This document shows positions 1-64,000 of a DNA stretch of 64,000 nucleotides, one piece after another. Both the position numbers and the translations under genes were made by a program. The notes under the pieces were generated by a model. That model did no database searches, was not told the DNA's origin, and saw only the letters and a program-made list of their open reading frames with translations. The stretch is from Polynucleobacter sp. JS-JIR-II-50 (GTDB lineage Bacteria > Pseudomonadota > Gammaproteobacteria > Burkholderiales > Burkholderiaceae), in assembly GCF_018687895.1 (NCBI RefSeq), contig NZ_CP061307.1:1135855-1199854 (forward strand), written 5' to 3'. The stretch's first letter is position 1; the number at the start of each line of letters is the position of its first letter.

Positions 1-58
1 ATAAACCTGCAAAGCCATAAAAGAACATGGCAAATAAAGTAGAAGGATCGAATGTCAT
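1..58 (-). CDS. nuoJ: NADH-quinone oxidoreductase subunit J, N-terminal fragment
   Basis: Only the first 19 codons lie in the window, starting at the ATG at 58 and reading MTFDPSTLFAMFFYGFAGL, a hydrophobic start typical of the membrane subunit NuoJ. It follows nuoI by 20 bases on the same strand, the usual nuo operon position. The call rests on operon position plus the N-terminal residues; the rest is cut by the window edge. Confidence 0.8.
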   Translation of the reverse strand, partial: MTFDPSTLFAMFFYGFAGL

Positions 59-78
59 ATTAGTTAAGCTCGATTCGA

Positions 79-570
79 TTAACGGTAAGGTGCATCGGCT
101 GCACGGTTAGCGGCGATATCTTTTTCATACTTATCACCAACAGCTAAAAGCATGTCTTTAGTGAAATACAAATCGCCGCGCTTATCGCCGAAATATTCAA
201 AAATATTTGTTTCAACAATGGCGTCTACTGGGCAAGCCTCTTCACAGAAACCACAAAAAATACATTTAGTCAGGTCAATGTCGTAACGGCTGGTACGACG
301 AGTGCCATCATCACGCTCAGCAGTTTCAATGGTGATGGCATAAGCCGGACAAACTGCTTCACATAACTTGCAGCCAATACAGCGCTCTTCACCATTTTCA
401 TAGCGACGAAGTGCGTGCAAACCACGGAAGCGACTGGATAACGGCGTCTTCTCTTCTGGGTATTGAACGGTAATTTTTGGCTTGAAGAGATAGCGACCAG
501 TAATAGACATACCGACCAAGATGTCTCTTAGCATCAAGCTATCGAGGAATTGGGAAATTTTCTTAAACAT
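79..570 (-). CDS. nuoI: NADH-quinone oxidoreductase subunit I (8Fe ferredoxin subunit)
   Basis: This is the 163-residue iron-sulfur subunit of respiratory complex I, which passes electrons from the peripheral arm toward the quinone site. Two CxxCxxCxxxCP motifs are visible: C64, C67, C70, C74 ([12 protein letters not shown]) and C103, C106, C109, C113 ([12 protein letters not shown]). They ligate two [4Fe-4S] clusters. The length is normal for proteobacterial NuoI. It sits between nuoH and nuoJ in a colinear operon, with an 11-base gap after nuoH. No oddities were seen. Confidence 0.98.
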
Positions 571-581
571 GATTTATCAAC

Positions 582-1655
582 TTATTTCCAAATATTCCAT
601 GGAGAGACAACCCACGCGCCGATAACAACCACCCAAAATACTGAGATGGGAATAAATATTTTCCAACCCAAACGCATAATTTGGTCATAACGATAGCGCG
701 GTAATGTAGCGCGTAACCAAATAACGCAGGATAAGAGGAAGAATGTTTTACCAAATAACCAGAAGAACCCTGGAATATCTCGCAAGATTGGCAAGTCAAC
801 AATCGGCAACCAACCGCCTAAGAACATGATGGATGCAACAGCTGCAATCAAAATCATGTTGGCATATTCAGCCAAGAAGAACATGGCAAAAGACATGCCT
901 GAATACTCAACCATGTGTCCAGCTACGATCTCAGATTCACCCTCAACCACGTCAAATGGATGGCGGTTTGTTTCAGCAACGCCAGAGATAAAGTAAATCA
1001 AGAACATTGGTAATAAAGGTAACCAATTCCACGAGAGGAAATTAAGGCCCATGCTGGCAAAGTAACCCTGCTCTTGTGAAGTAACAATGGCACTTAAATT
1101 TAATGAACCCGAGGTAAGCAAGACGGTTACCAATGCAAAACCCATTGCAATCTCATAGGAGATCATTTGGGCTGATGCGCGCATTGCACCGAGGAATGGA
1201 TATTTAGAGTTAGAAGACCAACCAGCCAAGATGACCCCATAAACACCAATAGAGGAAATAGCCATGATGTACAGCAAGCCTGCGTTTACATCAGCTAAAA
1301 CCATCTTTGCTTGAAATGGAATCACCGCCCAAGCAGCAAATGCAGGCATGATCACCATGATTGGTGCAATAAAGTACAAAACCTTACTAGCTTGAGCAGG
1401 TGCAATGATCTCCTTCATCAAGAGCTTTAATGCGTCAGCAATTGGCTGCAATAAACCCAGTGGACCTACGCGATTTGGGCCAAGACGAATATGCATCCAG
1501 CCAATCAACTTTCTTTCCCAAAGGGTTAGATAGGCAACGCAACCAAACATCGGCAATACGATGATCACAATACGAATCAATGCCCAAACCAAGGGCCACA
1601 ATGAGCCAAAAATAGCCTCGCCTTGAGTAGTTATGAGGTTCAAGAAATTATCCAT
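582..1655 (-). CDS. nuoH: NADH-quinone oxidoreductase subunit H
   Basis: This 357-residue integral membrane subunit of complex I helps form the quinone-binding chamber. It is strongly hydrophobic, with about eight membrane spans. It carries the conserved loop [19 protein letters not shown] at about residues 57-75 and the acidic EGESEIVAG loop near residue 240. It starts with ATG 8 bases after the nuoG stop and is followed by nuoI. The assignment is secure from sequence and position. Confidence 0.98.
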
Positions 1656-1663
1656 CTCGTCCC

Positions 1664-3979
1664 TTATGCCTTACTAATAGTTACTGGACCAAACATCGAC
1701 CCCAATTTGGCACTAGCCATGGTGCCAGCAGAAATTCTGACAGCTCCAGGCGCTAAATTAACTTCTAATGTTGCCGGCATATCAACTGAATGAGAGTCTT
1801 GGGTAACGCGCACTGCATCACCCTCTTTGAGACCCAATTCAGCGAAAGTAATTTTATTTAAGCCTACCTGATTGCCACGCTTAGCATCACGCGTTAACTG
1901 CAAAGCAGAAGAACGACGCACGATTTGGTCGCCAGCATAAATATTGACATCAGCCAAACGCTCGAAACCATTGAAAGGTGCTAAATTTCCATTAGCAATT
2001 GAAGAGCTTGTAGTTTTGTTATTTAGGCGATTGCAATAACCATCATCCAATGCTTCTCCAAGAACTTCCTCGGGAGCGTTAAACAAGAAACCATCTAAAC
2101 CTAAGAGCCCACCTAATACGCGCAATACTTTCCATGCTGAACGTGAATCACCTAAAGGTTTTACTGAAGGCTGTACTGTTTGAACTCTTCCCTCTAAATT
2201 CACAAAGGTTGAGACTGTCTCTGAGAACACTGAAGTAGGCAGAATGACATCAGCTACCTCCATCAAGTCAGCACTTTTATAGGCGCTCAAAGCAATAACG
2301 GTATTAGCCTTTGCCAAAGCTGCACGAGCAGCTGCTGGGTTTGGCAAATCTGAATCTGGCTCGATATTCATCAAGATCACTGCGCGACGTTCGCCAGATA
2401 AGACTGACTCAACACCTACGCCGTTAGCATTCACTAAAGATGCGCCAACTGCATTGCCACCAACTGGCAAGAAGCCTAAAGTAGCACTAGTCTGATCAGC
2501 AATAAATTGCGCCATAACGTGCAAGTCTGAAGCATGGTGATGCGCAATAGCAGCAGAGCCAAGCAATACAGCTTTTGACTCGCCGGAAAGCAAGCTATCG
2601 GCAATCTTCTGCGCCGCAGGAGAAATAGTTAAATTAAATGTGCCTACTGGCGCTGTTACTGACTTTGCTTTTGCAACAGCAAGTGCAACCTCACTCAATG
2701 CATTCAACCATGCACTTGGAGCTGCAGAAATACCGCTACTTGAAATCAACCAGTCATCACCACCCGCATCAATACGTAATACTTGCAAGGCGCGTTTGCT
2801 GGCAGTACGAATACGAGCAGCCAATACAGGCTGGTCTTTGCGTAAGAAACTACCAATAACTAATACACGATCCAATTCATTGATCTTGGCGATTGACATA
2901 CCCAACCATGGTGCTGATGCTGCAGCTTTTACATCAGTTTGGCGCAATCGAGTTTCCATTTGATTGGAGCCAAGGCCACGTACCAACTTTTGCAAGAGGT
3001 GCAATTCCTCAGTGGAGGATATTGGGTGAGCTAAAGCGCCAATGGACTCGGGACCACTTTCTGCTGAGATTGTTTTCAGAGAATGGGCAACATAATCCAA
3101 AGCTGACTGCCAATCTGTATCTAACCACTCACCACCCTGCTTCACCATCGGTGTGGTTACACGGTCAGCACTATTTAAACCTTCATAAGAGAAGCGATCA
3201 CGATCGCTAATCCAGCATTCATTAATGGCTTCATTTTCTAGAGCAACTACACGCATGACTTTATTAGCTTTAGTCTGAACTGTAGTGTTGGCACCTAAGC
3301 TATCGTGCGGACTAACTGAACGTTTACGTCCAAGTTCCCATGTACGAGCTGCATAACGGAATGGCTTGCTGGTTAGAGCGCCAACTGGACACAAATCAAT
3401 CATGTTTCCAGACAACTCTGAATCTACCGTCTGACCAACGAAGGTGGTGATCTCAGAATGCTCACCACGGTTGACCATACCCAGCTCCATAACACCGGCA
3501 ACTTCTTGGCCGAAGCGTACGCAACGAGTGCAATGGATGCAACGCGTCATCTCTTGCATGGAGATCAATGGGCCAACATTCTTATGGAAGACAACACGCT
3601 TCTCTTCGTCATAGCGTGAATTAGATTTTCCGTAACCAACAGCTAAATCCTGTAATTGGCACTCACCGCCTTGATCACAGATTGGGCAATCTAATGGATG
3701 GTTAATGAGCAAGAATTCCATGACAGAACGCTGGGCTTCTACGGCTTTGGCAGAATGCGTAAACACCTTCATGCCTTGAGTTACTGGTGTAGCACAAGCG
3801 GGAAGAGGTTTAGGAGCCTTTTCTACTTCAACCAAACACATGCGGCAGTTAGCGGCAATCGATAACTTTTTGTGATAGCAGAAGTGAGGAACGTAGGTGC
3901 CGAGCTTGTTCGCGGCGTGCATCACCATCGAACCTTGCGGAACTTCTACAGTCTTACCATCTAATTCGATTTCTACCAT
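1664..3979 (-). CDS. nuoG: NADH-quinone oxidoreductase subunit G
   Basis: This is the large peripheral subunit of complex I, carrying the electron wire. The N-terminal part has a [2Fe-2S] ferredoxin-like site (NCRMC and PLPAC), the His-ligated cluster motif [14 protein letters not shown], a CIHCTRC [4Fe-4S] motif and DLCPVGAL. A molybdopterin-oxidoreductase-like domain without cofactor function follows. I chose the ATG at 3979, giving 771 residues ([17 protein letters not shown]). A GTG two codons upstream at 3985 is also possible. It lies between nuoF and nuoH. Confidence 0.96.
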
Positions 3980-4011
3980 GCTCACTTTTAGATATCCCGT
4001 GCTCTAAATCT

Positions 4012-5310
4012 TTATAAAGGTTGTGCAGAATCTAAGCAGCGCTTATGTTCTACGTGATACGCAAATTCATCCATGTAATGTTTCAACATGCCACGTACCG
4101 GCATTGCTGCTGCATCACCTAAAGCGCAAATCGTACGACCTTGAATATTGGCAGCTACGTCATTTAGCAAATCCAAGTCCTCTGGACGCCCTTCACCATG
4201 TTCAATGCGATGAACAATGCGCCATAACCAACCAGTACCTTCACGACATGGGGTGCATTGACCACAAGATTCTTCATGGTAGAAGTAAGACAAACGCTCT
4301 AAAGCGCGGACCATACAGCGGGTCTCGTTCATCACGATCACTGCACCAGAACCCAACATAGATCCTGCTTTTGCAATACTGTCGTAATCCATCGTCAGAT
4401 CCATCATTTGCGAGCCAGGAACAACTGGCGCAGAAGATCCCCCAGGAATCACAGCCTTCAAAGCTTTGCCATCACGCATACCGCCAGCAAGCTTTAAGAG
4501 CTCTGCAAATGGAGTTCCCAACGGAATTTCATAGTTGCCTGGATGAACTACGTCGCCTGATACCGAGAATATTTTGGTTCCGCCATTATTGGGTTTTCCA
4601 AGCTCTAAATAGGCTGGACCGCCAATGGCCAAAATGAATGGCACAGCGGCAAATGTTTCTGTATTGTTAATCGTGGTTGGTTTGCCATACAAACCAAAGC
4701 TTGCAGGGAATGGTGGCTTAAAGCGTGGCTGTCCTTTTTTACCTTCTAGAGATTCAAGCAAGGCCGTTTCTTCACCACAAATATAAGCACCCCATCCTGG
4801 GGATGCGTGCAATTGGAAGGAGAAATCACTTCCTAAAATTTTATCGCCCAAGTAGCCGGCTGCTCGCGCTTCTTCCAAAGCCTCTTCGAAGCGTGAATAC
4901 ACATCCCAGATTTCACCGTGGATGTAGTTGTAACCAACTGTAATACCCATTGTGTAGGCGCCAATGATCATGCCTTCGATCAAAGCGTGTGGGTTATAGC
5001 GCATGATGTCACGGTCTTTAAAAGTACCGGGTTCACCTTCATCGCTATTACAAACTAAATATTTTTGTCCCGGGAATTGACGAGGCATAAAGCTCCACTT
5101 CAAACCTGTTGGGAAGCCTGCACCTCCGCGACCACGTAATGAAGAAGCTTTTAATTCAGCAATGATGGCATCGGGAGATACTTTGTCGTTAATTAAACGA
5201 CGTAGTTGTTGATAACCACCACGACTTTCGTAATCCTTTAAACGCCAGTTATCTCCATTTAATCCAGCGAGGATTAAAGGTTTGATATGGCGATCGTGCA
5301 AGCTGGTCAT
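4012..5310 (-). CDS. nuoF: NADH-quinone oxidoreductase subunit F (NADH- and FMN-binding)
   Basis: This 432-residue flavoprotein is the entry point of complex I: it oxidises NADH, holds FMN and carries cluster N3. Visible motifs are the glycine-rich NADH/FMN loop [13 protein letters not shown] near residues 60-72, the FMN motif [15 protein letters not shown], and the cluster motif [12 protein letters not shown] near residue 350. Its start overlaps the nuoE stop by 4 bases (ATGA), implying translational coupling with its partner. Confidence 0.98.
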
Positions 5311-5813
5311 GCTGCTTTCCCTTCTGCACGTAACTCACTCAATAAAGCATCAATCTTTTCTTTGCTCATAAAACTACACATCCGCTTGTCATTCACTAAC
5401 ATCACTGGTGAATCACCACAGGCGCCCATACACTCTCCCTCTTTCAAGGTAAAAGTTCCACATGGGGTAGTTTCGTTGTAGCCAATACCTAAAGTCTCTT
5501 TGAGATATGTTGCTGCGGTTTCACCATGAGTTAATTGGCATGGCAAATTAGTGCAGATCACCAATTTGTATTTACCAATTTTCTTAGTGTTGTACATGTT
5601 GTAGAAAGTAGCCACTTCATCTACAGCAATGCTTGGCATTTCTAAAATCTGGGCAACCGTTTCAATCACTTCAGGAGAAACCCAACCCACCTCAGTTTGA
5701 GCAGCAATCAAACAAGCCATCACAGCAGATTGCTTGTGCTCAGCAGGATACTTAGCGATATTGCGATGAATATCAGCCAGTGTTTTATCAGATAGTTGCA
5801 GAGTCGTAGTCAT
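5307..5813 (-). CDS. nuoE: NADH-quinone oxidoreductase subunit E ([2Fe-2S] subunit)
   Basis: This 168-residue thioredoxin-fold subunit of complex I partners NuoF. The four cysteines of cluster N1a are seen in CTNLPC and [11 protein letters not shown]. The N-terminal half is the helical bundle typical of the family. The ATG start lies 23 bases after the nuoD stop, and the end overlaps nuoF by 4 bases. Confidence 0.97.
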
Positions 5814-5836
5814 TAAATATTCCTTGGCACGCCTTA

Positions 5837-7090
5837 TTAGCGGTCAATCTCCCCGAACACAATATCTTGGGTACCAATAATGGTTACTGCATCAGCCAAC
5901 ATGTGGCCACGTGACATCTCGTCCATTGCCGACAAGTGCACAAATCCTGGCGCACGAATCTTCATGCGATATGGTTTATTCGCGCCATCAGAAATCAGGT
6001 AAATACCAAATTCACCCTTAGGATGCTCAACGGCTGAGTAAGCCTCGCCGTCTGGAACGTGAATGCCTTCAGTAAATAATTTGAAATGGTGAATCAACTC
6101 TTCCATATTGGTTTTCATATCCACGCGCTTTGGTGGGGAAACCTTATGGTTGTCGCTCATCACAGGACCTGGATTAGCCTTTAACCAAGCTACGCACTGT
6201 TTGATGATGCGATTAGATTGACGCATTTCTTCCATGCGAACCAAATAACGATCATAAGAATCGCCATTCACGCCAACTGGAATATCAAAATCTAAACGGT
6301 CATAGACTTCATATGGTTGTTTCTTACGCAAATCCCACTCGATACCTGAACCACGTAGCATCGGACCAGTGAAGCCGAGCTGCAATGCACGCTCTGGAGT
6401 CACGATACCGATGTTCACTAAACGTTGCTTCCAAATACGGTTATCAGTTAAGAGGTTGCAATACTCATCCACATTGGCATCAAATCCATTTGTAAATTGT
6501 TCAATGAAGTCCAATAATGTGCCACTACGGTTTTCATTCAAACGCTTAATGGTGGATGTACTGCGAATCTTGTTCTTAGTGTACTGAGCCATTTGATCAG
6601 GCAAGTCACGATAAACGCCACCTGGACGATAGTAAGCAGCATGCATACGTGCACCAGATACCGCCTCATACATATCAAAGATATCTTCGCGGTCACGGAA
6701 AGCGTACAAGAAGACAGCCATCGCACCAACGTCCAGACCATGACAACCAATCCAAAGCAAGTGATTTAGCAAACGAGTGAGCTCGTCATACATTACGCGG
6801 ATATATTGAGCCCGCAATGGAACATCAACTTGCAGTAATTTTTCAATGGCCATGACATAGGCATGCTCATTGGACATCATGGACACGTAATCCAAACGAT
6901 CCATGTAGGGAACGTTTTGAATCCAAGTACGTGTTTCAGCTAATTTTTCTGTCGCGCGATGCAATAAACCGATATGCGGGTCAGCGCGTTGGATCACTTC
7001 ACCATCAAGCTCAAGCACTAGACGTAATACGCCATGTGCTGCAGGATGCTGAGGACCGAAATTGAGGGTGTAGTTCTTAATTTGTGCCAT
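5837..7090 (-). CDS. nuoD: NADH-quinone oxidoreductase subunit D
   Basis: This 417-residue, 49 kDa-type subunit of complex I contributes to the quinone-reduction site. It starts with the classic [15 protein letters not shown] segment and ends in the conserved DIVFGEIDR. It is a separate gene from nuoC, unlike the fused nuoCD of E. coli, which is the usual betaproteobacterial arrangement. It begins 3 bases after the nuoC stop. Confidence 0.98.
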
Positions 7091-7093
7091 GAC

Positions 7094-7693
7094 TTAAACC
7101 GGACCTCCGTACTGCTCTTCACGAACAATGCGTGGAGTAATTTCTCGTGCCTCAATCGTGACCGGTTGATAGACAACACGTTTTAACTCTGGGTCGTAAC
7201 GCATTTCAACATTACCGCTGATCGGGAAATCTTTTCTAAATGGGTGACCAATAAAGCCATAGTCAGTCAGAATGCGACGCAAGTCCTCGTGACCGTCAAA
7301 CAGGATGCCGTAGAGATCGAAAGCTTCGCGCTCAAACCAATTGGCCGCAGCCCAAACTGGCGTCAGTGAGGCAACAACTGGATAGGAGTCATCAGGAGCG
7401 AATACTCGAACACGCAAACGCCAGTTATGAGCCAAAGACAGGAGGTGTGTTACAGCAGCAAAACGCTGACCACCCCATGCACCATCACGGAAATCTTGAT
7501 AGTCCACACCACACAGATCAATCAATTGCTCAAAAGCAAGCGAAGGATCATCACGTAACAACATTGCAGATTCAAAATATGTATCTGCATTAACAACTAA
7601 AGTGACTTCACCTAGCGCAATCTCAATGGATTTAGCGCGCTTACCTAAAACTTTTTCCAAGTTAGCCGCTAGTTGAATTAAACGATCTGACAT
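7094..7693 (-). CDS. nuoC: NADH-quinone oxidoreductase subunit C
   Basis: This 199-residue, 30 kDa-type subunit of the peripheral arm of complex I binds NuoD. The family signature is seen in [21 protein letters not shown] and the GHPFRKDFP segment near residues 145-160. It starts with ATG 3 bases downstream of nuoB. Nothing is unusual. Confidence 0.97.
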
Positions 7694-7696
7694 GAC

Positions 7697-8179
7697 TTAA
7701 GCCTTCCGAGCAATCGTGCTCGTACGAGCAATCTTAGATTGCAGCTGAATAATTCCGTAGATCAACGCCTCTGCAGTTGGAGGACAACCAGGAACATAAA
7801 TATCAACTGGAACAATGCGGTCACAACCGCGTACTACTGAATATGAATTATGGTAGTAGCCACCACCATTGGCACAAGAACCCATGGAAATTACCCAACG
7901 CGGTTCTGGCATTTGGTCGTAAACCTTGCGCAAGGCGGGGGCCATCTTGTTACATAAAGTACCCGCAACAATCATCAAATCTGATTGACGTGGAGATGGA
8001 CGGAATACGACGCCAAATCGATCAAGGTCATAACGGGAAGCACCCGCATGCATCATCTCCACCGCACAACAAGCTAGCCCAAAGGTCATGGGCCATAAGG
8101 AGCCATTACGTGTCCAGTTAATTAACTGGTCCGCAGTGGTGGTTACAAAACCTTCTTTAAGTACGCCTTCTAATGCCAT
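7697..8179 (-). CDS. nuoB: NADH-quinone oxidoreductase subunit B
   Basis: This 160-residue subunit carries cluster N2, the last iron-sulfur centre before quinone. The ligands are the adjacent cysteines in ACCAVEMMH plus the cysteines in [10 protein letters not shown] and VPGCPPT. The frame stays open upstream to 8278, but that part overlaps the end of nuoA. The ATG at 8179 ([11 protein letters not shown]) gives the family's normal length and sits 5 bases after the nuoA stop, so I chose it. Confidence 0.97.
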
Positions 8180-8184
8180 ATCTA

Positions 8185-8544
8185 TCACTCCCAGTCGAGA
8201 GCGCCCTTTTTCCAGATATATACAAATCCTACAATGAATTCCAATAGGAAAATCACCATAGAGGCGTAGCCAAGCCATCCAATATCACGTAGCGCTACAC
8301 CCCATGGGAATAGGAACGCAGTTTCTAAGTCAAACAGAATGAAGAGAATGGCGATTAAGTAGTAACGCACGTCAAACTTCATGCGCGCATCTTCAAAGGC
8401 TTCAAAACCGCACTCATAGGGAGAGAGTTTTTCAGCGTCAGGCTTTGAGGGAGCCAAGATTTTTCCGAGGAACATGGGGACCAATCCGACCCCAATACCT
8501 ACGAGGATAAAAAGCAGAACAGGAAAGTAATTAGCGAGATTCAA
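8185..8544 (-). CDS. nuoA: NADH-quinone oxidoreductase subunit A
   Basis: This 119-residue membrane subunit of complex I has three predicted spans. It shows the typical [20 protein letters not shown] loop and [12 protein letters not shown] in the second helix. It is the first gene of the nuo operon, and the operon promoter should lie in the 109 bases between it and the tRNA-Leu gene. I could not pick out a convincing -35/-10 pair there. Confidence 0.97.
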
Positions 8545-8653
8545 AATAGCCCTGATTCGTTTGTCTGGTAATTCTTAAAAACAACAAATTATTACTTATT
8601 CCACTACATAAGACATTGATTTAGAGCAAAAATCGCTTATCAATATCCCTTAT

Positions 8654-8738
8654 TGGTGCCGACGGCGAGACTCGAACTCGCACAGCCTAAGCCACTACCC
8701 CCTCAAGATAGCGTGTCTACCAATTTCACCACGTCGGC
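8654..8738 (-). tRNA. tRNA-Leu(GAG)
   Basis: An 85-nt gene reading GCCGACG at the 5' end and CGTCGGC before an encoded CCA, so the acceptor stem pairs fully. The anticodon arm is CTATC-TTGAGGG-GGTAG, giving anticodon GAG, which reads CUU and CUC leucine codons. The long variable arm expected of leucine tRNAs is present, as is the GTTCGAGTC T-arm. It lies between secG and nuoA on the same strand. Confidence 0.97.
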
Positions 8739-8824
8739 ATCTTGCAAAACTCATCAATTCTACTGCATTGCACAAGTGCACTACCCCAAAATTTGGGCTA
8801 GTAAATCTGTAAAAGCCTACTGTA

Positions 8825-9169
8825 TTACTTAGGAACCGCTGGTTTACTTGGGTCCTGTATTGGCGCTACTGGGGCTGATGGCGTTGCGGCCGGGGCTACA
8901 GTCCCCGAGAGGACTCCAGGACTTACTTCCTTCTTATTTCCAATCCAAGTAATCCCTAAGGTGCAAAGAAAGAAAACTGCCGCAAAAACAGCGGTTGCGT
9001 GAGACAGGAAATTAGCAGATCCGCTAGCGCCAAAAAGGCTGCCAGAAGAGCCCGAGCCGAAGGCTGCGCCCATATCAGCACCTTTACCTTGCTGCAATAG
9101 CACTAATAAAATGACAGCCAAAGCTGAAATTACCTGCAATACGATCAATAAAGTCTTAAACCATTCCAC
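8825..9169 (-). CDS. secG: Preprotein translocase subunit SecG
   Basis: This 114-residue subunit of the SecYEG protein-export channel has two membrane spans (about residues 5-24 and 52-73). They flank the conserved VLLQQGKGADMGAAFGSG loop. The C-terminal tail is rich in Pro and Ala. The start is a GTG at 9169, supported by a GGAG ribosome-binding site 7 bases upstream. It lies 22 bases downstream of tpiA, a common tpiA-secG-tRNA-Leu-nuo order in betaproteobacteria. Confidence 0.95.
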   Translation of the reverse strand: MEWFKTLLIVLQVISALAVILLVLLQQGKGADMGAAFGSGSSGSLFGASGSANFLSHATAVFAAVFFLCTLGITWIGNKKEVSPGVLSGTVAPAATPSAPVAPIQDPSKPAVPK

Positions 9170-9191
9170 AGCTTATCTCCAAATAAAAAAT

Positions 9192-9950
9192 CTATGCCTG
9201 ACAAATGGCTAGAAAGTCTTGGGGACTCAACGATGCTCCCCCAACCAATCCACCATCAATATCTGGCATGGCAAATAATTCAACAGCATTATCAGGCTTG
9301 ACACTGCCGCCGTACAAAATCCCAACGTGAGACGCAACATCCTCATTAAATTCAGCCAATTGCAAGCGAATAGCGCGATGCATATCTTGTGCAACTTGGG
9401 CGCTGGCAACCTTACCTGTGCCAATCGCCCATACGGGCTCATAAGCGATTAAGCAGTCAGCGAGGCGGTCTTGTAAAACACCCACCTGCCTTGCAACCTG
9501 AGCACACACAATCTCTTCCGCCCTGCCTGAATTTCTTTCATCAGCAGTCTCACCAACACAAATTACCGGAGTCATGCCATTGTCTAATACCTCAAGAGCT
9601 TTTGCAGCTACGGCCTCATCGACCTCTTGGTGCATTTGACGACGCTCAGAGTGACCAACAATGACATAAGTACAGCCAAGCTCTTTGAGCATGCATGCAG
9701 CAACTTCACCGGTATAAGCGCCAGAACTATGGGCAGAAACATCCTGTGCGCCCAGATTTAAAAAGGCTGATGAATGCTCTTTAATTAAGTGAGCACATTG
9801 GGATAAGTAGGGGAATGGCGGACAGACCGCATATTTACGTCCCGATGGCATTCCACTCTCCATGCCACGGGCAACAGCTTTGACCCAGTCTTGATTAGTT
9901 GCAAGACTGCCATTCATTTTCCAGTTGCCGATAACGATGAGTGGTCGCAT
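9192..9950 (-). CDS. tpiA: Triosephosphate isomerase
   Basis: This 252-residue TIM-barrel enzyme interconverts dihydroxyacetone phosphate and glyceraldehyde 3-phosphate. Substrate and catalytic residues are visible: N and K in GNWKMN, the catalytic His in IVGHSERR, the catalytic Glu in AYEPVWAIGTG, and the phosphate loop GGSVKPDN. It starts 18 bases after the quinone oxidoreductase gene and precedes secG. No clear Shine-Dalgarno sequence lies before the ATG. Confidence 0.97.
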   Translation of the reverse strand: MRPLIVIGNWKMNGSLATNQDWVKAVARGMESGMPSGRKYAVCPPFPYLSQCAHLIKEHSSAFLNLGAQDVSAHSSGAYTGEVAACMLKELGCTYVIVGHSERRQMHQEVDEAVAAKALEVLDNGMTPVICVGETADERNSGRAEEIVCAQVARQVGVLQDRLADCLIAYEPVWAIGTGKVASAQVAQDMHRAIRLQLAEFNEDVASHVGILYGGSVKPDNAVELFAMPDIDGGLVGGASLSPQDFLAICQA

Positions 9951-9968
9951 AGGGGGTAATGAATATAT

Positions 9969-10967
9969 CTATACGGTTAAAACAATTTTGCCAACGTGCT
10001 CAGATGACTCCATCAATGCATGAGCATCTGCCGCTTGATCTAGCGTAAACGTTTTATAGATGACAGGCTTCAGCTTCCCTGCATTAAGTAAAGGCCAAAC
10101 ATTATCAAAAAGCTGTTTAGTAATTTGCTTCTTGAATGAAACTGGGCGTGGACGTAATGTTGAGCCAGTAATCGTTAGGCGACGACGCAAAATTTGATTA
10201 GTACTTACCTCTGCCTTTGATCCGCCCTGGATGGCAATAATCACGATGCGTCCATCATCAGCTAAGCAATCAATTTCTTTTTGAACATAAGCGCCAGTCA
10301 CCATATCAAGGATGACGTTCACACCTTTGTCATCAGTGGCCTTTTTCACTTCTTCTACAAAGTCTTGCGTCTTGTAGTTGATGGCGAGATCAGCACCCAA
10401 TGCCACGCATGCAGCACACTTCTCGTCAGTACCAGCCGTAACAAATACTTTATGGCCTAAGGCTTTAGCGATCAAAATTGCGGTCACACCGATACCACTG
10501 GACCCACCTTGAACCAATAATGTTTCACCTTCGGCTAATTGACCCCGCATGAAGACATTGCTCCATACGGTGTAAAACGTTTCAGGTAAGGCTGCGGCTT
10601 CTTGGTCGGTAAATCCCTTTGGATAAGGTAAGCACTGCGCGACAGGTGCAGTGCATAAATCAGCATAACCACCGCCTTGAACGAGAGCACAAACTTTATC
10701 GCCTACCTTTAAGCCAAATACATTATCAGCGTGAGCTAAATCACCGCCGACGATTTCACCAGCAACTTCAAGACCAGGAATATCAGATGCGCCAGCTGGA
10801 ACAGGGTAATGGCCCTTTCGTTGTAAAACGTCAGGTCGATTAATTCCAGCTGCAAGAACTTTGATCAGAATTTCGCCAGTCCCAGCAGCGGGAGCTACTG
10901 GATCAGGGCGAGTAGTTGGCACCAGCATTTCTGGGGCACCAAATTCTTTGATTTCAATTACGCGCAT
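9969..10967 (-). CDS. NAD(P)H-quinone oxidoreductase, zinc-independent MDR family
   Basis: This 332-residue medium-chain dehydrogenase/reductase resembles the quinone oxidoreductase / PIG3 branch. The N-terminal GroES-like domain has INRPDVLQRKGHYPVPAG. The nucleotide-binding domain has VQGGSSGIGVTAILIAKALG at about residue 150. The structural-zinc cysteine cluster of alcohol dehydrogenases is absent. It probably reduces quinones with NADPH in the cytoplasm, but the exact substrate cannot be read from sequence. It lies between pnp and tpiA, with short gaps suggesting one transcript. Confidence 0.85.
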   Translation of the reverse strand: MRVIEIKEFGAPEMLVPTTRPDPVAPAAGTGEILIKVLAAGINRPDVLQRKGHYPVPAGASDIPGLEVAGEIVGGDLAHADNVFGLKVGDKVCALVQGGGYADLCTAPVAQCLPYPKGFTDQEAAALPETFYTVWSNVFMRGQLAEGETLLVQGGSSGIGVTAILIAKALGHKVFVTAGTDEKCAACVALGADLAINYKTQDFVEEVKKATDDKGVNVILDMVTGAYVQKEIDCLADDGRIVIIAIQGGSKAEVSTNQILRRRLTITGSTLRPRPVSFKKQITKQLFDNVWPLLNAGKLKPVIYKTFTLDQAADAHALMESSEHVGKIVLTV

Positions 10968-10991
10968 AGAGATTCCCGCTCGCCAATGAAC

Positions 10992-13160
10992 TTAAGCAGA
11001 CTCACCAGATGCTGGGGCTGCCTCTGCAGAGGCCTCAGTAGCGCCAGCCAAAGGAGCAATTGTGCCGCCCTCATCAGCCATCGCAGCCTTCAATGACAAA
11101 CGTAAACGACCGCGCTCATCAGCAGCTAATAATTTGACGCGTACTACCTGGCCTTCTGCGAGGTAATCTTTAACTTCTTTTACACGCTCGTTAGAAATTT
11201 CTGAGATGTGTAATAGACCGTCTTTACCGGGCAGAATGTTTACCAAAGCACCGAATTCAAGCAATTTCACAACTGGACCTTCGTAGATCTTGCCTACTTC
11301 TGCTTCAGCAGTAATACCCTCGATACGTGCTTTAGCTTCAGCCATGCCTTCAGCAGAAGTAGAAGCGATTGTTACAGTGCCATCATCTTTAATATCAATG
11401 CTGCAACCAGTTTCTTTAGTCAACGCTTGAATTGTTGCGCCGCCCTTACCGATTACTTCACGAATCTTATCTGGATGGATCTTGAAAGAAACCATGCGTG
11501 GGGCATGAGCAGACAATTCTGTGCGAACTGAACCCATTGCTTCTTGCATTTTGCTCAAGATGTGCAAGCGACCCTCTTTAGCTTGCGCTAAAGCTACTTG
11601 CATAATTTCTTTAGTAATACCCTGAACTTTGATGTCCATTTGGAGGGCAGTAATACCATTAGCGGTACCTGCAACCTTGAAGTCCATGTCACCTAAGTGA
11701 TCTTCATCACCTAAGATGTCTGTCAACACGGCAAAACGGTTGCCATCAAGGATCAAGCCCATTGCTACACCAGCAACGTGCGCTTTAACTGGAACGCCTG
11801 CGTCCATCATCGCCAAACAGCCGCCGCAAACAGAAGCCATTGAAGATGAACCATTGGACTCAGTAATCTCTGAAACAACACGGATGCTGTATGCAAAATC
11901 TTCTGGGCTTGGCAATACTGGAATCAAAGCGCGCTTAGCTAAACGGCCGTGACCAATTTCACGACGCTTTGGGCTACCTACACGGCCAGTTTCACCAGTA
12001 GCGAACGGAGGCATGTTGTAGTGGAACATGAAACGATCGCGGTATTCACCTTCGAGCGCATCAATAATCTGCTCGTCACGTGCAGTACCTAAGGTAGCTA
12101 CAACAAGAGCCTGTGTTTCACCACGAGTAAACAATGCAGAACCGTGTGTTCGTGGCAATACGCCATTGCGAATTTCAATCGGACGCACAGTACGTGTGTC
12201 ACGACCATCAATACGTGGCTCACCATTCAAAATCTGGCTACGCACAATCTTCGCTTCGATTTCGAACAAGATGTCGTTAACGGCTACAGCGTCAACATCG
12301 CCTTCTTCTTGCAACTTTGCAACTACTTCTTTAGTAATTTCTTTCAGCTTGTCTGAACGAGCACCCTTTTGACGAATCTGATAAGCCTCACGCAATGGCG
12401 TTTCAGCCAAGGCAGTAACCTTAGCGATAAATGGTTCATCTTTCGGGGCAGCAGACCAATCCCAATCTGGCTTACCAGCTTCAGCAACTAATTCGTTAAT
12501 TGCGTTAATCGCAGTTTGCATTTGGTCATGACCATATACAACCGCACCTAGCATGACTTCTTCAGAAAGCTGGTTAGCTTCAGACTCAACCATCAATACA
12601 GCGGCTTGTGTACCAGCAACGATTAAATCGAGTTCGCTAGTAGCTTGCTCTGTACGAGTTGGGTTCAAGAGGTATTGACCATTGGCATAACCAACGCGTG
12701 CTGCGCCAACTGGGCCAGCAAATGGAATGCCTGAAATAGCCAACGCTGCAGAAGCAGCGATCAAAGCAGGAATATCAGAGGGAACATCAGGGTTGATAGA
12801 CAACACATGAACCACCACTTGAACTTCGTTCAAGAAGCCTTCTGGAAACAAAGGACGTAATGGACGGTCGATCAAGCGGGAGATCAATGTCTCACCTTCT
12901 GAAGGACGACCTTCACGACGGAAGAAGCCACCAGGGATCTTGCCTGCTGCGTATGTTTTTTCAAGGTAGTCAACAGTCAACGGGAAAAAAGACTGGCCTG
13001 GCTTTGCAGACTTAGAGGCCACTACCGTGCCCATTACCACTGTGTCATCGACGTTAACAATAACGGCGCCACCGGATTGACGAGCGATCTCGCCTGTTTC
13101 CATAGTTACCTGATGATTGCCCCATTGAAAACTTTTTACTGCTTTTTTAAACATTGTCAT
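10992..13160 (-). CDS. pnp: Polyribonucleotide nucleotidyltransferase (PNPase)
   Basis: This phosphorolytic 3'-5' exoribonuclease of the RNA degradosome has about 722 residues. It has two RNase PH-like domains, the second with [14 protein letters not shown], then a KH domain ([20 protein letters not shown]), then an S1 domain ([20 protein letters not shown]). The frame is open to 13184, but the ATG at 13160 (MTMFKKAVK) has a GGAGAAG ribosome-binding site at good spacing, so I chose it. It follows rpsO, as in most proteobacteria. The leader carries hairpins that may mediate autoregulation. Confidence 0.96.
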
Positions 13161-13208
13161 TCTGATCTTCTCCAAATTGTTCACACAAAACCCACATGAG
13201 AGTTGCGC

Positions 13209-13238
13209 TTGTCGTGGGATAAAGCAGTGTCACGACAA
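13209..13238 (-). promoter_or_regulatory. Inverted repeat in the pnp leader, proximal hairpin
   Basis: TTGTCGTG at 13209-13216 is perfectly complementary to CACGACAA at 13231-13238, with a 14-base loop. It lies 49 bases upstream of the chosen pnp start and would form a hairpin in the pnp 5' untranslated RNA. In E. coli the pnp leader is cleaved in a stem by RNase III and then trimmed by PNPase for autoregulation. A similar role here is inference. Confidence 0.55.
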
Positions 13239-13269
13239 CACTGGAGCGATTTAAGATCACAAGGGATGC

Positions 13270-13315
13270 CATTCCAGGGAGACTCTGAATCAACTTTCAG
13301 AAGCTCATTGGAATG
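13270..13315 (-). promoter_or_regulatory. Long imperfect hairpin in the pnp leader, distal
   Basis: CATTCCA at 13270-13276 pairs with TGGAATG at 13309-13315. Inside it, TCTGAA and TTCAGA form a second stem around a 6-base loop, with an internal loop between the two stems. The layout resembles a double-stranded RNase III target. It lies between the rpsO terminator and pnp, so it would be carried either by rpsO read-through RNA or by a pnp-specific transcript. Confidence 0.5.
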
Positions 13316-13350
13316 ACACAATCCCCTACACAAATAATCTTGAAGCGCCC

Positions 13351-13413
13351 AAAAAAACATGCCATCTGCTTAAGACTGAATCCGCGAAGAAACAACCCTA
13401 AGATAGATGGCAT
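13351..13413 (-). terminator. Rho-independent terminator after rpsO
   Basis: On the minus strand ATGCCATCT (13413-13405) pairs with AGATGGCAT (13367-13359) and is followed by a run of seven T (13357-13351). The loop is unusually long (about 37 bases) and may fold further. It starts 17 bases after the rpsO stop and would separate most rpsO transcription from pnp. Confidence 0.65.
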
Positions 13414-13429
13414 TGCATACCGATAAGAA

Positions 13430-13699
13430 TTACTTACGGAGACCTAATTTCTCAATCAATGCGCGATAGCGATCCAAATCTTTGCCTTTGAGGTAATCCA
13501 AGAGGCGACGGCGACGTGAAACCATCTTCAACAAACCACGACGGCTGTGATGATCTTTGGCGTTAGCCTTGAAATGGGGGGTTAATTCATTGATGCGGGC
13601 TGTGAGCAATGAAACTTGAACTTCAGGGCTACCCGTATCGTTTGCGCTGCGCGCGTTATCTTTGACGATTTCCGCCGTTTTAATATCAGCAACTGCCAT
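13430..13699 (-). CDS. rpsO: 30S ribosomal protein S15
   Basis: This 89-residue protein binds 16S rRNA in the platform of the small ribosomal subunit. The family core is plain in [19 protein letters not shown] and [29 protein letters not shown]. It has a GGAG ribosome-binding site before the ATG at 13699. It is followed by a terminator and then pnp, the conserved rpsO-pnp pair. No oddity was seen. Confidence 0.98.
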
Positions 13700-13917
13700 T
13701 TTTAATACTCCTTACTTGCGAACACTTGAGCTCTCACCCAATCTGTGTCGTGCGTGATTAACAAAATAAAACAAAAAAGCTTTAAAAATCAAAGCCATCG
13801 AATTGTAGCAGAGCCAACACCCAATTACCGAATTCCCCCATGGAACTTGTTATGCTGTAGGCTTAGATTTAGCCAAATATATACACTTTTCCTATATTAA
13901 TCAATAACTTATAAAAT

Positions 13918-14514
13918 ATGTCCTTACTATATCGCTCACTTATTGCATTTTTCTGTCTCGGATTCGGACTTTTTCAGCCCGCCCATGCCCAGTTTGGATC
14001 CCTTTTTGGGCAAGATAAAACGATTGCAGAGCAACGCCAGGAAATTTTGATTAAAAACCAAGCGATCTTGAAGCAACTTTATGAGGCGCAGCCAAAAGCG
14101 AAGGATCTCATTGAAAAGTCAGTAGGTTATGCGACCTTTAGTAACTTCGGCATGAAAATTTTGATTGCAGGAGGCGGAACTGGTAGCGGTGTTGTAATTA
14201 ACAAAGCAAACAAGAAGCCCATCTACATGAATATGGCTGAAGTTCAGGCTGGCTTAGGTCTTGGCATTAAATCATTCCAAAATATTTTTGTATTTGAAAC
14301 CGAAGCAGCCATGAATGACTTTATTAACTCAGGGTGGACTTTTGGTGGCCAGGTAACTGCAGCTGCGAAATACGAAAAAGATGGCGGCGCATACCAGGAT
14401 GCAACCGTAGTTGCCCCGGGAGTTTTAATGTACCAATTGACAGACTCTGGCCTTGCCGCTGAAATCACCGGCAAAGGCACCAAGTACTATAAGAACACTG
14501 ACTTAAATAAGTAA
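13918..14514 (+). CDS. Exported SYLF-domain (YSC84-like) protein
   Basis: This 198-residue protein has a signal peptide ending at about A24 (PAHA-Q), so the mature protein is likely periplasmic or envelope-bound. The rest matches the SYLF/YSC84 domain: KSVGYATFSNFG, a glycine-rich AGGGTGSGVV, then MAEVQAGLGLGIKSFQNIFVFE. The domain binds phospholipids in eukaryotes; its bacterial role is not settled. It stands alone on the plus strand and converges with leuA. The upstream 218 bases are AT-rich and hold both its promoter and that of rpsO. Confidence 0.85.
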   Translation: MSLLYRSLIAFFCLGFGLFQPAHAQFGSLFGQDKTIAEQRQEILIKNQAILKQLYEAQPKAKDLIEKSVGYATFSNFGMKILIAGGGTGSGVVINKANKKPIYMNMAEVQAGLGLGIKSFQNIFVFETEAAMNDFINSGWTFGGQVTAAAKYEKDGGAYQDATVVAPGVLMYQLTDSGLAAEITGKGTKYYKNTDLNK

Positions 14515-14523
14515 ATTTCTTTG

Positions 14524-14553
14524 CAGATGACTCAATGATTAAGGAGTCATCTG
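14524..14553. terminator. Inverted repeat between converging SYLF gene and leuA
   Basis: CAGATGACTC at 14524-14533 is the exact reverse complement of GAGTCATCTG at 14544-14553, giving a 10-bp stem with a 10-base loop. The leuA stop lies in the loop. There is no clean T tract on either strand, so it is a terminator-like or RNA 3'-end stabilising hairpin rather than a textbook terminator. Confidence 0.5.
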
Positions 14554-16086
14554 TGCATTGAGCTTAGCTTGACTCGGATCATGCAATTTGTTCAAGGCAG
14601 ATAAATAGGCTTTTGCAGAAGCAGCAATGATGTCTGGGTCTGTACCCACTCCATTCACAATACGACCACCTTTTGCCAAGCGTACGGTAACCTCACCTTG
14701 AGACTGCGTACCTGAAGTAATGGCATTGACAGAATAGAGCAACTGCTCTGCCCCACTCTTAGCGATTTCTTCAATTGCATTTAAGCTTGCATCTACTGGA
14801 CCATTACCTTCTGCTTCAGAGCTAATCTGTTTATCACCCATGCGGAACGTCACGCGAGATTTAGGGCGCTCGCCAGTTTCAGAATGCTGGCTTAGTGAAA
14901 TAAATTTATAGTGCTCACCCTCTTCTGCAGCAGCAGAATCAGACATGATGGCAATAATATCTTCATCAAATATGTCAGACTTTTGGTCAGCCAATGCTTT
15001 AAATCTGGTGAAGGCTTCGTTCAAATCAGCCTCAGCCTCAACAGTGATTCCCAGCTCTTGCAAGCGCTGCTTAAAGGCATTTCGGCCAGATAACTTGCCC
15101 AAAACAATCTTATTAGCAGACCAACCCACATCTTCTGCACGCATGATTTCATAGGTGTCGCGGTTCTTCAAAATACCATCTTGATGAATGCCTGAGGTAT
15201 GCGCAAAGGCATTGGCGCCTACTACGGCTTTATTAGGTTGCACAACAAAGCCAGTAATCTGAGAAACCAATTTAGAAGCAGGAACAATTTGTGTTGCATC
15301 AATGCCGCACACCATATCAAAATAGTCCTTGCGGGTCCGCAAGGCCATCACAATTTCCTCCAAGGCAGTATTACCTGCACGCTCGCCTAAGCCATTAATC
15401 GTGCACTCAATTTGACGGGCTCCGCCAATCTTTACGCCTGCCAAGGAATTGGCAACAGCCATTCCCAAGTCGTTATGGCAATGCACAGACCAAACAGCCT
15501 TATCAGAGTTAGGCACACGGGTTCGCAAAGTCTTAATAAACTCGCCATACAGCTCGGGAGTTGCATAACCTACGGTATCTGGAATGTTGATAGTAGATGC
15601 ACCTTCGTTAATAACCGCCTCAACTACTCTGCACAAGAAATCCATTTCTGAGCGATAGCCATCCTCTGCAGAAAACTCAATATCTTCAGCTAAGTTACGT
15701 GCAAAACGGATGGAGCGTTTAGCCTGTTCTAAAACTTCTTCTGGAGACATGCGTAATTTCACGGCCATGTGCAATGGACTTGTTGCCAAGAATGCATGAA
15801 TTCTTTTTGCATTAGCCGCTTGTAATGCATCAGCGGCTCGTGTGATGTCCTTATCGTTAGCTCTAGCCAAGGAACAAACAATCGAGTCCTTAACAGCGGC
15901 AGCCACCGCAGATATAGCCTGGAAGTCGCCCTCCGAGCTAGCAGCAAAGCCTGCCTCAATCACATCCACTTTAAGACGCTCTAACTGGCGCGCAATGCGT
16001 ACTTTTTCGTCTTTAGTCATGGATGCGCCAGGTGACTGCTCACCATCACGCAAGGTGGTATCAAATATGATTACTTTGTCGCTCAT
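14539..16086 (-). CDS. leuA: 2-isopropylmalate synthase
   Basis: This enzyme condenses acetyl-CoA with 2-oxoisovalerate, the first committed step of leucine synthesis. It has 515 residues. The N-terminal TIM barrel begins with [16 protein letters not shown] and includes the metal-binding HCHNDLG segment. The C-terminal LeuA regulatory domain, which binds leucine, contains [17 protein letters not shown] and [12 protein letters not shown]. The ATG at 16086 is preferred over a GTG just before it because GGAGAG lies 5 bases upstream. The leader upstream holds an apparent leucine attenuator. Confidence 0.97.
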
Positions 16087-16140
16087 CACTACTCTCCGGT
16101 TTTAAATACTTCTGAACTTCTTCAGATAACTCAATCTTAT

Positions 16141-16169
16141 AAAACAAAAACCCCAGCAATTAGCTGGGG
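16141..16169 (-). terminator. Attenuator terminator in the leuA leader
   Basis: On the minus strand CCCCAGC (16169-16163) and GCTGGGG (16157-16151) form a 7-bp stem around TAATT, followed by TTTTTGTTTT (16150-16141). It lies 54 bases upstream of leuA and 41 bases after the leader-peptide stop. Its 5' arm (GCCCCAGCT, 16170-16162) can instead pair, with one bulge, with AGCTTGGGGC at 16233-16224 inside the leader ORF. Those are mutually exclusive terminator and antiterminator folds. Confidence 0.85.
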
Positions 16170-16210
16170 CTGGTATGTGGTGGTTAATGAATGTGCTTTA
16201 TCTCATTAAC

Positions 16211-16288
16211 TCAGGCCTTACCCGCCCCAAGCTTTAGGCTTAGTGCTAGCAGAAGGAGGCCAGATAAAGGTGAGAAATTCATCAACAT
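16211..16288 (-). CDS. leuL: Leucine-rich leader peptide of the leuA attenuator
   Basis: A 25-codon ORF starts at the ATG at 16288 and ends at TGA 16213-16211. It contains ten leucine codons, four of them consecutive at codons 11-14 (GLLLLALSLKL), using CTC, CTT, CTG and CTA. This resembles the GLLLLNA core of the enterobacterial leu leader peptide. It lies just upstream of a terminator with a possible antiterminator. There is no strong Shine-Dalgarno sequence. A TATATT element 6 bases before the ATG could make the message nearly leaderless, or read-through from pssA could supply it. An internal ATG at codon 3 is an alternative start. Confidence 0.8.
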   Translation of the reverse strand: MLMNFSPLSGLLLLALSLKLGAGKA

Positions 16289-16316
16289 GGAATTAATATA
16301 CCCCAAAAATAGGGAA

Positions 16317-17180
16317 TTAGCTAAAACGTTTACCGCTGAGACGCTCCCAAGCCCAAATTACATAGCCAGAGATGGAGTACACCACGAATAAACCAAACAG
16401 CGTTAAGGGCGGATTTGAGGAAATCAAGACAAAGGTCAAGATCATTAATACCATCACACCGAATGGCACTCGGTAACGGACATCCAGGGCCTTACCACTA
16501 TAAAAGCGGGCATTAGAAACCATGGTGAGTCCAGCATAGACAGCGATAAAGAAGGTAATCCAAGGGATTGCTGTATCGCGAACTGGAATCTTATTGTCAT
16601 CAGCCAACCAAATAAAGCCAGCCATTAATGCGCCTGCAGCCGGACTTGGCAGACCTTGAAAAAACTTCTTATCCACTACGCCCGTATTCACATTAAAGCG
16701 AGCTAAACGCAAGGCAGCGCCAGCACAATATGTGAATGCCGCCAACCACCCCCACTTACCTAAATCTTTTAAAGCCCACTCATAAGCAACCAAAGCAGGC
16801 GCAACCCCAAATGAGACCATATCAGCAAGAGAATCATACTGCTCACCAAATGCGCTTTGAGTGTTGGTCATACGGGCCACACGGCCATCCATTCCGTCCA
16901 ATACCATTGAAGCAAAGATAGCGATTGCCGCAATCTCAAACTGGTGATTCATGGCGTTCACAATGGCATAGAAGCCACAAAACAAAGCTGCGGTTGTAAA
17001 GGCATTTGGAAGCAGATAGATGCCCTTGCTGCGTAAGCGGGGCTTTTGAGGATGCAACTCCTCTACTTCGTAATCAATACCATCACCTAAGTCTTCAGCC
17101 CATTGATCTTCTAAAGAAGTAACACGTCTCTGAGAGAGACGACTTCGGTCAATACGACCACGACGGCGAAATGTAGTCAA
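16317..17180 (-). CDS. pssA: CDP-diacylglycerol-serine O-phosphatidyltransferase
   Basis: This membrane enzyme makes phosphatidylserine from CDP-diacylglycerol and serine. It has about 287 residues. It shows the CDP-alcohol phosphotransferase signature DGMDGRVARMTNTQSAFGEQYDSLADMVSFG, followed by several membrane spans. The frame is open to 17267, but that part overlaps psd. I chose a TTG at 17180 (TTFRRRGRIDRSRLS), with GGGA upstream and a 28-base gap after psd. psd and pssA form the phosphatidylethanolamine pathway pair inside the branched-chain amino acid cluster. Confidence 0.93.
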   Translation of the reverse strand: MTTFRRRGRIDRSRLSQRRVTSLEDQWAEDLGDGIDYEVEELHPQKPRLRSKGIYLLPNAFTTAALFCGFYAIVNAMNHQFEIAAIAIFASMVLDGMDGRVARMTNTQSAFGEQYDSLADMVSFGVAPALVAYEWALKDLGKWGWLAAFTYCAGAALRLARFNVNTGVVDKKFFQGLPSPAAGALMAGFIWLADDNKIPVRDTAIPWITFFIAVYAGLTMVSNARFYSGKALDVRYRVPFGVMVLMILTFVLISSNPPLTLFGLFVVYSISGYVIWAWERLSGKRFS

Positions 17181-17208
17181 AGAATATCCCAGTGAATAAT
17201 ATTTCGAA

Positions 17209-17856
17209 TCAATCCAAACCAGGCAAACGAGCCAAGGCTGTATTTGTTGCAAATACTTTATCACCAACGCTCACTAGCGGCTCTGCAGTTAGTGGCAAAT
17301 AAATATCTACTCGCGAACCAAAGCGAATAAATCCATAGCGCTCACCTGCTTTGAGGCGATCGCCAACATGAATGTAGCAAAGAATGCGGCGGGCAATTAA
17401 ACCAGCAACCTGGACCAAAGTAACCACTTGACCATTAGCATCGATAACAACAGCGTTACGCTCATTCTCCGTAGATGCCTTATCCAAATCTGCATTCACA
17501 AATTTGCCAGGGAAATATTGAATCTCTTTGACCAAGCCATTTACCGCACTACGATTAGAGTGCACGTTGAATACGTTCATGAACACGCTGATTTTGAGCG
17601 CTTCTCGGCCAGCATACGGATCATTGGTTTTTTCAACGACAACAATCCGGCCGTCTGCTGGAGATAAAACAAGATCACGACCTAAAGCAGGAATACGCTG
17701 TGGGTCACGAAAGAACTGCAGAACAAAGAAAAAAATGATCCAAAGAGGCCATGACCAAGCTATCCCACCTAAATAGTGAACCAGCAAAGTCACTGCCCCC
17801 ACTAACGCTAAATACGGCCAACCTTCTTTCGCAATAATGGGGTGCGGATACATCAT
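17209..17856 (-). CDS. psd: Phosphatidylserine decarboxylase proenzyme, short form
   Basis: This 215-residue, pyruvoyl-dependent enzyme converts phosphatidylserine to phosphatidylethanolamine. The autocleavage Gly-Ser is in [11 protein letters not shown] near residue 180; the Ser becomes the pyruvoyl group. N-terminal hydrophobic segments anchor it in the inner membrane. The conserved [16 protein letters not shown] block is present. The length is that of the short Psd class rather than the ~320-residue E. coli form. The first two codons are both ATG, so the exact start is ambiguous by one residue. Confidence 0.95.
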
Positions 17857-17897
17857 CTTTGTTCTGAGCCTTTTATTGAACTGCTATTAGTAGATGC

Positions 17898-18956
<1,059 letters not shown>

Positions 18957-18965
18957 TTAAAAAAA

Positions 18966-19457
18966 TTAAACCTTAAGGATACGTTCACCACGACCAATCC
19001 CAGAACCACCCGAACGGACGGTCTCCAGAATTGATGCGCGATCGATCGAATCAATAAAGGCATCCAACTTGGCACCATCACCAGTTAACTCAATGGTGTA
19101 ACTCTTGTCAGTCACATCAATGATGCGACCGCGGAAGATATCAGTAGTACGTTTAAGCTCTTCGCGCTCTTTACCTACCGCACGCACCTTAATCATCATG
19201 AGCTCACGCTCAATATGTGGACCTTCACTTAAATCAAACACCTTCACAACTTCAACCAAACGATTTAAGTGCTTAGTAATTTGCTCAATGACGTCATCAG
19301 AACCAAATGTGACGATAGTCATGCGAGATAAGGATGGATCCTCAGTAGGTGCAACGCTCAAAGTGTCAATGTTGTAACCGCGCGCAGAAAACAAACCCAC
19401 CACACGCGATAAGGCACCCGGCTCGTTCTCAATGAGTACAGAAATAATGTGTCGCAT
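18966..19457 (-). CDS. ilvN: Acetolactate synthase small (regulatory) subunit
   Basis: This 163-residue regulatory subunit confers valine feedback inhibition on the large subunit. The N-terminal ACT domain reads ISVLIENEPGALSRVVGLFSARGYNIDTL, and a C-terminal ALS-type ACT-like domain follows (GRIIDVTDKSYTIELTG). The start overlaps the ilvB stop by one base (TAATG), indicating coupled translation. The family name ilvH is equally used for this length class. Confidence 0.97.
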   Translation of the reverse strand: MRHIISVLIENEPGALSRVVGLFSARGYNIDTLSVAPTEDPSLSRMTIVTFGSDDVIEQITKHLNRLVEVVKVFDLSEGPHIERELMMIKVRAVGKEREELKRTTDIFRGRIIDVTDKSYTIELTGDGAKLDAFIDSIDRASILETVRSGGSGIGRGERILKV

Positions 19458-21244
19458 TACAGATCCTCGCTACCCAAAAGCATTTCAGTAATACCCTTGC
19501 CTGCTTGAACCATAGGCCAAACATTTTCTTCTGGGTCAGTCTGGAAGTCCATAAACACCGTACGATCTTTTAAGCGAATCGCCTCTTTGAGCGCGCCCTC
19601 AACATCGGATTTTTTCTCGATACGCATACCAACGTGACCATAAGCCTCTGCCAACTTCACAAAGTCAGGCAAAGAATCCATGTATGAGCTCGAATAACGT
19701 TTGTTATAGGTGAGCTCTTGCCACTGGCGAACCATACCCAGGTAACGGTTGTTCAAAGACACGATCTTCACAGGAGTGTTGTATTGCTTACAGGTAGAAA
19801 GCTCCTGAATACACATCTGAATTGAGCCTTCACCAGTAATGGCAAATACATCCTTATCAGGAAATGCTTTCTTGATACCCATGGCATAAGGCAAACCTAC
19901 GCCCATGGTACCCAGACCACCTGAATTAATCCAACGACGCGGCTGATCAAACTTATAGAACTGAGCAGCCCACATTTGATGTTGACCTACGTCAGATGTA
20001 ATGAATGCATCACCACCAGTGAGCTCCCACAACTTTTGAACCACGTACTGTGGCTTCACAATTTGTGAGGCTTCGTCGTACTTCAAGCAATCTTTTTTGC
20101 GCCACTCATTAATTTGATCCCACCAAGCAGCAACTTTGTCGCCATTCTTACGTGGACCAGCAGCTTTCAATTGGGCAGTCATCTCTACCAATACTTCTTT
20201 GAGATTACCAACAATAGGAACATCTACTTTGACACGCTTTGAGATAACGGAAGGATCGATATCAATATGAATGATCTTGCGCGGATGACTTGCAAAGTGC
20301 TGTGTATTACCAATCACGCGGTCATCAAAACGTGCGCCAATGGCAATCAACACATCACTGTGTTGCATAGCCATATTGGCTTCGTATGTACCGTGCATAC
20401 CGAGCATACCCAAGAACTGTGGGCTAGTTCCAGGGAACCCACCTAAGCCCATGAGGGTATTGGTTACTGGATAACCTAGTAAGTCAGCAAACTCTTTTAA
20501 CTCAGGAGCTGCATCAGACAGTATCACGCCACCACCGGTATAGATGTATGGGCGCTCTGCCTCTTGCAGTAACGCTACCGCTTTACGAATCTGGCCGCTG
20601 TGACCCTTCACAACAGGGTTATAAGAACGCATTTCCAAGGTTTCTGGATAAACAAATGGGCCCTTAGCCGCGGATACGTCCTTCGGGATGTCGATCAACA
20701 CGGGGCCTGGTCGACCTGTCTGCGCAATATGAAAAGCTTTCTTCAAAACCAACGGAAGATCTTTGACATCTTTCACGAGGAAGTTGTGCTTCACTACTGG
20801 GCGAGTAATACCAACGGTATCAGCCTCTTGGAATGCATCTTCACCAATAGCGTACGTTGGTACGTTACCGCTGATGATCACCAGTGGAATGGAATCGGTA
20901 TATGCAGTTGCAATACCAGTCACCGCATTGGTAACACCAGGACCAGAGGTAACCAATGCAACACCAACCTTACCGGTAGCGCGAGCATAGCCATCGGCAG
21001 CGTGAACAGCTGCTTGCTCATGGCGAACCAAGATATGTTCAAACTTATCTTGCTTAAAAATTTCATCGTAGATAAAGAGAACGGATCCGCCTGGGTAACC
21101 CCAGACAAATTCAACACCCTCTTTGTGCAATGCATGCACAAGCATTTCTGCGCCAATCATTTCTGGAGGTGCAGCATCATTGTTTGTATTTGTTGAGTCT
21201 TTGTTAGCTTTAGAAGCTAAGAATTCGGCGCTGCTTGTATTCAT
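19457..21244 (-). CDS. ilvB: Acetolactate synthase large (catalytic) subunit
   Basis: This 595-residue, thiamine-diphosphate enzyme catalyses the first common step of valine, leucine and isoleucine synthesis. The catalytic Glu lies in VRHEQAAVHAADGYARATG near residue 85, and the ThDP/Mg motif in TGEGSIQMCIQELSTCKQYN. The PYR, central FAD-binding-like and PP domains appear in order. The N-terminal ~25 residues are Ser/Asn-rich and precede the usual GAEMLVHAL start of the domain. AAAGGACG before the ATG is a good ribosome-binding site. Confidence 0.97.
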   Translation of the reverse strand: MNTSSAEFLASKANKDSTNTNNDAAPPEMIGAEMLVHALHKEGVEFVWGYPGGSVLFIYDEIFKQDKFEHILVRHEQAAVHAADGYARATGKVGVALVTSGPGVTNAVTGIATAYTDSIPLVIISGNVPTYAIGEDAFQEADTVGITRPVVKHNFLVKDVKDLPLVLKKAFHIAQTGRPGPVLIDIPKDVSAAKGPFVYPETLEMRSYNPVVKGHSGQIRKAVALLQEAERPYIYTGGGVILSDAAPELKEFADLLGYPVTNTLMGLGGFPGTSPQFLGMLGMHGTYEANMAMQHSDVLIAIGARFDDRVIGNTQHFASHPRKIIHIDIDPSVISKRVKVDVPIVGNLKEVLVEMTAQLKAAGPRKNGDKVAAWWDQINEWRKKDCLKYDEASQIVKPQYVVQKLWELTGGDAFITSDVGQHQMWAAQFYKFDQPRRWINSGGLGTMGVGLPYAMGIKKAFPDKDVFAITGEGSIQMCIQELSTCKQYNTPVKIVSLNNRYLGMVRQWQELTYNKRYSSSYMDSLPDFVKLAEAYGHVGMRIEKKSDVEGALKEAIRLKDRTVFMDFQTDPEENVWPMVQAGKGITEMLLGSEDL

Positions 21245-21380
21245 TTTCTTTCGTCCTTTGCAATTTTCGGCAAAAAATTGTTTGGTCTGTTCTATCTCTT
21301 GCTTATGGCCCGAGTTCGAACGGCGCTGCTACCGGAAAAAACCACTTCTTGAATGAGATTCTAGGTAGTAAGCCCTATAT

Positions 21381-21408
21381 TCTATAGCAATCCCCTAAAA
21401 TGACTCAA
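21381..21408 (-). promoter_or_regulatory. Candidate sigma-70 promoter of ilvBNC
   Basis: On the minus strand TTGAGT (21408-21403) and TATAGA (21386-21381) are separated by 16 bases. Transcription would start near 21374, giving a leader of about 130 nt. That leader contains no run of branched-chain codons in a plausible start-to-stop frame, so I see no ilv attenuator here. This is a consensus match by eye only. Confidence 0.45.
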
Positions 21409-21437
21409 TTCTCACAGATTCAGGTCTAATCCATTGC

Positions 21438-22007
21438 ATGGCATCAGCCCAAGAACTATCCGACTTTCTCAGTAGTGTCGAGCAGCGCGCTTTTAAGCAA
21501 GCGGTTTACGCCGTGCGTGACGATGATGCTGCGATGGATATCGTGCAAGATGCCATGATCAAATTAGCGGAGAAATACGGCGATCGACCAGCAGGAGAAC
21601 TTCCCCTAGTATTCACCAGAATTCTGCAAAATCGCATTCATGATTGGTTTAGAAGGCAAAAGGTTAGAAATACCTGGGTCACCTTGTTTTCCAATATGGG
21701 CAAAAAGACTGATGAAAGCGATGATTTTGACCCTCTAGAGTCCCTTTCGGCCCCTGATGACAGTGAAATACACCAAGATGGAGCTCAAAAGCTTGAAAAA
21801 AGTCAGCTTTTACAGGCTTTGGAGTCAGAAATATCTAAATTGCCTGTACGTCAACGAGAAGCCTTCCTGATGCGTTATTGGGATGAGCTAAGCATTACTG
21901 AGACGGCCAAAGCAATGAGTTGCAGTGAAGGTAGCGTCAAAACGCACTGTTCTAGAGCCACCCAGACATTAGCTAAAGCATTGAAATTAAAAGGAATTAC
22001 GCTGTGA
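21438..22007 (+). CDS. RNA polymerase sigma factor, ECF/sigma-70 family
   Basis: This 189-residue protein has sigma region 2 (AVYAVRDDDAAMDIVQDAMIKLAEKY), an Asp/Glu/Ser-rich linker at about residues 95-125, and sigma region 4 (KLPVRQREAFLMRYWDELSITETAKAMSCSEGSVKTHCSRA). It probably directs RNA polymerase to an envelope-related regulon. It is the first gene of a plus-strand cassette and overlaps the next gene by 4 bases. That downstream membrane protein is a candidate anti-sigma partner, which is inference from position. Confidence 0.92.
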   Translation: MASAQELSDFLSSVEQRAFKQAVYAVRDDDAAMDIVQDAMIKLAEKYGDRPAGELPLVFTRILQNRIHDWFRRQKVRNTWVTLFSNMGKKTDESDDFDPLESLSAPDDSEIHQDGAQKLEKSQLLQALESEISKLPVRQREAFLMRYWDELSITETAKAMSCSEGSVKTHCSRATQTLAKALKLKGITL

Positions 22008-22462
22008 AACACTTTGATGACCAATTTACCCAGACCCAAGTCGACCAATTTGGCCAGGCTAGCGCTGCCCTGCTTCGTCAAGGGACTCAGAGTATTCCCA
22101 AGCATGTAAAAGATCGCCTATATGCAGCACGTATGAAGGCCCTTTCAGTTAGAAAACCTGAAAAAGTTCGCATTCAGAAGCATGTTTTTGCTGGTTCTTC
22201 ACGTAATTGGACGCCTGGATCCAACGGCCTCTGGGATACCCTTGGCTGGATTGCTCCTTTAGTGGTTCTCGTATTTGGCCTGATTGGCATTGCCCAATGG
22301 CAAGATGATTCCCGCATTAATGACATCGCCGAAGTGGATGCCGCTCTCTTGTCTGATGATGTTCCTCCTGATGCATATGCAGACAGTGGATTTATGGCCT
22401 TCCTCAAAAACGGCCCTCTCTCCGAAGCTGATAGCCAATCCGACTTAGTACGCAGCAAATAA
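22004..22462 (+). CDS. DUF3619-type single-pass membrane protein
   Basis: This 152-residue protein has a charged cytoplasmic N-terminal half (residues 1-75), one hydrophobic span near residues 78-98 (IAPLVVLVFGLIGIAQW), and a short acidic C-terminal part with DVPPDAYADSGFMAFLKNGP. The layout resembles small anti-sigma factors, and its start overlaps the sigma gene stop by 4 bases. The function is not established, so the anti-sigma role is a hypothesis. Confidence 0.75.
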   Translation: MKHFDDQFTQTQVDQFGQASAALLRQGTQSIPKHVKDRLYAARMKALSVRKPEKVRIQKHVFAGSSRNWTPGSNGLWDTLGWIAPLVVLVFGLIGIAQWQDDSRINDIAEVDAALLSDDVPPDAYADSGFMAFLKNGPLSEADSQSDLVRSK

Positions 22463-22476
22463 TCTTGACTCGTTTG

Positions 22477-23091
22477 ATGTCTATGGGAACTAGATCAGGT
22501 CAAGTTTGTGGCGCAGTCCTATTGGCGTTTTTCTGCGCCGCCCAGGTGAGTCCAGCACTTGCGCAAGGAGCGCCTAGCGCTCCGCATGGAAAGGCTACGG
22601 CCATTCCCGAAAAAAAACCTGATGGTACTTGGGATGGTTTAAAGCCAGCACAACAGAAAATTCTTGCGCCGTTAGAAAGCGACTGGGATTACATGCTGCC
22701 TGATAGTCGCAAAAAATGGATTCAGGTTGCTAACATCTATCCCAAGATGAGCGCACAAGATCAAGAGCGCCTTCAGTCTCGCATGACAAGCTGGTCCAAT
22801 CTCTCGCAGAAAGATCGTCGCATTGCTCGCGAAAATTACCTCACTAGCCTCAAGTTCCCCGCCGAGAAAAAAGCGGAGGCATGGTATGCCTACCAAAAAT
22901 TAAGTGACGAGCAAAAGAAAAAGTTAGCTGAATCCGAACTCAAAAAGAAGCCTACGGCCGCTAATGCCCCAACACTTCAGCAGCACCCTATCTCACCTAA
23001 AGCCGCGCTCCCTGCTGCCGTCATAGCTCCAAGCACTCCTGCGCCAGCAGAAAACTCTGGATCAAATGCGGAATCGAGCTCCCCCTATTGA
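22477..23091 (+). CDS. Exported DUF3106-type protein
   Basis: This protein of about 204 residues has a signal peptide (AVLLAFFCAAQVSPALAQ). A Trp- and Lys-rich domain follows with WDGLKPAQQKILAPLESDW and repeated W/L-K heptad-like segments (RMTSWSNLSQKDRRIARENY). The C-terminal tail is low-complexity Pro/Ala/Ser. A TTG at 22465 could also start translation; I chose the first ATG. The function is unknown; it probably acts in the periplasm with the neighbouring sigma and RDD genes. No clear ribosome-binding site was seen. Confidence 0.7.
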   Translation: MSMGTRSGQVCGAVLLAFFCAAQVSPALAQGAPSAPHGKATAIPEKKPDGTWDGLKPAQQKILAPLESDWDYMLPDSRKKWIQVANIYPKMSAQDQERLQSRMTSWSNLSQKDRRIARENYLTSLKFPAEKKAEAWYAYQKLSDEQKKKLAESELKKKPTAANAPTLQQHPISPKAALPAAVIAPSTPAPAENSGSNAESSSPY

Positions 23092-23099
23092 GCTGTCGC

Positions 23100-23636
23100 A
23101 TGACATCCGCTGAATTAGACGCATTACCCTCACCTCAATTTTGGCGACGAGTGTCTTGCTGCCTCTATGAGCAACTCGTATTGCTTGGCGTCATTGCATT
23201 TACTTTTCTAGTCCCTAATCTTGGCTTAGGGATGCTATTTGGCATTTCATTACCCAGCTGGCTGACATTTTTATATCTCTACGCTGTACTGGGAATTTAT
23301 TTTGTTTGGTACTGGACTAAATCTGGTCAAACTCTGGCAATGCAAACATGGCGGGTTCGCCTTGTTGGACGCGGCGGTTTCAATCTCACGAAACAACAAG
23401 CGTTTTGGCGTTATGTCTATGGCTCGCTCTGGCTTATTCCTTGCGTACTCTTGCAATGGGCATTTCATTTGGAGAAATGGCAAATCATTGAAATGCTATT
23501 CGCTGTTGCTTTGTTAATTTGGCCACTCAGCATCTATTTAGATCGTCAGAGTTTTCTATATCGACAAAGCCTTCCAGACCGTTTGGCTGGCACACGATTG
23601 GTTGAACTCCCAAAAAACCTCGTTACCTTGACTTAA
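23100..23636 (+). CDS. RDD family membrane protein
   Basis: This protein of about 178 residues has four likely membrane spans and the RDD-family pattern. It starts with an arginine-bearing first helix (FWRRVSCCLYEQLVLLGVIAF), carries SGQTLAMQTWRVRLVGRGG after the second span, and ends with QSLPDRLAGTRLV. RDD proteins are linked to ion transport or membrane homeostasis, but the substrate here is unknown. The ATG at 23100 is preferred to a TTG at 23088 that overlaps the previous stop. Confidence 0.85.
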   Translation: MTSAELDALPSPQFWRRVSCCLYEQLVLLGVIAFTFLVPNLGLGMLFGISLPSWLTFLYLYAVLGIYFVWYWTKSGQTLAMQTWRVRLVGRGGFNLTKQQAFWRYVYGSLWLIPCVLLQWAFHLEKWQIIEMLFAVALLIWPLSIYLDRQSFLYRQSLPDRLAGTRLVELPKNLVTLT

Positions 23637-23659
23637 GAACTGCATCTTGATTTTCTAAC

Positions 23660-26146
23660 TTAGGCTTCTCGTAAACATTCCACTGCAGTCGCCTTCTGAA
23701 TTCTTCTCTGAAAGCGATATCCAGAGGCAAGGCAAGCGCTAATTCCAAATGCGATACCCATTAATAAGGCCTCTCCGAAGGCATTAAATGGAACCTCCAT
23801 CACAAAATAGCCCAAAGCCCAAGCTGCAGCGCCAGAGGCTAAACCTGCTAGCAACCCTGCTATCAAGCCGATCATGACTAATTCAAGATTCGCAATCTTG
23901 GCTAAGGTATTTCGAGAGGCTCCCAAAGCTTTTAATAAGGCCGCATTTTTATAGCGCTCATCTTGAGTGGCTGCGATCGCTGACATTAAAACCAAGAACG
24001 CTGCTGCTATGGTAAAGATTAATAGCAAGCCTAATACAGAAGAAAGTTTATTCAACACTTCCTGTATTTGTTGGAGTGATGCTGAAACATCTACGATGGT
24101 TACATTGGGATAAGACTGGCTTAAATCAAAATCCAAGGATTTTTTTTTGGGTGATTGGTAATAAGAGGTAATCCAAGATTGCGGCAATGATTGCAACTGG
24201 GCCGGGGGCATGATAACGAAAAAGTTCACGCGCATCGAACCCCAGTCAAGCTTTCGCAAGGAGGTAATTGGGGCAACAATTTTTTCTCCGGCAACCTCAA
24301 AGGTTAGCTGATCGCCCAATTTCAGCTTCAAGGTTTTAGCGATACCAGTTTCCATGGAAATCTGCGGCGCATCGCCCTCAATCCACTTACCTGTTAGGAT
24401 TTGATTACCTGATGGCAATTGATCTGTATACGATAAATTGAACTCTCGATCAATTAATCGCTTGGCATTTTCTTCTACATAGTCGTTAGGTGTGATGTCT
24501 TTGCCATTCACCTCAATCAAGCGACCACGCACCATTGGATAAAACTGCGGAGCTGAAACGCCTGCATTCTGAAGAGACTCTGTAAGCCCCCGCTTCTGAT
24601 CGCCTTGAACGTTAATCATGAAGCGATTAGGAGCATCACTCGGTATATTGCCTTGCCAGGCGCTTAAGAAATCAGCTCGCAAGAGCAGCACCAATAAGAG
24701 CGCCATCAATGCAATACCGAGCGCGGTAATTTGCACCACTGCAAGACCTGTTCTTCGACCTTGAGAAAGAATGACAAATCCCAGAGAAAAACCTTGAGTG
24801 CGCATCCTGCATAGCAACTTTAATATACCCCAAGATACAGAGGCAAAAATCAAGATGGCAAGCCCAAAACTAAGGCTTGTCCATAACGCTAGCCTCCAGT
24901 CGCGTGCCGCAAGCATGATCAATATCACTGCCGCGGCTAATCCACATAGAGCAGTCCAAATAGTGGAGATGCCGATGCCATCAAACTCTTTTCTAATCAA
25001 TCTGATTGGGGATACCTTTACCAAACTGAACATTGCTGGGCCAGCAAAACCAAACAATAAGGAGCAAGCAACCAACGCACTCCAGAGGACGGGGGTTAAA
25101 GATGCGAGCGGCAATTCAGTTAAGACTAGATTTCCCAAAAGAAGAGTTAAAACATACTGGCCAAGGTAACCCAAAATAGAGCCCATGATTGCGGCGATGA
25201 AGCCAAGCGCTAGAAGAGTCTGCCCTTGTCGCCTAAGGATCATGGTGGAACTGGCTCCAAGACATTTCAGAACAGCGCAGGTATTTGCTTGTTTGCGTGT
25301 ATAGCGATGAGCCGATAAAGCAATAGCAACGGCAGCTACCATCGCAGTTAATAATGCAATCAAAGAGAGAAAGCGATCTGCGCGTTCAAGTGTTTTGCGC
25401 ATCAAGGGTTGTGCATTCTCCAGAGTTTCAATGCGAATACCCTTAATACTCTCGGATTCAATATATTGACTTGCCCATTCGCCATAAGAATGAATTTGTT
25501 CATCAGAGCCTGCCAATAACAAGCGGTAGATAACTCTGCTGCCAAGACCAATCAGTCCAGTATCAGCAAGATCAGTCATAGACATCATTACTCGGGGCGC
25601 AAAGTTCATAAACCCTGCACCACGATCGAGTTCACGCTCTAAAATTCCGCCGATTACGAAGACTTTTTGACCAAGCTGAATGGAGTCACCTTCATCTGCA
25701 TGCAGGCTCGCCAACATAGCAGGGTCAACCCACACTGATCCCTCCTGAGGTCCAGTAGTCAATGTCTTGTCTTGAGACCTAGATTGAACCCGCAAAGCGC
25801 CACGCAGGGGGTATTGGGGGCTTACCGCCTTAAGTGAAGCGAGTTTGCTGTGTGAGCCTACAGTTGCCATACTCGGAAACACGATCGTCTGAGCTAGCTG
25901 TAGGCCCCTATTCTTTGCCTCATCTATAAACAGATTGGGTAAAGGCTGGTCAGAAACGATCAGCAAGTCCGAAGCTAAGAGTTGGCGGGCATCAAATGCA
26001 AAAGCCCTTTGCATTCGATCCGCTAAAAAACTGACGCTAGATAACGCTGTTACCGAAAGAGTTAATGCAACGAATAGCCAAGCTAACTCGCTTGAACGCA
26101 AATCACGTCTCAAGCCACCTAAGAAACGATGAAATAATTTAATCAA
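23660..26146 (-). CDS. FtsX-type ABC transporter permease (YbbP-like)
   Basis: This 828-residue inner-membrane protein has an N-terminal span, a large periplasmic region, a first FtsX domain of three spans (about 260-390), a further set of central spans (about 395-490), a second periplasmic region and a terminal FtsX domain (about 700-810). It resembles YbbP, whose ATPase YbbA is normally adjacent. No ATPase gene lies next to it here. The start is a TTG that overlaps the stop of the short-chain dehydrogenase gene by 4 bases (TTGA). The likely role is lipoprotein or lipid handling, which is inference. Confidence 0.82.
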   Translation of the reverse strand: MIKLFHRFLGGLRRDLRSSELAWLFVALTLSVTALSSVSFLADRMQRAFAFDARQLLASDLLIVSDQPLPNLFIDEAKNRGLQLAQTIVFPSMATVGSHSKLASLKAVSPQYPLRGALRVQSRSQDKTLTTGPQEGSVWVDPAMLASLHADEGDSIQLGQKVFVIGGILERELDRGAGFMNFAPRVMMSMTDLADTGLIGLGSRVIYRLLLAGSDEQIHSYGEWASQYIESESIKGIRIETLENAQPLMRKTLERADRFLSLIALLTAMVAAVAIALSAHRYTRKQANTCAVLKCLGASSTMILRRQGQTLLALGFIAAIMGSILGYLGQYVLTLLLGNLVLTELPLASLTPVLWSALVACSLLFGFAGPAMFSLVKVSPIRLIRKEFDGIGISTIWTALCGLAAAVILIMLAARDWRLALWTSLSFGLAILIFASVSWGILKLLCRMRTQGFSLGFVILSQGRRTGLAVVQITALGIALMALLLVLLLRADFLSAWQGNIPSDAPNRFMINVQGDQKRGLTESLQNAGVSAPQFYPMVRGRLIEVNGKDITPNDYVEENAKRLIDREFNLSYTDQLPSGNQILTGKWIEGDAPQISMETGIAKTLKLKLGDQLTFEVAGEKIVAPITSLRKLDWGSMRVNFFVIMPPAQLQSLPQSWITSYYQSPKKKSLDFDLSQSYPNVTIVDVSASLQQIQEVLNKLSSVLGLLLIFTIAAAFLVLMSAIAATQDERYKNAALLKALGASRNTLAKIANLELVMIGLIAGLLAGLASGAAAWALGYFVMEVPFNAFGEALLMGIAFGISACLASGYRFQRRIQKATAVECLREA

Positions 26147-26928
26147 ATTGCCTGAATTTGTCCGCCATCAATACGCATGACGGTACCAGTAATGAATGAT
26201 GCATTTTGGCTAGCTAAAAATGCAGCAGCATCGCCATACTCCTTGGGGTCGCCATATCTACCCATTGGAATTTGTCTTAAGCTTGCTTTAACGACATCGT
26301 CATAGCTTGTGCCTTCCCGCTTTGCACGCGCTTCATCTAACTGGCGCAGACGATCAGTTGCAATTCTTCCAGGCATGATGACGTTGACAGTTATGCCTTC
26401 GGCAGCCACTTCTGCAGCCAATGTTTTAGACCACGCCAGCAACGCAGCACGCAAAGTATTGGAAATGGCTAGATTTTTAATAGGCGCAATTGCGCCGGAA
26501 GTGGTGCTGGTAATAATGCGACCCCACTTACGCTGGCGCATGCCGGGCAATACACGATCTGTAATAGCAATGAGCGATAAAACCATATCGTTAAAGCACT
26601 TTTGCCAGAGCGCTGGATCTTGGCCGGCTGCTGGTGTTGGCGGCGGCCCACCTGTGTTGTTAATCAAAATATCGATGGGGCCAAGTTCCTGCTCTACTTT
26701 TAAGACCAAGCTATCAATAACCGAAGAATCTGCTAGATCCCAATTCAGTGCCAAAGCCTGTCCACCTGCAGCCTCTATCAACCTCACGGATTCACTTAAG
26801 CCTTCAGCATTTCTCCCAGTAACGGCTACCTTTACGCCCTCTTTAGCCAATGACACGGCCATTGCCTGACCCAAGCCACGGCTAGACGCCATCACCAATG
26901 CAACCTTACCTTTTAATCCTAAGTCCAT
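26143..26928 (-). CDS. Short-chain dehydrogenase/reductase
   Basis: This 261-residue Rossmann enzyme has the cofactor loop ASSRGLGQAMA near residue 14 and NNTGG near residue 91. The catalytic region is unusual: the Ser is in TSTTSGAIAPIKN, and the expected Tyr-x-x-x-Lys appears as a degraded NLAISNTLRAALLAWSKT, so the canonical Tyr is missing. That matches a subfamily of atypical SDRs (often annotated 3-oxoacyl-ACP reductase-like). The substrate is unknown. Confidence 0.85.
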   Translation of the reverse strand: MDLGLKGKVALVMASSRGLGQAMAVSLAKEGVKVAVTGRNAEGLSESVRLIEAAGGQALALNWDLADSSVIDSLVLKVEQELGPIDILINNTGGPPPTPAAGQDPALWQKCFNDMVLSLIAITDRVLPGMRQRKWGRIITSTTSGAIAPIKNLAISNTLRAALLAWSKTLAAEVAAEGITVNVIMPGRIATDRLRQLDEARAKREGTSYDDVVKASLRQIPMGRYGDPKEYGDAAAFLASQNASFITGTVMRIDGGQIQAI

Positions 26929-26957
26929 CTCATCTCCAAAAACTAATTTTTATATTT

Positions 26958-27944
26958 TTAATCTAACTGCAATTTCTGCTTGGCAACCACCTCTTTATAG
27001 ACGGTGTACTCGGCTTTAATTTCTTTTGTAAAGGCCTCAGAACCATTCACATTGATGATCGAGCCAGTATCTTCAATACGCTTCTTAACCGCCGGATCGG
27101 TAACCACCTTTTGCAATGCAGCCGTATATTTATCTACTATCTCTTTTGGCATTCCTGCGGGACCTAAAAGACCGTAATAAGCCATCCGATTAACTGGCGC
27201 TAAACCCACTTCAGCAAAAGTCGGCACATTCGGTAATTGAGCCAAGCGCTTAGGTGCAGCCACCACAATCGGCACTAGCTTGCCGTCTTTAATAAATGGC
27301 AAGGACGATGGCAAGTTGTCAAAGATCATCGAAACCTGACCGCCCACGGTATCAGCCAATGCGGGACCAGCTCCACGATAAGGAATATGCACAATAAATA
27401 CCCCAGTCAAACTCTTAAAGAGTTCGGTTTGCAAATGGCCAATACCACCAGTACCAGAGCTTGAATACGAATACTTACCGGGATTAGCCTTCAAAACCTG
27501 CATAAAGGTTTTGAAATCCTTTGCCGGAAATGATGGATTTACTGCAATGATGTTTGGAGTCGCAGCAATATTGCTGATGGCCGTGAAGTCCGTAACAGGA
27601 TCGTAGCCAATCTTTGGGTTAATCGCTGGATTGGCTGCTGTAGTGGAAACGGTAGCCATGCCAATGGTATAGCCATCCTTCGGTGATCGCATCACTTCCA
27701 ACGCCCCAATAGAGCCGCCGCCACCCGCTTTGTTCTCGACAATTACCGGTTGACCCAACTGACGACCCAAAGCATCACCAACGGCTCGTGCAATGATGTC
27801 TGTACTACCGCCAGGAGCAAATGGAACAACCAAGCGAATCGGTTTATTCGGGAATGTATCTGCATGGACCGCATTCAGGAAACTTGCGGCAATAAGGAAT
27901 GCTGCTCCAACGAATTTGACGATGCTTACTGAGTTGTATTTCAT
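26958..27944 (-). CDS. Bug/TctC-family tripartite tricarboxylate transporter binding protein
   Basis: This 328-residue periplasmic solute-binding protein has a signal peptide (about residues 1-28, ending VHA-D). It has the Bug family start FPNKPIRLVVPFAPGGSTDIIARAV and the central YSYSSSGTGGIGHLQTELFK. Such proteins bind carboxylates or aromatic acids. Transporter membrane genes (tctA/tctB) are not nearby, as is common for the numerous orphan Bug genes of Burkholderiales. The ligand cannot be inferred. Confidence 0.9.
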   Translation of the reverse strand: MKYNSVSIVKFVGAAFLIAASFLNAVHADTFPNKPIRLVVPFAPGGSTDIIARAVGDALGRQLGQPVIVENKAGGGGSIGALEVMRSPKDGYTIGMATVSTTAANPAINPKIGYDPVTDFTAISNIAATPNIIAVNPSFPAKDFKTFMQVLKANPGKYSYSSSGTGGIGHLQTELFKSLTGVFIVHIPYRGAGPALADTVGGQVSMIFDNLPSSLPFIKDGKLVPIVVAAPKRLAQLPNVPTFAEVGLAPVNRMAYYGLLGPAGMPKEIVDKYTAALQKVVTDPAVKKRIEDTGSIINVNGSEAFTKEIKAEYTVYKEVVAKQKLQLD

Positions 27945-27948
27945 AAAA

Positions 27949-28575
27949 TTACTGGCCTAAAGGTTTTGGTAAATTACCCGCGTATTTATAGAGTTGTGCC
28001 TCGTACTCCTGGAAAATCTGAGCCAGCGCTTCTTGCAGACCCAATACCAGCGCTTCGGGAGTATTGTCTTTCAGGGCGATGCGCTTGGTATAGCGATTTG
28101 CACCAATCAAGGGATTAACTTTGCCAGCGCTAGTAGCGCTCAGGAAAAACTCAACACTCACTACAGCCTCTGGTTGCTTGCGATAATCACCATAAAACTC
28201 CTCTACTGTTGCTTGTAAATAATAGTAAGGAAAGAGGCTATTACTTTGACCGACCGTTGAAGAAAAAATATTGGCCTTGTTCATCCATTGGCGCTCTGCA
28301 TTACCAATCATTTCCGCAGGAATAGTTGCGTAGACGTTATAAAAATCCTTTTCATAACGTTGATCACCAGTACGGTATACCAAAGACCTGCCATCAAAAG
28401 GTGGCGTAACCGATACAGAACCCATCTTTAACCAAATATCTGTGCGAGCCTGGCGCGGTGACGCAGTTCTATCAGGAGAAACTAACCAGGTTGCAGGCCC
28501 TACAGGCGGCCGAGTAGGCAGGGAACAGGAAACCAAGCCCAAAATAGCGAAGGAGCATAGTAGACGCTTCATCAT
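27949..28575 (-). CDS. ABC-type transport auxiliary lipoprotein (PqiC/DUF330-like)
   Basis: This 208-residue lipoprotein has the lipobox LVSC, with Cys17 as the lipidation site. The mature part has the family pattern DIWLKMGSVSVTPPFDGRSLVYRTGDQRYEKDFYN. It is likely anchored to the outer membrane and acts with the MCE protein encoded just upstream, overlapping by 4 bases. PqiC plays this role with PqiB in E. coli. It ends the four-gene lipid-transport operon. Confidence 0.85.
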   Translation of the reverse strand: MMKRLLCSFAILGLVSCSLPTRPPVGPATWLVSPDRTASPRQARTDIWLKMGSVSVTPPFDGRSLVYRTGDQRYEKDFYNVYATIPAEMIGNAERQWMNKANIFSSTVGQSNSLFPYYYLQATVEEFYGDYRKQPEAVVSVEFFLSATSAGKVNPLIGANRYTKRIALKDNTPEALVLGLQEALAQIFQEYEAQLYKYAGNLPKPLGQ

Positions 28576-29501
28576 TTCTTCACTCCAGACTCACCAGCAG
28601 TCGCACTCTGTGGCGCTATTTTTTTGGGCGGATCACTCCAAATCAGGCTTGATGGTGATTGGCTGGCAATACGGCTAAATTCGTTTAGGTTTTCGCTGGC
28701 CTGCTTAATATTTTCTATTGTCAACACGGTATCGCCCTGAACACTAGTAATAGTCTGACGCAAGGAAGTAGTTGCTGCAACCAACTCGCGCATTAGAAGA
28801 CCGATCTCCTCTTTGTCGGTTGCTTTATTGATGCGGGCCATGATGACGTTTAACTGATTAACAGACTCAATGACACCCTGATTACCTTTGCCATCTCCAG
28901 CCATCAGTACATTGAGATTGCCTAGCAAGGCATCCAATTTCTTCTGAGTGCCATCGATATTCATATCATTAAGTGCGCCAATCAACCTCTGAATGCCCGA
29001 AATAATTTCATCCGCTTGATTCGGTAGAGATGGAATAACTGAGTACGCAGGCTTCCAAGAATAAGGAAGTGGTGGGGTGAGAGAGGCATTTGCGACAAAA
29101 TCAAACTCAATATAGTTCACACCAGTAATACCCATCGACTTTACGCGAGCACGTAGATTATTTTTTACAAACTCACTGATTTGATCTTCATTTACTTTGT
29201 CACCAAAAATTTGCATTCTGACAACAACATACTGGCGACGATCATGAAAAGGCAAATCTTTTTCGTAGATATCACCAGATAGGCCAATCGATGTGACCTG
29301 ACCAATCTTGACTCCACGGAAACGAACTGCCGCACCTGCATCCAAGCCGGTTACGGACTGTTTGATATAGGTTTCAACCATGAATGATTTTTGGAAGAAT
29401 TTGCCTCCGCCAAAAATGAGAATCACAGCAATCAGTACACCAATTGCGGCGAGCACAAAAGCGCCCAGGCGAAAATAATTGGGATTTGAGTTATTACTCA
29501 T
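28572..29501 (-). CDS. MCE/MlaD-family lipid-transport protein
   Basis: This 309-residue protein has one N-terminal membrane anchor (about residues 12-32). A single MCE domain follows (FMVETYIKQSVTGLDAGAAVRFRGVKIGQVTSIGL), then a long helical, likely coiled-coil C-terminal region (about 160-290). It is longer than E. coli MlaD (183 residues), so it may bridge more of the periplasm. Both ends overlap neighbouring genes by 4 bases, showing tight operon structure. Confidence 0.9.
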   Translation of the reverse strand: MSNNSNPNYFRLGAFVLAAIGVLIAVILIFGGGKFFQKSFMVETYIKQSVTGLDAGAAVRFRGVKIGQVTSIGLSGDIYEKDLPFHDRRQYVVVRMQIFGDKVNEDQISEFVKNNLRARVKSMGITGVNYIEFDFVANASLTPPLPYSWKPAYSVIPSLPNQADEIISGIQRLIGALNDMNIDGTQKKLDALLGNLNVLMAGDGKGNQGVIESVNQLNVIMARINKATDKEEIGLLMRELVAATTSLRQTITSVQGDTVLTIENIKQASENLNEFSRIASQSPSSLIWSDPPKKIAPQSATAGESGVKK

Positions 29502-30274
29502 GCTGCGTCCTTGCTCATAATACGATTGAAGAATTGATGCACCCGCGGATCTTTACTGGTATCGCGCAACACTTTTGGATCTCCCTCGGCAATGATTCCC
29601 TTAGTACCCTTGTCCAACATGATCACTTTGTCAGCAATGGCATAAATGCTGGCAAGCTCATGGGATACGATGACGAATGTGATGCCTAGGTTTTTTGATA
29701 AATCTTGGATCGTGCTATCAAGATCAGCAGAGGTAATAGGATCTAAGCCGGCAGATGGCTCATCTAAAAATAATATTTTGGGATCCAGCGCCATGGCCCG
29801 AGCGATCGCCGCCCTCTTTTGCATCCCCCCACTAATTTCACTGGGCATATAAGATTCATACGGCAATAGACCCACAAGATCGAGCTTGCAGCGCGCCAAT
29901 AGATCCATTTGTGATTGTGTTAGCTGGGTATATTCCTGCATAAACAAAGTTACGTTATCGAGCAAGTTCATCGAGCCAAATAATGCGCCTTGTTGATACA
30001 TTACGCCAAAGCTTGTCATGATCTTCTGGCGCTCCGCTCCAACTGCGGTAGTGATGTTTTGTCCTTCAATCAAAACATCACCAGACAGGGGTTGATAGAG
30101 GCCGAACAAGTTTTTTAGCAAACTAGATTTGCCGCAACCTGAGCCACCCAGAATCACAAAAATTTCACCGTAATTGACCGTGAAATTCAGATTTTGCATC
30201 AGGACATTAGAACCATAACCTACGGTGAGGTTTTGAACATCAATCGCGCTTTGTGATTTGTTAGGCGTATCCAT
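29498..30274 (-). CDS. ABC transporter ATP-binding protein, MlaF-like
   Basis: This 258-residue ATPase energises lipid transport by the MCE system. The Walker A is GGSGCGKSS near residue 43. The signature motif is EISGGMQKRAAIARAMALDP and the Walker B is ILFLDEPSAGLD. The SGGM variant signature is typical of MlaF-type proteins. It sits between the permease and the MCE gene, overlapping by 1 and 4 bases. Confidence 0.93.
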   Translation of the reverse strand: MDTPNKSQSAIDVQNLTVGYGSNVLMQNLNFTVNYGEIFVILGGSGCGKSSLLKNLFGLYQPLSGDVLIEGQNITTAVGAERQKIMTSFGVMYQQGALFGSMNLLDNVTLFMQEYTQLTQSQMDLLARCKLDLVGLLPYESYMPSEISGGMQKRAAIARAMALDPKILFLDEPSAGLDPITSADLDSTIQDLSKNLGITFVIVSHELASIYAIADKVIMLDKGTKGIIAEGDPKVLRDTSKDPRVHQFFNRIMSKDAA

Positions 30275-31446
30275 CAGAAACCTGTCTTATAGGAAATGAA
30301 GGCAAAAATACCATCGACCAACACAATCAAAACAATACTACTGACAACTGCTCTTGTTGCTGAAATACCAACTGCAGCCGCACCATTTCCAGTTTGCATG
30401 CCACGCAAACAACCAACCGCTGAAACAACCACGCCAAAAAGCGTCGCTTTAATTAAACCAGAACCAATATCTTCGATATCCACAGCTGAAAGCATGCCGT
30501 TGTAGAAATTAATAAAAGGAATGCCATAGATCAACATCGTCAACATTGAGGAAAAAATACTGACGATATCGGCAAACAAAGTCAAAATAGGCGCAACTAA
30601 AATACCCGCCAATACGCGTGGCACGACTAAAAAACGAATGGGGCTTAAGCCGCCAGATACCAGCGCATCTACCTCACTATTGACAGTCATCGTGCCAATC
30701 TCAGCAGCAAAGGCTGCTGAGGAACGTCCTGCTAACAAAATGGCGGTAATTAATGGCCCCATTTCTCGCACAATACCCAAGGCCGCTAGTGGGCCAACAA
30801 AAGATACTGCCCCAAACTGCTGCATGCCAATAGCGGCCTGGAAGGAGAGAATGACACCAATTAAAAAAGCCACTAACCCAACGATGGGCAATGCTGCGAT
30901 ACCTGCCTGCACAGCAGCGTTTACAAAATCACCCCAGCGCACTTGATTAGGGTAACGAATGGACCAAGCTAAATCAGCTGCCAGATGACCGGTAAATGAA
31001 ATTAATCCAACAGCATCATCAATTAAATTTTGGGTCGCCATTCCAGTGCTGACCACAAAACTTCTTTTAGGCTTTACAACGGGAACTGGAAACAAATTAC
31101 CGATTGGATTGAATTCAGCTAGTAACGGTTCATAGCGGGGGTCTAAGCCCACGACATCAAACTTTGCACCCGCTGTTGTTTGCGCCTCTTCAATCCCAAT
31201 CAGAAATGCAATACCAGCACCATCTAGAAAAGTGACTTTGGATGCATCAAATGTCAGAGACTTGCTTTTGCTATCACCCTGCTTGAGCCACGCATCTTGA
31301 GAATAGCGAATTTGAGTCCAAACACTACCCAAAGAATAGACATTCACATTGCCACTCATTAGCACTTTGGCATTATTGGCATCTGCCTGTGACCAAACAG
31401 CCACTGGGGCGTCAGAAACGGCAGAAATGGTGTCAGAAGTGCTCAT
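30274..31446 (-). CDS. MlaE-family permease with N-terminal STAS domain
   Basis: This 390-residue inner-membrane permease of a phospholipid ABC transporter begins with a STAS-like domain (about residues 20-125, with LTFDASKVTFLDGAGIAFL). An MlaE permease domain follows (AALPIVGLVAFLIGVILSFQAA, REMGPLITAILLAGRSSAAFAAEIGTM). In the E. coli Mla system the STAS protein MlaB is separate. Here it is fused to the permease and no separate mlaB or mlaC is present in this operon. It is the first gene, starting from an ATG at 31446. Confidence 0.9.
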   Translation of the reverse strand: MSTSDTISAVSDAPVAVWSQADANNAKVLMSGNVNVYSLGSVWTQIRYSQDAWLKQGDSKSKSLTFDASKVTFLDGAGIAFLIGIEEAQTTAGAKFDVVGLDPRYEPLLAEFNPIGNLFPVPVVKPKRSFVVSTGMATQNLIDDAVGLISFTGHLAADLAWSIRYPNQVRWGDFVNAAVQAGIAALPIVGLVAFLIGVILSFQAAIGMQQFGAVSFVGPLAALGIVREMGPLITAILLAGRSSAAFAAEIGTMTVNSEVDALVSGGLSPIRFLVVPRVLAGILVAPILTLFADIVSIFSSMLTMLIYGIPFINFYNGMLSAVDIEDIGSGLIKATLFGVVVSAVGCLRGMQTGNGAAAVGISATRAVVSSIVLIVLVDGIFAFISYKTGF

Positions 31447-31490
31447 AAGCAGACTATAAGGTATCTCTGTGAAAGATCTGAGAAAAGCCT

Positions 31491-31526
31491 AAAAAGAGAA
31501 AGGGCCCAGTCTTTCAACTAGGCCCT
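31491..31526 (-). terminator. Rho-independent terminator after tRNA-Arg
   Basis: On the minus strand AGGGCCTAGT and ACTGGGCCCT form a 10-bp stem (one T-G pair) around TGAAAG. The tail TTTCTCTTTTT lies at 31500-31490. It lies 10 bases past the tRNA-Arg 3' end and upstream of the MCE operon start. It would end the tRNA transcript. Confidence 0.85.
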
Positions 31527-31535
31527 CATAAAGGT

Positions 31536-31612
31536 TGGTGCGGCTGGCAGGAATTGAACCCACGACCCCTTGGTTCGTAGCCAAGTACTCTATCCAGCTG
31601 AGCTACAGCCGC
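31536..31612 (-). tRNA. tRNA-Arg(ACG)
   Basis: A 77-nt gene with encoded CCA. The acceptor stem GCGGCTG pairs with CAGCCGC, and the anticodon arm is CTTGG-CTACGAA-CCAAG, giving ACG. That anticodon is normally edited to ICG and reads CGU, CGC and CGA. The T arm contains GTTCAATTC. It lies just before greB but on the opposite strand. Confidence 0.97.
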
Positions 31613-31630
31613 AACAGCCATAATTATGCC

Positions 31631-32131
31631 ATGGAAGAGAAGAACTACATCACCCCCGCTGGTCACGAACGCATTAAGACCGAGCTACTTCAGCTCTTAA
31701 ACCTTGATAGACCGGAGGTTGTCAAGGTTGTCCACTGGGCTGCCAGCAATGGCGATCGGTCCGAAAATGGGGACTATATCTATGGGAAAAAGCGTTTAAG
31801 AGAGATAGATAGACGGATCCGCTTCCTTAATAAACGCCTAGAATTTGCCCTGGTTGTCGATAATTCCGCTCGAAAATCGGGAGAAAATGACGCTGAACAG
31901 GTATTTTTTGGAGCAACAGTGACCTACGCAACCCTAGAGGGACCTGAAGCGAATAAGAAGACTCTAATCACAATAGTGGGCGTTGATGAGGTTGACCTAG
32001 ACAAGGGGCACGTCAGCTGGGTCTCACCAATAGCCAAAGCCTTAATTAAGTCTCGGATCGGGGACTGTGTCTTTATTCAAACACCCACCGGCCCTGCTGA
32101 AATTGAAATCTTAGATGTTCAGTACTTGTAA
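31631..32131 (+). CDS. greB: Transcription elongation factor GreB
   Basis: This 166-residue factor stimulates RNA cleavage by backtracked RNA polymerase. The N-terminal coiled coil includes the acidic tip ASNGDRSENGDYIYGKKRLREIDRRIRFL, and the C-terminal FKBP-like domain contains GDCVFIQTPTGPAEIEILDV. The frame runs upstream into the antisense of tRNA-Arg, but that part is spurious; the ATG at 31631 (MEEKNYITPAGHERIK) fits the family. It converges with spoT, with only 3 bases between the stops. Confidence 0.94.
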   Translation: MEEKNYITPAGHERIKTELLQLLNLDRPEVVKVVHWAASNGDRSENGDYIYGKKRLREIDRRIRFLNKRLEFALVVDNSARKSGENDAEQVFFGATVTYATLEGPEANKKTLITIVGVDEVDLDKGHVSWVSPIAKALIKSRIGDCVFIQTPTGPAEIEILDVQYL

Positions 32132-32134
32132 AAC

Positions 32135-34540
32135 TCAAACAGCACGAGTACGCGTCACGCGCATGACATCAGGATTGGCTCGCAAACTGCGCATCACCTT
32201 AGATAGGTGCAATCGGTCATAAACCTGGATGGTAAAGCGGATGGTGACCGAATCTTCCTTGAAACGATCTTCCATCGATACATTCATGATGTTGGAGTCC
32301 GCTGAAGTAACACTACTTGCCACTCTAGCCAAAACACCCTTGCCCTGACGCGTATCGATCGCTAGATCTAATTCAAACTCGCGATTCAGCTCTTTGCCCC
32401 ACTCAACCTCGACCCACTTATCACTATCCTTAGAGAGCATGCGCAATGCCACCGGACAATCGTTGGTATGAACTTGCAACCCTTCGCCCTTGCCAAGGTA
32501 GCCAATAATGTTATCGCCTGGAATAGGATGGCAGCAAGTTTGGAAATGAATCGAATTGCCCTCACGCCCATCGACCAAGATAGCTTGGCGTTGTTGATGA
32601 TGGCTTGCCTCTTGGTTCGGCGCGACCCAATCAGCAACACCTAAACGCATTTGCTCAGCCCCACCCTCATCATCAATCAAAATTTTCAGACGAATAGCGA
32701 GCTCCTGAGGAGAGCGTCTGCCTAAAGCAATGTTGACGCATGCTTCTTCGCGGGTTTTATCACCCGTCCAATGCGTTAGCTTTTCCCAAATTTCTGGGCT
32801 TAACAAAGCAGCATCAACACCCTGTTGACGTAAAGCATTTGCTAAAAGGCGCTCGCCTAGTTGAAGTGATTCAGAATAATGTTTAGTTTTAAGGGAATGT
32901 CGTATTGAGGCGCGCGCTTTTCCGGTCCGCACAAATGCCAACCAACCTGGATTGGGTTGTGAACTTGCCGAAGTAATGACTTCAACAATGTCACTATTCT
33001 TAAGCTCGCTACGCAAAGGCAATTGCAGGCCGTTGATTTTGACGGCTACGCAGGTATTACCCAGATCACTATGGATAGAGTAAGCAAAATCTAGAGCAGT
33101 TGCGCCCCTTGGTAAGGCCCTAATCTGCCCAGTGGGTGTAAATACATAAACCGCGTCTGGGAACAAGTCAATTTTGACGTGCTCTAAAAATTCTTGAGAG
33201 TCGCCACTGCTATCCTGAATATCTATTAATGACTGAAGCCATTGGTGAGCCCTGTTTTGCACTTCGCTCATATCAGGAGAGCCGTCTTTATAAGCCCAGT
33301 GCGCCGCTACTCCCGCCTCAGCAACCGCATGCATTTCAGTTGTGCGAATCTGGAACTCTACCGGCACGCCAGATGGGCCCAATAAGGTCGTATGCAAGGA
33401 TTGATAGCCATTTAATTTAGGAATGGCAATGTAATCCTTAAACTTACCCGGCATGGGCTTGTATAGCGCATGCAAGATACCAAGAGCGCGATAGCATTCA
33501 TCAATCGAATTCACCGTTACGCGGAAAGCATAAACATCTAATACCTGTGAAAAGCTTAAATGCTTTGAGCGCATCTTGGTATAGATGCTAAAGAGCGTCT
33601 TCTCACGACCGCGCAGATCAACCTCTAAATTGGCTTTAGCAAAGGCCATGCGTGAAGCCTGCAAAATCTTTTCAACCATTTCCTTGCGGTTGCCACGTGC
33701 ACGCTTAACAGCTCCCTCAATGACTCGGAAACGCATGGGCATGGAGTAGCGGAAACTGAGATCTTGTAGATCGCGGTAAATGATATTTAGCCCAAGACGA
33801 TGGGCGATTGGTGCGTAGATTTCAATTGTTTCAGCAGCTACCCGACGGCGCTTCTCCATGGGTACAGCGTCCAAGGTGCGCATATTGTGGGTGCGGTCAG
33901 CAAGCTTGACCAAGATGACACGCACGTCACGCGCCATAGCCATGAACATCTTGCGAAAGCTCTCTGCTTGCGCCTCAGCATGACTTTGAAATTCTAATTT
34001 ATCGAGTTTAGTTAAGCCCTCAACTAACTCTGCCACCTTATTGCCAAACTTTTCAACCAAATCTGCTTTAGTACAGCCGGTATCTTCAATCACATCATGC
34101 ATCAATGCGGCCATGATGGATGGCGCATCCAAGCGCCACGTTGCACATAGTTCAGCCACAGCAACTGGATGGGTAATGTAAGGTTCGCCGCTATGACGGT
34201 ATTGACCTAAATGCGCAGCGTCAGAAAACTGAAATGCTTTTTTAACTTGTGCAATCTCATCAGGCTTCAGATAAGAGAGCTTCGCCAGCAATCCCTCAAT
34301 AGAAACTACTTGATGCTTGAGCGGAAGTATCGGCGCAGATGTCGGGCCGAACAAATGGCGACTCGATTGCGCCAACAAACTCGCAATGATGGATTTTTTA
34401 CCACTTTGAATTGGTGTGTCGGAAACCGTATCCAACAACTGTGCTTGAGCTGAGTCTCGTGAAGCGTCAAGCGAAGCATCCTTAGACGAGATGCTTCCTA
34501 CTTTTTCCGATGTATTGGCTATTCCTAAAGGGAGCTCCAC
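32135..34540 (-). CDS. spoT: Bifunctional (p)ppGpp synthetase/hydrolase SpoT
   Basis: This 801-residue stringent-response enzyme has an N-terminal HD hydrolase domain with H124 and the H148-D149 pair (ALMHDVIEDT). The synthetase domain contains FKDYIAIPKLNGYQSLHTT and VEFQIRTTEMHAVAE. A TGS domain (VYVFTPTGQIRALPRGATALDFAY) and a C-terminal ACT domain follow. The intact HD motif argues for hydrolase activity, so SpoT rather than RelA. About 80 extra N-terminal residues precede the HD domain compared with E. coli SpoT. The start is a GTG at 34540. It follows rpoZ and gmk. Confidence 0.95.
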   Translation of the reverse strand: MELPLGIANTSEKVGSISSKDASLDASRDSAQAQLLDTVSDTPIQSGKKSIIASLLAQSSRHLFGPTSAPILPLKHQVVSIEGLLAKLSYLKPDEIAQVKKAFQFSDAAHLGQYRHSGEPYITHPVAVAELCATWRLDAPSIMAALMHDVIEDTGCTKADLVEKFGNKVAELVEGLTKLDKLEFQSHAEAQAESFRKMFMAMARDVRVILVKLADRTHNMRTLDAVPMEKRRRVAAETIEIYAPIAHRLGLNIIYRDLQDLSFRYSMPMRFRVIEGAVKRARGNRKEMVEKILQASRMAFAKANLEVDLRGREKTLFSIYTKMRSKHLSFSQVLDVYAFRVTVNSIDECYRALGILHALYKPMPGKFKDYIAIPKLNGYQSLHTTLLGPSGVPVEFQIRTTEMHAVAEAGVAAHWAYKDGSPDMSEVQNRAHQWLQSLIDIQDSSGDSQEFLEHVKIDLFPDAVYVFTPTGQIRALPRGATALDFAYSIHSDLGNTCVAVKINGLQLPLRSELKNSDIVEVITSASSQPNPGWLAFVRTGKARASIRHSLKTKHYSESLQLGERLLANALRQQGVDAALLSPEIWEKLTHWTGDKTREEACVNIALGRRSPQELAIRLKILIDDEGGAEQMRLGVADWVAPNQEASHHQQRQAILVDGREGNSIHFQTCCHPIPGDNIIGYLGKGEGLQVHTNDCPVALRMLSKDSDKWVEVEWGKELNREFELDLAIDTRQGKGVLARVASSVTSADSNIMNVSMEDRFKEDSVTIRFTIQVYDRLHLSKVMRSLRANPDVMRVTRTRAV

Positions 34541-34555
34541 ACCGGAACCCCTTAA

Positions 34556-34759
34556 TTACAGAGGTACTTTGGTCAACATGTCACGGTCAGTCACACCAGC
34601 AGCTACTTCACGTAATGCAACTACGGTAGCTTTATCTCTGGACTCAACGCGTGGGGAGTGACCTTGTACTAATTGGCGAGCACGATATGTCGCAGCCAAA
34701 ACCAGTTCAAAACGGTTTGGAATAGTTTTAAGGCAATCTTCTACAGTAATACGTGCCAT
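34556..34759 (-). CDS. rpoZ: RNA polymerase omega subunit
   Basis: This 67-residue subunit binds and stabilises the beta-prime subunit of RNA polymerase and takes part in ppGpp sensing. It has the omega signature [23 protein letters not shown] and RARQL. It sits between gmk and spoT, as in many proteobacteria. It is slightly shorter than the 91-residue E. coli protein, typical of betaproteobacteria. Confidence 0.96.
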
Positions 34760-34803
34760 GCTGGACTCACTTAATTTAGCTTCAATACCTATAGGATAAC
34801 TGA

Positions 34804-35442
34804 TTAGACCCCGAGGCGCTTCAAAAGCGCTGGATTTCTGGCCATACTGGGGCCAGAGCGCAGACGGCTGGAAGCTAATATGTGCTTTAAATCGACCAAA
34901 GCCTGGTCAAAAGAATCGTTCACCACGATGTAATCTGCCTCATGAGCATGCAAAAGCTCTACATGGGCAGCTGCCAAGCGGCGTTGAATCGTTGCCTCAT
35001 CGTCCTGACCACGCTTACGTAGACGCTCTTCTAAAGCCTCTATGGATGGCGGGAAGATAAAGATCCACTGCACAGAAGGTATTAACTTCCGAATTTGTTG
35101 GGCGCCTTGCCAATCAATCTCCAGCATGACATCGCTGCCTGCCTGCATTTGAGATTCAATCCAAGGTTTTGAAGTCCCATAAAAATGACCATGGACTTCT
35201 GCCCATTCTAGAAAATATCCCAGATCACGTTCTTGCAAAAAATCTTCTTTTGTCAGAAACCGATAATCCTTGCCATCAACTTCACCAGGTCGCGGTGTAC
35301 GTGTAGTGGTTGATAAAGATAACTTCAGTCCAGCTTCGTCTTTAAGTAAGGCATTTACCAAAGAGGATTTTCCTGCGCCTGAGGGCGCAACAATCATCAA
35401 CATGCTGCCTTGGTAGGATGGTGTTGGAGTGGAGTTAGTCAT
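34804..35442 (-). CDS. gmk: Guanylate kinase
   Basis: This 212-residue kinase phosphorylates GMP to GDP using ATP. The P-loop is [14 protein letters not shown] near residue 18. The GMP-binding region includes [18 protein letters not shown] and [15 protein letters not shown]. The lid [15 protein letters not shown] is also present. It lies downstream of the yicC-like gene and upstream of rpoZ, the conserved yicC-gmk-rpoZ-spoT order. Confidence 0.97.
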
Positions 35443-35458
35443 AAATCAATAGTATGGA

Positions 35459-36388
35459 TTACTCGAGGTTTTGAACTTGCTCACGCATTTGCTCAATCAT
35501 AAGCTTGAGTTCTAAGGCTGCTTGTGTGCATTCTTCCGATACAGACTTAGAACTTAGGGTGTTGGCTTCGCGATTCAACTCTTGCATCAAAAAATCTAAA
35601 CGCTTACCAACAGGGCCTTTGCCTGCAAGTGCGTTATCTACTGCCTGAAGATGAGTCTTTAAGCGCGCAAACTCTTCAGCCACATCGATACGCACTGCAT
35701 AGAGCACAACCTCTTGACGAATACGCTCCATCAGTTCAGCGCCCGCCTTGGCTTGTTCTTGAGCAGCTAGCGCTTCAGCAAGACGCTCTGTGAGCTTTTC
35801 TTGGTACTGGGCTACATACTCAGGAACTTTGGGCTCAATTACTCTAACGATATCGCGCATCTTGCCAGTGATACTGGTAAGTACACCAACCAAGGCCTTA
35901 CCCTCGGCATGACGACTCTCCATGAGGGCTGCTAGGGCTGCGCGCCCAGCCTCGACAGTGGCAGTGATCCAACTATCCTCTTCGCCCCGAGGCTCGGAAA
36001 CAATGCCAGGCCAACGCAACACTTCAGAAATACTCAATTCTTGTGCTTTTGGAAATGCTTCCTGGGCTTTCTCTTGAAGGGTATAAAGGGCATCAAGACG
36101 ATCTCGACTAATCGCACCTAGGGCATGGGGATTACTTTTGGCGGCACCTGCTGCGGCACTATTGACCCGCCATGCCGCCCTAAACTCCACCTTGCCCCGA
36201 GAAAGGCTTTGAGTAGCCAGTTCTCGTAAGGCAGGCTCTGCCCCGCGGCATTCGTCCGGAAGACGAAATCCTAGATCCAGAAAGCGGCTGTTAACTGCCC
36301 GACATTCCACCTGCAGATCAGCAACTACGCCCGCCCCTAGGGAGACTTGGCGAGAAGCGCTGCCATAACCAGTCATGCTCGATATCAT
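35459..36388 (-). CDS. YicC family endoribonuclease-like protein
   Basis: This 309-residue protein has the YicC N-terminal signature [11 protein letters not shown] and [16 protein letters not shown]. The C-terminal DUF1732 region has [22 protein letters not shown] and [19 protein letters not shown]. coli YicC has been described as an endoribonuclease acting on small RNAs. It starts 17 bases upstream of gmk and diverges from rph across a 68-base promoter region. Confidence 0.92.
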
Positions 36389-36456
36389 ATGGACATTGTA
36401 GATTCATTATTGAACTAGACCCGATCCAGACCCTAACCCCACAGGACCCCCTTTCC

Positions 36457-37197
36457 ATGAGCACAGCAAACCCAGCCAATATTGCCCGCCCTAGCGGCCG
36501 TAAGCCCACCGATTTGCGTCCAGTAACCATCTCTAGAGCCTTTACCAAGCATGCTGAAGGTTCGGTATTAATTGCCTTTGGGGATACCAAGGTGCTGTGT
36601 ACTGCCAGCATCCTCGAAAAGGTGCCTCCACATAAGAAAGGCTCTGGCGAAGGCTGGGTAACCGCTGAATACGGCATGCTGCCCCGCTCCACCCATACCC
36701 GCAGCGATCGTGAAGCTGCCCGTGGCAAACAATCTGGTCGTACCCAAGAAATTCAGCGCCTCATTGGCCGTGCCATGCGTAGCGTCTTTGATTTAAAAGT
36801 ACTGGGCGAGAGAACTATTCACCTCGATTGCGACGTGCTGCAGGCTGATGGCGGAACACGTACTGCATCCATTACTGGCGCCTATGTTGCGGCTCGTGAT
36901 GCAGTAAACCAACTTCTTAAAAGTGGCGTCCTGAGCAAGGACCCCATTATCGATAGCGTTGCTGCAATTTCAGTTGGCATTTATCAAGGCGTTCCAGTGC
37001 TGGACTTGGATTACCCAGAAGACTCTTCTTGCGATACCGATATGAATGTGGTCATGACCGGCAAAGGCGGAATGATTGAAGTTCAAGGCACAGCAGAAGG
37101 TGTCGCTTTCTCAAGGGCGGAGCTCAATGCACTCCTGGATCTGGCCGAACAAGGTATTCAAGAGCTCACCCAAATGCAAAGTGATGCATTGAAATAA
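36457..37197 (+). CDS. rph: Ribonuclease PH
   Basis: This 246-residue phosphorolytic exoribonuclease trims tRNA 3' ends. Family features include [15 protein letters not shown] near the N-terminus, [19 protein letters not shown], and [23 protein letters not shown]. The C-terminus is intact. It is the first gene of a plus-strand rph-rdgB-hemW run, with 8 bases before rdgB. Confidence 0.97.
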
Positions 37198-37205
37198 AGA
37201 TCGAC

Positions 37206-37796
37206 ATGCAAAAACTCGTTCTCGCATCTAACAATGCCGGCAAGGTAAAAGAGTTTCAGGCACTATTGGCGCCCTTGAACTTTCAAGTGATCCCCCAGGG
37301 TGAATTGGGCATTCCTTCTGCAGAAGAGCCACACTTCACCTTTGTGGAGAATGCTCTTACTAAGGCAAGGCATGCAAGCGCTGCATCAGGCTTGCCGGCG
37401 TTGGCCGATGATTCTGGTATATGTGCACATGCTTTAAACGGCAAGCCCGGCGTTTTGTCGGCTCGCTTTGCTGGTGAGCAAGGTGATGATGTCTCAAACA
37501 ATCGTAAACTCATTCAAGAATTAAAAGATCAGGCAGATCGAGGAGCGCATTATGTGTGCGCCTTGGTTTTCGTAAATAGCGCAAATGATCCCGAACCCAT
37601 CATTGTGCAAACACGTTGGTATGGGCAAATTATTGATCAGGCATCGGGTAGCAATGGTTTTGGGTATGACCCCCACTTCTTTTTGCCGGATCAAAAATGC
37701 ACCGCTGCTGAGCTAGAGCCAGAAAAAAAGAATTCAATCAGTCATCGCGGTCAAGCACTACGTGAATTGATTGCACAACTCAAAAGTCGTGCTTAA
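37206..37796 (+). CDS. rdgB: XTP/dITP diphosphatase (RdgB/HAM1 family)
   Basis: This 196-residue enzyme hydrolyses dITP and XTP to keep non-canonical purines out of DNA. It starts with LASNNAGKVKEFQALL. It has TFVENALTKARHAS-GLPALADDSGI around residues 40-73, GFGYDPHF near residue 150, and ISHRGQAL near the end. It overlaps the hemW start. Confidence 0.96.
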   Translation: MQKLVLASNNAGKVKEFQALLAPLNFQVIPQGELGIPSAEEPHFTFVENALTKARHASAASGLPALADDSGICAHALNGKPGVLSARFAGEQGDDVSNNRKLIQELKDQADRGAHYVCALVFVNSANDPEPIIVQTRWYGQIIDQASGSNGFGYDPHFFLPDQKCTAAELEPEKKNSISHRGQALRELIAQLKSRA

Positions 37797-38976
37797 TTCG
37801 AGCCCCAACAAAGTAACGCTAACTGCATTGCCTCCTTTGGCTTTGTATATTCACTTTCCTTGGTGTGAAAAGAAATGCCCTTATTGTGACTTCAATTCAC
37901 ATCAAATTAAAGAAGGTGTTACCAGGGCGGGCTTTGATGAGCAGCGCTATATCAATGCACTGATTGCTGACCTAGAAACTGAATTACCTAATATTTGGGG
38001 GCGTCAGGTCCATAGCATCTTTATTGGTGGGGGAACGCCAAGCCTGCTATCAGCCGAAGGCATGGATCAATTACTTTGCGCTATCCGCGCTCGAGTAAAT
38101 CTTGAGCCCGATGCTGAAATTACGATGGAAGCAAACCCAGGATCAATCGAAGCCGATAAATTTGCAGGATTTGCAAAGGCAGGGATTAATCGTGTGTCGA
38201 TCGGAGTTCAGAGCTTTCAGGATGAACAGCTCAAAGCCTTGGGACGTATACACAATGGCGAGGAAGCCAAGCGCGCAATAGCAATTGCCCTGAAACACTT
38301 CAAATCGGTGAATCTGGATTTGATGTACGGGCTCCCAAAGCAGACATTAGATTTAGCCAAGGCAGATATTGAGACAGCCCTTTCTTTTAAAACGCCCCAT
38401 CTGTCTTTCTACAATCTCACGTTGGAACCGAATACCTACTTTGCAAACTTTCCTCCACAATTACCTAGCGATGATGAAGTGGATGCCATCTTTGAGCAGA
38501 ATTTAGATTTACTCACCAAGGCAGGCTACAAACGTTATGAAGTCTCTGCCTACGCTCAGAAAAACCAAGAGTGCAAACACAACCTGAACTACTGGCGCTT
38601 TGGTGATTACATGGGCATTGGTGCAGGCGCTCATGGAAAGATTTCTTTTCCAGACAAAATTACTCGCCAAGTAAGGGAACGCCATCCAGAAAGTTATATG
38701 CAAGCAATGGAGTCCAAGGGAAATGCGTTAATTGAATCTCGGGTTCTTGAAGCTAAGGATCTGCCTTTCGAATTCATGCTCAATACCCTAAGACTGACAG
38801 ATGGCGTTGCCACCAATACTTTCAGCGAAAGAACAGGTCTGCCTTTAAACGTGATTAGCAAAGGCTTAGCTGAAGCTAGTAACAAGCAATTACTGGATGA
38901 GAATCCCAGTCAGCTGAAAGCCACACCACTAGGAATGCGCTACCTCAATAATCTGCAAGAAATGTTTTTGGATTAA
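37789..38976 (+). CDS. hemW: Radical SAM heme chaperone HemW
   Basis: This protein of about 395 residues inserts or carries heme for anaerobic respiratory enzymes. The radical SAM cluster motif is CEKKCPYC, followed by DFNSH. FIGGGTPSLL and a GVQSFQ segment define the HemN/HemW family. The Cys pattern CxxxCxxC without the extra HemN N-terminal residues indicates HemW. The start is uncertain: a GTG at 37789 (chosen) or a TTG at 37771, both overlapping rdgB. Neither has a clear ribosome-binding site. Confidence 0.9.
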   Translation: MLNSSPNKVTLTALPPLALYIHFPWCEKKCPYCDFNSHQIKEGVTRAGFDEQRYINALIADLETELPNIWGRQVHSIFIGGGTPSLLSAEGMDQLLCAIRARVNLEPDAEITMEANPGSIEADKFAGFAKAGINRVSIGVQSFQDEQLKALGRIHNGEEAKRAIAIALKHFKSVNLDLMYGLPKQTLDLAKADIETALSFKTPHLSFYNLTLEPNTYFANFPPQLPSDDEVDAIFEQNLDLLTKAGYKRYEVSAYAQKNQECKHNLNYWRFGDYMGIGAGAHGKISFPDKITRQVRERHPESYMQAMESKGNALIESRVLEAKDLPFEFMLNTLRLTDGVATNTFSERTGLPLNVISKGLAEASNKQLLDENPSQLKATPLGMRYLNNLQEMFLD

Positions 38977-39003
38977 ACCGTTTTAGCCGCTATGCGTTGA
39001 GCG

Positions 39004-39801
39004 CTAGCTACCCGTCCAAATAGGTGGCTCACCCTTTAAGAATGAAGCAACTCCGCCTTGGAAATCATTGCTGCCATAGGTTTCACTGATGAGGTCACTA
39101 CAGTCGGGCAGATTGTTTTTAATTAATCTAGCCAATACCAGCTTGCTAGATTTTTGGGTAATGGGAGCCAACTTACTCAGTCGCTCTGCGAGATTGGCAG
39201 CCTCTTGACCTAGCTGCTCTTGCTCGTATGTTGCTAAAAGATAACCTTGTTGGAGCAACTCTTTTGCAGGAATCATTTCCGCAAGAAGCAGCATCCGCTT
39301 AACAATGTTGATTCCTAGATGAGCAACTAGCCATGCAACATTTGCAGCAGATAAACAGTTACCAAGTGTTTTGGCTATAGGTACGCCAAACTTAGCTTCG
39401 GGAGTTGAGATTCGGAAATCACAGCAACTGGCTATTGCTAATCCACCCCCAACAGCCATAGCATCGACAACGGCAATTGTTGGGATGGGCAAGGTGGCAA
39501 GCGGACCCAGATAATCATCAATACCCTCTTCATAACGAATGCCATCGTGACCATCTTTAAAGCTAGCAAATTGCGCTATATCACTACCGGATATAAAAGA
39601 CTTGCCGCCAGCACCGCGTAAGATGGCTACACGTATCTTGGGATTCTTAGCAATATCTTCACAGATCGACTTCAGGCTTTGATACATCCCTACTGTCATT
39701 GCATTGCGAGCCGCTACATGATCAAAAGTAATGTAGGCAATGTCACCCTGCGTCTCTAAAACGACTTGAGCAACATTACCTCCTTTTCCGGAATCACTCA
39801 T
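39004..39801 (-). CDS. Crotonase-superfamily (enoyl-CoA hydratase-like) protein
   Basis: This 265-residue crotonase-fold protein keeps the oxyanion-hole segments (FISGSDIAQF, DAMAVGGGLAIASCCDFR). The two Glu residues of classical enoyl-CoA hydratase align with Ala122 (GGGLAIAS) and Ile142 (FGVPIAK), so neither catalytic acid is present. The reaction is therefore probably not plain hydration. It lies 7 bases downstream of a Bug protein gene and opposite a family III CoA-transferase, suggesting a shared acyl-CoA pathway. Confidence 0.85.
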   Translation of the reverse strand: MSDSGKGGNVAQVVLETQGDIAYITFDHVAARNAMTVGMYQSLKSICEDIAKNPKIRVAILRGAGGKSFISGSDIAQFASFKDGHDGIRYEEGIDDYLGPLATLPIPTIAVVDAMAVGGGLAIASCCDFRISTPEAKFGVPIAKTLGNCLSAANVAWLVAHLGINIVKRMLLLAEMIPAKELLQQGYLLATYEQEQLGQEAANLAERLSKLAPITQKSSKLVLARLIKNNLPDCSDLISETYGSNDFQGGVASFLKGEPPIWTGS

Positions 39802-39808
39802 AGAGAGT

Positions 39809-40798
39809 TTATTCAGCCTTAATATTCAGACTCTTTACTAAACGCTGGTATTTCGCCAGTTCGCCAGCTAAGAACAAACTAAATGCTGCAGGTGTTGCAG
39901 GCCCTTCAGGCTGTAAACCCTGTGAATCAAGTGTCTTTTTAATTTGTGGATCGGCCATGGCGGCTTTAACAGCTTGGTCAATCTTGTTCACTACTGCAGG
40001 ATCCATGCCCTTTGGACCCATGATGGAGTACCAGTTCGTGACGTCAAATCCTGTAATACCCACTTCGTTAAACGTAGGTACGTTTGGAAGAATAGATAAT
40101 CGTTTTGGGGTGGAGATTGCCAAAGCCTTCAAGCTGCCGTCTTTAATTTGCTGCAAGTTCGGCGGCAAGGTATCAAAGTTCATCGTAATTTGACCACCTA
40201 GCAAATCAATGATGGCCTGACCGCTACCTTTATAGGGCACATGGTTTAACTGAATGCCAGCAATCTTGGCAAACAAAGCACCTGCTAAGTGTTGAGTACT
40301 GCCAATACCAGACGAACCATAAGTCATCTGACCTGGATTTGCTTTAGCAAGGGAGATTAATTGTGATACCGAGTTCACAGGCAATGAAGCCTTCACTACT
40401 AAAACGTTCGGCACATATCCCAAATAAGTAATAGGTGTGAAATCCGTTGCAGGATTGTATTGAACGTTAGTCAGCACAAATGGCGCAATCGCATTGGAGT
40501 TAGAGTGACCTACTAGTAAAGTGTAGCCATCCGGATTCGACTTGGAAACTTGATCGGCTGCAATTGTTCCCGCCGCACCAGATTTATTTTCCACAATCAC
40601 GCTTTGACCGAGAATCTCACCCATTTTTGGGGCCAGGGCTCGAGCAACAATATCGGTACCGCCACCAGGTGCAAAACCAACAATCAGTCGGATTGGTTTT
40701 GTTGGGTAAGACTGCTGCCCTAAAGCAAAGAACGAACTCGTAGCCAGAGTAATTGCGAGCAAACTACGAACAGCCCACTGAGGCGATTTAAGCAACAT
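39809..40798 (-). CDS. Bug/TctC-family periplasmic binding protein
   Basis: This 329-residue solute-binding protein starts at the ATG at 40798 ([19 protein letters not shown]). It has a signal peptide ending near ALG-Q and the Bug start [26 protein letters not shown]. The frame is open further upstream to 40975, but that part overlaps the divergent CoA-transferase and has no signal-peptide logic. It is probably co-transcribed with the crotonase-like gene. The ligand is likely a carboxylic acid, otherwise unknown. Confidence 0.9.
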
Positions 40799-40874
40799 AA
40801 AGTCTCCAAAATTGTTTTTATTGTGTTTGATACTATTAGAGACTAATTCTAAACATATAAGAAGCAACGAGACA

Positions 40875-42122
40875 ATGACGAAAACACCTATAAATGACGC
40901 TTTAAATGGTGCGGATGATGGATCAAGACCATTACCCCTCTCACGAGTACGTGTGCTTGACGTCAGCCAGGTCATGGCCGGCCCTTACTGCTGCATGCTA
41001 TTGGCGGACTTAGGTGCGGATGTTATCAAAATCGAGCCTCCGGGCACAGGTGATCAGACTCGTGGCGCAATGGGTTTCAAGATGAAGGGTTCAGACAGTA
41101 TGGGCTTTCTGAACATGAACCGCAATAAACGTAGTCTCACCTTGAATCTCAAAACCGAGGCCGGTAAGAAAGTATTCTTTGAGTTGGTCAAAACCGCTGA
41201 TATTTTGGTAGAGAACTATCGCCCTGGGGTGATGAAAAAACTAGGAATCGATTACGCCTCTTTAAAAGATATCAATCCTGGTTTGGTCTATGCCAGCATT
41301 TCTGGCTTTGGCCAAACTGGCCCATGGGCAGAACGCCCTGGTTTTGATCTCATGGCCCAAGCGATGTCTGGCGTCATGAGCGTTACAGGCTATCCAGATG
41401 GTCCTCCAGTTAAAGCTGGCGTTCCGGTAGCTGATATTGGCTGCGCACTTTTTGCGGTATATGGAATATTGTCGGCATATATTGGCAAAACCAAAACGGG
41501 TGAAGGTCAGTTTATTGATGCCTCACTCTTTGATTCCGCTTTGGCATTCTCCATTTGGGATACCGCTCAATACTGGGGTACTGGAGTTGAGCCCTACAAA
41601 CTTGGCACAGCCAATCATATGAGCGCCCCCTACCAAGCCATGAAAGCTGCTGATGGTTACTTTGTCATGGGTGCTACAAATCAAAAACTGTGGAAGTTGC
41701 TGTGCGACAAGATTGAGCGTCCTGAATTATTTGAAGATGCCCGCTTCAAAACAAATCCACTGCGCTTAGGCAATCGCTTAGAGCTAGCTTCTGAGCTTGA
41801 GAAAACGTTTGTCTCCAAAACTGCGGATGAATGGGTAGACACCTTATTGACCGCAGGCATCCCTGCAGGCCCTATCAACACCTATCCAGAGGCATTCGAT
41901 AGCGAGCATGGCCGTCATCGTAAGATGCGGATGGAGATTGATCATCCTATTGAAGGCAAGGTGCCTAATATTGGTTTTGCCGTCAAAATGAATGGCACGC
42001 CACAACAGGTGTATCGCCACCCTCCTTTGTTGGGTGAACATACCAGCGAGCTTCTTGCTGAGCTCGGTATTGCGGGTGATGAACTGAAGTCTCTTGAAGC
42101 GGGTGGCGCTTTTGCACCCTAG
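40875..42122 (+). CDS. Family III CoA-transferase (CaiB/BaiF)
   Basis: This 415-residue enzyme moves CoA between carboxylic acids. It has the N-terminal [29 protein letters not shown] and the mid-region [24 protein letters not shown]. The likely catalytic Asp is in [15 protein letters not shown] chose the ATG at 40875 ([10 protein letters not shown]); the frame is open to a TTG at 40812, but that part runs through the divergent promoter region. It is divergent from the Bug/crotonase pair across 76 bases, which suggests co-regulation. Confidence 0.9.
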
Positions 42123-42164
42123 TTTGTAGCTTAATAAACGTAATGATTAAGTAAAAAAGAAACT

Positions 42165-42190
42165 AAAAAGGACTCCGTAGAGCCTTTTTT
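42165..42190. terminator. Bidirectional terminator between CoA-transferase and alkylsulfatase genes
   Basis: AAAAAGG-A-CTC and GAG-CCTTTTTT form a stem with one bulged A around a CGTA loop. It has T runs on the plus strand and, by symmetry, on the minus strand. It lies between the converging genes that end at 42122 and 42227, where a shared terminator is expected. Confidence 0.75.
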
Positions 42191-42226
42191 AATTTTAGAG
42201 AAGCCTAATTACGCCAGTTGCTTTAG

Positions 42227-44332
42227 TTACTCGCCAGCAGTAATGGCCATCTCTTGTGCTGAGAATGGATCTTTGGCTGGAGCAGCTGGCTTAGGAGCCG
42301 CCTTACCTTTAGTACCTGGCATGAGTTCAAAATCAGGCACAAAGACCGTCAAGGTGCTTCTGAGTTGATCGAATGATTTGCGATCACCATCAAACCTCAC
42401 CTTGCCTTCAGCTAGCAACTTTTCAAAAGTTGTTTGTCCACCCATCACCTGCTCGAGATCACTACGATTTAATGTGATGGTCAGATTTGGATTCTTGGCC
42501 TGCTGACCTTTAATGTTGGTCAAAGCAGAATTACTCATCTCAATTACAAATTTTTCACCATTGTCTGGTGTAGAGAGATTAATTACAAAGTTCATGTCCG
42601 CCGCTTTCTTGCTGTCCATGCTGATAGCCAAAGCATTGAGCCAGAGTTCGGTTGTCATGCCTTTAATCATGTCTGGGCCATTGGATTTCGGTGATGCCCC
42701 TGAAGGCATGCCATGGCGTAGTTCATAAGCGGCCCCCAAGAAGCTATTGCGCATACTTGGACTTTCTTTTTGGTAGCCAATCTGCTCAAAAATATCTGCC
42801 AGCAAGTCTTTGGCGGCCGTATTGTTCGGTTGCGCATAAACCAACTTGTTAACAATTTCCATAGCTTCACGGTATTTGCCCTGCTTATAGAGCTCTTTGC
42901 CCTTAGCCATGATCTTGGCCGAGCCACCCATCATCTCCACATACAGTGGTGCCGAATCTTTTGGGGATAGTGGCGCTAGTGTTGCTGGGTTAGCGTCCCA
43001 ATAACCTAGATAACGATTTATCACGGCACGACTATTGTGCTCTTCGGAACCATGATAGCTATGAGCTGCCCATTGCCTCTTCAGACTCTCAGGCTGTTTA
43101 TATACATTCTGGATTTCATTAATAGTGACGCCATTGTTTGCTAAATGGAGCACTTCGTTATGAAGATGAGCATAACTATCGCGTTGGGTACGCATCACCT
43201 CTTGTATGCGCTCATTACCCCAGCGCGGCCAGGTATGCGATGCAAACATGACCTCACTCTCAGTGCCATAACGATATAAAGCGTTGTTAATGTTCTTGGA
43301 CCATGCCAGTGAGTCGCGAACTAAGGCGCCGCGTAAGGTGTAGATGTTATGAATGGTGCCAGTGATATTTTCTGCCGCCCAGAATGCTTTAAATTGCGGG
43401 AAATAGGTATTCATCTCCGCAGGAGCTTCAGTGCCTGGAGTATTTTGGAATTCCATTTCCACGCCATCCACGGTCATTTTTTCATAAGGTTGATTGATAT
43501 AGACGTTAGGCTCAATCAACCCTAGATTACCAGCAGCAGTATTTTTACCAATGGATTGGTCGACGTGACCAAATGGGCTGCGAGGCAATAACACACCGTA
43601 CTGGAAATACATTCTGCGGGTCATAGCATTGCCTGCGTAGACATTTTCAGCAATCGCATGATCCATAAAACCAGCTGGCGCAATGACCTTGACCTTGCCG
43701 CTCTTCACGTCTGCCTCATCGACTACACCACGCACACCACCAAAATGATCACCATGCGAATGGGAGTACACGACTGCTACTACTGGACGTTTGCCCAACT
43801 TCTCATTTACGAGCTCTAGGGCTGCGCGTGCAGTCTCTTTAGCGGTTAGTGGATCAAAAACTATCCAACCAGTATCTGTTTTGATGAAACTAATATTGGC
43901 CAAGTCAAAGCCACGAACCTGATAAATTTTTCCTGGTACAACTTCATATAAGCCATAGCCCATATTGAGAATAGCTTGACGTTGCAATGAAGGGTGCACA
44001 CTATCAAAGTCTTTCCCCTGCAGGAGGAATTCATAACTACCCATGTCCCATGCCACGTTGCCAGCATCGGCCATGATCGTTTTATATGGCGGGGCTGCTA
44101 TGAAGCCTTTTTTGGATTCCTCAAAATCACGCTGATCTTCGAAAGGCAGCGTCTTGCGCAATCCATTTTGCAGCTCAACCGTATAGCTTGATGGCGCCTT
44201 ACCTTTTGGATCGAAATGCTTCCCCTGCATAGCGCCAGGATCCGCCACCACACCACCACCCCCTGCCGCAATCGCCAACCCAGCGGTCATTAATGTGGCC
44301 GCTACCGAAAACTGTGTGAGTTTGATTTTCAT
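42227..44332 (-). CDS. Exported alkyl sulfatase, metallo-beta-lactamase fold
   Basis: This 701-residue protein resembles SdsA1-type linear alkylsulfatases. It has a signal peptide (about residues 1-22) and a metallo-beta-lactamase domain with the zinc motif H191-S-H193-G-D195-H196 (SHSHGDHFGG). A central dimerisation domain follows (about 400-530, with YGSEEHNSRAVINRYLGYWD). The C-terminal SCP2-like domain (about 550-670, LTITLNRSDLEQVMGGQTTFEKLL) is followed by an Ala/Pro/Lys tail. It likely releases sulfate from alkyl sulfates or similar esters in the periplasm. The sulfatase substrate is inferred from family. Confidence 0.9.
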   Translation of the reverse strand: MKIKLTQFSVAATLMTAGLAIAAGGGGVVADPGAMQGKHFDPKGKAPSSYTVELQNGLRKTLPFEDQRDFEESKKGFIAAPPYKTIMADAGNVAWDMGSYEFLLQGKDFDSVHPSLQRQAILNMGYGLYEVVPGKIYQVRGFDLANISFIKTDTGWIVFDPLTAKETARAALELVNEKLGKRPVVAVVYSHSHGDHFGGVRGVVDEADVKSGKVKVIAPAGFMDHAIAENVYAGNAMTRRMYFQYGVLLPRSPFGHVDQSIGKNTAAGNLGLIEPNVYINQPYEKMTVDGVEMEFQNTPGTEAPAEMNTYFPQFKAFWAAENITGTIHNIYTLRGALVRDSLAWSKNINNALYRYGTESEVMFASHTWPRWGNERIQEVMRTQRDSYAHLHNEVLHLANNGVTINEIQNVYKQPESLKRQWAAHSYHGSEEHNSRAVINRYLGYWDANPATLAPLSPKDSAPLYVEMMGGSAKIMAKGKELYKQGKYREAMEIVNKLVYAQPNNTAAKDLLADIFEQIGYQKESPSMRNSFLGAAYELRHGMPSGASPKSNGPDMIKGMTTELWLNALAISMDSKKAADMNFVINLSTPDNGEKFVIEMSNSALTNIKGQQAKNPNLTITLNRSDLEQVMGGQTTFEKLLAEGKVRFDGDRKSFDQLRSTLTVFVPDFELMPGTKGKAAPKPAAPAKDPFSAQEMAITAGE

Positions 44333-44431
44333 AAAAGCCCAAAGTAAAAAAGTATTTTGATTACTTCAATGATATGTTTGAGCTAATCAATGGCAATTAG
44401 CCCCACAGCTAATGTCAGTCTATTCAGAATA

Positions 44432-45880
44432 TTAAATTGCGTAGACTGCAACAACAGGTAAGCCAATGAAAAAGGTAGTCCCTTTGCCAGGGAATGACTC
44501 AAACCAGATAGATCCACCGTGTCTCATCACAATATGCTTACATAACCAAAGACCAATTCCCATACCGGAACCCTTGGTAGTTGAAAGCAGCTCAAAAATG
44601 TGGGTCTGCACATTTTCATCAATTCCTGAGCCTGTGTCTGCGATCGATATTTGAACGCCAGTACTACTATGCTCGCCTCGAATCGTGATTAATTTATTTA
44701 AATTTTCAGTCGACTTCAATGCATCAATTGCGTTGTTCACTAAATTCAATAGTACTTGTTGAAGTTCTCCCTTATTAGCAGTGATAAAGAGGTCTTCCTC
44801 GAACTTGAGAACCATCCGAATATTCTGCTTAACAATTTCTGGGCGAGCAATGGTAAGCACTAAATCAATTAATTCAGCAAGGTCAACTTTTGTAGATGCC
44901 ATCTTTTCATCAGCGAACACCGATCTAAGGGAACGAATAATACTTGCTGCACGCTGATTGTCTGCCAACAAAGAATCCAAAACTTCTCTCTGTAAGTTAG
45001 GATTCAATTCTCCTTCTGCTATTTTCTTTTGCAAAAATTGAATATTTAAACTAGAAGCACCCAAGGGCTGATTAAGCTCATGTGCAATAGAGGCCGATAA
45101 AGCCCCGGTACTGGCGGTCTTATTGGCCTTTAATAGCGATGCGATTAGGAGCTCTCGCTCCTGTAAATGCGCTTTAGCAGCTTCACTTTCATTCGCTGTT
45201 TTGATATTCGCAATAGTAATTTGCTCGGCCCAGTATCCCCCAATCGCAATATATGACAAGGTATTCATCACAAGTTGGGAAATGGTAAACAGAATCAGCA
45301 GTTGAGGGATCTGATCAACTTGACGAATGGTAAAGGCCGAGGCAACCATGATGACGAATCGCCCTAAAGCAAAAAACATTTCAGCAAAATTGGCGTATTG
45401 CATATAAACCAATTGCTTAGATGGGGAAGATTTTCTCTTCTTACCTAGCTCATATATTTGCCAGCAATAAAAAATACTAGCAAGCCCTGCCATTACCGCA
45501 GTACGACTTTCAAAAGATCCGTATAGACGCATGGAATCAAATACGGCAATAAAAATGAGGACTGAAACTGAGGCAACTATCTTTACTCGCTTAGAAACTT
45601 CATGATTGAGTGACTGACAAAATAATGCTTGCAGCATCGTTGCTACATAGAAGAAGGTATTGGCTACCGTGAAATTAAATTCTGGATTAGCAATATTTTG
45701 GAGGGTAATAATTCCTGCCCCAAAAATAAATAACCCCACCACATTCACTAGTAGGGAGGACATCCAATACAAACTGGGTCTCAGGAGGTTCTGAGAGCGG
45801 TAATAGTGATAGATTCCAAAAAATAGGCCCATCTGAATGACGGCCAGAATAAAGAAGTAGATAGAAATGAGCAGCTTCAT
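44432..45880 (-). CDS. Membrane sensor histidine kinase
   Basis: This protein of about 482 residues starts at the ATG at 45880 (MKLLISIYFFILAVIQMG). The first ~225 residues form six or seven membrane spans with short loops, not a periplasmic sensor. A HisKA domain follows with the phospho-acceptor His267 (SIAHELNQPLG), then an ATPase domain with N-box NNAIDAL (382-388), DTGSGI (415-420) and GMGIGLWL (439-446). The frame is open to 45967, but that part overlaps the divergent gene. No response regulator gene lies nearby, so it is an orphan kinase. The stimulus is unknown. Confidence 0.88.
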   Translation of the reverse strand: MKLLISIYFFILAVIQMGLFFGIYHYYRSQNLLRPSLYWMSSLLVNVVGLFIFGAGIITLQNIANPEFNFTVANTFFYVATMLQALFCQSLNHEVSKRVKIVASVSVLIFIAVFDSMRLYGSFESRTAVMAGLASIFYCWQIYELGKKRKSSPSKQLVYMQYANFAEMFFALGRFVIMVASAFTIRQVDQIPQLLILFTISQLVMNTLSYIAIGGYWAEQITIANIKTANESEAAKAHLQERELLIASLLKANKTASTGALSASIAHELNQPLGASSLNIQFLQKKIAEGELNPNLQREVLDSLLADNQRAASIIRSLRSVFADEKMASTKVDLAELIDLVLTIARPEIVKQNIRMVLKFEEDLFITANKGELQQVLLNLVNNAIDALKSTENLNKLITIRGEHSSTGVQISIADTGSGIDENVQTHIFELLSTTKGSGMGIGLWLCKHIVMRHGGSIWFESFPGKGTTFFIGLPVVAVYAI

Positions 45881-45917
45881 GTTTGCTATGGTACATCCAC
45901 TGAATTGATTCGCTAAA

Positions 45918-46880
45918 ATGCGTGTCATGCGGCTTTTTAGTAGATCCCAACTCCTTTTCTTTGTCACCCTATTAGTCGCTGGGGTTAGCTTTGCTCATGC
46001 CCAATCGGCTTTTTATAACGCCGCTAACAACTATCTTAAAAAGCGCGCTGACGCTTTTATGACGATTACGGGTTATTCACTTACACCGGATGTGACAACA
46101 GGATCGTTGTCGATCCGTAACAATGGTGGCGATAACTCCGACTTGCAAATGATTTCTCTAGGAGGCGGTGATCGAATTAGCGCAAACTTTCCTCTTTATT
46201 TAGAGGGGACCTTAGCGGTTAATCGTTACAACCCAACGTTTAGTGATGGAATCGCCAATACATCCGTTACAGTACCGGTTCATTGGAACAGCATCACAGG
46301 CACCGGCGGTATTGGTTGGGATTTTCCAATTACCAATGAATTGCGTTTCCGCCCTATTGCCAATGTCATGCTGGGGCATTTAGAGAGCGATCTTTCGATT
46401 GCTTCTAGGGTTCTTCAGAATCAAAAAAGTATTGACCTACAATTCCTCAATGGCGGCCGTATGAATTCCTATGGTTTGGGTGGCTCGGTCATGCTGGACT
46501 ATGAGAACTACCAACCCGATCAAGAGATTGACGTGGAGTTACGCTATACCAATATTCCAGTACAAACATTTGATACCTCCACTGCAGTGCAAGGTTCAGC
46601 TGATTCGCAAAGTCTGGCACTTTGGGCTAGAAGTCGCATTCCGACGCCGATCACACTGCTAGATAGACCTTTAAGAGCTGTGTTTGAAGTGGCACATACC
46701 GAATTCCTGGGCGACTTACGAGGAGCCTTGGGGTTTAACTCCCTCTCCTCCGTAGGTACTGGTATTGAATTGGATCGCAGCGCATCTGATCCTGTCTTTA
46801 CTCGCATCAGAGTGGTGTTTCGCTACCAATTTGGTCAAAATGTGCACGGAACCTCTATTGGCTTAGCTGCCAGCTTCTAA
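45918..46880 (+). CDS. Predicted outer-membrane beta-barrel protein
   Basis: This 320-residue protein has a signal peptide ending near residue 28 (FAHA-Q). The mature part is rich in alternating polar/hydrophobic beta strands and ends with FRYQFGQNVHGTSIGLAASF, whose terminal Phe is the usual Bam recognition residue. I do not recognise a named family; it may be a small autotransporter-like or porin-like barrel. The start ATG may be at 45918 or 45927. It is divergent from the histidine kinase with only 37 bases between starts, so the two may be regulated together. Confidence 0.65.
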   Translation: MRVMRLFSRSQLLFFVTLLVAGVSFAHAQSAFYNAANNYLKKRADAFMTITGYSLTPDVTTGSLSIRNNGGDNSDLQMISLGGGDRISANFPLYLEGTLAVNRYNPTFSDGIANTSVTVPVHWNSITGTGGIGWDFPITNELRFRPIANVMLGHLESDLSIASRVLQNQKSIDLQFLNGGRMNSYGLGGSVMLDYENYQPDQEIDVELRYTNIPVQTFDTSTAVQGSADSQSLALWARSRIPTPITLLDRPLRAVFEVAHTEFLGDLRGALGFNSLSSVGTGIELDRSASDPVFTRIRVVFRYQFGQNVHGTSIGLAASF

Positions 46881-46933
46881 TATGGGCAATACAATAGCTA
46901 CAAATACTGAATTGCTAGTATTTACTTGTTTCC

Positions 46934-46963
46934 GCGTCACCACTCAGCGGTGACGCACTTTTA
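46934..46963 (+). terminator. Terminator after the beta-barrel gene
   Basis: GCGTCACC (46934-46941) pairs with GGTGACGC (46949-46956) and is followed by ACTTTTAA. The short T run makes it a moderate terminator. It lies 53 bases after the barrel gene stop and 29 bases before the next start. Confidence 0.6.
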
Positions 46964-46985
46964 ACACCTTAAGGATCCAACCATT

Positions 46986-47567
46986 ATGAAAAAAATTATC
47001 ATTGCTGTTGTCATTGCTGCAATCGCAGTTGGCGGCTACTTATTCCTCACCAAACCAAAAGCGCCTATTGCTGGTGTGGCCGCTCAAGAATCCGCACTTA
47101 TCTATGATGGTGAAGTAACTAAAATTGATGCAGCGACTCGCACAGTTACCCTCAAGAACAAAGATGGCGAAACCTCCATTGTTGCTGGTCCTGAAGTAAA
47201 GAACTTTGCAGAAATTAAAGTGGGCGATCATTTTGACGTTGTCTATGAACTTGCGGTAGCTATTGAGTTGGTTAAGGTAAAAAATCCAGGCACAACTAGC
47301 GAACAAGTTAGCACTAGTACTACAACTGCCCCACAAGGTGACAAGCCAGGGATGATCACGACCAATACCGTTACTGCAACCGCCAATGTTGAAGCGATTG
47401 ATGCAGCTAAAAATATCGTTTCTTTGAAGGGTCCACAAGGAAACATCATCAAGGTTAAGGTTCAGAATCCTGACTTAATGAAAGATATCGCTGTAAACGA
47501 TCAAGTAAAAGTGGTTTACACAGAAGCAATTGCTGCAGTGGTAACTGCACCAGCAGCTAAGAAGTAA
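46986..47567 (+). CDS. Small exported or membrane-anchored protein with two similar domains
   Basis: This 193-residue protein has one N-terminal hydrophobic segment (about residues 3-22) and no clear cleavage site, so it may be anchored. Two internally similar beta-rich units follow: DGEVTKIDAATRTVTLKNKDG at about 42-62 and TANVEAIDAAKNIVSLKGPQG at about 128-148. Each is followed by KVGDH/VNDQ plus VVY-type strands. A Thr/Ser-rich linker at about 106-120 joins them. The function is unknown; the repeat resembles small OB-like periplasmic domains. AAGGATCC precedes the ATG. Confidence 0.8.
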   Translation: MKKIIIAVVIAAIAVGGYLFLTKPKAPIAGVAAQESALIYDGEVTKIDAATRTVTLKNKDGETSIVAGPEVKNFAEIKVGDHFDVVYELAVAIELVKVKNPGTTSEQVSTSTTTAPQGDKPGMITTNTVTATANVEAIDAAKNIVSLKGPQGNIIKVKVQNPDLMKDIAVNDQVKVVYTEAIAAVVTAPAAKK

Positions 47568-47607
47568 TCAAAAAATGAAGTAATTCTTTTCCAGTAGCTG
47601 AAAAGAC

Positions 47608-47639
47608 AAAAAGCCCAGCAAGTAGTTGCTGGGCTTTTT
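47608..47639. terminator. Strong bidirectional terminator
   Basis: AAAAAGCCCAGCAA and TTGCTGGGCTTTTT form a 14-bp perfect stem around GTAG, so both strands carry a GC stem followed by a T run. It serves the plus-strand gene ending at 47567 and the minus-strand tRNA-Ser ending at 47651. Confidence 0.92.
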
Positions 47640-47650
47640 CACATGTAACT

Positions 47651-47740
47651 TGGCGGAAGAGGTGAGATTCGAACTCACGGAGGACTTTCATCCTCGCCAG
47701 TTTTCAAGACTGGTGCATTCAACCGCTCTGCCACTCTTCC
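47651..47740 (-). tRNA. tRNA-Ser(TGA)
   Basis: A 90-nt gene with encoded CCA. The acceptor stem GGAAGAG pairs with CTCTTCC, and the anticodon arm CCAGT-CTTGAAA-ACTGG gives TGA. It has the long variable arm of serine tRNAs (GAGGATGAAAGTCCTC) and the T arm GTTCGAATC. It lies downstream of the FAD oxidoreductase gene on the same strand. Confidence 0.97.
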
Positions 47741-47784
47741 TTTAATTCTACTTACTGTGAATCACGGTTGATTCAAGCACCAGA

Positions 47785-48930
47785 TTATAAAGAACTTTTG
47801 ATTTGCCCCTCTAAATGCTTGGCAATCGCAAGGCTGGAGGTTAATCCAGGGGACTCAAAGCCATATAGATTAAAGAGGCCTTGGAGTCCATGATCCTTGG
47901 GGGTGTTGAAGCAAAAGTCGCCTGCAGGAGCATTTGGCGGCACGATCTTTGCCCTCACCCCCGAATAATCGGGCTGAAGGGAACCGTCTTTCAAATCCGG
48001 CCAATAGCGTCTGACAGCTTCATAAAAGCCCTCTCCTCGCTTTGGATTGACCTTGTAATCAATTTGCTCTTCAGAATCGATGTCGAGCCATTCCACATCA
48101 GGCCCAAACTTTGCCTGACCACCCATATCTAAAGTGAGATGTACCCCCAAACCACCAGGCTCTGGAATGGGATAGATCAAATGCTTAAATGGCGATTTGC
48201 CAGAGAGCGAGAAATAATTGCCTTTAGCAAAGTAGGCTTTGGGTATTTGATCTTGCTTTAAGCCTTCAATCTTTTGCGCAATTGCTGGTGCACTTATACC
48301 AGCGCAATTGATGAGAAGCTTAGTTTTGATTTGCATACCATCAGCGCCATCGACACTGCCGATGGTTAACTCATAACCACCCTCCGCATGATTTCCGATT
48401 GGCTTTGCGCTGATTAAAGGTGATTGGTAGGCGACCATACCACCCGCATCCTCAAAGCCCCCGAGCAGTGAGAGCATATAGCCGTGGCTGTCAACAATAC
48501 CTGTGGTAGATGAGAGAATTGCGGCAACACATTTGAGATTTGGCTCCAATGCTTTTGCCTCTTCTCCTGAAATCATCTGAATTTCAGGAACATCGTTCTT
48601 TTGTGCTTTATATAAGATCGCTTGCAAGTCATTGATTTGATCATCATCAGCCGCAACGATCAGCTTGCCATAGGGTTGAGTAGCCACCTGGTGACTACGG
48701 CAGTACTCATAGAGTAGCCGATTACCCTCTACACAAAGTTTGGCCTTCAAAGAATCTTTTGGGTAATAAATGCCAGCATGAATAACCTCGCTATTGCGAG
48801 CGCTGCTAATGGTTCCAAAAGAACTCTCGCGCTCAAGCAAGATGGTTTCACGGCCCTGAAGCGCCATTTCGCGGGCGACAGCCAATCCGACAACTCCGGC
48901 ACCCACCACGACGCAATCAACCTGCTCCAT
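47785..48930 (-). CDS. FAD-dependent oxidoreductase, L-2-hydroxyglutarate dehydrogenase-like
   Basis: This 381-residue flavoprotein of the D-amino-acid-oxidase fold has the FAD motif VVVGAGVVGLAVAREMALQGRETILLE at residues 7-33. SARNSEVIHAGIYYP and STTGIVDSHGYM are typical of the L-2-hydroxyglutarate oxidase/dehydrogenase group. It likely oxidises a 2-hydroxy acid and passes electrons to quinone. The exact substrate is inferred. It diverges from pgi across 137 bases. Confidence 0.85.
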   Translation of the reverse strand: MEQVDCVVVGAGVVGLAVAREMALQGRETILLERESSFGTISSARNSEVIHAGIYYPKDSLKAKLCVEGNRLLYEYCRSHQVATQPYGKLIVAADDDQINDLQAILYKAQKNDVPEIQMISGEEAKALEPNLKCVAAILSSTTGIVDSHGYMLSLLGGFEDAGGMVAYQSPLISAKPIGNHAEGGYELTIGSVDGADGMQIKTKLLINCAGISAPAIAQKIEGLKQDQIPKAYFAKGNYFSLSGKSPFKHLIYPIPEPGGLGVHLTLDMGGQAKFGPDVEWLDIDSEEQIDYKVNPKRGEGFYEAVRRYWPDLKDGSLQPDYSGVRAKIVPPNAPAGDFCFNTPKDHGLQGLFNLYGFESPGLTSSLAIAKHLEGQIKSSL

Positions 48931-49067
48931 CTATCTCCACCCGTATTTGGTTTGTCTTTATTACTTATTTTTCAATTTTTGACTACTTAATGACATTGAA
49001 TATACCGAAATCCTAACATTTTCAGTGTTTTAGGGGATTTTGAGCCCCTTCTTGATAAAATCTAGAT

Positions 49068-50594
49068 ATGTCTTTAAAGCCTGATTCTGACAACCTTAAT
49101 TCCACTGATAGCCTCCCTGGCGTTATGCCCAATGGCGCTCATTCTGCCGTGGATGTGGTTCTGGATACTGCCTATCAAGGTATGGATGCAAAAAGCTGGG
49201 CCTCTCTATTTGATATCGCCCGCAAGACAAATCTTTCAGAATTTATTGCCGATCTATTTGCTGGCAAACATATTAATCAGAGCGAAGATCGCCCTGCACT
49301 TCATTCGGCACTCCGCAATCTCTCAAAATCTCCTGTCATCCTGGATGGTCAGGATGTCATGCCGGCAGTTATAGAAGTATGGCGCCGTATTGAAGCACTC
49401 TGCAATAAGTGGGTTGGCGTCACCGATGTCATTCATATTGGAATTGGTGGCTCAGACTTTGGGCCACGCTTAGCAATTGAAGCATTAGCACATGTGCCCG
49501 ATATTGAAAGCCGCGGTATGCGCATGCATTTCTTGGCCAATATCGATACTGCTGAATTAGCCCGCATTCTGGATCGTGCACTTCCTCATAGCACCCGCGT
49601 CATTATTGTTTCCAAGTCATTCACCACCTTAGAAACCACCATGAACGCCAAGGCAGTCGTGGCTTGGCTGAAAGCTTCTGGCTGTACGAATAGCCAAATT
49701 AACAAAACCTTGTTTGCGGTTACCGCTAATGTGGCAGCAGCCAAAGAGTTTGGGGTTGAAGAAGATCACATCTTCCCATTTTGGGATTGGGTTGGCGGTC
49801 GTTACTCTGTTTGGTCTGCAGTCGGCCTGCCGATTGCCCTGCAATATGGCTTTAAGACCTTCGAAGAATTTTTAGCCGGCGCGCATGCGATGGATTTGCA
49901 TTTTAAGAATGCGCCTCTAGAAGGCAATTTGCCGGTCATCATGGCTTTAGCCTTGCTATACCAACAAGAGAAGCACGGCATTAAAGCCTATGCTGCCATT
50001 CCGTATGCAGATGCTTTGGATTGGTTTCCAAAGTGGTTGCAGCAACTCGATATGGAAAGCAATGGCAAGAGTATTGGTAAAGATGGCAAACCGGTTAAAC
50101 ATTCTTCACCAGTGGTGTTTGGCAGCGCTGGCAGTAATGCGCAGCACTCCTATTTTCAACTCTTTCATCAAGGCCCTGAAATCATTCCGATTGATTTCAT
50201 TGCGGTTCGTAAGCCCATGAGTGATCTTCCTGAGGCTGTTGCACATCATCGTATTCTGCTGTCCAACTGTTTAGCCCAGGCCCAGGCTCTAGCCCATGGC
50301 AAGACCGATAGCAATCCGAATAATGTTTACCCAGGTAAGCGCCCAAGCAGCTTATTGCTACTTCCTGAACTAAATGCCTTCTATTTAGGGGCTTTATTAG
50401 CCCTTTATGAGAACCGTGCCGCGACTCTAGGCGCCCTCTGGAATATCAATAGCTTTGATCAACCCGGCGTTGAATATGGCAAGGTTCTTGCTAAGCCAAT
50501 TGAGAAAGCCCTTGCCAGCGGTTCCGACCATGTTATTGCGGACGATAGTATTGATGCGATTACTGCTGCTCGTATAAATTTCTTAAATTCTTAG
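49068..50594 (+). CDS. pgi: Glucose-6-phosphate isomerase
   Basis: This 508-residue enzyme interconverts glucose 6-phosphate and fructose 6-phosphate. Both family signatures are present: GGRYSVWSAVGLPIAL near residue 243 and GALWNINSFDQPGVEYGK near residue 462. The active-site segment HIGIGGSDFGP lies near residue 122 and SKSFTTLET near residue 183. It precedes the phosphomannomutase/phosphoglucomutase gene by 75 bases, a sensible sugar-phosphate pair. Confidence 0.97.
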   Translation: MSLKPDSDNLNSTDSLPGVMPNGAHSAVDVVLDTAYQGMDAKSWASLFDIARKTNLSEFIADLFAGKHINQSEDRPALHSALRNLSKSPVILDGQDVMPAVIEVWRRIEALCNKWVGVTDVIHIGIGGSDFGPRLAIEALAHVPDIESRGMRMHFLANIDTAELARILDRALPHSTRVIIVSKSFTTLETTMNAKAVVAWLKASGCTNSQINKTLFAVTANVAAAKEFGVEEDHIFPFWDWVGGRYSVWSAVGLPIALQYGFKTFEEFLAGAHAMDLHFKNAPLEGNLPVIMALALLYQQEKHGIKAYAAIPYADALDWFPKWLQQLDMESNGKSIGKDGKPVKHSSPVVFGSAGSNAQHSYFQLFHQGPEIIPIDFIAVRKPMSDLPEAVAHHRILLSNCLAQAQALAHGKTDSNPNNVYPGKRPSSLLLLPELNAFYLGALLALYENRAATLGALWNINSFDQPGVEYGKVLAKPIEKALASGSDHVIADDSIDAITAARINFLNS

Positions 50595-50669
50595 CTTCCT
50601 AAATTCTTGATTTAGTCTTTCAATCAATCTATTGAGCGCCCTGCGCCTCCTTTAATTTAAAGGTCTTTC

Positions 50670-52055
50670 ATGCAACTTTCTCCATCCATCTTCAAGGCTT
50701 ATGACATTCGCGGCATCATTGATGAAACAGTGGATCCATCAATTGCTAAATTGATTGGCCAAGCATTTGGTACCGAGATGCGTAAACTTGGCGAAACAGA
50801 GGTCGTCATTGGTCGTGATGGGCGCCTATCTGGCCCAAGCTTGATTGAAGCCTTGACTGAAGGACTACTTTCAACCGGCATTAACGTCATTGACTTAGGT
50901 ATGGTTGCTACACCTATGGTGTACTTTGGCGCCAACCAAGAGCTCAATGGCAAGAAGCCAAAATCCGGCATCATGATTACCGGTAGCCACAATCCCCCGA
51001 ACTACAACGGCTTCAAGATGGTTCTAGGGGGTGCTGCAATTTATGGTGATCAGATTCAGGCATTACGTAAGCATATTGAAGCCAAGCAATTTGCTTCTGG
51101 TCAGGGCGCTAGAAGCACCTTTGATATTTTCCCAATGTACTTAGAGCGCATTGTGAGCGATGTGAAATTGGCACGTCCCATGAAGATTGTTGTTGATTGT
51201 GGCAATGGAGTTGGCGGCGCATTTGCAGGAAAACTGTTTAGAGCTTTAGGCTGTGAAGTGCAGGAACTCTTCTGTGAGGTAGACGGCCATTTTCCGAATC
51301 ATCATCCAGACCCCGCTCATATTGAAAACTTGCAAGATCTCATCAAGAACCTACAGACTACCGATAATGAATTAGGCCTCGCGTTTGACGGTGACGCCGA
51401 TCGTTTGGGCGTTGTCACAAAAGATGGTCAAGTGATTTTCCCAGACCGTCAAATGATGCTTTTTGCTAAGGATGTGCTCTCACGCAATCCAGGTGGCCAG
51501 ATTATTTATGACGTCAAATGCACCCGCAACCTCGCAACTTATGTAAAGCAGCATGGCGGTGAGCCTTTAATGTGGAAAACAGGCCACTCTTTAGTGAAAG
51601 CCAAGCTCAAAGAAACTGGCGCACCTCTTGCTGGTGAAATGAGCGGCCATATCTTCTTTAAAGACCGTTGGTTTGGTTTTGATGATGGGCTCTATACGGG
51701 CGCACGTCTGCTAGAGATCCTCTCTAAAGAGAAGGATCCGAATCAAACACTCAATGATTTACCAAACGCCATTTGCACGCCTGAGTTACAACTTGCTTGC
51801 GCTGAAGGAGAGCCTTTTGAATTACTAGAAACCATAAAGGCTAATGCTAAGTTCCCCACCTCTGAGTCAATTAATACTATTGATGGAGTGCGAGTGGAAT
51901 ATAAAGATGGATTTGGCTTGGCCAGACCTTCAAATACCACACCGGTAGTAGTGATGCGTTTTGAAGCCGATAGTGAAGAAGCTATCGCGCGTATTCAGGC
52001 GGAGTTTAAGGCTGTGTTGTTGGCCGCTAAGCCGGAAGCTAAGTTACCTTTTTAG
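50670..52055 (+). CDS. Phosphomannomutase/phosphoglucomutase
   Basis: This 461-residue alpha-D-phosphohexomutase is of the AlgC type. The phosphoserine loop is GIMITGSHNPPNYNGFK near residue 100. The metal-binding loop is AFDGDADRLGVV near residue 238 and the sugar-binding loop is GEMSGHIFFKDRWFGFDDG near residue 320. The C-terminal phosphate-binding loop is RPSNTTPVVVMRFEA. It supplies mannose 1-phosphate or glucose 1-phosphate for polysaccharide and LPS synthesis. It converges with the minus-strand genes at 52071. Confidence 0.94.
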   Translation: MQLSPSIFKAYDIRGIIDETVDPSIAKLIGQAFGTEMRKLGETEVVIGRDGRLSGPSLIEALTEGLLSTGINVIDLGMVATPMVYFGANQELNGKKPKSGIMITGSHNPPNYNGFKMVLGGAAIYGDQIQALRKHIEAKQFASGQGARSTFDIFPMYLERIVSDVKLARPMKIVVDCGNGVGGAFAGKLFRALGCEVQELFCEVDGHFPNHHPDPAHIENLQDLIKNLQTTDNELGLAFDGDADRLGVVTKDGQVIFPDRQMMLFAKDVLSRNPGGQIIYDVKCTRNLATYVKQHGGEPLMWKTGHSLVKAKLKETGAPLAGEMSGHIFFKDRWFGFDDGLYTGARLLEILSKEKDPNQTLNDLPNAICTPELQLACAEGEPFELLETIKANAKFPTSESINTIDGVRVEYKDGFGLARPSNTTPVVVMRFEADSEEAIARIQAEFKAVLLAAKPEAKLPF

Positions 52056-52070
52056 TTGCTAAACAAGAAG

Positions 52071-52616
52071 TTAGTGAACTGAGGGCTTTGTGCCCTCTTT
52101 TTTATCCTCCTGTTCGTTTGAGGTCTGATCTACCACTGGCGGAACATCGCCCCATGACGCATGCTCCCGAAGCTGATTCAGCAATGAACACATTCCATAA
52201 AGAATTGAACCAGCCAATTTGAGATTGACATTAGCGCCTCCAGGCAAGATCAAATCCAGTGACAAAATATCCTCAAGCAACTCTTTTTCTAGACTACATT
52301 TAACATCCATTACTAGTAATGGATCCGCCCCAAATGGAAAATTATCTGCCGGCTGAAATGGCTCAGATCCTTTTTGATCCCGATCTTGTGCGACATGTGC
52401 CGCAACACTACCAAATTCAGCAATTGCTTTTGCAGCTTCAGGCGTATGAGTTTGCTCTAGTTTTTTGACAATCAAATGCTGCGTAGCTGCCAAGATGAAT
52501 AGCGTGACTCTACGCGTAAACCAAAATCGGAACTCTGTATTTTCATCGGTATTAAACCGAAACAGAAGTCGATCATCGTGGGCTAAGTAGGATGCGTTTA
52601 ATTGCTTTATTTTCAT
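52071..52616 (-). CDS. Unknown protein encoded directly after the giant repeat protein
   Basis: This 181-residue protein has no signal peptide and no convincing membrane span, so it is probably cytoplasmic. It has mixed alpha/beta character with an N-terminal FRFNTDENTEFRFWFTRRVTLFIL segment, an FGADPLLVMDVKCSL core and a charged C-terminal tail (EQEDKKEGTK). Its start lies 6 bases after the giant gene's stop on the same strand, with no clear ribosome-binding site. Translation is thus probably coupled to the giant gene. I do not recognise the family. Confidence 0.75.
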   Translation of the reverse strand: MKIKQLNASYLAHDDRLLFRFNTDENTEFRFWFTRRVTLFILAATQHLIVKKLEQTHTPEAAKAIAEFGSVAAHVAQDRDQKGSEPFQPADNFPFGADPLLVMDVKCSLEKELLEDILSLDLILPGGANVNLKLAGSILYGMCSLLNQLREHASWGDVPPVVDQTSNEQEDKKEGTKPSVH

Positions 52617-52622
52617 TTGGCA

Positions 52623-55600
52623 CTATTTGCAAAGCCCACTATCGTCTTGAGATTTGCATTCTTTTTTACCTGAATATGCTTCACCCATCTCAACTGTTAC
52701 TTCTGCATCTCCAGAAGCGCTTCCATCAAGCGAAACAAGCTTGGAGACCTTAAGAACATTGCTTAAGTTACCACCTGAAGATGAAGCTGCGGCAGCTTCG
52801 GCTTCAGCAACCGGGAATCTCACTCCTAACAGATCGATGCCGCTACCAGTAAAGTTTGTCTTTGCGTCGATTACTAGCGAAACTTTACCTGTCATATCAA
52901 ACTTGCCATCAACTTTAGAAATATCAAAATTAATATTGCCTCCAGCTCCCTGCAGTGATTTGAAGACCACATTATTTAGCGTTGGATTTGCAGTCAAGGC
53001 AATTTGTGCGGAGCTGTAATTTTGATTTGCAGTAGTCTCTACACCACCTGTGACGTTAATGACACCTGTAGCAGGTGTAAGCGCAAAGAGATCTCCTGCC
53101 TGCAACGTCTGGATATTTGCAGAGTAGAACGGATAGATATTGCCCACTAGGCCATTGAAACTAACCACAGGCATCTTAGTAAGATCGCCGTTAACATATC
53201 CAGGGTAGATTGCAGCCACCATTAAGGAGTACAGCGCAGCAGATGCTGGGTTGAGTGTTCCGTTAAATTCAACCAATGGATCTAGAGAAATCAAGGTGCG
53301 GGTATGTACAGTATCAAGTACCTTGAAATTCAATGTAGGACGGGTTTGAGCCAGGAACATTGCGTACAAGAATCCGTCATTGCCGTTAGTTCCAACAACT
53401 ACTGAGCCGTTATAAATTTGTTGGCTTGAGGTTAATACGTCCGCCAAGAGATTAATCGTTGAGCCCGTAATCACGAAGCTCGCTAACGGCGCTACAGAAC
53501 CAACGCTATTAGCAATAGTGACAATTCCTGTGCCGGCATTGACATTGAGTGTATTGGCTTTGCTTGCAGCGCTATCAATCAAACCATTGAAAGTAATTGG
53601 GGCATTTGCTGTAGTGAGAGTGACTGCGCCTGCAACGCTAGGAGAAACCACCACATTACCGTTATAGGTTTGCGCGCCAGTTGTTCTAATGTCTGAAGAA
53701 ATCGTTGCCGAGCCATTAATAGTTAAACTCGACAATGTCACGCCTGAAGCCAAGCTCAATACGCCATTAGTAGATATTAATGCGCCTGCACCGAGAGCAT
53801 TTGCATTACCCAAAATCAACTGTGAGGTATTCAACACGGTATTACCTGAATAGGTATTTGCACCATTTAATGTCATTGATCCAGAGCCAACCTTTGTCAA
53901 AGTACCAGATCCGGTAAATGATCCATCAAACGCAAAGTTTGTATTGCCGCCACCTAAGCTTAAGTTGGTAGCGAGCACCACAGTACCAGAACCGGTAATA
54001 GTATTGAGCACGGCAGCTCGGTCAACGATATAGCTGGCACCAGCTGCAACAATCAAATCTGCAGTACTTGCTAAAGCGCCCTTAACATCAAGGGTGCCTG
54101 CAGAGACCGTTGTGATACCGGTATTAGTATTGGTAGCGCCCAGTATCAATATACCAGCGCCAGTCTTAGTAAATGATCCAGCGCCGGACATGATTCCGTT
54201 GTAAGTTAAGGTACTAGATCCATCAACATCGATTGTTCCGCTACCTAACAAGGCAATACCGCGATTAGCATTTAGGATAAATGTTGAGGAGGCATTTAAA
54301 GTGCCGCCGCTAAATACCAGGGCCGCAGCATTTACAGAGCCAGGTGCTTGGCCTAAATTGCTATCCATACTGATAGAGACAACGCCACCATTAATTGTCG
54401 TTGTACCGGTGTAGGTATTAGCGTTGCTAAGAACTAAAGTACCCGCCCCGCTCTTCACTAAGTTAGCAGTGCCTGCCAAGATGGCTGAGATCGTTGTGGT
54501 GCCAGTAGAGTTAGTCACATCATAGCTTGATCCAGTCAGAACACCAGAAGTACCAGAGATAGAACCGCTAGACAAAGTGATTGCACCGACAGTATCGCTA
54601 TAGGTACTCATAGCCAAGCTACCACCAGCAACATAGATTGCACCAGAGTCAGCCAAGACATCATTGGCACCTAGCGCAACTGTGCCGGCATTGATATTAG
54701 TACCACCGGTGTAGGTATTTGGGCCAGACAAGGTTAAGGTACCAGACCCTACTTTAGTGAAGGATCCTGTGCTACTCATCACACCACTAAAGGTGGTGTC
54801 TGTTGTAGTGCCTGCAGTGAGGTTGCCAGTCAAAGTGATGTTACCGGCGCCAGCAATTGAAGCTACCGTGTCATTAGCACCCACAATATAAGTAGCACCA
54901 GAAGCAACGGTGACTGCAGTGCTATCAGACAAGGTGCCGGTCACATTCAGGGTACCGGCTGATACGGTAGTGGTACCGGTGTAGGTGTTGGCATTAGACA
55001 AGGTTAAGGTGTCAGAGCCTACTTTAGTGAAGGATCCAGTGCTACTCATCACACCACTGAAGGTAGTGTCTGTTGTAGCGCCTGCAGTGAGGTTGCCAGT
55101 CAAAGTGATGTTACCGGCGCCAGCAATTGAAGCTACCGTGTCATTAGCGCCAACAATATAAGTAGCACCAGAAGCAACGGTGACTGCAGTGCTATCAGAC
55201 AAGGTGCCGGTCACATTCAGGGTACCGGCAGATACGGTAGTGATACCGGTGTAGGTGTTGGCATTAGACAAGGTTAAGGTGCCAGAGCCTACTTTAGTGA
55301 AGGATCCAGTGCTACTCATCACACCACTGAAGGTAGTGTCTGGTGTAGAGCCTGCAGTGAGGTTTGCAGTCAAAGTGATGTTACCGGCGCCAGCAATTGA
55401 AGCAACTGTGTCATTAGCACCCACGATATAAGTAGCGCCAGAAGCAACGGTTACTGCTGTGTTATCAGACAGAGTACCGGTGACATTGAGGGTGCCGGCA
55501 GATACGGTAGTGGTACCGGTGTAGGTATTCGCATTGCTAAGAACTAAAGTACCCGCCCCGCTCTTCACTAAGTTAGCAGTGCCTGCCAAGATGGCTGAGA

Positions 55601-58600
55601 TCGTTGTGGTGCCAGTAGAGTTAGTCACATCATAGCTTGATCCAGTCAGAACACCAGAAGTACCAGAGATAGAACCACTAGATAAGGTGATGGCACCGAC
55701 AGTATCGCTATAGGTGCTCATAGCCAAGCTACCACCAGCAACATGGATTACACCAGTATCGGCCAAGACATCATTGGCACCTAGCGCAACTGTACCGGCA
55801 TTGATATTAGTACCACCGGTGTAGGCATTAGGACCAGACAATGTTAAGGTACCAGATCCTACTTTAGTGAAGGATCCAGTGCTGCTCATGACACCACTGA
55901 AGGTGGTATCTGGTGTAGAGCCTGCAGTGAGGTTTGCAGTTAAGGTGATATTACCGGCGCCAGCGATAGACGCTACGGTGTCATTAGCACCCACAATATA
56001 AGTAGCGCCAGAAGCAACGGTTACTGCTGTGTTATCAGACAAGGTGCCAGTCACATTCAGGGTGCCGGCAGATACGGTAGTGGTACCGGTGTAGGTGTTG
56101 GCACCTGTCAATACTTGAGTACCAGAAGATAAAACGAGATTGCCGTTAGTACCACTGATCACACCAGCGAAGGTATCAGCTGCATTAGTAATGGTGAGAG
56201 TCTTGCTACCTATCAACAATGATCCGGAAGTATTGCCAGCCAAGCTGATGATGGAGGCGCCAGATGTAGTGCCAGTTAGATCTAAGGTGGCGTTGTCGAT
56301 GATGCTGCTGGAGGCGGCAATCGAGCCAGCGCCAGTGAGAGACAAGGTGCCAGAGTTAATCGTCGTTGTACCACTGTAAGTATTAGTGCCTGTTAATACT
56401 TGAGTACCACCAGAGATGACCAGGTTACCGTTGGTACCGCTGATTACACCAGCAAAGGTATCAGCAGCGTTGCTAATGGTAAGAGTCTTGCTACCTAGTA
56501 CAACAGAGCCAGCGCTATTACCCGATAGGCTAATGATAGAAGCGCCAGAGGTGGTGCCACTGATATCAAAGGTGGCGTTATTAATCAGACTGCTTGAAGT
56601 AGCAATGGAGCCTGTGCCAATTAAGGACAGAGTACCGGCTGATACGGTTGTTGTACCAGTGTAGGTGTTGGCGCTATTGGTCAGAACTAAAGTACCTGCG
56701 CCAGTCTTAGTAAAGCCATAGTTACCAGAGAGGATGCCAGACAAGGTCAGCGTATCGCCAGTAGCAGCATTAATGGTGCTAGCGCTAGTGAAGCTGATGT
56801 TGCCTGCTAAGGAGCTCGTGGCATCGGCTAAGGTACCGCCATTGAGGACTACTGCTTTAGTACCAACAGTGACGGAGACCAGATCTAAGGTAGCGCCGCT
56901 ATTAACAGTCACTGCCCCGCCGCTATTGCTGCCTAAGCCAGTGTTATTGCTAATGTGCAGTGTGCCGCCATTAATGGTGGTTGTGCCGGTGTAGGTATTA
57001 GCACCAGACAGGGTTAAGGAACCACCTGAGAGCGCTAAGGCAACAGAGCCGCCAGTACCGGCGTTATCAGCAATCACACCAGCATAAGTAGTAGTGCCAC
57101 CAACGACCGTTAAGGTAGAAGCAGTACTTCCTTTAGAGTTCAAGACCGTATTACCAGTAGCACCAGTTAAGGAAGCAATACTTTGGGAGTTGCCATACAG
57201 ATCAAAGATGCTGGTGCCAGTCATGATCAATGCGCTAGCAGAAGCGAGTGAGCCGCCAGTGCCTAAACGTAAAGTACCGCCATTGATGGTGGTTGTGCCA
57301 GTGTAGGTGTTGGTGCCTGTTAATACTTGCGTACCGGTAGTGAGAACCAAATTACCGTTGGTACCAGAGATCACACCAGCAAAGGTATCAGCAGCGTTGC
57401 TAATGGTGAGAGTCTTACTACCTAATACGGCAGAGCCTGAGGAGTTACCCGATAGGCTGATGATCGAGGCGCCAGAGGTAGTGCCACTGATATCGAAGGT
57501 GGCGTTATCGATGATGCTGCTTGAAGCGGCAATCGATCCTGTTGCGGTTAAAGCTAAGGTGCCACCATTAATGGTGGTTGTGCCGGTGTAGGTATTAGCA
57601 CCAGACAGGGTTAAGGAACCACCTGAGAGCGCTAAGACAACAGAGCCGCCAGTACCGGCGTTATCAGCAATCACACCAGCATAAGTAGTAGTGCCACCAA
57701 CGACCGTTAAGGTAGAAGCAGTACTTCCTTTAGAGTTCAAGACCGTATTACCAGTAGCACCGGTTAAGGAAGCAATACTTTGGGAGTTGCCATACAGATC
57801 AAAGATGCTGGTGCCAGTCATGATCAATGCACTAGCAGCAGCCAGTGAGCCGCCAGTACCTAAACGTAAAGTACCGCCGTTGATGGTGGTTGTGCCAGTG
57901 TAGGTGTTGGTGCCTGTTAATACTTGCGTACCGGTAGTAAGAACCAAATTACCGTTGGTACCAGAGATGGCTCCAGCAAAGGTATCAGCAGCATTAGTAA
58001 TGGTGAGAGTCTTGCTACTCAATACGACAGAGCCAGCACTGTTACCGGATAGGCTGATGATCGAGGCGCCAGAGGTGGTGCCACTGATATCCAAGATTGC
58101 GTTATCGATGATGCTGCTTGAAGCGGCAATCGATCCTGTGCCGGTTACAGCCAAGGTGCCGCCATTAATGGTGGTTGTGCCGGTGTAGGTATTAGTGTTG
58201 GTGAGAGTTAAGGCGCCAGTATTGGAGCCGGTATAGCCAGCGCCTGAGTTGTAAATGACTGCAGTAGATCCACCGATGGTGCCGCTGATGGCACTATTGT
58301 TGGCTGTGGAGTTAATGGAGAGTGTGGTTGCATTGATATTGCCCACAATGTTGACTCGACCAGCTCCAGAGGAAATAGTTAATGCATTAGCACCGCTACC
58401 ACCAGTCAAAATAAAGGCTGAACCAGCACTACTACTTAAGGTGTAACGCTGTGCTGTACTGGTTGAATTAGTAAATGTATTAATAATCGAACTGCCGACT
58501 GCGTCTACATAAACGGTTGTAGAGGCACCCGCTGAAAGCAGCAAGGAAGTAGCCTGATCGTTAAATCCACGGGAATACAGCAAAGCCCACGTTGGACTAG

Positions 58601-61600
58601 AGGATGATAATGAATCCGCATAGTTCACTACACCGGTGTAGGTTAGTGTTCCACCGCCTGAGTTATAGAAAGTGACAGATGGGGTAGTAGCACTTCCACT
58701 TACATTACCAGCAATTGATACAGATCCATTGGTAATTGTAGTCAGTGTTGTATCTTGATTTAATACCAACGCACCACCATAAGTCTGATTACCACTAGTA
58801 ATCACATTGCCACCTAAGGTGGTAGTGCCGGTGTTTTGCGCTGTACCGACAGTACTTGCATTGCAGCTGCTTGCATTAATACATAAGTAGCCTAGAGCAC
58901 TGGTTCCACTGTTTGATCCAACACTAGCAGTGAAGGTGGCATTACCAGTGCCATTGGTAATCGCTAGGCCGTAGTAATTAGTAGCGCTGCTATTTAAAGT
59001 AGAGGTAAAGGTCACATTAGCATTGCTTGTGGCAATTGCTGTGTTGGCACCTAAGGTCACTGCACCAGTGTAAGTTTGACTACCGTTTGTGGTGATATTG
59101 CCACTTAGGCTGCTAACCCCTGTTACCACTAAAGCAGAGTTATTGGTGCTGTTGGTAATCGCAGAACCCGCAGTCATCGATAGGCTAGAACCTAAAGTGA
59201 CAGTACCGCTATAAGACAGATCTAAGGTACCTGCTGCGCCAATCGATACGGCGCTGGTACCCAGAGCATTGGCACTAGCGGCACTAAGGGTGCCAGTGTT
59301 AATCGTCGTTGTACCACTGTAGGTATTAGTGCCTGTTAATACTTGAGTACCGCCAGAGATGACCAGGTTACCGTTGGTACCAGAGATCACACCAGCAAAG
59401 GTATCAGCAGCGTTGCTAATGGTAAGAGTCTTGCTACCTAATACGACCGAGCCAGTGCTGTTACCAGATAGGCTGATGATTGAGGCGCCAGAAGTGGTGC
59501 CACTGATATTGAACGTAGCGTTATTGATCAGACTGCTCGAAGTAGCAATGGAGCCTGTGCCAGTTAAGGACAGAGTACCCGCAGATATAGTCGTTGTGCC
59601 GGTGTAGGTATTTGGGCCAGACAAGGTTAAGGTACCAGATCCTACTTTAGTGAAGGATCCTGTGCTGCTCATCACACCACTGAAGGTAGTGTCTGGTGTA
59701 GAGCCTGCAGTGAGGTTTGCAGTCAAGGTGATATTACCGGCGCCAGCAATTGAAGCTACGGTGTCGTTAGCACCAACAATATAAGTAGCACCAGAAGCAA
59801 CGGTTACTGCAGTGCTATCAGACAAGGTGCCGGTGACATTGAGGGTACCGGCAGATACGGTAGTGGTACCGGTGTAAGTATTGTTGCTAGAGATCGTTGT
59901 TCTACCGCTGGCAGCCTGCGTCAGATTTACTGCTCCAGCCAAGATAGCTGAGACAGTTGCACCAACCGTGTTATTAAAGGTGTAGCTTGAACCGGACAGC
60001 ACACCAGTAGTGCTAGTGATGGAACCACCATTTGTGCCAATCGTTACAGCGCCAACGGTGTCAGAGTAGTTACCTAAGGCAAAAGTACCACCATCAATCG
60101 TTACAGCGCCAGTATTAGCCAGAACATTAGAAGCGCCGAGAGCTACGGCACCAGAATTAATCGTTGTGCCACCGGTGTAGGTGTTGCTGCCCGAGAGAGT
60201 TGTTGTACCGCTACCAGCTTGAGTCAGGTTTACGCTGCCTGCCAAGATAGCTGAGACAGTTGCACCAACCGTGTTATTCAATGTGTAGCTTGAACCGGAC
60301 AGCACACCAGTAGTGCTAGTGATGGAACCACCATTTGTGCCAATCGTTACAGCGCCAACGGTGTCAGAGTAGCTACCTAAGGCAAAAGTACCACCATCAA
60401 TCGTTACAGCGCCAGTATTAGCCAGAACATTAGAAGCGCCGAGAGCTACGGTACCAGAATTAATCGTTGTGCCACCGGTGTAGGTGTTTGGGCCTGACAG
60501 AGTTAAGGTACCAGAACCCAACTTCGTAAGTGAGCCAGTACCAGAAATCACATTACTTACTGAAATGCTTCCAGTACGATTAATGATGAGTGATCCATTA
60601 TTAAATACTGAGCCGCTACCAAAGCTTCCTGTGGAACCACCATTACCCACGGATAAGCTACCGGAGTTGATGTAGGTATCACCAGAATAGGTATTGGTGC
60701 CAGTGAGATAGAGAGTTCCGCTACCAGATTGAGCAATACTTCCGGCGCCTGATAAGTCTCCACTGAGGATGACGTCATCAGAACGGCTATAAGCCAAGAT
60801 AGCGCTGTTAATTACGGCGCCTGATCCAAGTGAGCCAGAGGTTGCGCCATTACCGATTTGTAATGTACCCGCGCTGTTTGTGGTTGTGCCAGATAAAGTG
60901 CTGTTACCACCCAACACCAAGGTACCTGCCCCGCTCTTAGTGAGATCACCTGTGCCAGCAATGATGCCGTTATAGGTCAAGGTTGTGGAACCATCTACAT
61001 TGATGTTGCCGTTACCAGTCATGGCGATGCCACGGTTAGCATTTAAGGTAAAGGTAGCAGTGGTTTTGAGGGTTCCGCTGTTAAATACGATGGATCCTGG
61101 TGTAGCAGATACTGGCACAGCACCTAACTGATTATCTGCAGAGATGGATAAGGTACCACCGCTAATAGTCATTGTTCCACTATAAGTATTGGCGCCTGAC
61201 AGAGTCGTTGTACCGCTACCGGCTTGAGTCAGATTTACGCTACCTGCCAAGATGGCTGATACGGTTGCACTAGTGGTGTTGTTAAAGGTGTAGCTTGAAC
61301 CGGTGAGAACGCCAGTAGTGCTGGTGATAGAACCACCGTTTGTGCCAATGGTTACTGCACCAACAGTATCTGAGTAGCTACCTAGGGCAAAAGTACCGCC
61401 GTTGACTGTAAGTGCTGAGCTATTGGAGATCACATCACTAGCTCCTAGAGCCAATGTACCCGCTGATACGGTTGTTGTGCCGGTGTAGGTGTTAGGACCG
61501 GACAAGGTTAAGGTGCCAGAACCAGACTTTGTTAAGGTGCCTGAGCCAATATCAATCACTGATGCAATGACTGTGTTGCCCGCCCCAGAGATGGTTAGGC

Positions 61601-64000
61601 CAATATTAGAAGCTTGGATATTGCTACCCAAAGTAATGGTTCCACCAGCAACAGCGCTTAATGTTGTAGCAGAACCAAGAGTTACCAAGGTATCGCCATC
61701 ACCCAGAGTTGTATTACCACCCATCACTAATGTGCCAGCGGTAGTGATAGATGAAGGTGCTGTTGCTGTAATACCAGCGGTGTAAGTTTGCGTATTACCG
61801 GCTGACCCTAGGGTCAATGTACCGGTGTTATTAAATGTGATGGCGTTAGTGACCGTGCCGCCAGCACCAGTCAATGAGACATTATTAACAGTATTGGCAA
61901 TGGTGAAATCCGCTGCTGTAATGCCTCCAGTAAAGCTTGCAGTGCCACCGATATTTTGTAGGTTCAGACTGCCTGTTCCGGAGAATGAAGTGCCGCTCAC
62001 ATCAGCGCCGCTTACGCCAGATCCAGTACTCAACGTTAGGCTATATGAGGATCCTGTTACAGCCCCTAAAGTAATATCCCCTGCATTGGTGCTTGCATTG
62101 GAATTTAGAGTGGTATTAGCGCCAAGCGTTACTGGGCCAAATGTCATGGCTGTATTGGTGGTATTGATGGTGCCCTTCAAAGTGCTTGACGAAGGAGCGG
62201 TTGCAGTAATTCCACCGGCATAAGTTTGTGTGCCGCCACTAGAACCTAAAGCAACAGTGCCAGTATTGCTAAAGGTCACTGCGTTAGTAATAGTAGAACC
62301 GCTAGCATTGATAGCTACGTTATAGGCATTGCTTGTAGTGCTTAAAGTATTTGCAGTTAATACATCATTAAATGCAATCGTGCCAGTTGCGCTAGTTAAA
62401 GCAACGGTTGATGTGGTAACTGCTCCACCAAAAATAGCGCCGCCAGCATTCGTGATAGTTAATGTACCGATATCAGTACCAATAGCACCCGTCACACTGA
62501 CTGCACCGGAAGTATTAATCACCACATTAGATGCTGCGCCACCTACAGTGCCAGTGATCGAGGCAACAGTAATCGCACCAGAGCTACCACCACCCAAGTA
62601 CAAGGTGACGCCGTTTCCTAAGAGAACATTGTTTAAGGTAATTGGTGAGGTACCAAAGTCAAATACGCTGTTAGAACTCAAGAATGTCGTTGTGCCACCC
62701 AAGTTAAATGAGCAACTTGTTCCAACCACGCAAGTAGATGGATTGGCGGCAGTAAATGTTCCCAGCAGGATGTTATCGCCAGTATTGTGTGTAATACCAC
62801 GTGCAAATGTAAGGACATCAGAGGTGGCATCACCGTAGTAAACCGCACCAGTTGTGCTTAAGGTAACGGCACTAGTCACATCCGTATTAGCTCCGTAGAA
62901 CTTAATTTCACTTGAGCCGCCTGCATTGCTCATTGCACCAGCATAAAGATCGCTTGCAAACTCAATGACACTAGTACCGCTGGTAATTGCCAAACTGGTA
63001 ATACGATCGCTGCTAGATCCTACCGCTCCACTAAAGGTAATTCCGCCAGAATTAGTCACAGTCAATGTGCCAATATTGGTACCAATGGCACCACTGACAG
63101 TTACAGCATCGGTAGTATTGAAGGTGATATTCGATTTAACACCTGAAGTTCCGCTAATAGATGACAAGGTCATTGGTGTAGCAGCACCTGCACCTAAGGT
63201 TAATGTTGCACCCGGATTAACAATCGCAGCACCCAAAGTAATACGCCCTACTCCTGGACTCAATGTCACGCTATTTTCAAAAGTAATCGGTGCGTTAAGC
63301 GAAATTGCGGCAGCAATTGAATTAATTTGACTTGCGTTCACTGAAATCGCAGATGAGGCATTAGCAGTTACGCCGCCCAAGAAATTAAAGATGTCGTTGT
63401 AGTGATCACCAAAACGCAGCGTGCCAGTGTTATAGAAGGTGGCAGTAGAAGAAATCGTAGTAGTACCAGCTGCACTTGATAAGTTGTTCAAAGCAAGGTT
63501 AAAGGCATTGCTACCAATGCTTGCACCAGACACCAAGGCATCAGCAACGATAGCGCCATTCACAGTAATGGTGCCTGTTTGAGCTGCATTACCTAAAGTG
63601 AATGTGCCCAGCTTAATGCTTGAACCAATGACATCAGCCAAGCTAATAGTCGCTGTTTTACTAGAAACACTGACTGATTCAGCACCAGCACTTGTTCCCT
63701 GAATAGGACCGCTGATGGTAATTGCAGCACCATTTCCGCTATTAGCGGTATCAATAGAAGAGCTAGCACCAACCAAAGTCACAGTCTTGCCAGTACCGCC
63801 CAATGTAACTGCGCCACTATTGGTTGTTAAGGCGCCACCGAGACTAATACCACTTGGTGCAGTAGCAATTACACCGCCAGTGAAGTTGATCGTGTCACTG
63901 CCGTTACCTAAAGCAACCGTTCCGGTATTTGCAAATGTTGTGGCACCAGCGATGGTGTTGCTAGAACCGTTTATTGCAACGTTATAAGCCGCAGTACCAG
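52623..64000 (-). CDS. Giant repeat-rich surface protein, N-terminus beyond the window
   Basis: The frame is open from the TAG at 52625-52623 through the right edge, so at least 3791 residues are present and the start is outside. The sequence is rich in Gly, Ser, Thr, Asn, Ala and Val. More than 20 autotransporter-type passenger repeats appear as NTYTGTTTxxxGTL cycles (PATR/beta-helix repeats). The first part in the window has longer TNAVTFSNTGTVALG-type repeats. The C-terminus has no beta-barrel and ends in KKECKSQDDSGLCK, a two-cysteine loop like those at the end of HMW-type two-partner-secretion adhesins. Cysteines occur only in three close pairs. The likely role is a secreted beta-helical adhesin or surface layer fibre; the N-terminal secretion domain cannot be seen here. 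Confidence 0.85.
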   Translation of the reverse strand, partial: GTAAYNVAINGSSNTIAGATTFANTGTVALGNGSDTINFTGGVIATAPSGISLGGALTTNSGAVTLGGTGKTVTLVGASSSIDTANSGNGAAITISGPIQGTSAGAESVSVSSKTATISLADVIGSSIKLGTFTLGNAAQTGTITVNGAIVADALVSGASIGSNAFNLALNNLSSAAGTTTISSTATFYNTGTLRFGDHYNDIFNFLGGVTANASSAISVNASQINSIAAAISLNAPITFENSVTLSPGVGRITLGAAIVNPGATLTLGAGAATPMTLSSISGTSGVKSNITFNTTDAVTVSGAIGTNIGTLTVTNSGGITFSGAVGSSSDRITSLAITSGTSVIEFASDLYAGAMSNAGGSSEIKFYGANTDVTSAVTLSTTGAVYYGDATSDVLTFARGITHNTGDNILLGTFTAANPSTCVVGTSCSFNLGGTTTFLSSNSVFDFGTSPITLNNVLLGNGVTLYLGGGSSGAITVASITGTVGGAASNVVINTSGAVSVTGAIGTDIGTLTITNAGGAIFGGAVTTSTVALTSATGTIAFNDVLTANTLSTTSNAYNVAINASGSTITNAVTFSNTGTVALGSSGGTQTYAGGITATAPSSSTLKGTINTTNTAMTFGPVTLGANTTLNSNASTNAGDITLGAVTGSSYSLTLSTGSGVSGADVSGTSFSGTGSLNLQNIGGTASFTGGITAADFTIANTVNNVSLTGAGGTVTNAITFNNTGTLTLGSAGNTQTYTAGITATAPSSITTAGTLVMGGNTTLGDGDTLVTLGSATTLSAVAGGTITLGSNIQASNIGLTISGAGNTVIASVIDIGSGTLTKSGSGTLTLSGPNTYTGTTTVSAGTLALGASDVISNSSALTVNGGTFALGSYSDTVGAVTIGTNGGSITSTTGVLTGSSYTFNNTTSATVSAILAGSVNLTQAGSGTTTLSGANTYSGTMTISGGTLSISADNQLGAVPVSATPGSIVFNSGTLKTTATFTLNANRGIAMTGNGNINVDGSTTLTYNGIIAGTGDLTKSGAGTLVLGGNSTLSGTTTNSAGTLQIGNGATSGSLGSGAVINSAILAYSRSDDVILSGDLSGAGSIAQSGSGTLYLTGTNTYSGDTYINSGSLSVGNGGSTGSFGSGSVFNNGSLIINRTGSISVSNVISGTGSLTKLGSGTLTLSGPNTYTGGTTINSGTVALGASNVLANTGAVTIDGGTFALGSYSDTVGAVTIGTNGGSITSTTGVLSGSSYTLNNTVGATVSAILAGSVNLTQAGSGTTTLSGSNTYTGGTTINSGAVALGASNVLANTGAVTIDGGTFALGNYSDTVGAVTIGTNGGSITSTTGVLSGSSYTFNNTVGATVSAILAGAVNLTQAASGRTTISSNNTYTGTTTVSAGTLNVTGTLSDSTAVTVASGATYIVGANDTVASIAGAGNITLTANLTAGSTPDTTFSGVMSSTGSFTKVGSGTLTLSGPNTYTGTTTISAGTLSLTGTGSIATSSSLINNATFNISGTTSGASIISLSGNSTGSVVLGSKTLTISNAADTFAGVISGTNGNLVISGGTQVLTGTNTYSGTTTINTGTLSAASANALGTSAVSIGAAGTLDLSYSGTVTLGSSLSMTAGSAITNSTNNSALVVTGVSSLSGNITTNGSQTYTGAVTLGANTAIATSNANVTFTSTLNSSATNYYGLAITNGTGNATFTASVGSNSGTSALGYLCINASSCNASTVGTAQNTGTTTLGGNVITSGNQTYGGALVLNQDTTLTTITNGSVSIAGNVSGSATTPSVTFYNSGGGTLTYTGVVNYADSLSSSSPTWALLYSRGFNDQATSLLLSAGASTTVYVDAVGSSIINTFTNSTSTAQRYTLSSSAGSAFILTGGSGANALTISSGAGRVNIVGNINATTLSINSTANNSAISGTIGGSTAVIYNSGAGYTGSNTGALTLTNTNTYTGTTTINGGTLAVTGTGSIAASSSIIDNAILDISGTTSGASIISLSGNSAGSVVLSSKTLTITNAADTFAGAISGTNGNLVLTTGTQVLTGTNTYTGTTTINGGTLRLGTGGSLAAASALIMTGTSIFDLYGNSQSIASLTGATGNTVLNSKGSTASTLTVVGGTTTYAGVIADNAGTGGSVVLALSGGSLTLSGANTYTGTTTINGGTLALTATGSIAASSSIIDNATFDISGTTSGASIISLSGNSSGSAVLGSKTLTISNAADTFAGVISGTNGNLVLTTGTQVLTGTNTYTGTTTINGGTLRLGTGGSLASASALIMTGTSIFDLYGNSQSIASLTGATGNTVLNSKGSTASTLTVVGGTTTYAGVIADNAGTGGSVALALSGGSLTLSGANTYTGTTTINGGTLHISNNTGLGSNSGGAVTVNSGATLDLVSVTVGTKAVVLNGGTLADATSSLAGNISFTSASTINAATGDTLTLSGILSGNYGFTKTGAGTLVLTNSANTYTGTTTVSAGTLSLIGTGSIATSSSLINNATFDISGTTSGASIISLSGNSAGSVVLGSKTLTISNAADTFAGVISGTNGNLVISGGTQVLTGTNTYSGTTTINSGTLSLTGAGSIAASSSIIDNATLDLTGTTSGASIISLAGNTSGSLLIGSKTLTITNAADTFAGVISGTNGNLVLSSGTQVLTGANTYTGTTTVSAGTLNVTGTLSDNTAVTVASGATYIVGANDTVASIAGAGNITLTANLTAGSTPDTTFSGVMSSTGSFTKVGSGTLTLSGPNAYTGGTNINAGTVALGANDVLADTGVIHVAGGSLAMSTYSDTVGAITLSSGSISGTSGVLTGSSYDVTNSTGTTTISAILAGTANLVKSGAGTLVLSNANTYTGTTTVSAGTLNVTGTLSDNTAVTVASGATYIVGANDTVASIAGAGNITLTANLTAGSTPDTTFSGVMSSTGSFTKVGSGTLTLSNANTYTGITTVSAGTLNVTGTLSDSTAVTVASGATYIVGANDTVASIAGAGNITLTGNLTAGATTDTTFSGVMSSTGSFTKVGSDTLTLSNANTYTGTTTVSAGTLNVTGTLSDSTAVTVASGATYIVGANDTVASIAGAGNITLTGNLTAGTTTDTTFSGVMSSTGSFTKVGSGTLTLSGPNTYTGGTNINAGTVALGANDVLADSGAIYVAGGSLAMSTYSDTVGAITLSSGSISGTSGVLTGSSYDVTNSTGTTTISAILAGTANLVKSGAGTLVLSNANTYTGTTTINGGVVSISMDSNLGQAPGSVNAAALVFSGGTLNASSTFILNANRGIALLGSGTIDVDGSSTLTYNGIMSGAGSFTKTGAGILILGATNTNTGITTVSAGTLDVKGALASTADLIVAAGASYIVDRAAVLNTITGSGTVVLATNLSLGGGNTNFAFDGSFTGSGTLTKVGSGSMTLNGANTYSGNTVLNTSQLILGNANALGAGALISTNGVLSLASGVTLSSLTINGSATISSDIRTTGAQTYNGNVVVSPSVAGAVTLTTANAPITFNGLIDSAASKANTLNVNAGTGIVTIANSVGSVAPLASFVITGSTINLLADVLTSSQQIYNGSVVVGTNGNDGFLYAMFLAQTRPTLNFKVLDTVHTRTLISLDPLVEFNGTLNPASAALYSLMVAAIYPGYVNGDLTKMPVVSFNGLVGNIYPFYSANIQTLQAGDLFALTPATGVINVTGGVETTANQNYSSAQIALTANPTLNNVVFKSLQGAGGNINFDISKVDGKFDMTGKVSLVIDAKTNFTGSGIDLLGVRFPVAEAEAAAASSSGGNLSNVLKVSKLVSLDGSASGDAEVTVEMGEAYSGKKECKSQDDSGLCK
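54427..54726 (-). repeat. 300-bp coding repeat, unit B copy 1
   Basis: This 300-bp unit recurs almost identically at 55537-55836. It encodes the LADTGxIxVAGGSLAMSTYSDTVGAITLSSGS block followed by ISAILAGTANLVKSGAGTLV. It directly precedes (in + coordinates) a 270-bp A unit in both places, so B-A is copied as a composite. Confidence 0.85.
54727..55536 (-). repeat. Three tandem 270-bp coding repeats, unit A
   Basis: Three copies start at 54727, 54997 and 55267 with an exact 270-bp period (90 codons). Each encodes VTVASGATYIVGANDTVAS and IAGAGNITLT followed by TTFSGVMSSTGSFTKVGS. Further copies lie at 55837-56106 and 59620-59889. Only scattered base differences are seen between copies, so recent duplication or gene conversion is likely. 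Confidence 0.88.
55537..55836 (-). repeat. 300-bp coding repeat, unit B copy 2
   Basis: Second copy of the 300-bp unit found at 54427-54726, offset by 1110 bp. It differs by a few bases, for example ATGG for ATAG near 55741. It is again followed in + coordinates by an A unit at 55837. Confidence 0.85.
55837..56106 (-). repeat. 270-bp coding repeat, unit A copy 4
   Basis: Fourth copy of the A unit of the array at 54727-55536, separated from it by the second B unit. Its limits follow from the shared start GACAA(T/G)GTTAAGGT and the same 270-bp length. Confidence 0.8.
56104..56673 (-). repeat. Two tandem 285-bp coding repeats, unit C
   Basis: Copies begin at 56104 and 56389 (period 285 bp, 95 codons). 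Each encodes SSLI/IIDNAT-(L/F)DISGTTSGASIISLSGN and SKTLTISNAADTFAGVISGTNGNLV. Further copies of the same unit begin at about 57316, 57913 and 59332. The unit boundaries are by eye and accurate to a few bases. Confidence 0.82.
57004..58197 (-). repeat. Tandem duplication of a 597-bp coding segment
   Basis: The segment 57004-57600 is repeated at 57601-58197, with an exact 597-bp (199-codon) offset. The first ~300 bases of the two copies differ at only a handful of positions, while the second half (a C unit) differs more. The first half encodes GTSIFDLYGNSQSIASLTG and STLTVVGGTTTYAGVIADN. This is the longest and youngest-looking duplication in the gene. Confidence 0.88.
59620..59889 (-). repeat. 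270-bp coding repeat, unit A copy 5
   Basis: A dispersed copy of the A unit, about 3.5 kb from the main array and directly after a C unit that starts at 59332. It is almost identical to the array copies, showing that C and A units have been shuffled along the gene. Confidence 0.8.
59881..60483 (-). repeat. Two tandem ~300-bp coding repeats, unit E
   Basis: Copies start at about 59881 and 60181. Each encodes VLANTGAVTIDGGTFALG, then YSDTVGAVTIGTNGGSITS and ATVSAILAG. A third, more diverged copy lies at about 61190-61480. The encoded block is similar in design to unit B, suggesting older shared ancestry. Confidence 0.78.

Follow-up and report, generated by a model that had tools for sequence, protein, structure and literature searches.

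The element described here lies in the genome of Polynucleobacter sp. JS-JIR-II-50, in a stretch of 64,000 nucleotides that was analysed as a whole (the window; all positions are given within it), where it sits on the minus strand between the stop codon of pssA (16319-16317) and the ATG of leuA at 16086 (Table 1). The original prediction placed a lone leuA at the end of an ilvBNC-psd-pssA cluster, and NCBIfam models bore this out for all six genes (leuA, pssA, psd, ilvC, ilvN, and ilvB); beyond leuA, no leu genes are found among the genes identified in the window. leuA has its own Shine-Dalgarno sequence, GGAG. The space before it holds an ORF that can be read directly from the sequence, from an ATG at 16288 to a TGA at 16213-16211, encoding the peptide MLMNFSPLSGLLLLALSLKLGAGKA; this is the 25-codon, Leu-rich leader ORF that had been predicted, although it contains nine Leu codons by count (TTG, TTA, CTC CTT CTG CTA, CTA, CTA, and CTT) rather than the ten first reported. 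The four Leu codons in a row are seen directly, as stated before. A search by eye of the region upstream of ilvB (21200-21520) found no comparable leader.

Table 1. Features of the leuA leader region and their positions in the window.
Feature	Positions	Strand	Basis
Leader peptide ORF (leuL), 25 codons, nine Leu codons	16211..16288	-	read from sequence
Four-Leu run CTC CTT CTG CTA (codons 11-14), proposed stall site	16247..16258	-	
Weak -35-like hexamer TTAGCT (3/6), 18 nt before the -10, overlapping the last pssA codons	16319..16324	-	
-10 hexamer TATATT, ending 6 nt before the leader ATG	16295..16300	-	sequence, locus comparison
Protector 5' strand CTAAGC (segment 1), pairs with 16232-16227	16238..16243	-	folding, alignment
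Antiterminator 5' strand (segment 2) AGCTTGGGGCGGGT, within codons 19-23, pairs with 16162-16174	16220..16233	-	
Hairpin nested in the antiterminator (16213-16202 with 16191-16181)	16181..16213	-	folding, alignment
Intrinsic terminator hairpin (segments 3 and 4)	16149..16171	-	terminator scan, conserved pairing
T tract of the terminator	16141..16148	-	sequence, terminator scan
leuA, 2-isopropylmalate synthase, predicted controlled gene	14539..16086	-	sequence, NCBIfam model

The terminator and T tract expected ahead of leuA were confirmed: the hairpin (16171-16149) has nine pairs and a 5-nt loop and is followed by TTTGTTTTAT, and 54 bases separate 16141 from the leuA ATG. There are three terminator-like sites in 15500-17000, compared with 1.7 in shuffled sequences, and the one before leuA has the most pairs. 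The alternative pairing that had been proposed can also form, between AGCTTGGGGC at 16233-16224 and the terminator 5' arm at 16170-16162; this antiterminator extends past the segment first described, continuing through GGT/ACC and enclosing a further hairpin. A third helix, which we call the protector, joins CTAAGC of the Leu region to GCTTGG of the antiterminator strand. The best duplex between the leader end and the terminator 5' arm has an energy of -20.8 kcal/mol; pairing as good is reached by 4 of 5000 random 36-mers from the window, but by 473 of 5000 recodings of its leader end that keep the peptide unchanged. Antiterminator pairing is thus favoured already by the peptide sequence. The leader RNA as a whole folds better than all 200 of its shuffled versions (z -3.83).

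We modelled the folding of this RNA with a ribosome assumed to cover 15 nt from the P site. With the ribosome on codons 11-14, at a stage before the terminator 3' arm exists, the 5' arm pairs with the leader codons at 0.88-0.89; when it is moved to the stop codon, the modelled 5' arm is in the terminator at 0.97. Ribosome-masked folding in this way reproduces the logic that had been put forward, in which a stalled ribosome allows the antiterminator and a ribosome at the stop codon allows termination. In the finished naked RNA the modelled terminator reaches 0.98. Since the finished RNA carrying a stalled ribosome still prefers the terminator (0.83 vs. 0.12), the switch would have to be kinetic, being chosen during transcription; and since the naked arm pairs with the leader codons at 0.75 before the 3' arm is made, the protector provides no clean default in the model.

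We then compared the element across the genus. Of 121 Polynucleobacter genomes, 118 gave a LeuA match, and a covariance model of the element, built on 50 sequences that come partly from the searched genomes (which match by construction), gave matches in 119 of the 121, including every one of the 96 with completeness of 90% or more and contamination of 5% or less. Each matching genome has one strong match (E 2.4e-11 or better), with extra weak ones (E 2e-5 or worse) in a few genomes. The two misses are incomplete assemblies: one is 78% complete and has no leuA match (G028), and in the other (G074; 56% complete) leuA is cut at the start of a contig. The match lies directly before leuA in all 13 genomes compared by eye, the window's included; in three others (G029, G053, and G092) it is on a contig without a leuA match. 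For comparison of individual loci we used 30 loci with upstream DNA (L002-L031), 60 from more distant genomes (one of them too short), and extra loci from a family search and from named contigs, whose LeuA, up to 99% identical, also points to this genus; removal of duplicates left 104 Polynucleobacter loci. By a rule that combines Leu content with the -10, the leader is present in 103 of these 104 loci, and leader and terminator together in 102; the exceptions are L175, whose ATG lies 9 nt after the hexamer, and L030, which has a shortened stem. In one single-contig Polynucleobacter genome (G102), leuA itself (C1:1364254-1365783; loci L141 and L179) contains eight in-frame stops (six TGA, one TAG, and one TAA), and despite them the leader, the antiterminator strand, and the terminator look intact.

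The pairings were examined in a structure alignment of 50 of 52 representatives (L150 and L159 were left out). Two biases apply to the figures that follow: a structure taken from the sequence of the window itself, as here, has an advantage over slid versions, and relatedness raises the apparent significance in the shuffle tests. The antiterminator with its nested hairpin has 84.0% of its cells paired (25-50% when slid; 50 distinct sequences) and 12 pairs changed on both sides, vs. 6.6 in shuffles (reached by none of 500) and 7-10 when slid. Four of these two-sided pairs are in the antiterminator proper and eight in the nested hairpin. The terminator is paired in 100% of 450 cells across the 50 sequences. 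For the protector, 80.6% of cells are paired in the same 50 sequences (35-57% when slid), 32 cells are changed on both sides vs. 14.5 in shuffles, and the covariation score lies above those of all 500 shuffles; its count of two-sided pairs (eight) is reached by 125 of 500 shuffles. The original prediction was to be given up if the ORF or the alternative pairings were not conserved in close relatives; both are conserved, and the claim stands. We also considered a long helix that appears in the naked fold, between the start-codon region and 16191-16182, and rejected it: 74.5% of its cells are paired, vs. at most 51.8% when slid, and its two-sided changes and covariation are no better than those of some slid versions.

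Because relatedness and the self-derived structure bias the shuffled and slid comparisons, the comparison between clades matters. The leader end and the terminator arm differ together between clades: in one Polynucleobacter clade CCUGGGGUC goes with GAACCCCAGU, and in the window's clade AGCUUGGGGC goes with GCCCCAGCU. In a swap test of four arm types, with up to 15 loci per clade (only four in the fourth clade), cognate leaders were the best mean partners for each of the four; for the Comamonadaceae-like arm, whose bin holds all remaining terminator loci (including L236, L240, and L244, which are foreign by sequence), the cognate advantage is marginal (-13.3 vs. -13.2). Seen from the leaders, the window-type ones slightly prefer the C-rich arms of L196, L223, L224, and L233 over their own (-20.0 vs. 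-19.4), and the Comamonadaceae-like ones clearly prefer these arms over their own (-16.2 vs. -13.3). Foreign arms that bind at least as well amount to 308 of 5073, 217 of 1729, 1040 of 4240, and 1 of 568 in the four clades.

The longest Leu run has at least four codons in 82 of 103 Polynucleobacter leaders, and CTA makes up 291 of their 891 Leu codons (33%), compared with 8.6% of the 1499 Leu codons in 30 long ORFs of the window, in which it is the rarest of the six. The window's leader taken alone has CTA at three of nine Leu codons (p 0.036); in the leaders of other Burkholderiales the share is 152 of 493 (31%), the baseline usage being known for the window's genes alone. The end of the peptide, LGAGKA, is strongly conserved within the window's clade. 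Six leaders (L007, L014, L016, L035, L036, and L173) have a four-codon insertion (ASGK, PSGK, PSRK, and the like) directly before the final Leu run, and the antiterminator is retained in them. The arrangement is also singular within the window: in a scan of 960 ATG starts of short ORFs on both strands (10-45 codons, terminator at most 120 nt away, nested starts counted separately), seven starts have a strong terminator downstream, one has a -10 at start-codon spacing, and ATG 16288 is the sole start with both.

The position of the -10 bears on how the leader is translated. As TATATT ends 6 nt upstream, the expected first base of the transcript is the A of the leader ATG or a neighbour of it. 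Bases similar to the -35-like hexamer are present in other Polynucleobacter, and a generic sigma-70 promoter scan of 15500-17000 reported no promoter. An earlier count, which found the -10 in 104 of 104 loci, had chosen the ATG by its spacing and was biased; we replaced it by a test in which the leader ORF is picked by Leu content alone, and a hexamer matching at 5/6 or better is then sought 6-7 nt before an in-frame ATG. By this test the -10 is present in 94 of 96 Polynucleobacter leaders (eight of the 104 loci gave no ORF), vs. 3 of 1446 other ATGs in the loci that gave an ORF, which argues that the leader mRNA is probably leaderless. Another pick free of spacing missed 12 of the 104 Polynucleobacter loci, mostly through a wrong frame, and did worse elsewhere. 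Among other Burkholderiales, where 69 of 147 loci gave no ORF by Leu content, the hexamer is found at 5/6 or better in 31 of 78 leaders and at 4/6 in 62 of 78 (background 25 of 1446). The leaderless start was overlooked in the original prediction, and it probably makes the element a variant of the classical leu attenuator.

We consider it unlikely that the same leucine attenuator is instead served by an ordinary leadered mRNA, begun inside pssA and translated either behind GGGG at 16304-16301, as a poor Shine-Dalgarno sequence, or from TTG at 16306. With the anti-Shine-Dalgarno, the GGGG forms a duplex of -6.0 kcal/mol, and the reading frame is uninterrupted from the in-frame TTG on, giving 31 codons; the blank result of the promoter scan also speaks for such an mRNA. 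However, the GGGG sits right next to the -10 and 13-16 nt ahead of the leader ATG, a start at the TTG would be upstream of the -10, and the spacing of the -10 in 94 of 96 leaders has to be set against a start inside pssA. Shine-Dalgarno pairing of -4 kcal/mol or better is reached by 33 of 103 Polynucleobacter leaders (the window's included) vs. 96 of 103 leuA starts, and by none of 84 leaders in other Burkholderiales vs. 75 of 84 of their leuA starts, both leader sets having been chosen partly by the -10. In this second set, so chosen, the base preceding the leader ATG is C in 84% of the leaders.

Our main reading, to which we give a probability of about 0.86, is thus a ribosome-mediated leucine attenuator of leuA whose leader is translated from a leaderless mRNA; for the actual 5' end, translation, stalling, and the response to leucine, it is what we infer from the features above. 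A promoter in the last part of pssA and the following gap of 28 nt would place the first base of the mRNA on the A of the leader ATG or beside it, and the leader peptide would be translated from this leaderless mRNA. When charged leucyl-tRNA is scarce, the ribosome would stall on codons 11-14, covering the protector strand (16243-16238) and leaving 16233-16220 free to pair with 16174-16162 before the terminator 3' arm is made, so that polymerase would read into leuA. When leucine is plentiful, a ribosome at the stop codon would cover 16233-16220, and the terminator (16171-16149) would form; with no ribosome the protector could form, and the finished RNA would favour termination. Very probably, then, LeuA, the first enzyme of leucine synthesis, is made only when leucine is short, by means of a Leu-rich peptide gene and a switchable hairpin. 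As judged from its sequence, the element works like a classical leu attenuator and shows most of the testable features that define one, the leucine response being predicted.

Three further explanations bear on what the leader does. It seems improbable that, besides attenuation, the terminated leader RNA or its peptide also acts in trans, as rnTrpL and peTrpL do in Sinorhizobium (PMC7298713, in extract): this precedent and the strongly conserved LGAGKA end would fit such a role, but this end also codes for the antiterminator strand, and that may be why it is conserved. A plain terminator of the ilvBNC-psd-pssA operon, next to a Leu-rich ORF that is there by coincidence, would be useful in itself after pssA and agrees with the naked RNA folding into the terminator; it is very improbable in view of the leader being kept in 103 of 104 non-redundant loci, the paired changes in antiterminator and protector, and the enrichment of CTA. 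Sensing of leucine by a non-ribosomal means (a T-box, a riboswitch, or a protein), with the ORF secondary, is just as improbable: nothing specific speaks for it, the Rfam matches of the window at gathering score are three tRNAs only, the eight sub-threshold matches near the element all have E values of 1.8 or worse, and the helices fit a ribosome switch.

At gathering score, no Rfam family matching the element (T-box, riboswitches, and leader families) was found in the window or in 37 related loci: 20 of these loci gave no match at all, and the other 17 gave only the ilvH RNA (RF02993), far upstream, in three of them. These three are on Comamonadaceae-like contigs (L056:53-120, L067:251-318, and L079:19-86), about 3 kb upstream of leuA; no ilvH RNA was seen in the Rfam scan of the window.

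Beyond the genus, Leu-rich leaders with a like start arrangement precede leuA in many Burkholderiales families. Among 147 non-redundant loci from outside Polynucleobacter, 44 have a leader with a terminator, 40 a leader without one, and 63 no leader; the leader rule used here is looser, overlooks some leaders that are seen by eye (for example, L256, L257, and L260), and makes some doubtful calls in both bins. The terminators are of several kinds: those of the Comamonadaceae-like loci have the form GGCCCG...CGGGCC, and those of L196, L223, L224, and L233 the form CGCCCCGGCC...GCCGGGGCG. In a search of 100 genomes of the order, the covariance model gave strong matches in the three Polynucleobacter and, in three others, matches of only E 0.0013-0.0043, so that its reach ends with the genus. 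In the group without terminators, the peptide often ends in GLLLRPAR or similar, the ORF contains a hairpin (z averages -1.44 in 40 loci and is below -1 in 25 of them), and a C-rich stretch follows the stop codon; the consensus fold of this group is weak, with 20 of 24 loci aligned and four dropped that the leader rule had missed.

Several sets of these loci can be described individually. Leu leaders without an intrinsic terminator are present in L205, L208, L213, L214, L216-L220, L222, L239, and L242, and further ones in L246, L252, L259, and L268. In many of these loci the hairpin inside the ORF lies directly before CTGCTGCTG, the peptide ends in GLLLR(P/L)AR or in VRAH/GRAH, and a C-rich stretch is found past the stop codon; the stem varies in sequence yet stays paired, for example, CCCAAC/GTTGGG in L252 and CCCAGAT/ATCTGGG in L239. 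Leaders in L068, L070, L077, L111, and L201 (the first four of which we take to be Oxalobacteraceae) end in LLVR or YLLR and contain a stable hairpin within the ORF (z -2.2 to -4.8), with no terminator by the leader and terminator rule. In other genera of the window's family (L194, L203, L227, L228, and L234), leader-like ORFs such as METTTFPLLSLLAGAPLRALALARLPR follow TATAGT, and most of these loci then carry a GCGTCGCC...GGTGGCG-like hairpin without a T tract.

We lean slightly toward the view that a leaderless Leu leader before leuA is ancestral to Burkholderiales, or roughly the betaproteobacteria, and that its sensing half was kept while its output half was replaced. The half that was kept would be the promoter abutting the ATG together with the Leu codons. 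As to the output, the terminators of Polynucleobacter, of the Comamonadaceae-like loci, and of L196, L223, L224, and L233 would on this view be unrelated to each other, and many other families would have an undescribed, terminator-free platform consisting of the hairpin inside the ORF and the C-rich stretch. The wider loci could serve as a natural series, with a single sensor coupled to outputs of several kinds, by which the evolution of attenuators becomes testable. For Polynucleobacter, the element would represent a clear leucine switch on the leuA of a small-genomed genus and, if leaderless as predicted, one in which attenuation depends on ribosomes starting at an AUG with nothing 5' of it. 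In mRNAs that continue from pssA into the element, this ORF would have no more than a poor start signal, and most of these mRNAs should terminate; besides sensing leucine, the element may therefore insulate the operon.

Leu attenuators are textbook knowledge in enterobacteria, and the leu attenuator of E. coli and Salmonella follows a logic of protector, antiterminator, and terminator. Our search of the full-text literature, judged by titles and the beginnings of abstracts (Vitreschak 2004, FEMS Microbiol Lett, lies outside it), found no description of a betaproteobacterial leu leader, and extracts of PMC2965389 and PMC2864571 do not mention one. Both Leu attenuators and leaderless leaders have precedents in other bacteria; their combination here is probably new, as far as this search reached.

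Extracts of the review PMC6123439 name attenuation as the main means by which Gram-negative bacteria repress branched-chain genes, cite leader peptides from a range of Gram-negative species, and give the leu leader of E. coli as 28 amino acids with four Leu. The Polynucleobacter element is like leuLABCD of E. coli and Salmonella in having a leader peptide with Leu codons, and predicted leucine attenuation, upstream of leuA (PMC6123439, in extract); unlike in leuLABCD, leuA follows ilvBNC-psd-pssA instead of heading leuABCD, the leader has nine Leu codons, the rare CTA among them, and the mRNA probably begins with the leader ATG. Campylobacter jejuni LeuL is also a Leu leader with rare codons (CUA, CUC, and CUG), but it precedes a leuABCD operon and is not called leaderless in the extracts of PMC3847290, where orthologues of Campylobacter leader peptides were predicted from location and ribosome binding site. 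Leaderless leader peptides before branched-chain genes are described, in the extracts at hand, for leuL1 and ilvL of Streptomyces (PMC8079986) and for ilvB of Corynebacterium diphtheriae (PMC5784534), and in this respect our predicted leader is like leuL1 of Streptomyces lividans and the C. diphtheriae ilvB leader; a typical intrinsic terminator is said to be missing from Streptomyces leuL1 (PMC8079986, in extract), whereas the Polynucleobacter element has one. Actinobacterial leuA is associated with the LEU pseudoknot element, in which Leu codons are paired to the Shine-Dalgarno sequence of leuA (PMC1262725, in extract). Finally, in trpL/rnTrpL of Sinorhizobium meliloti, also a proteobacterium, the 5' end of the attenuator RNA is the leader ATG (PMC7298713, in extract), as predicted here for Polynucleobacter, although that attenuator concerns Trp and is found in an alphaproteobacterium.
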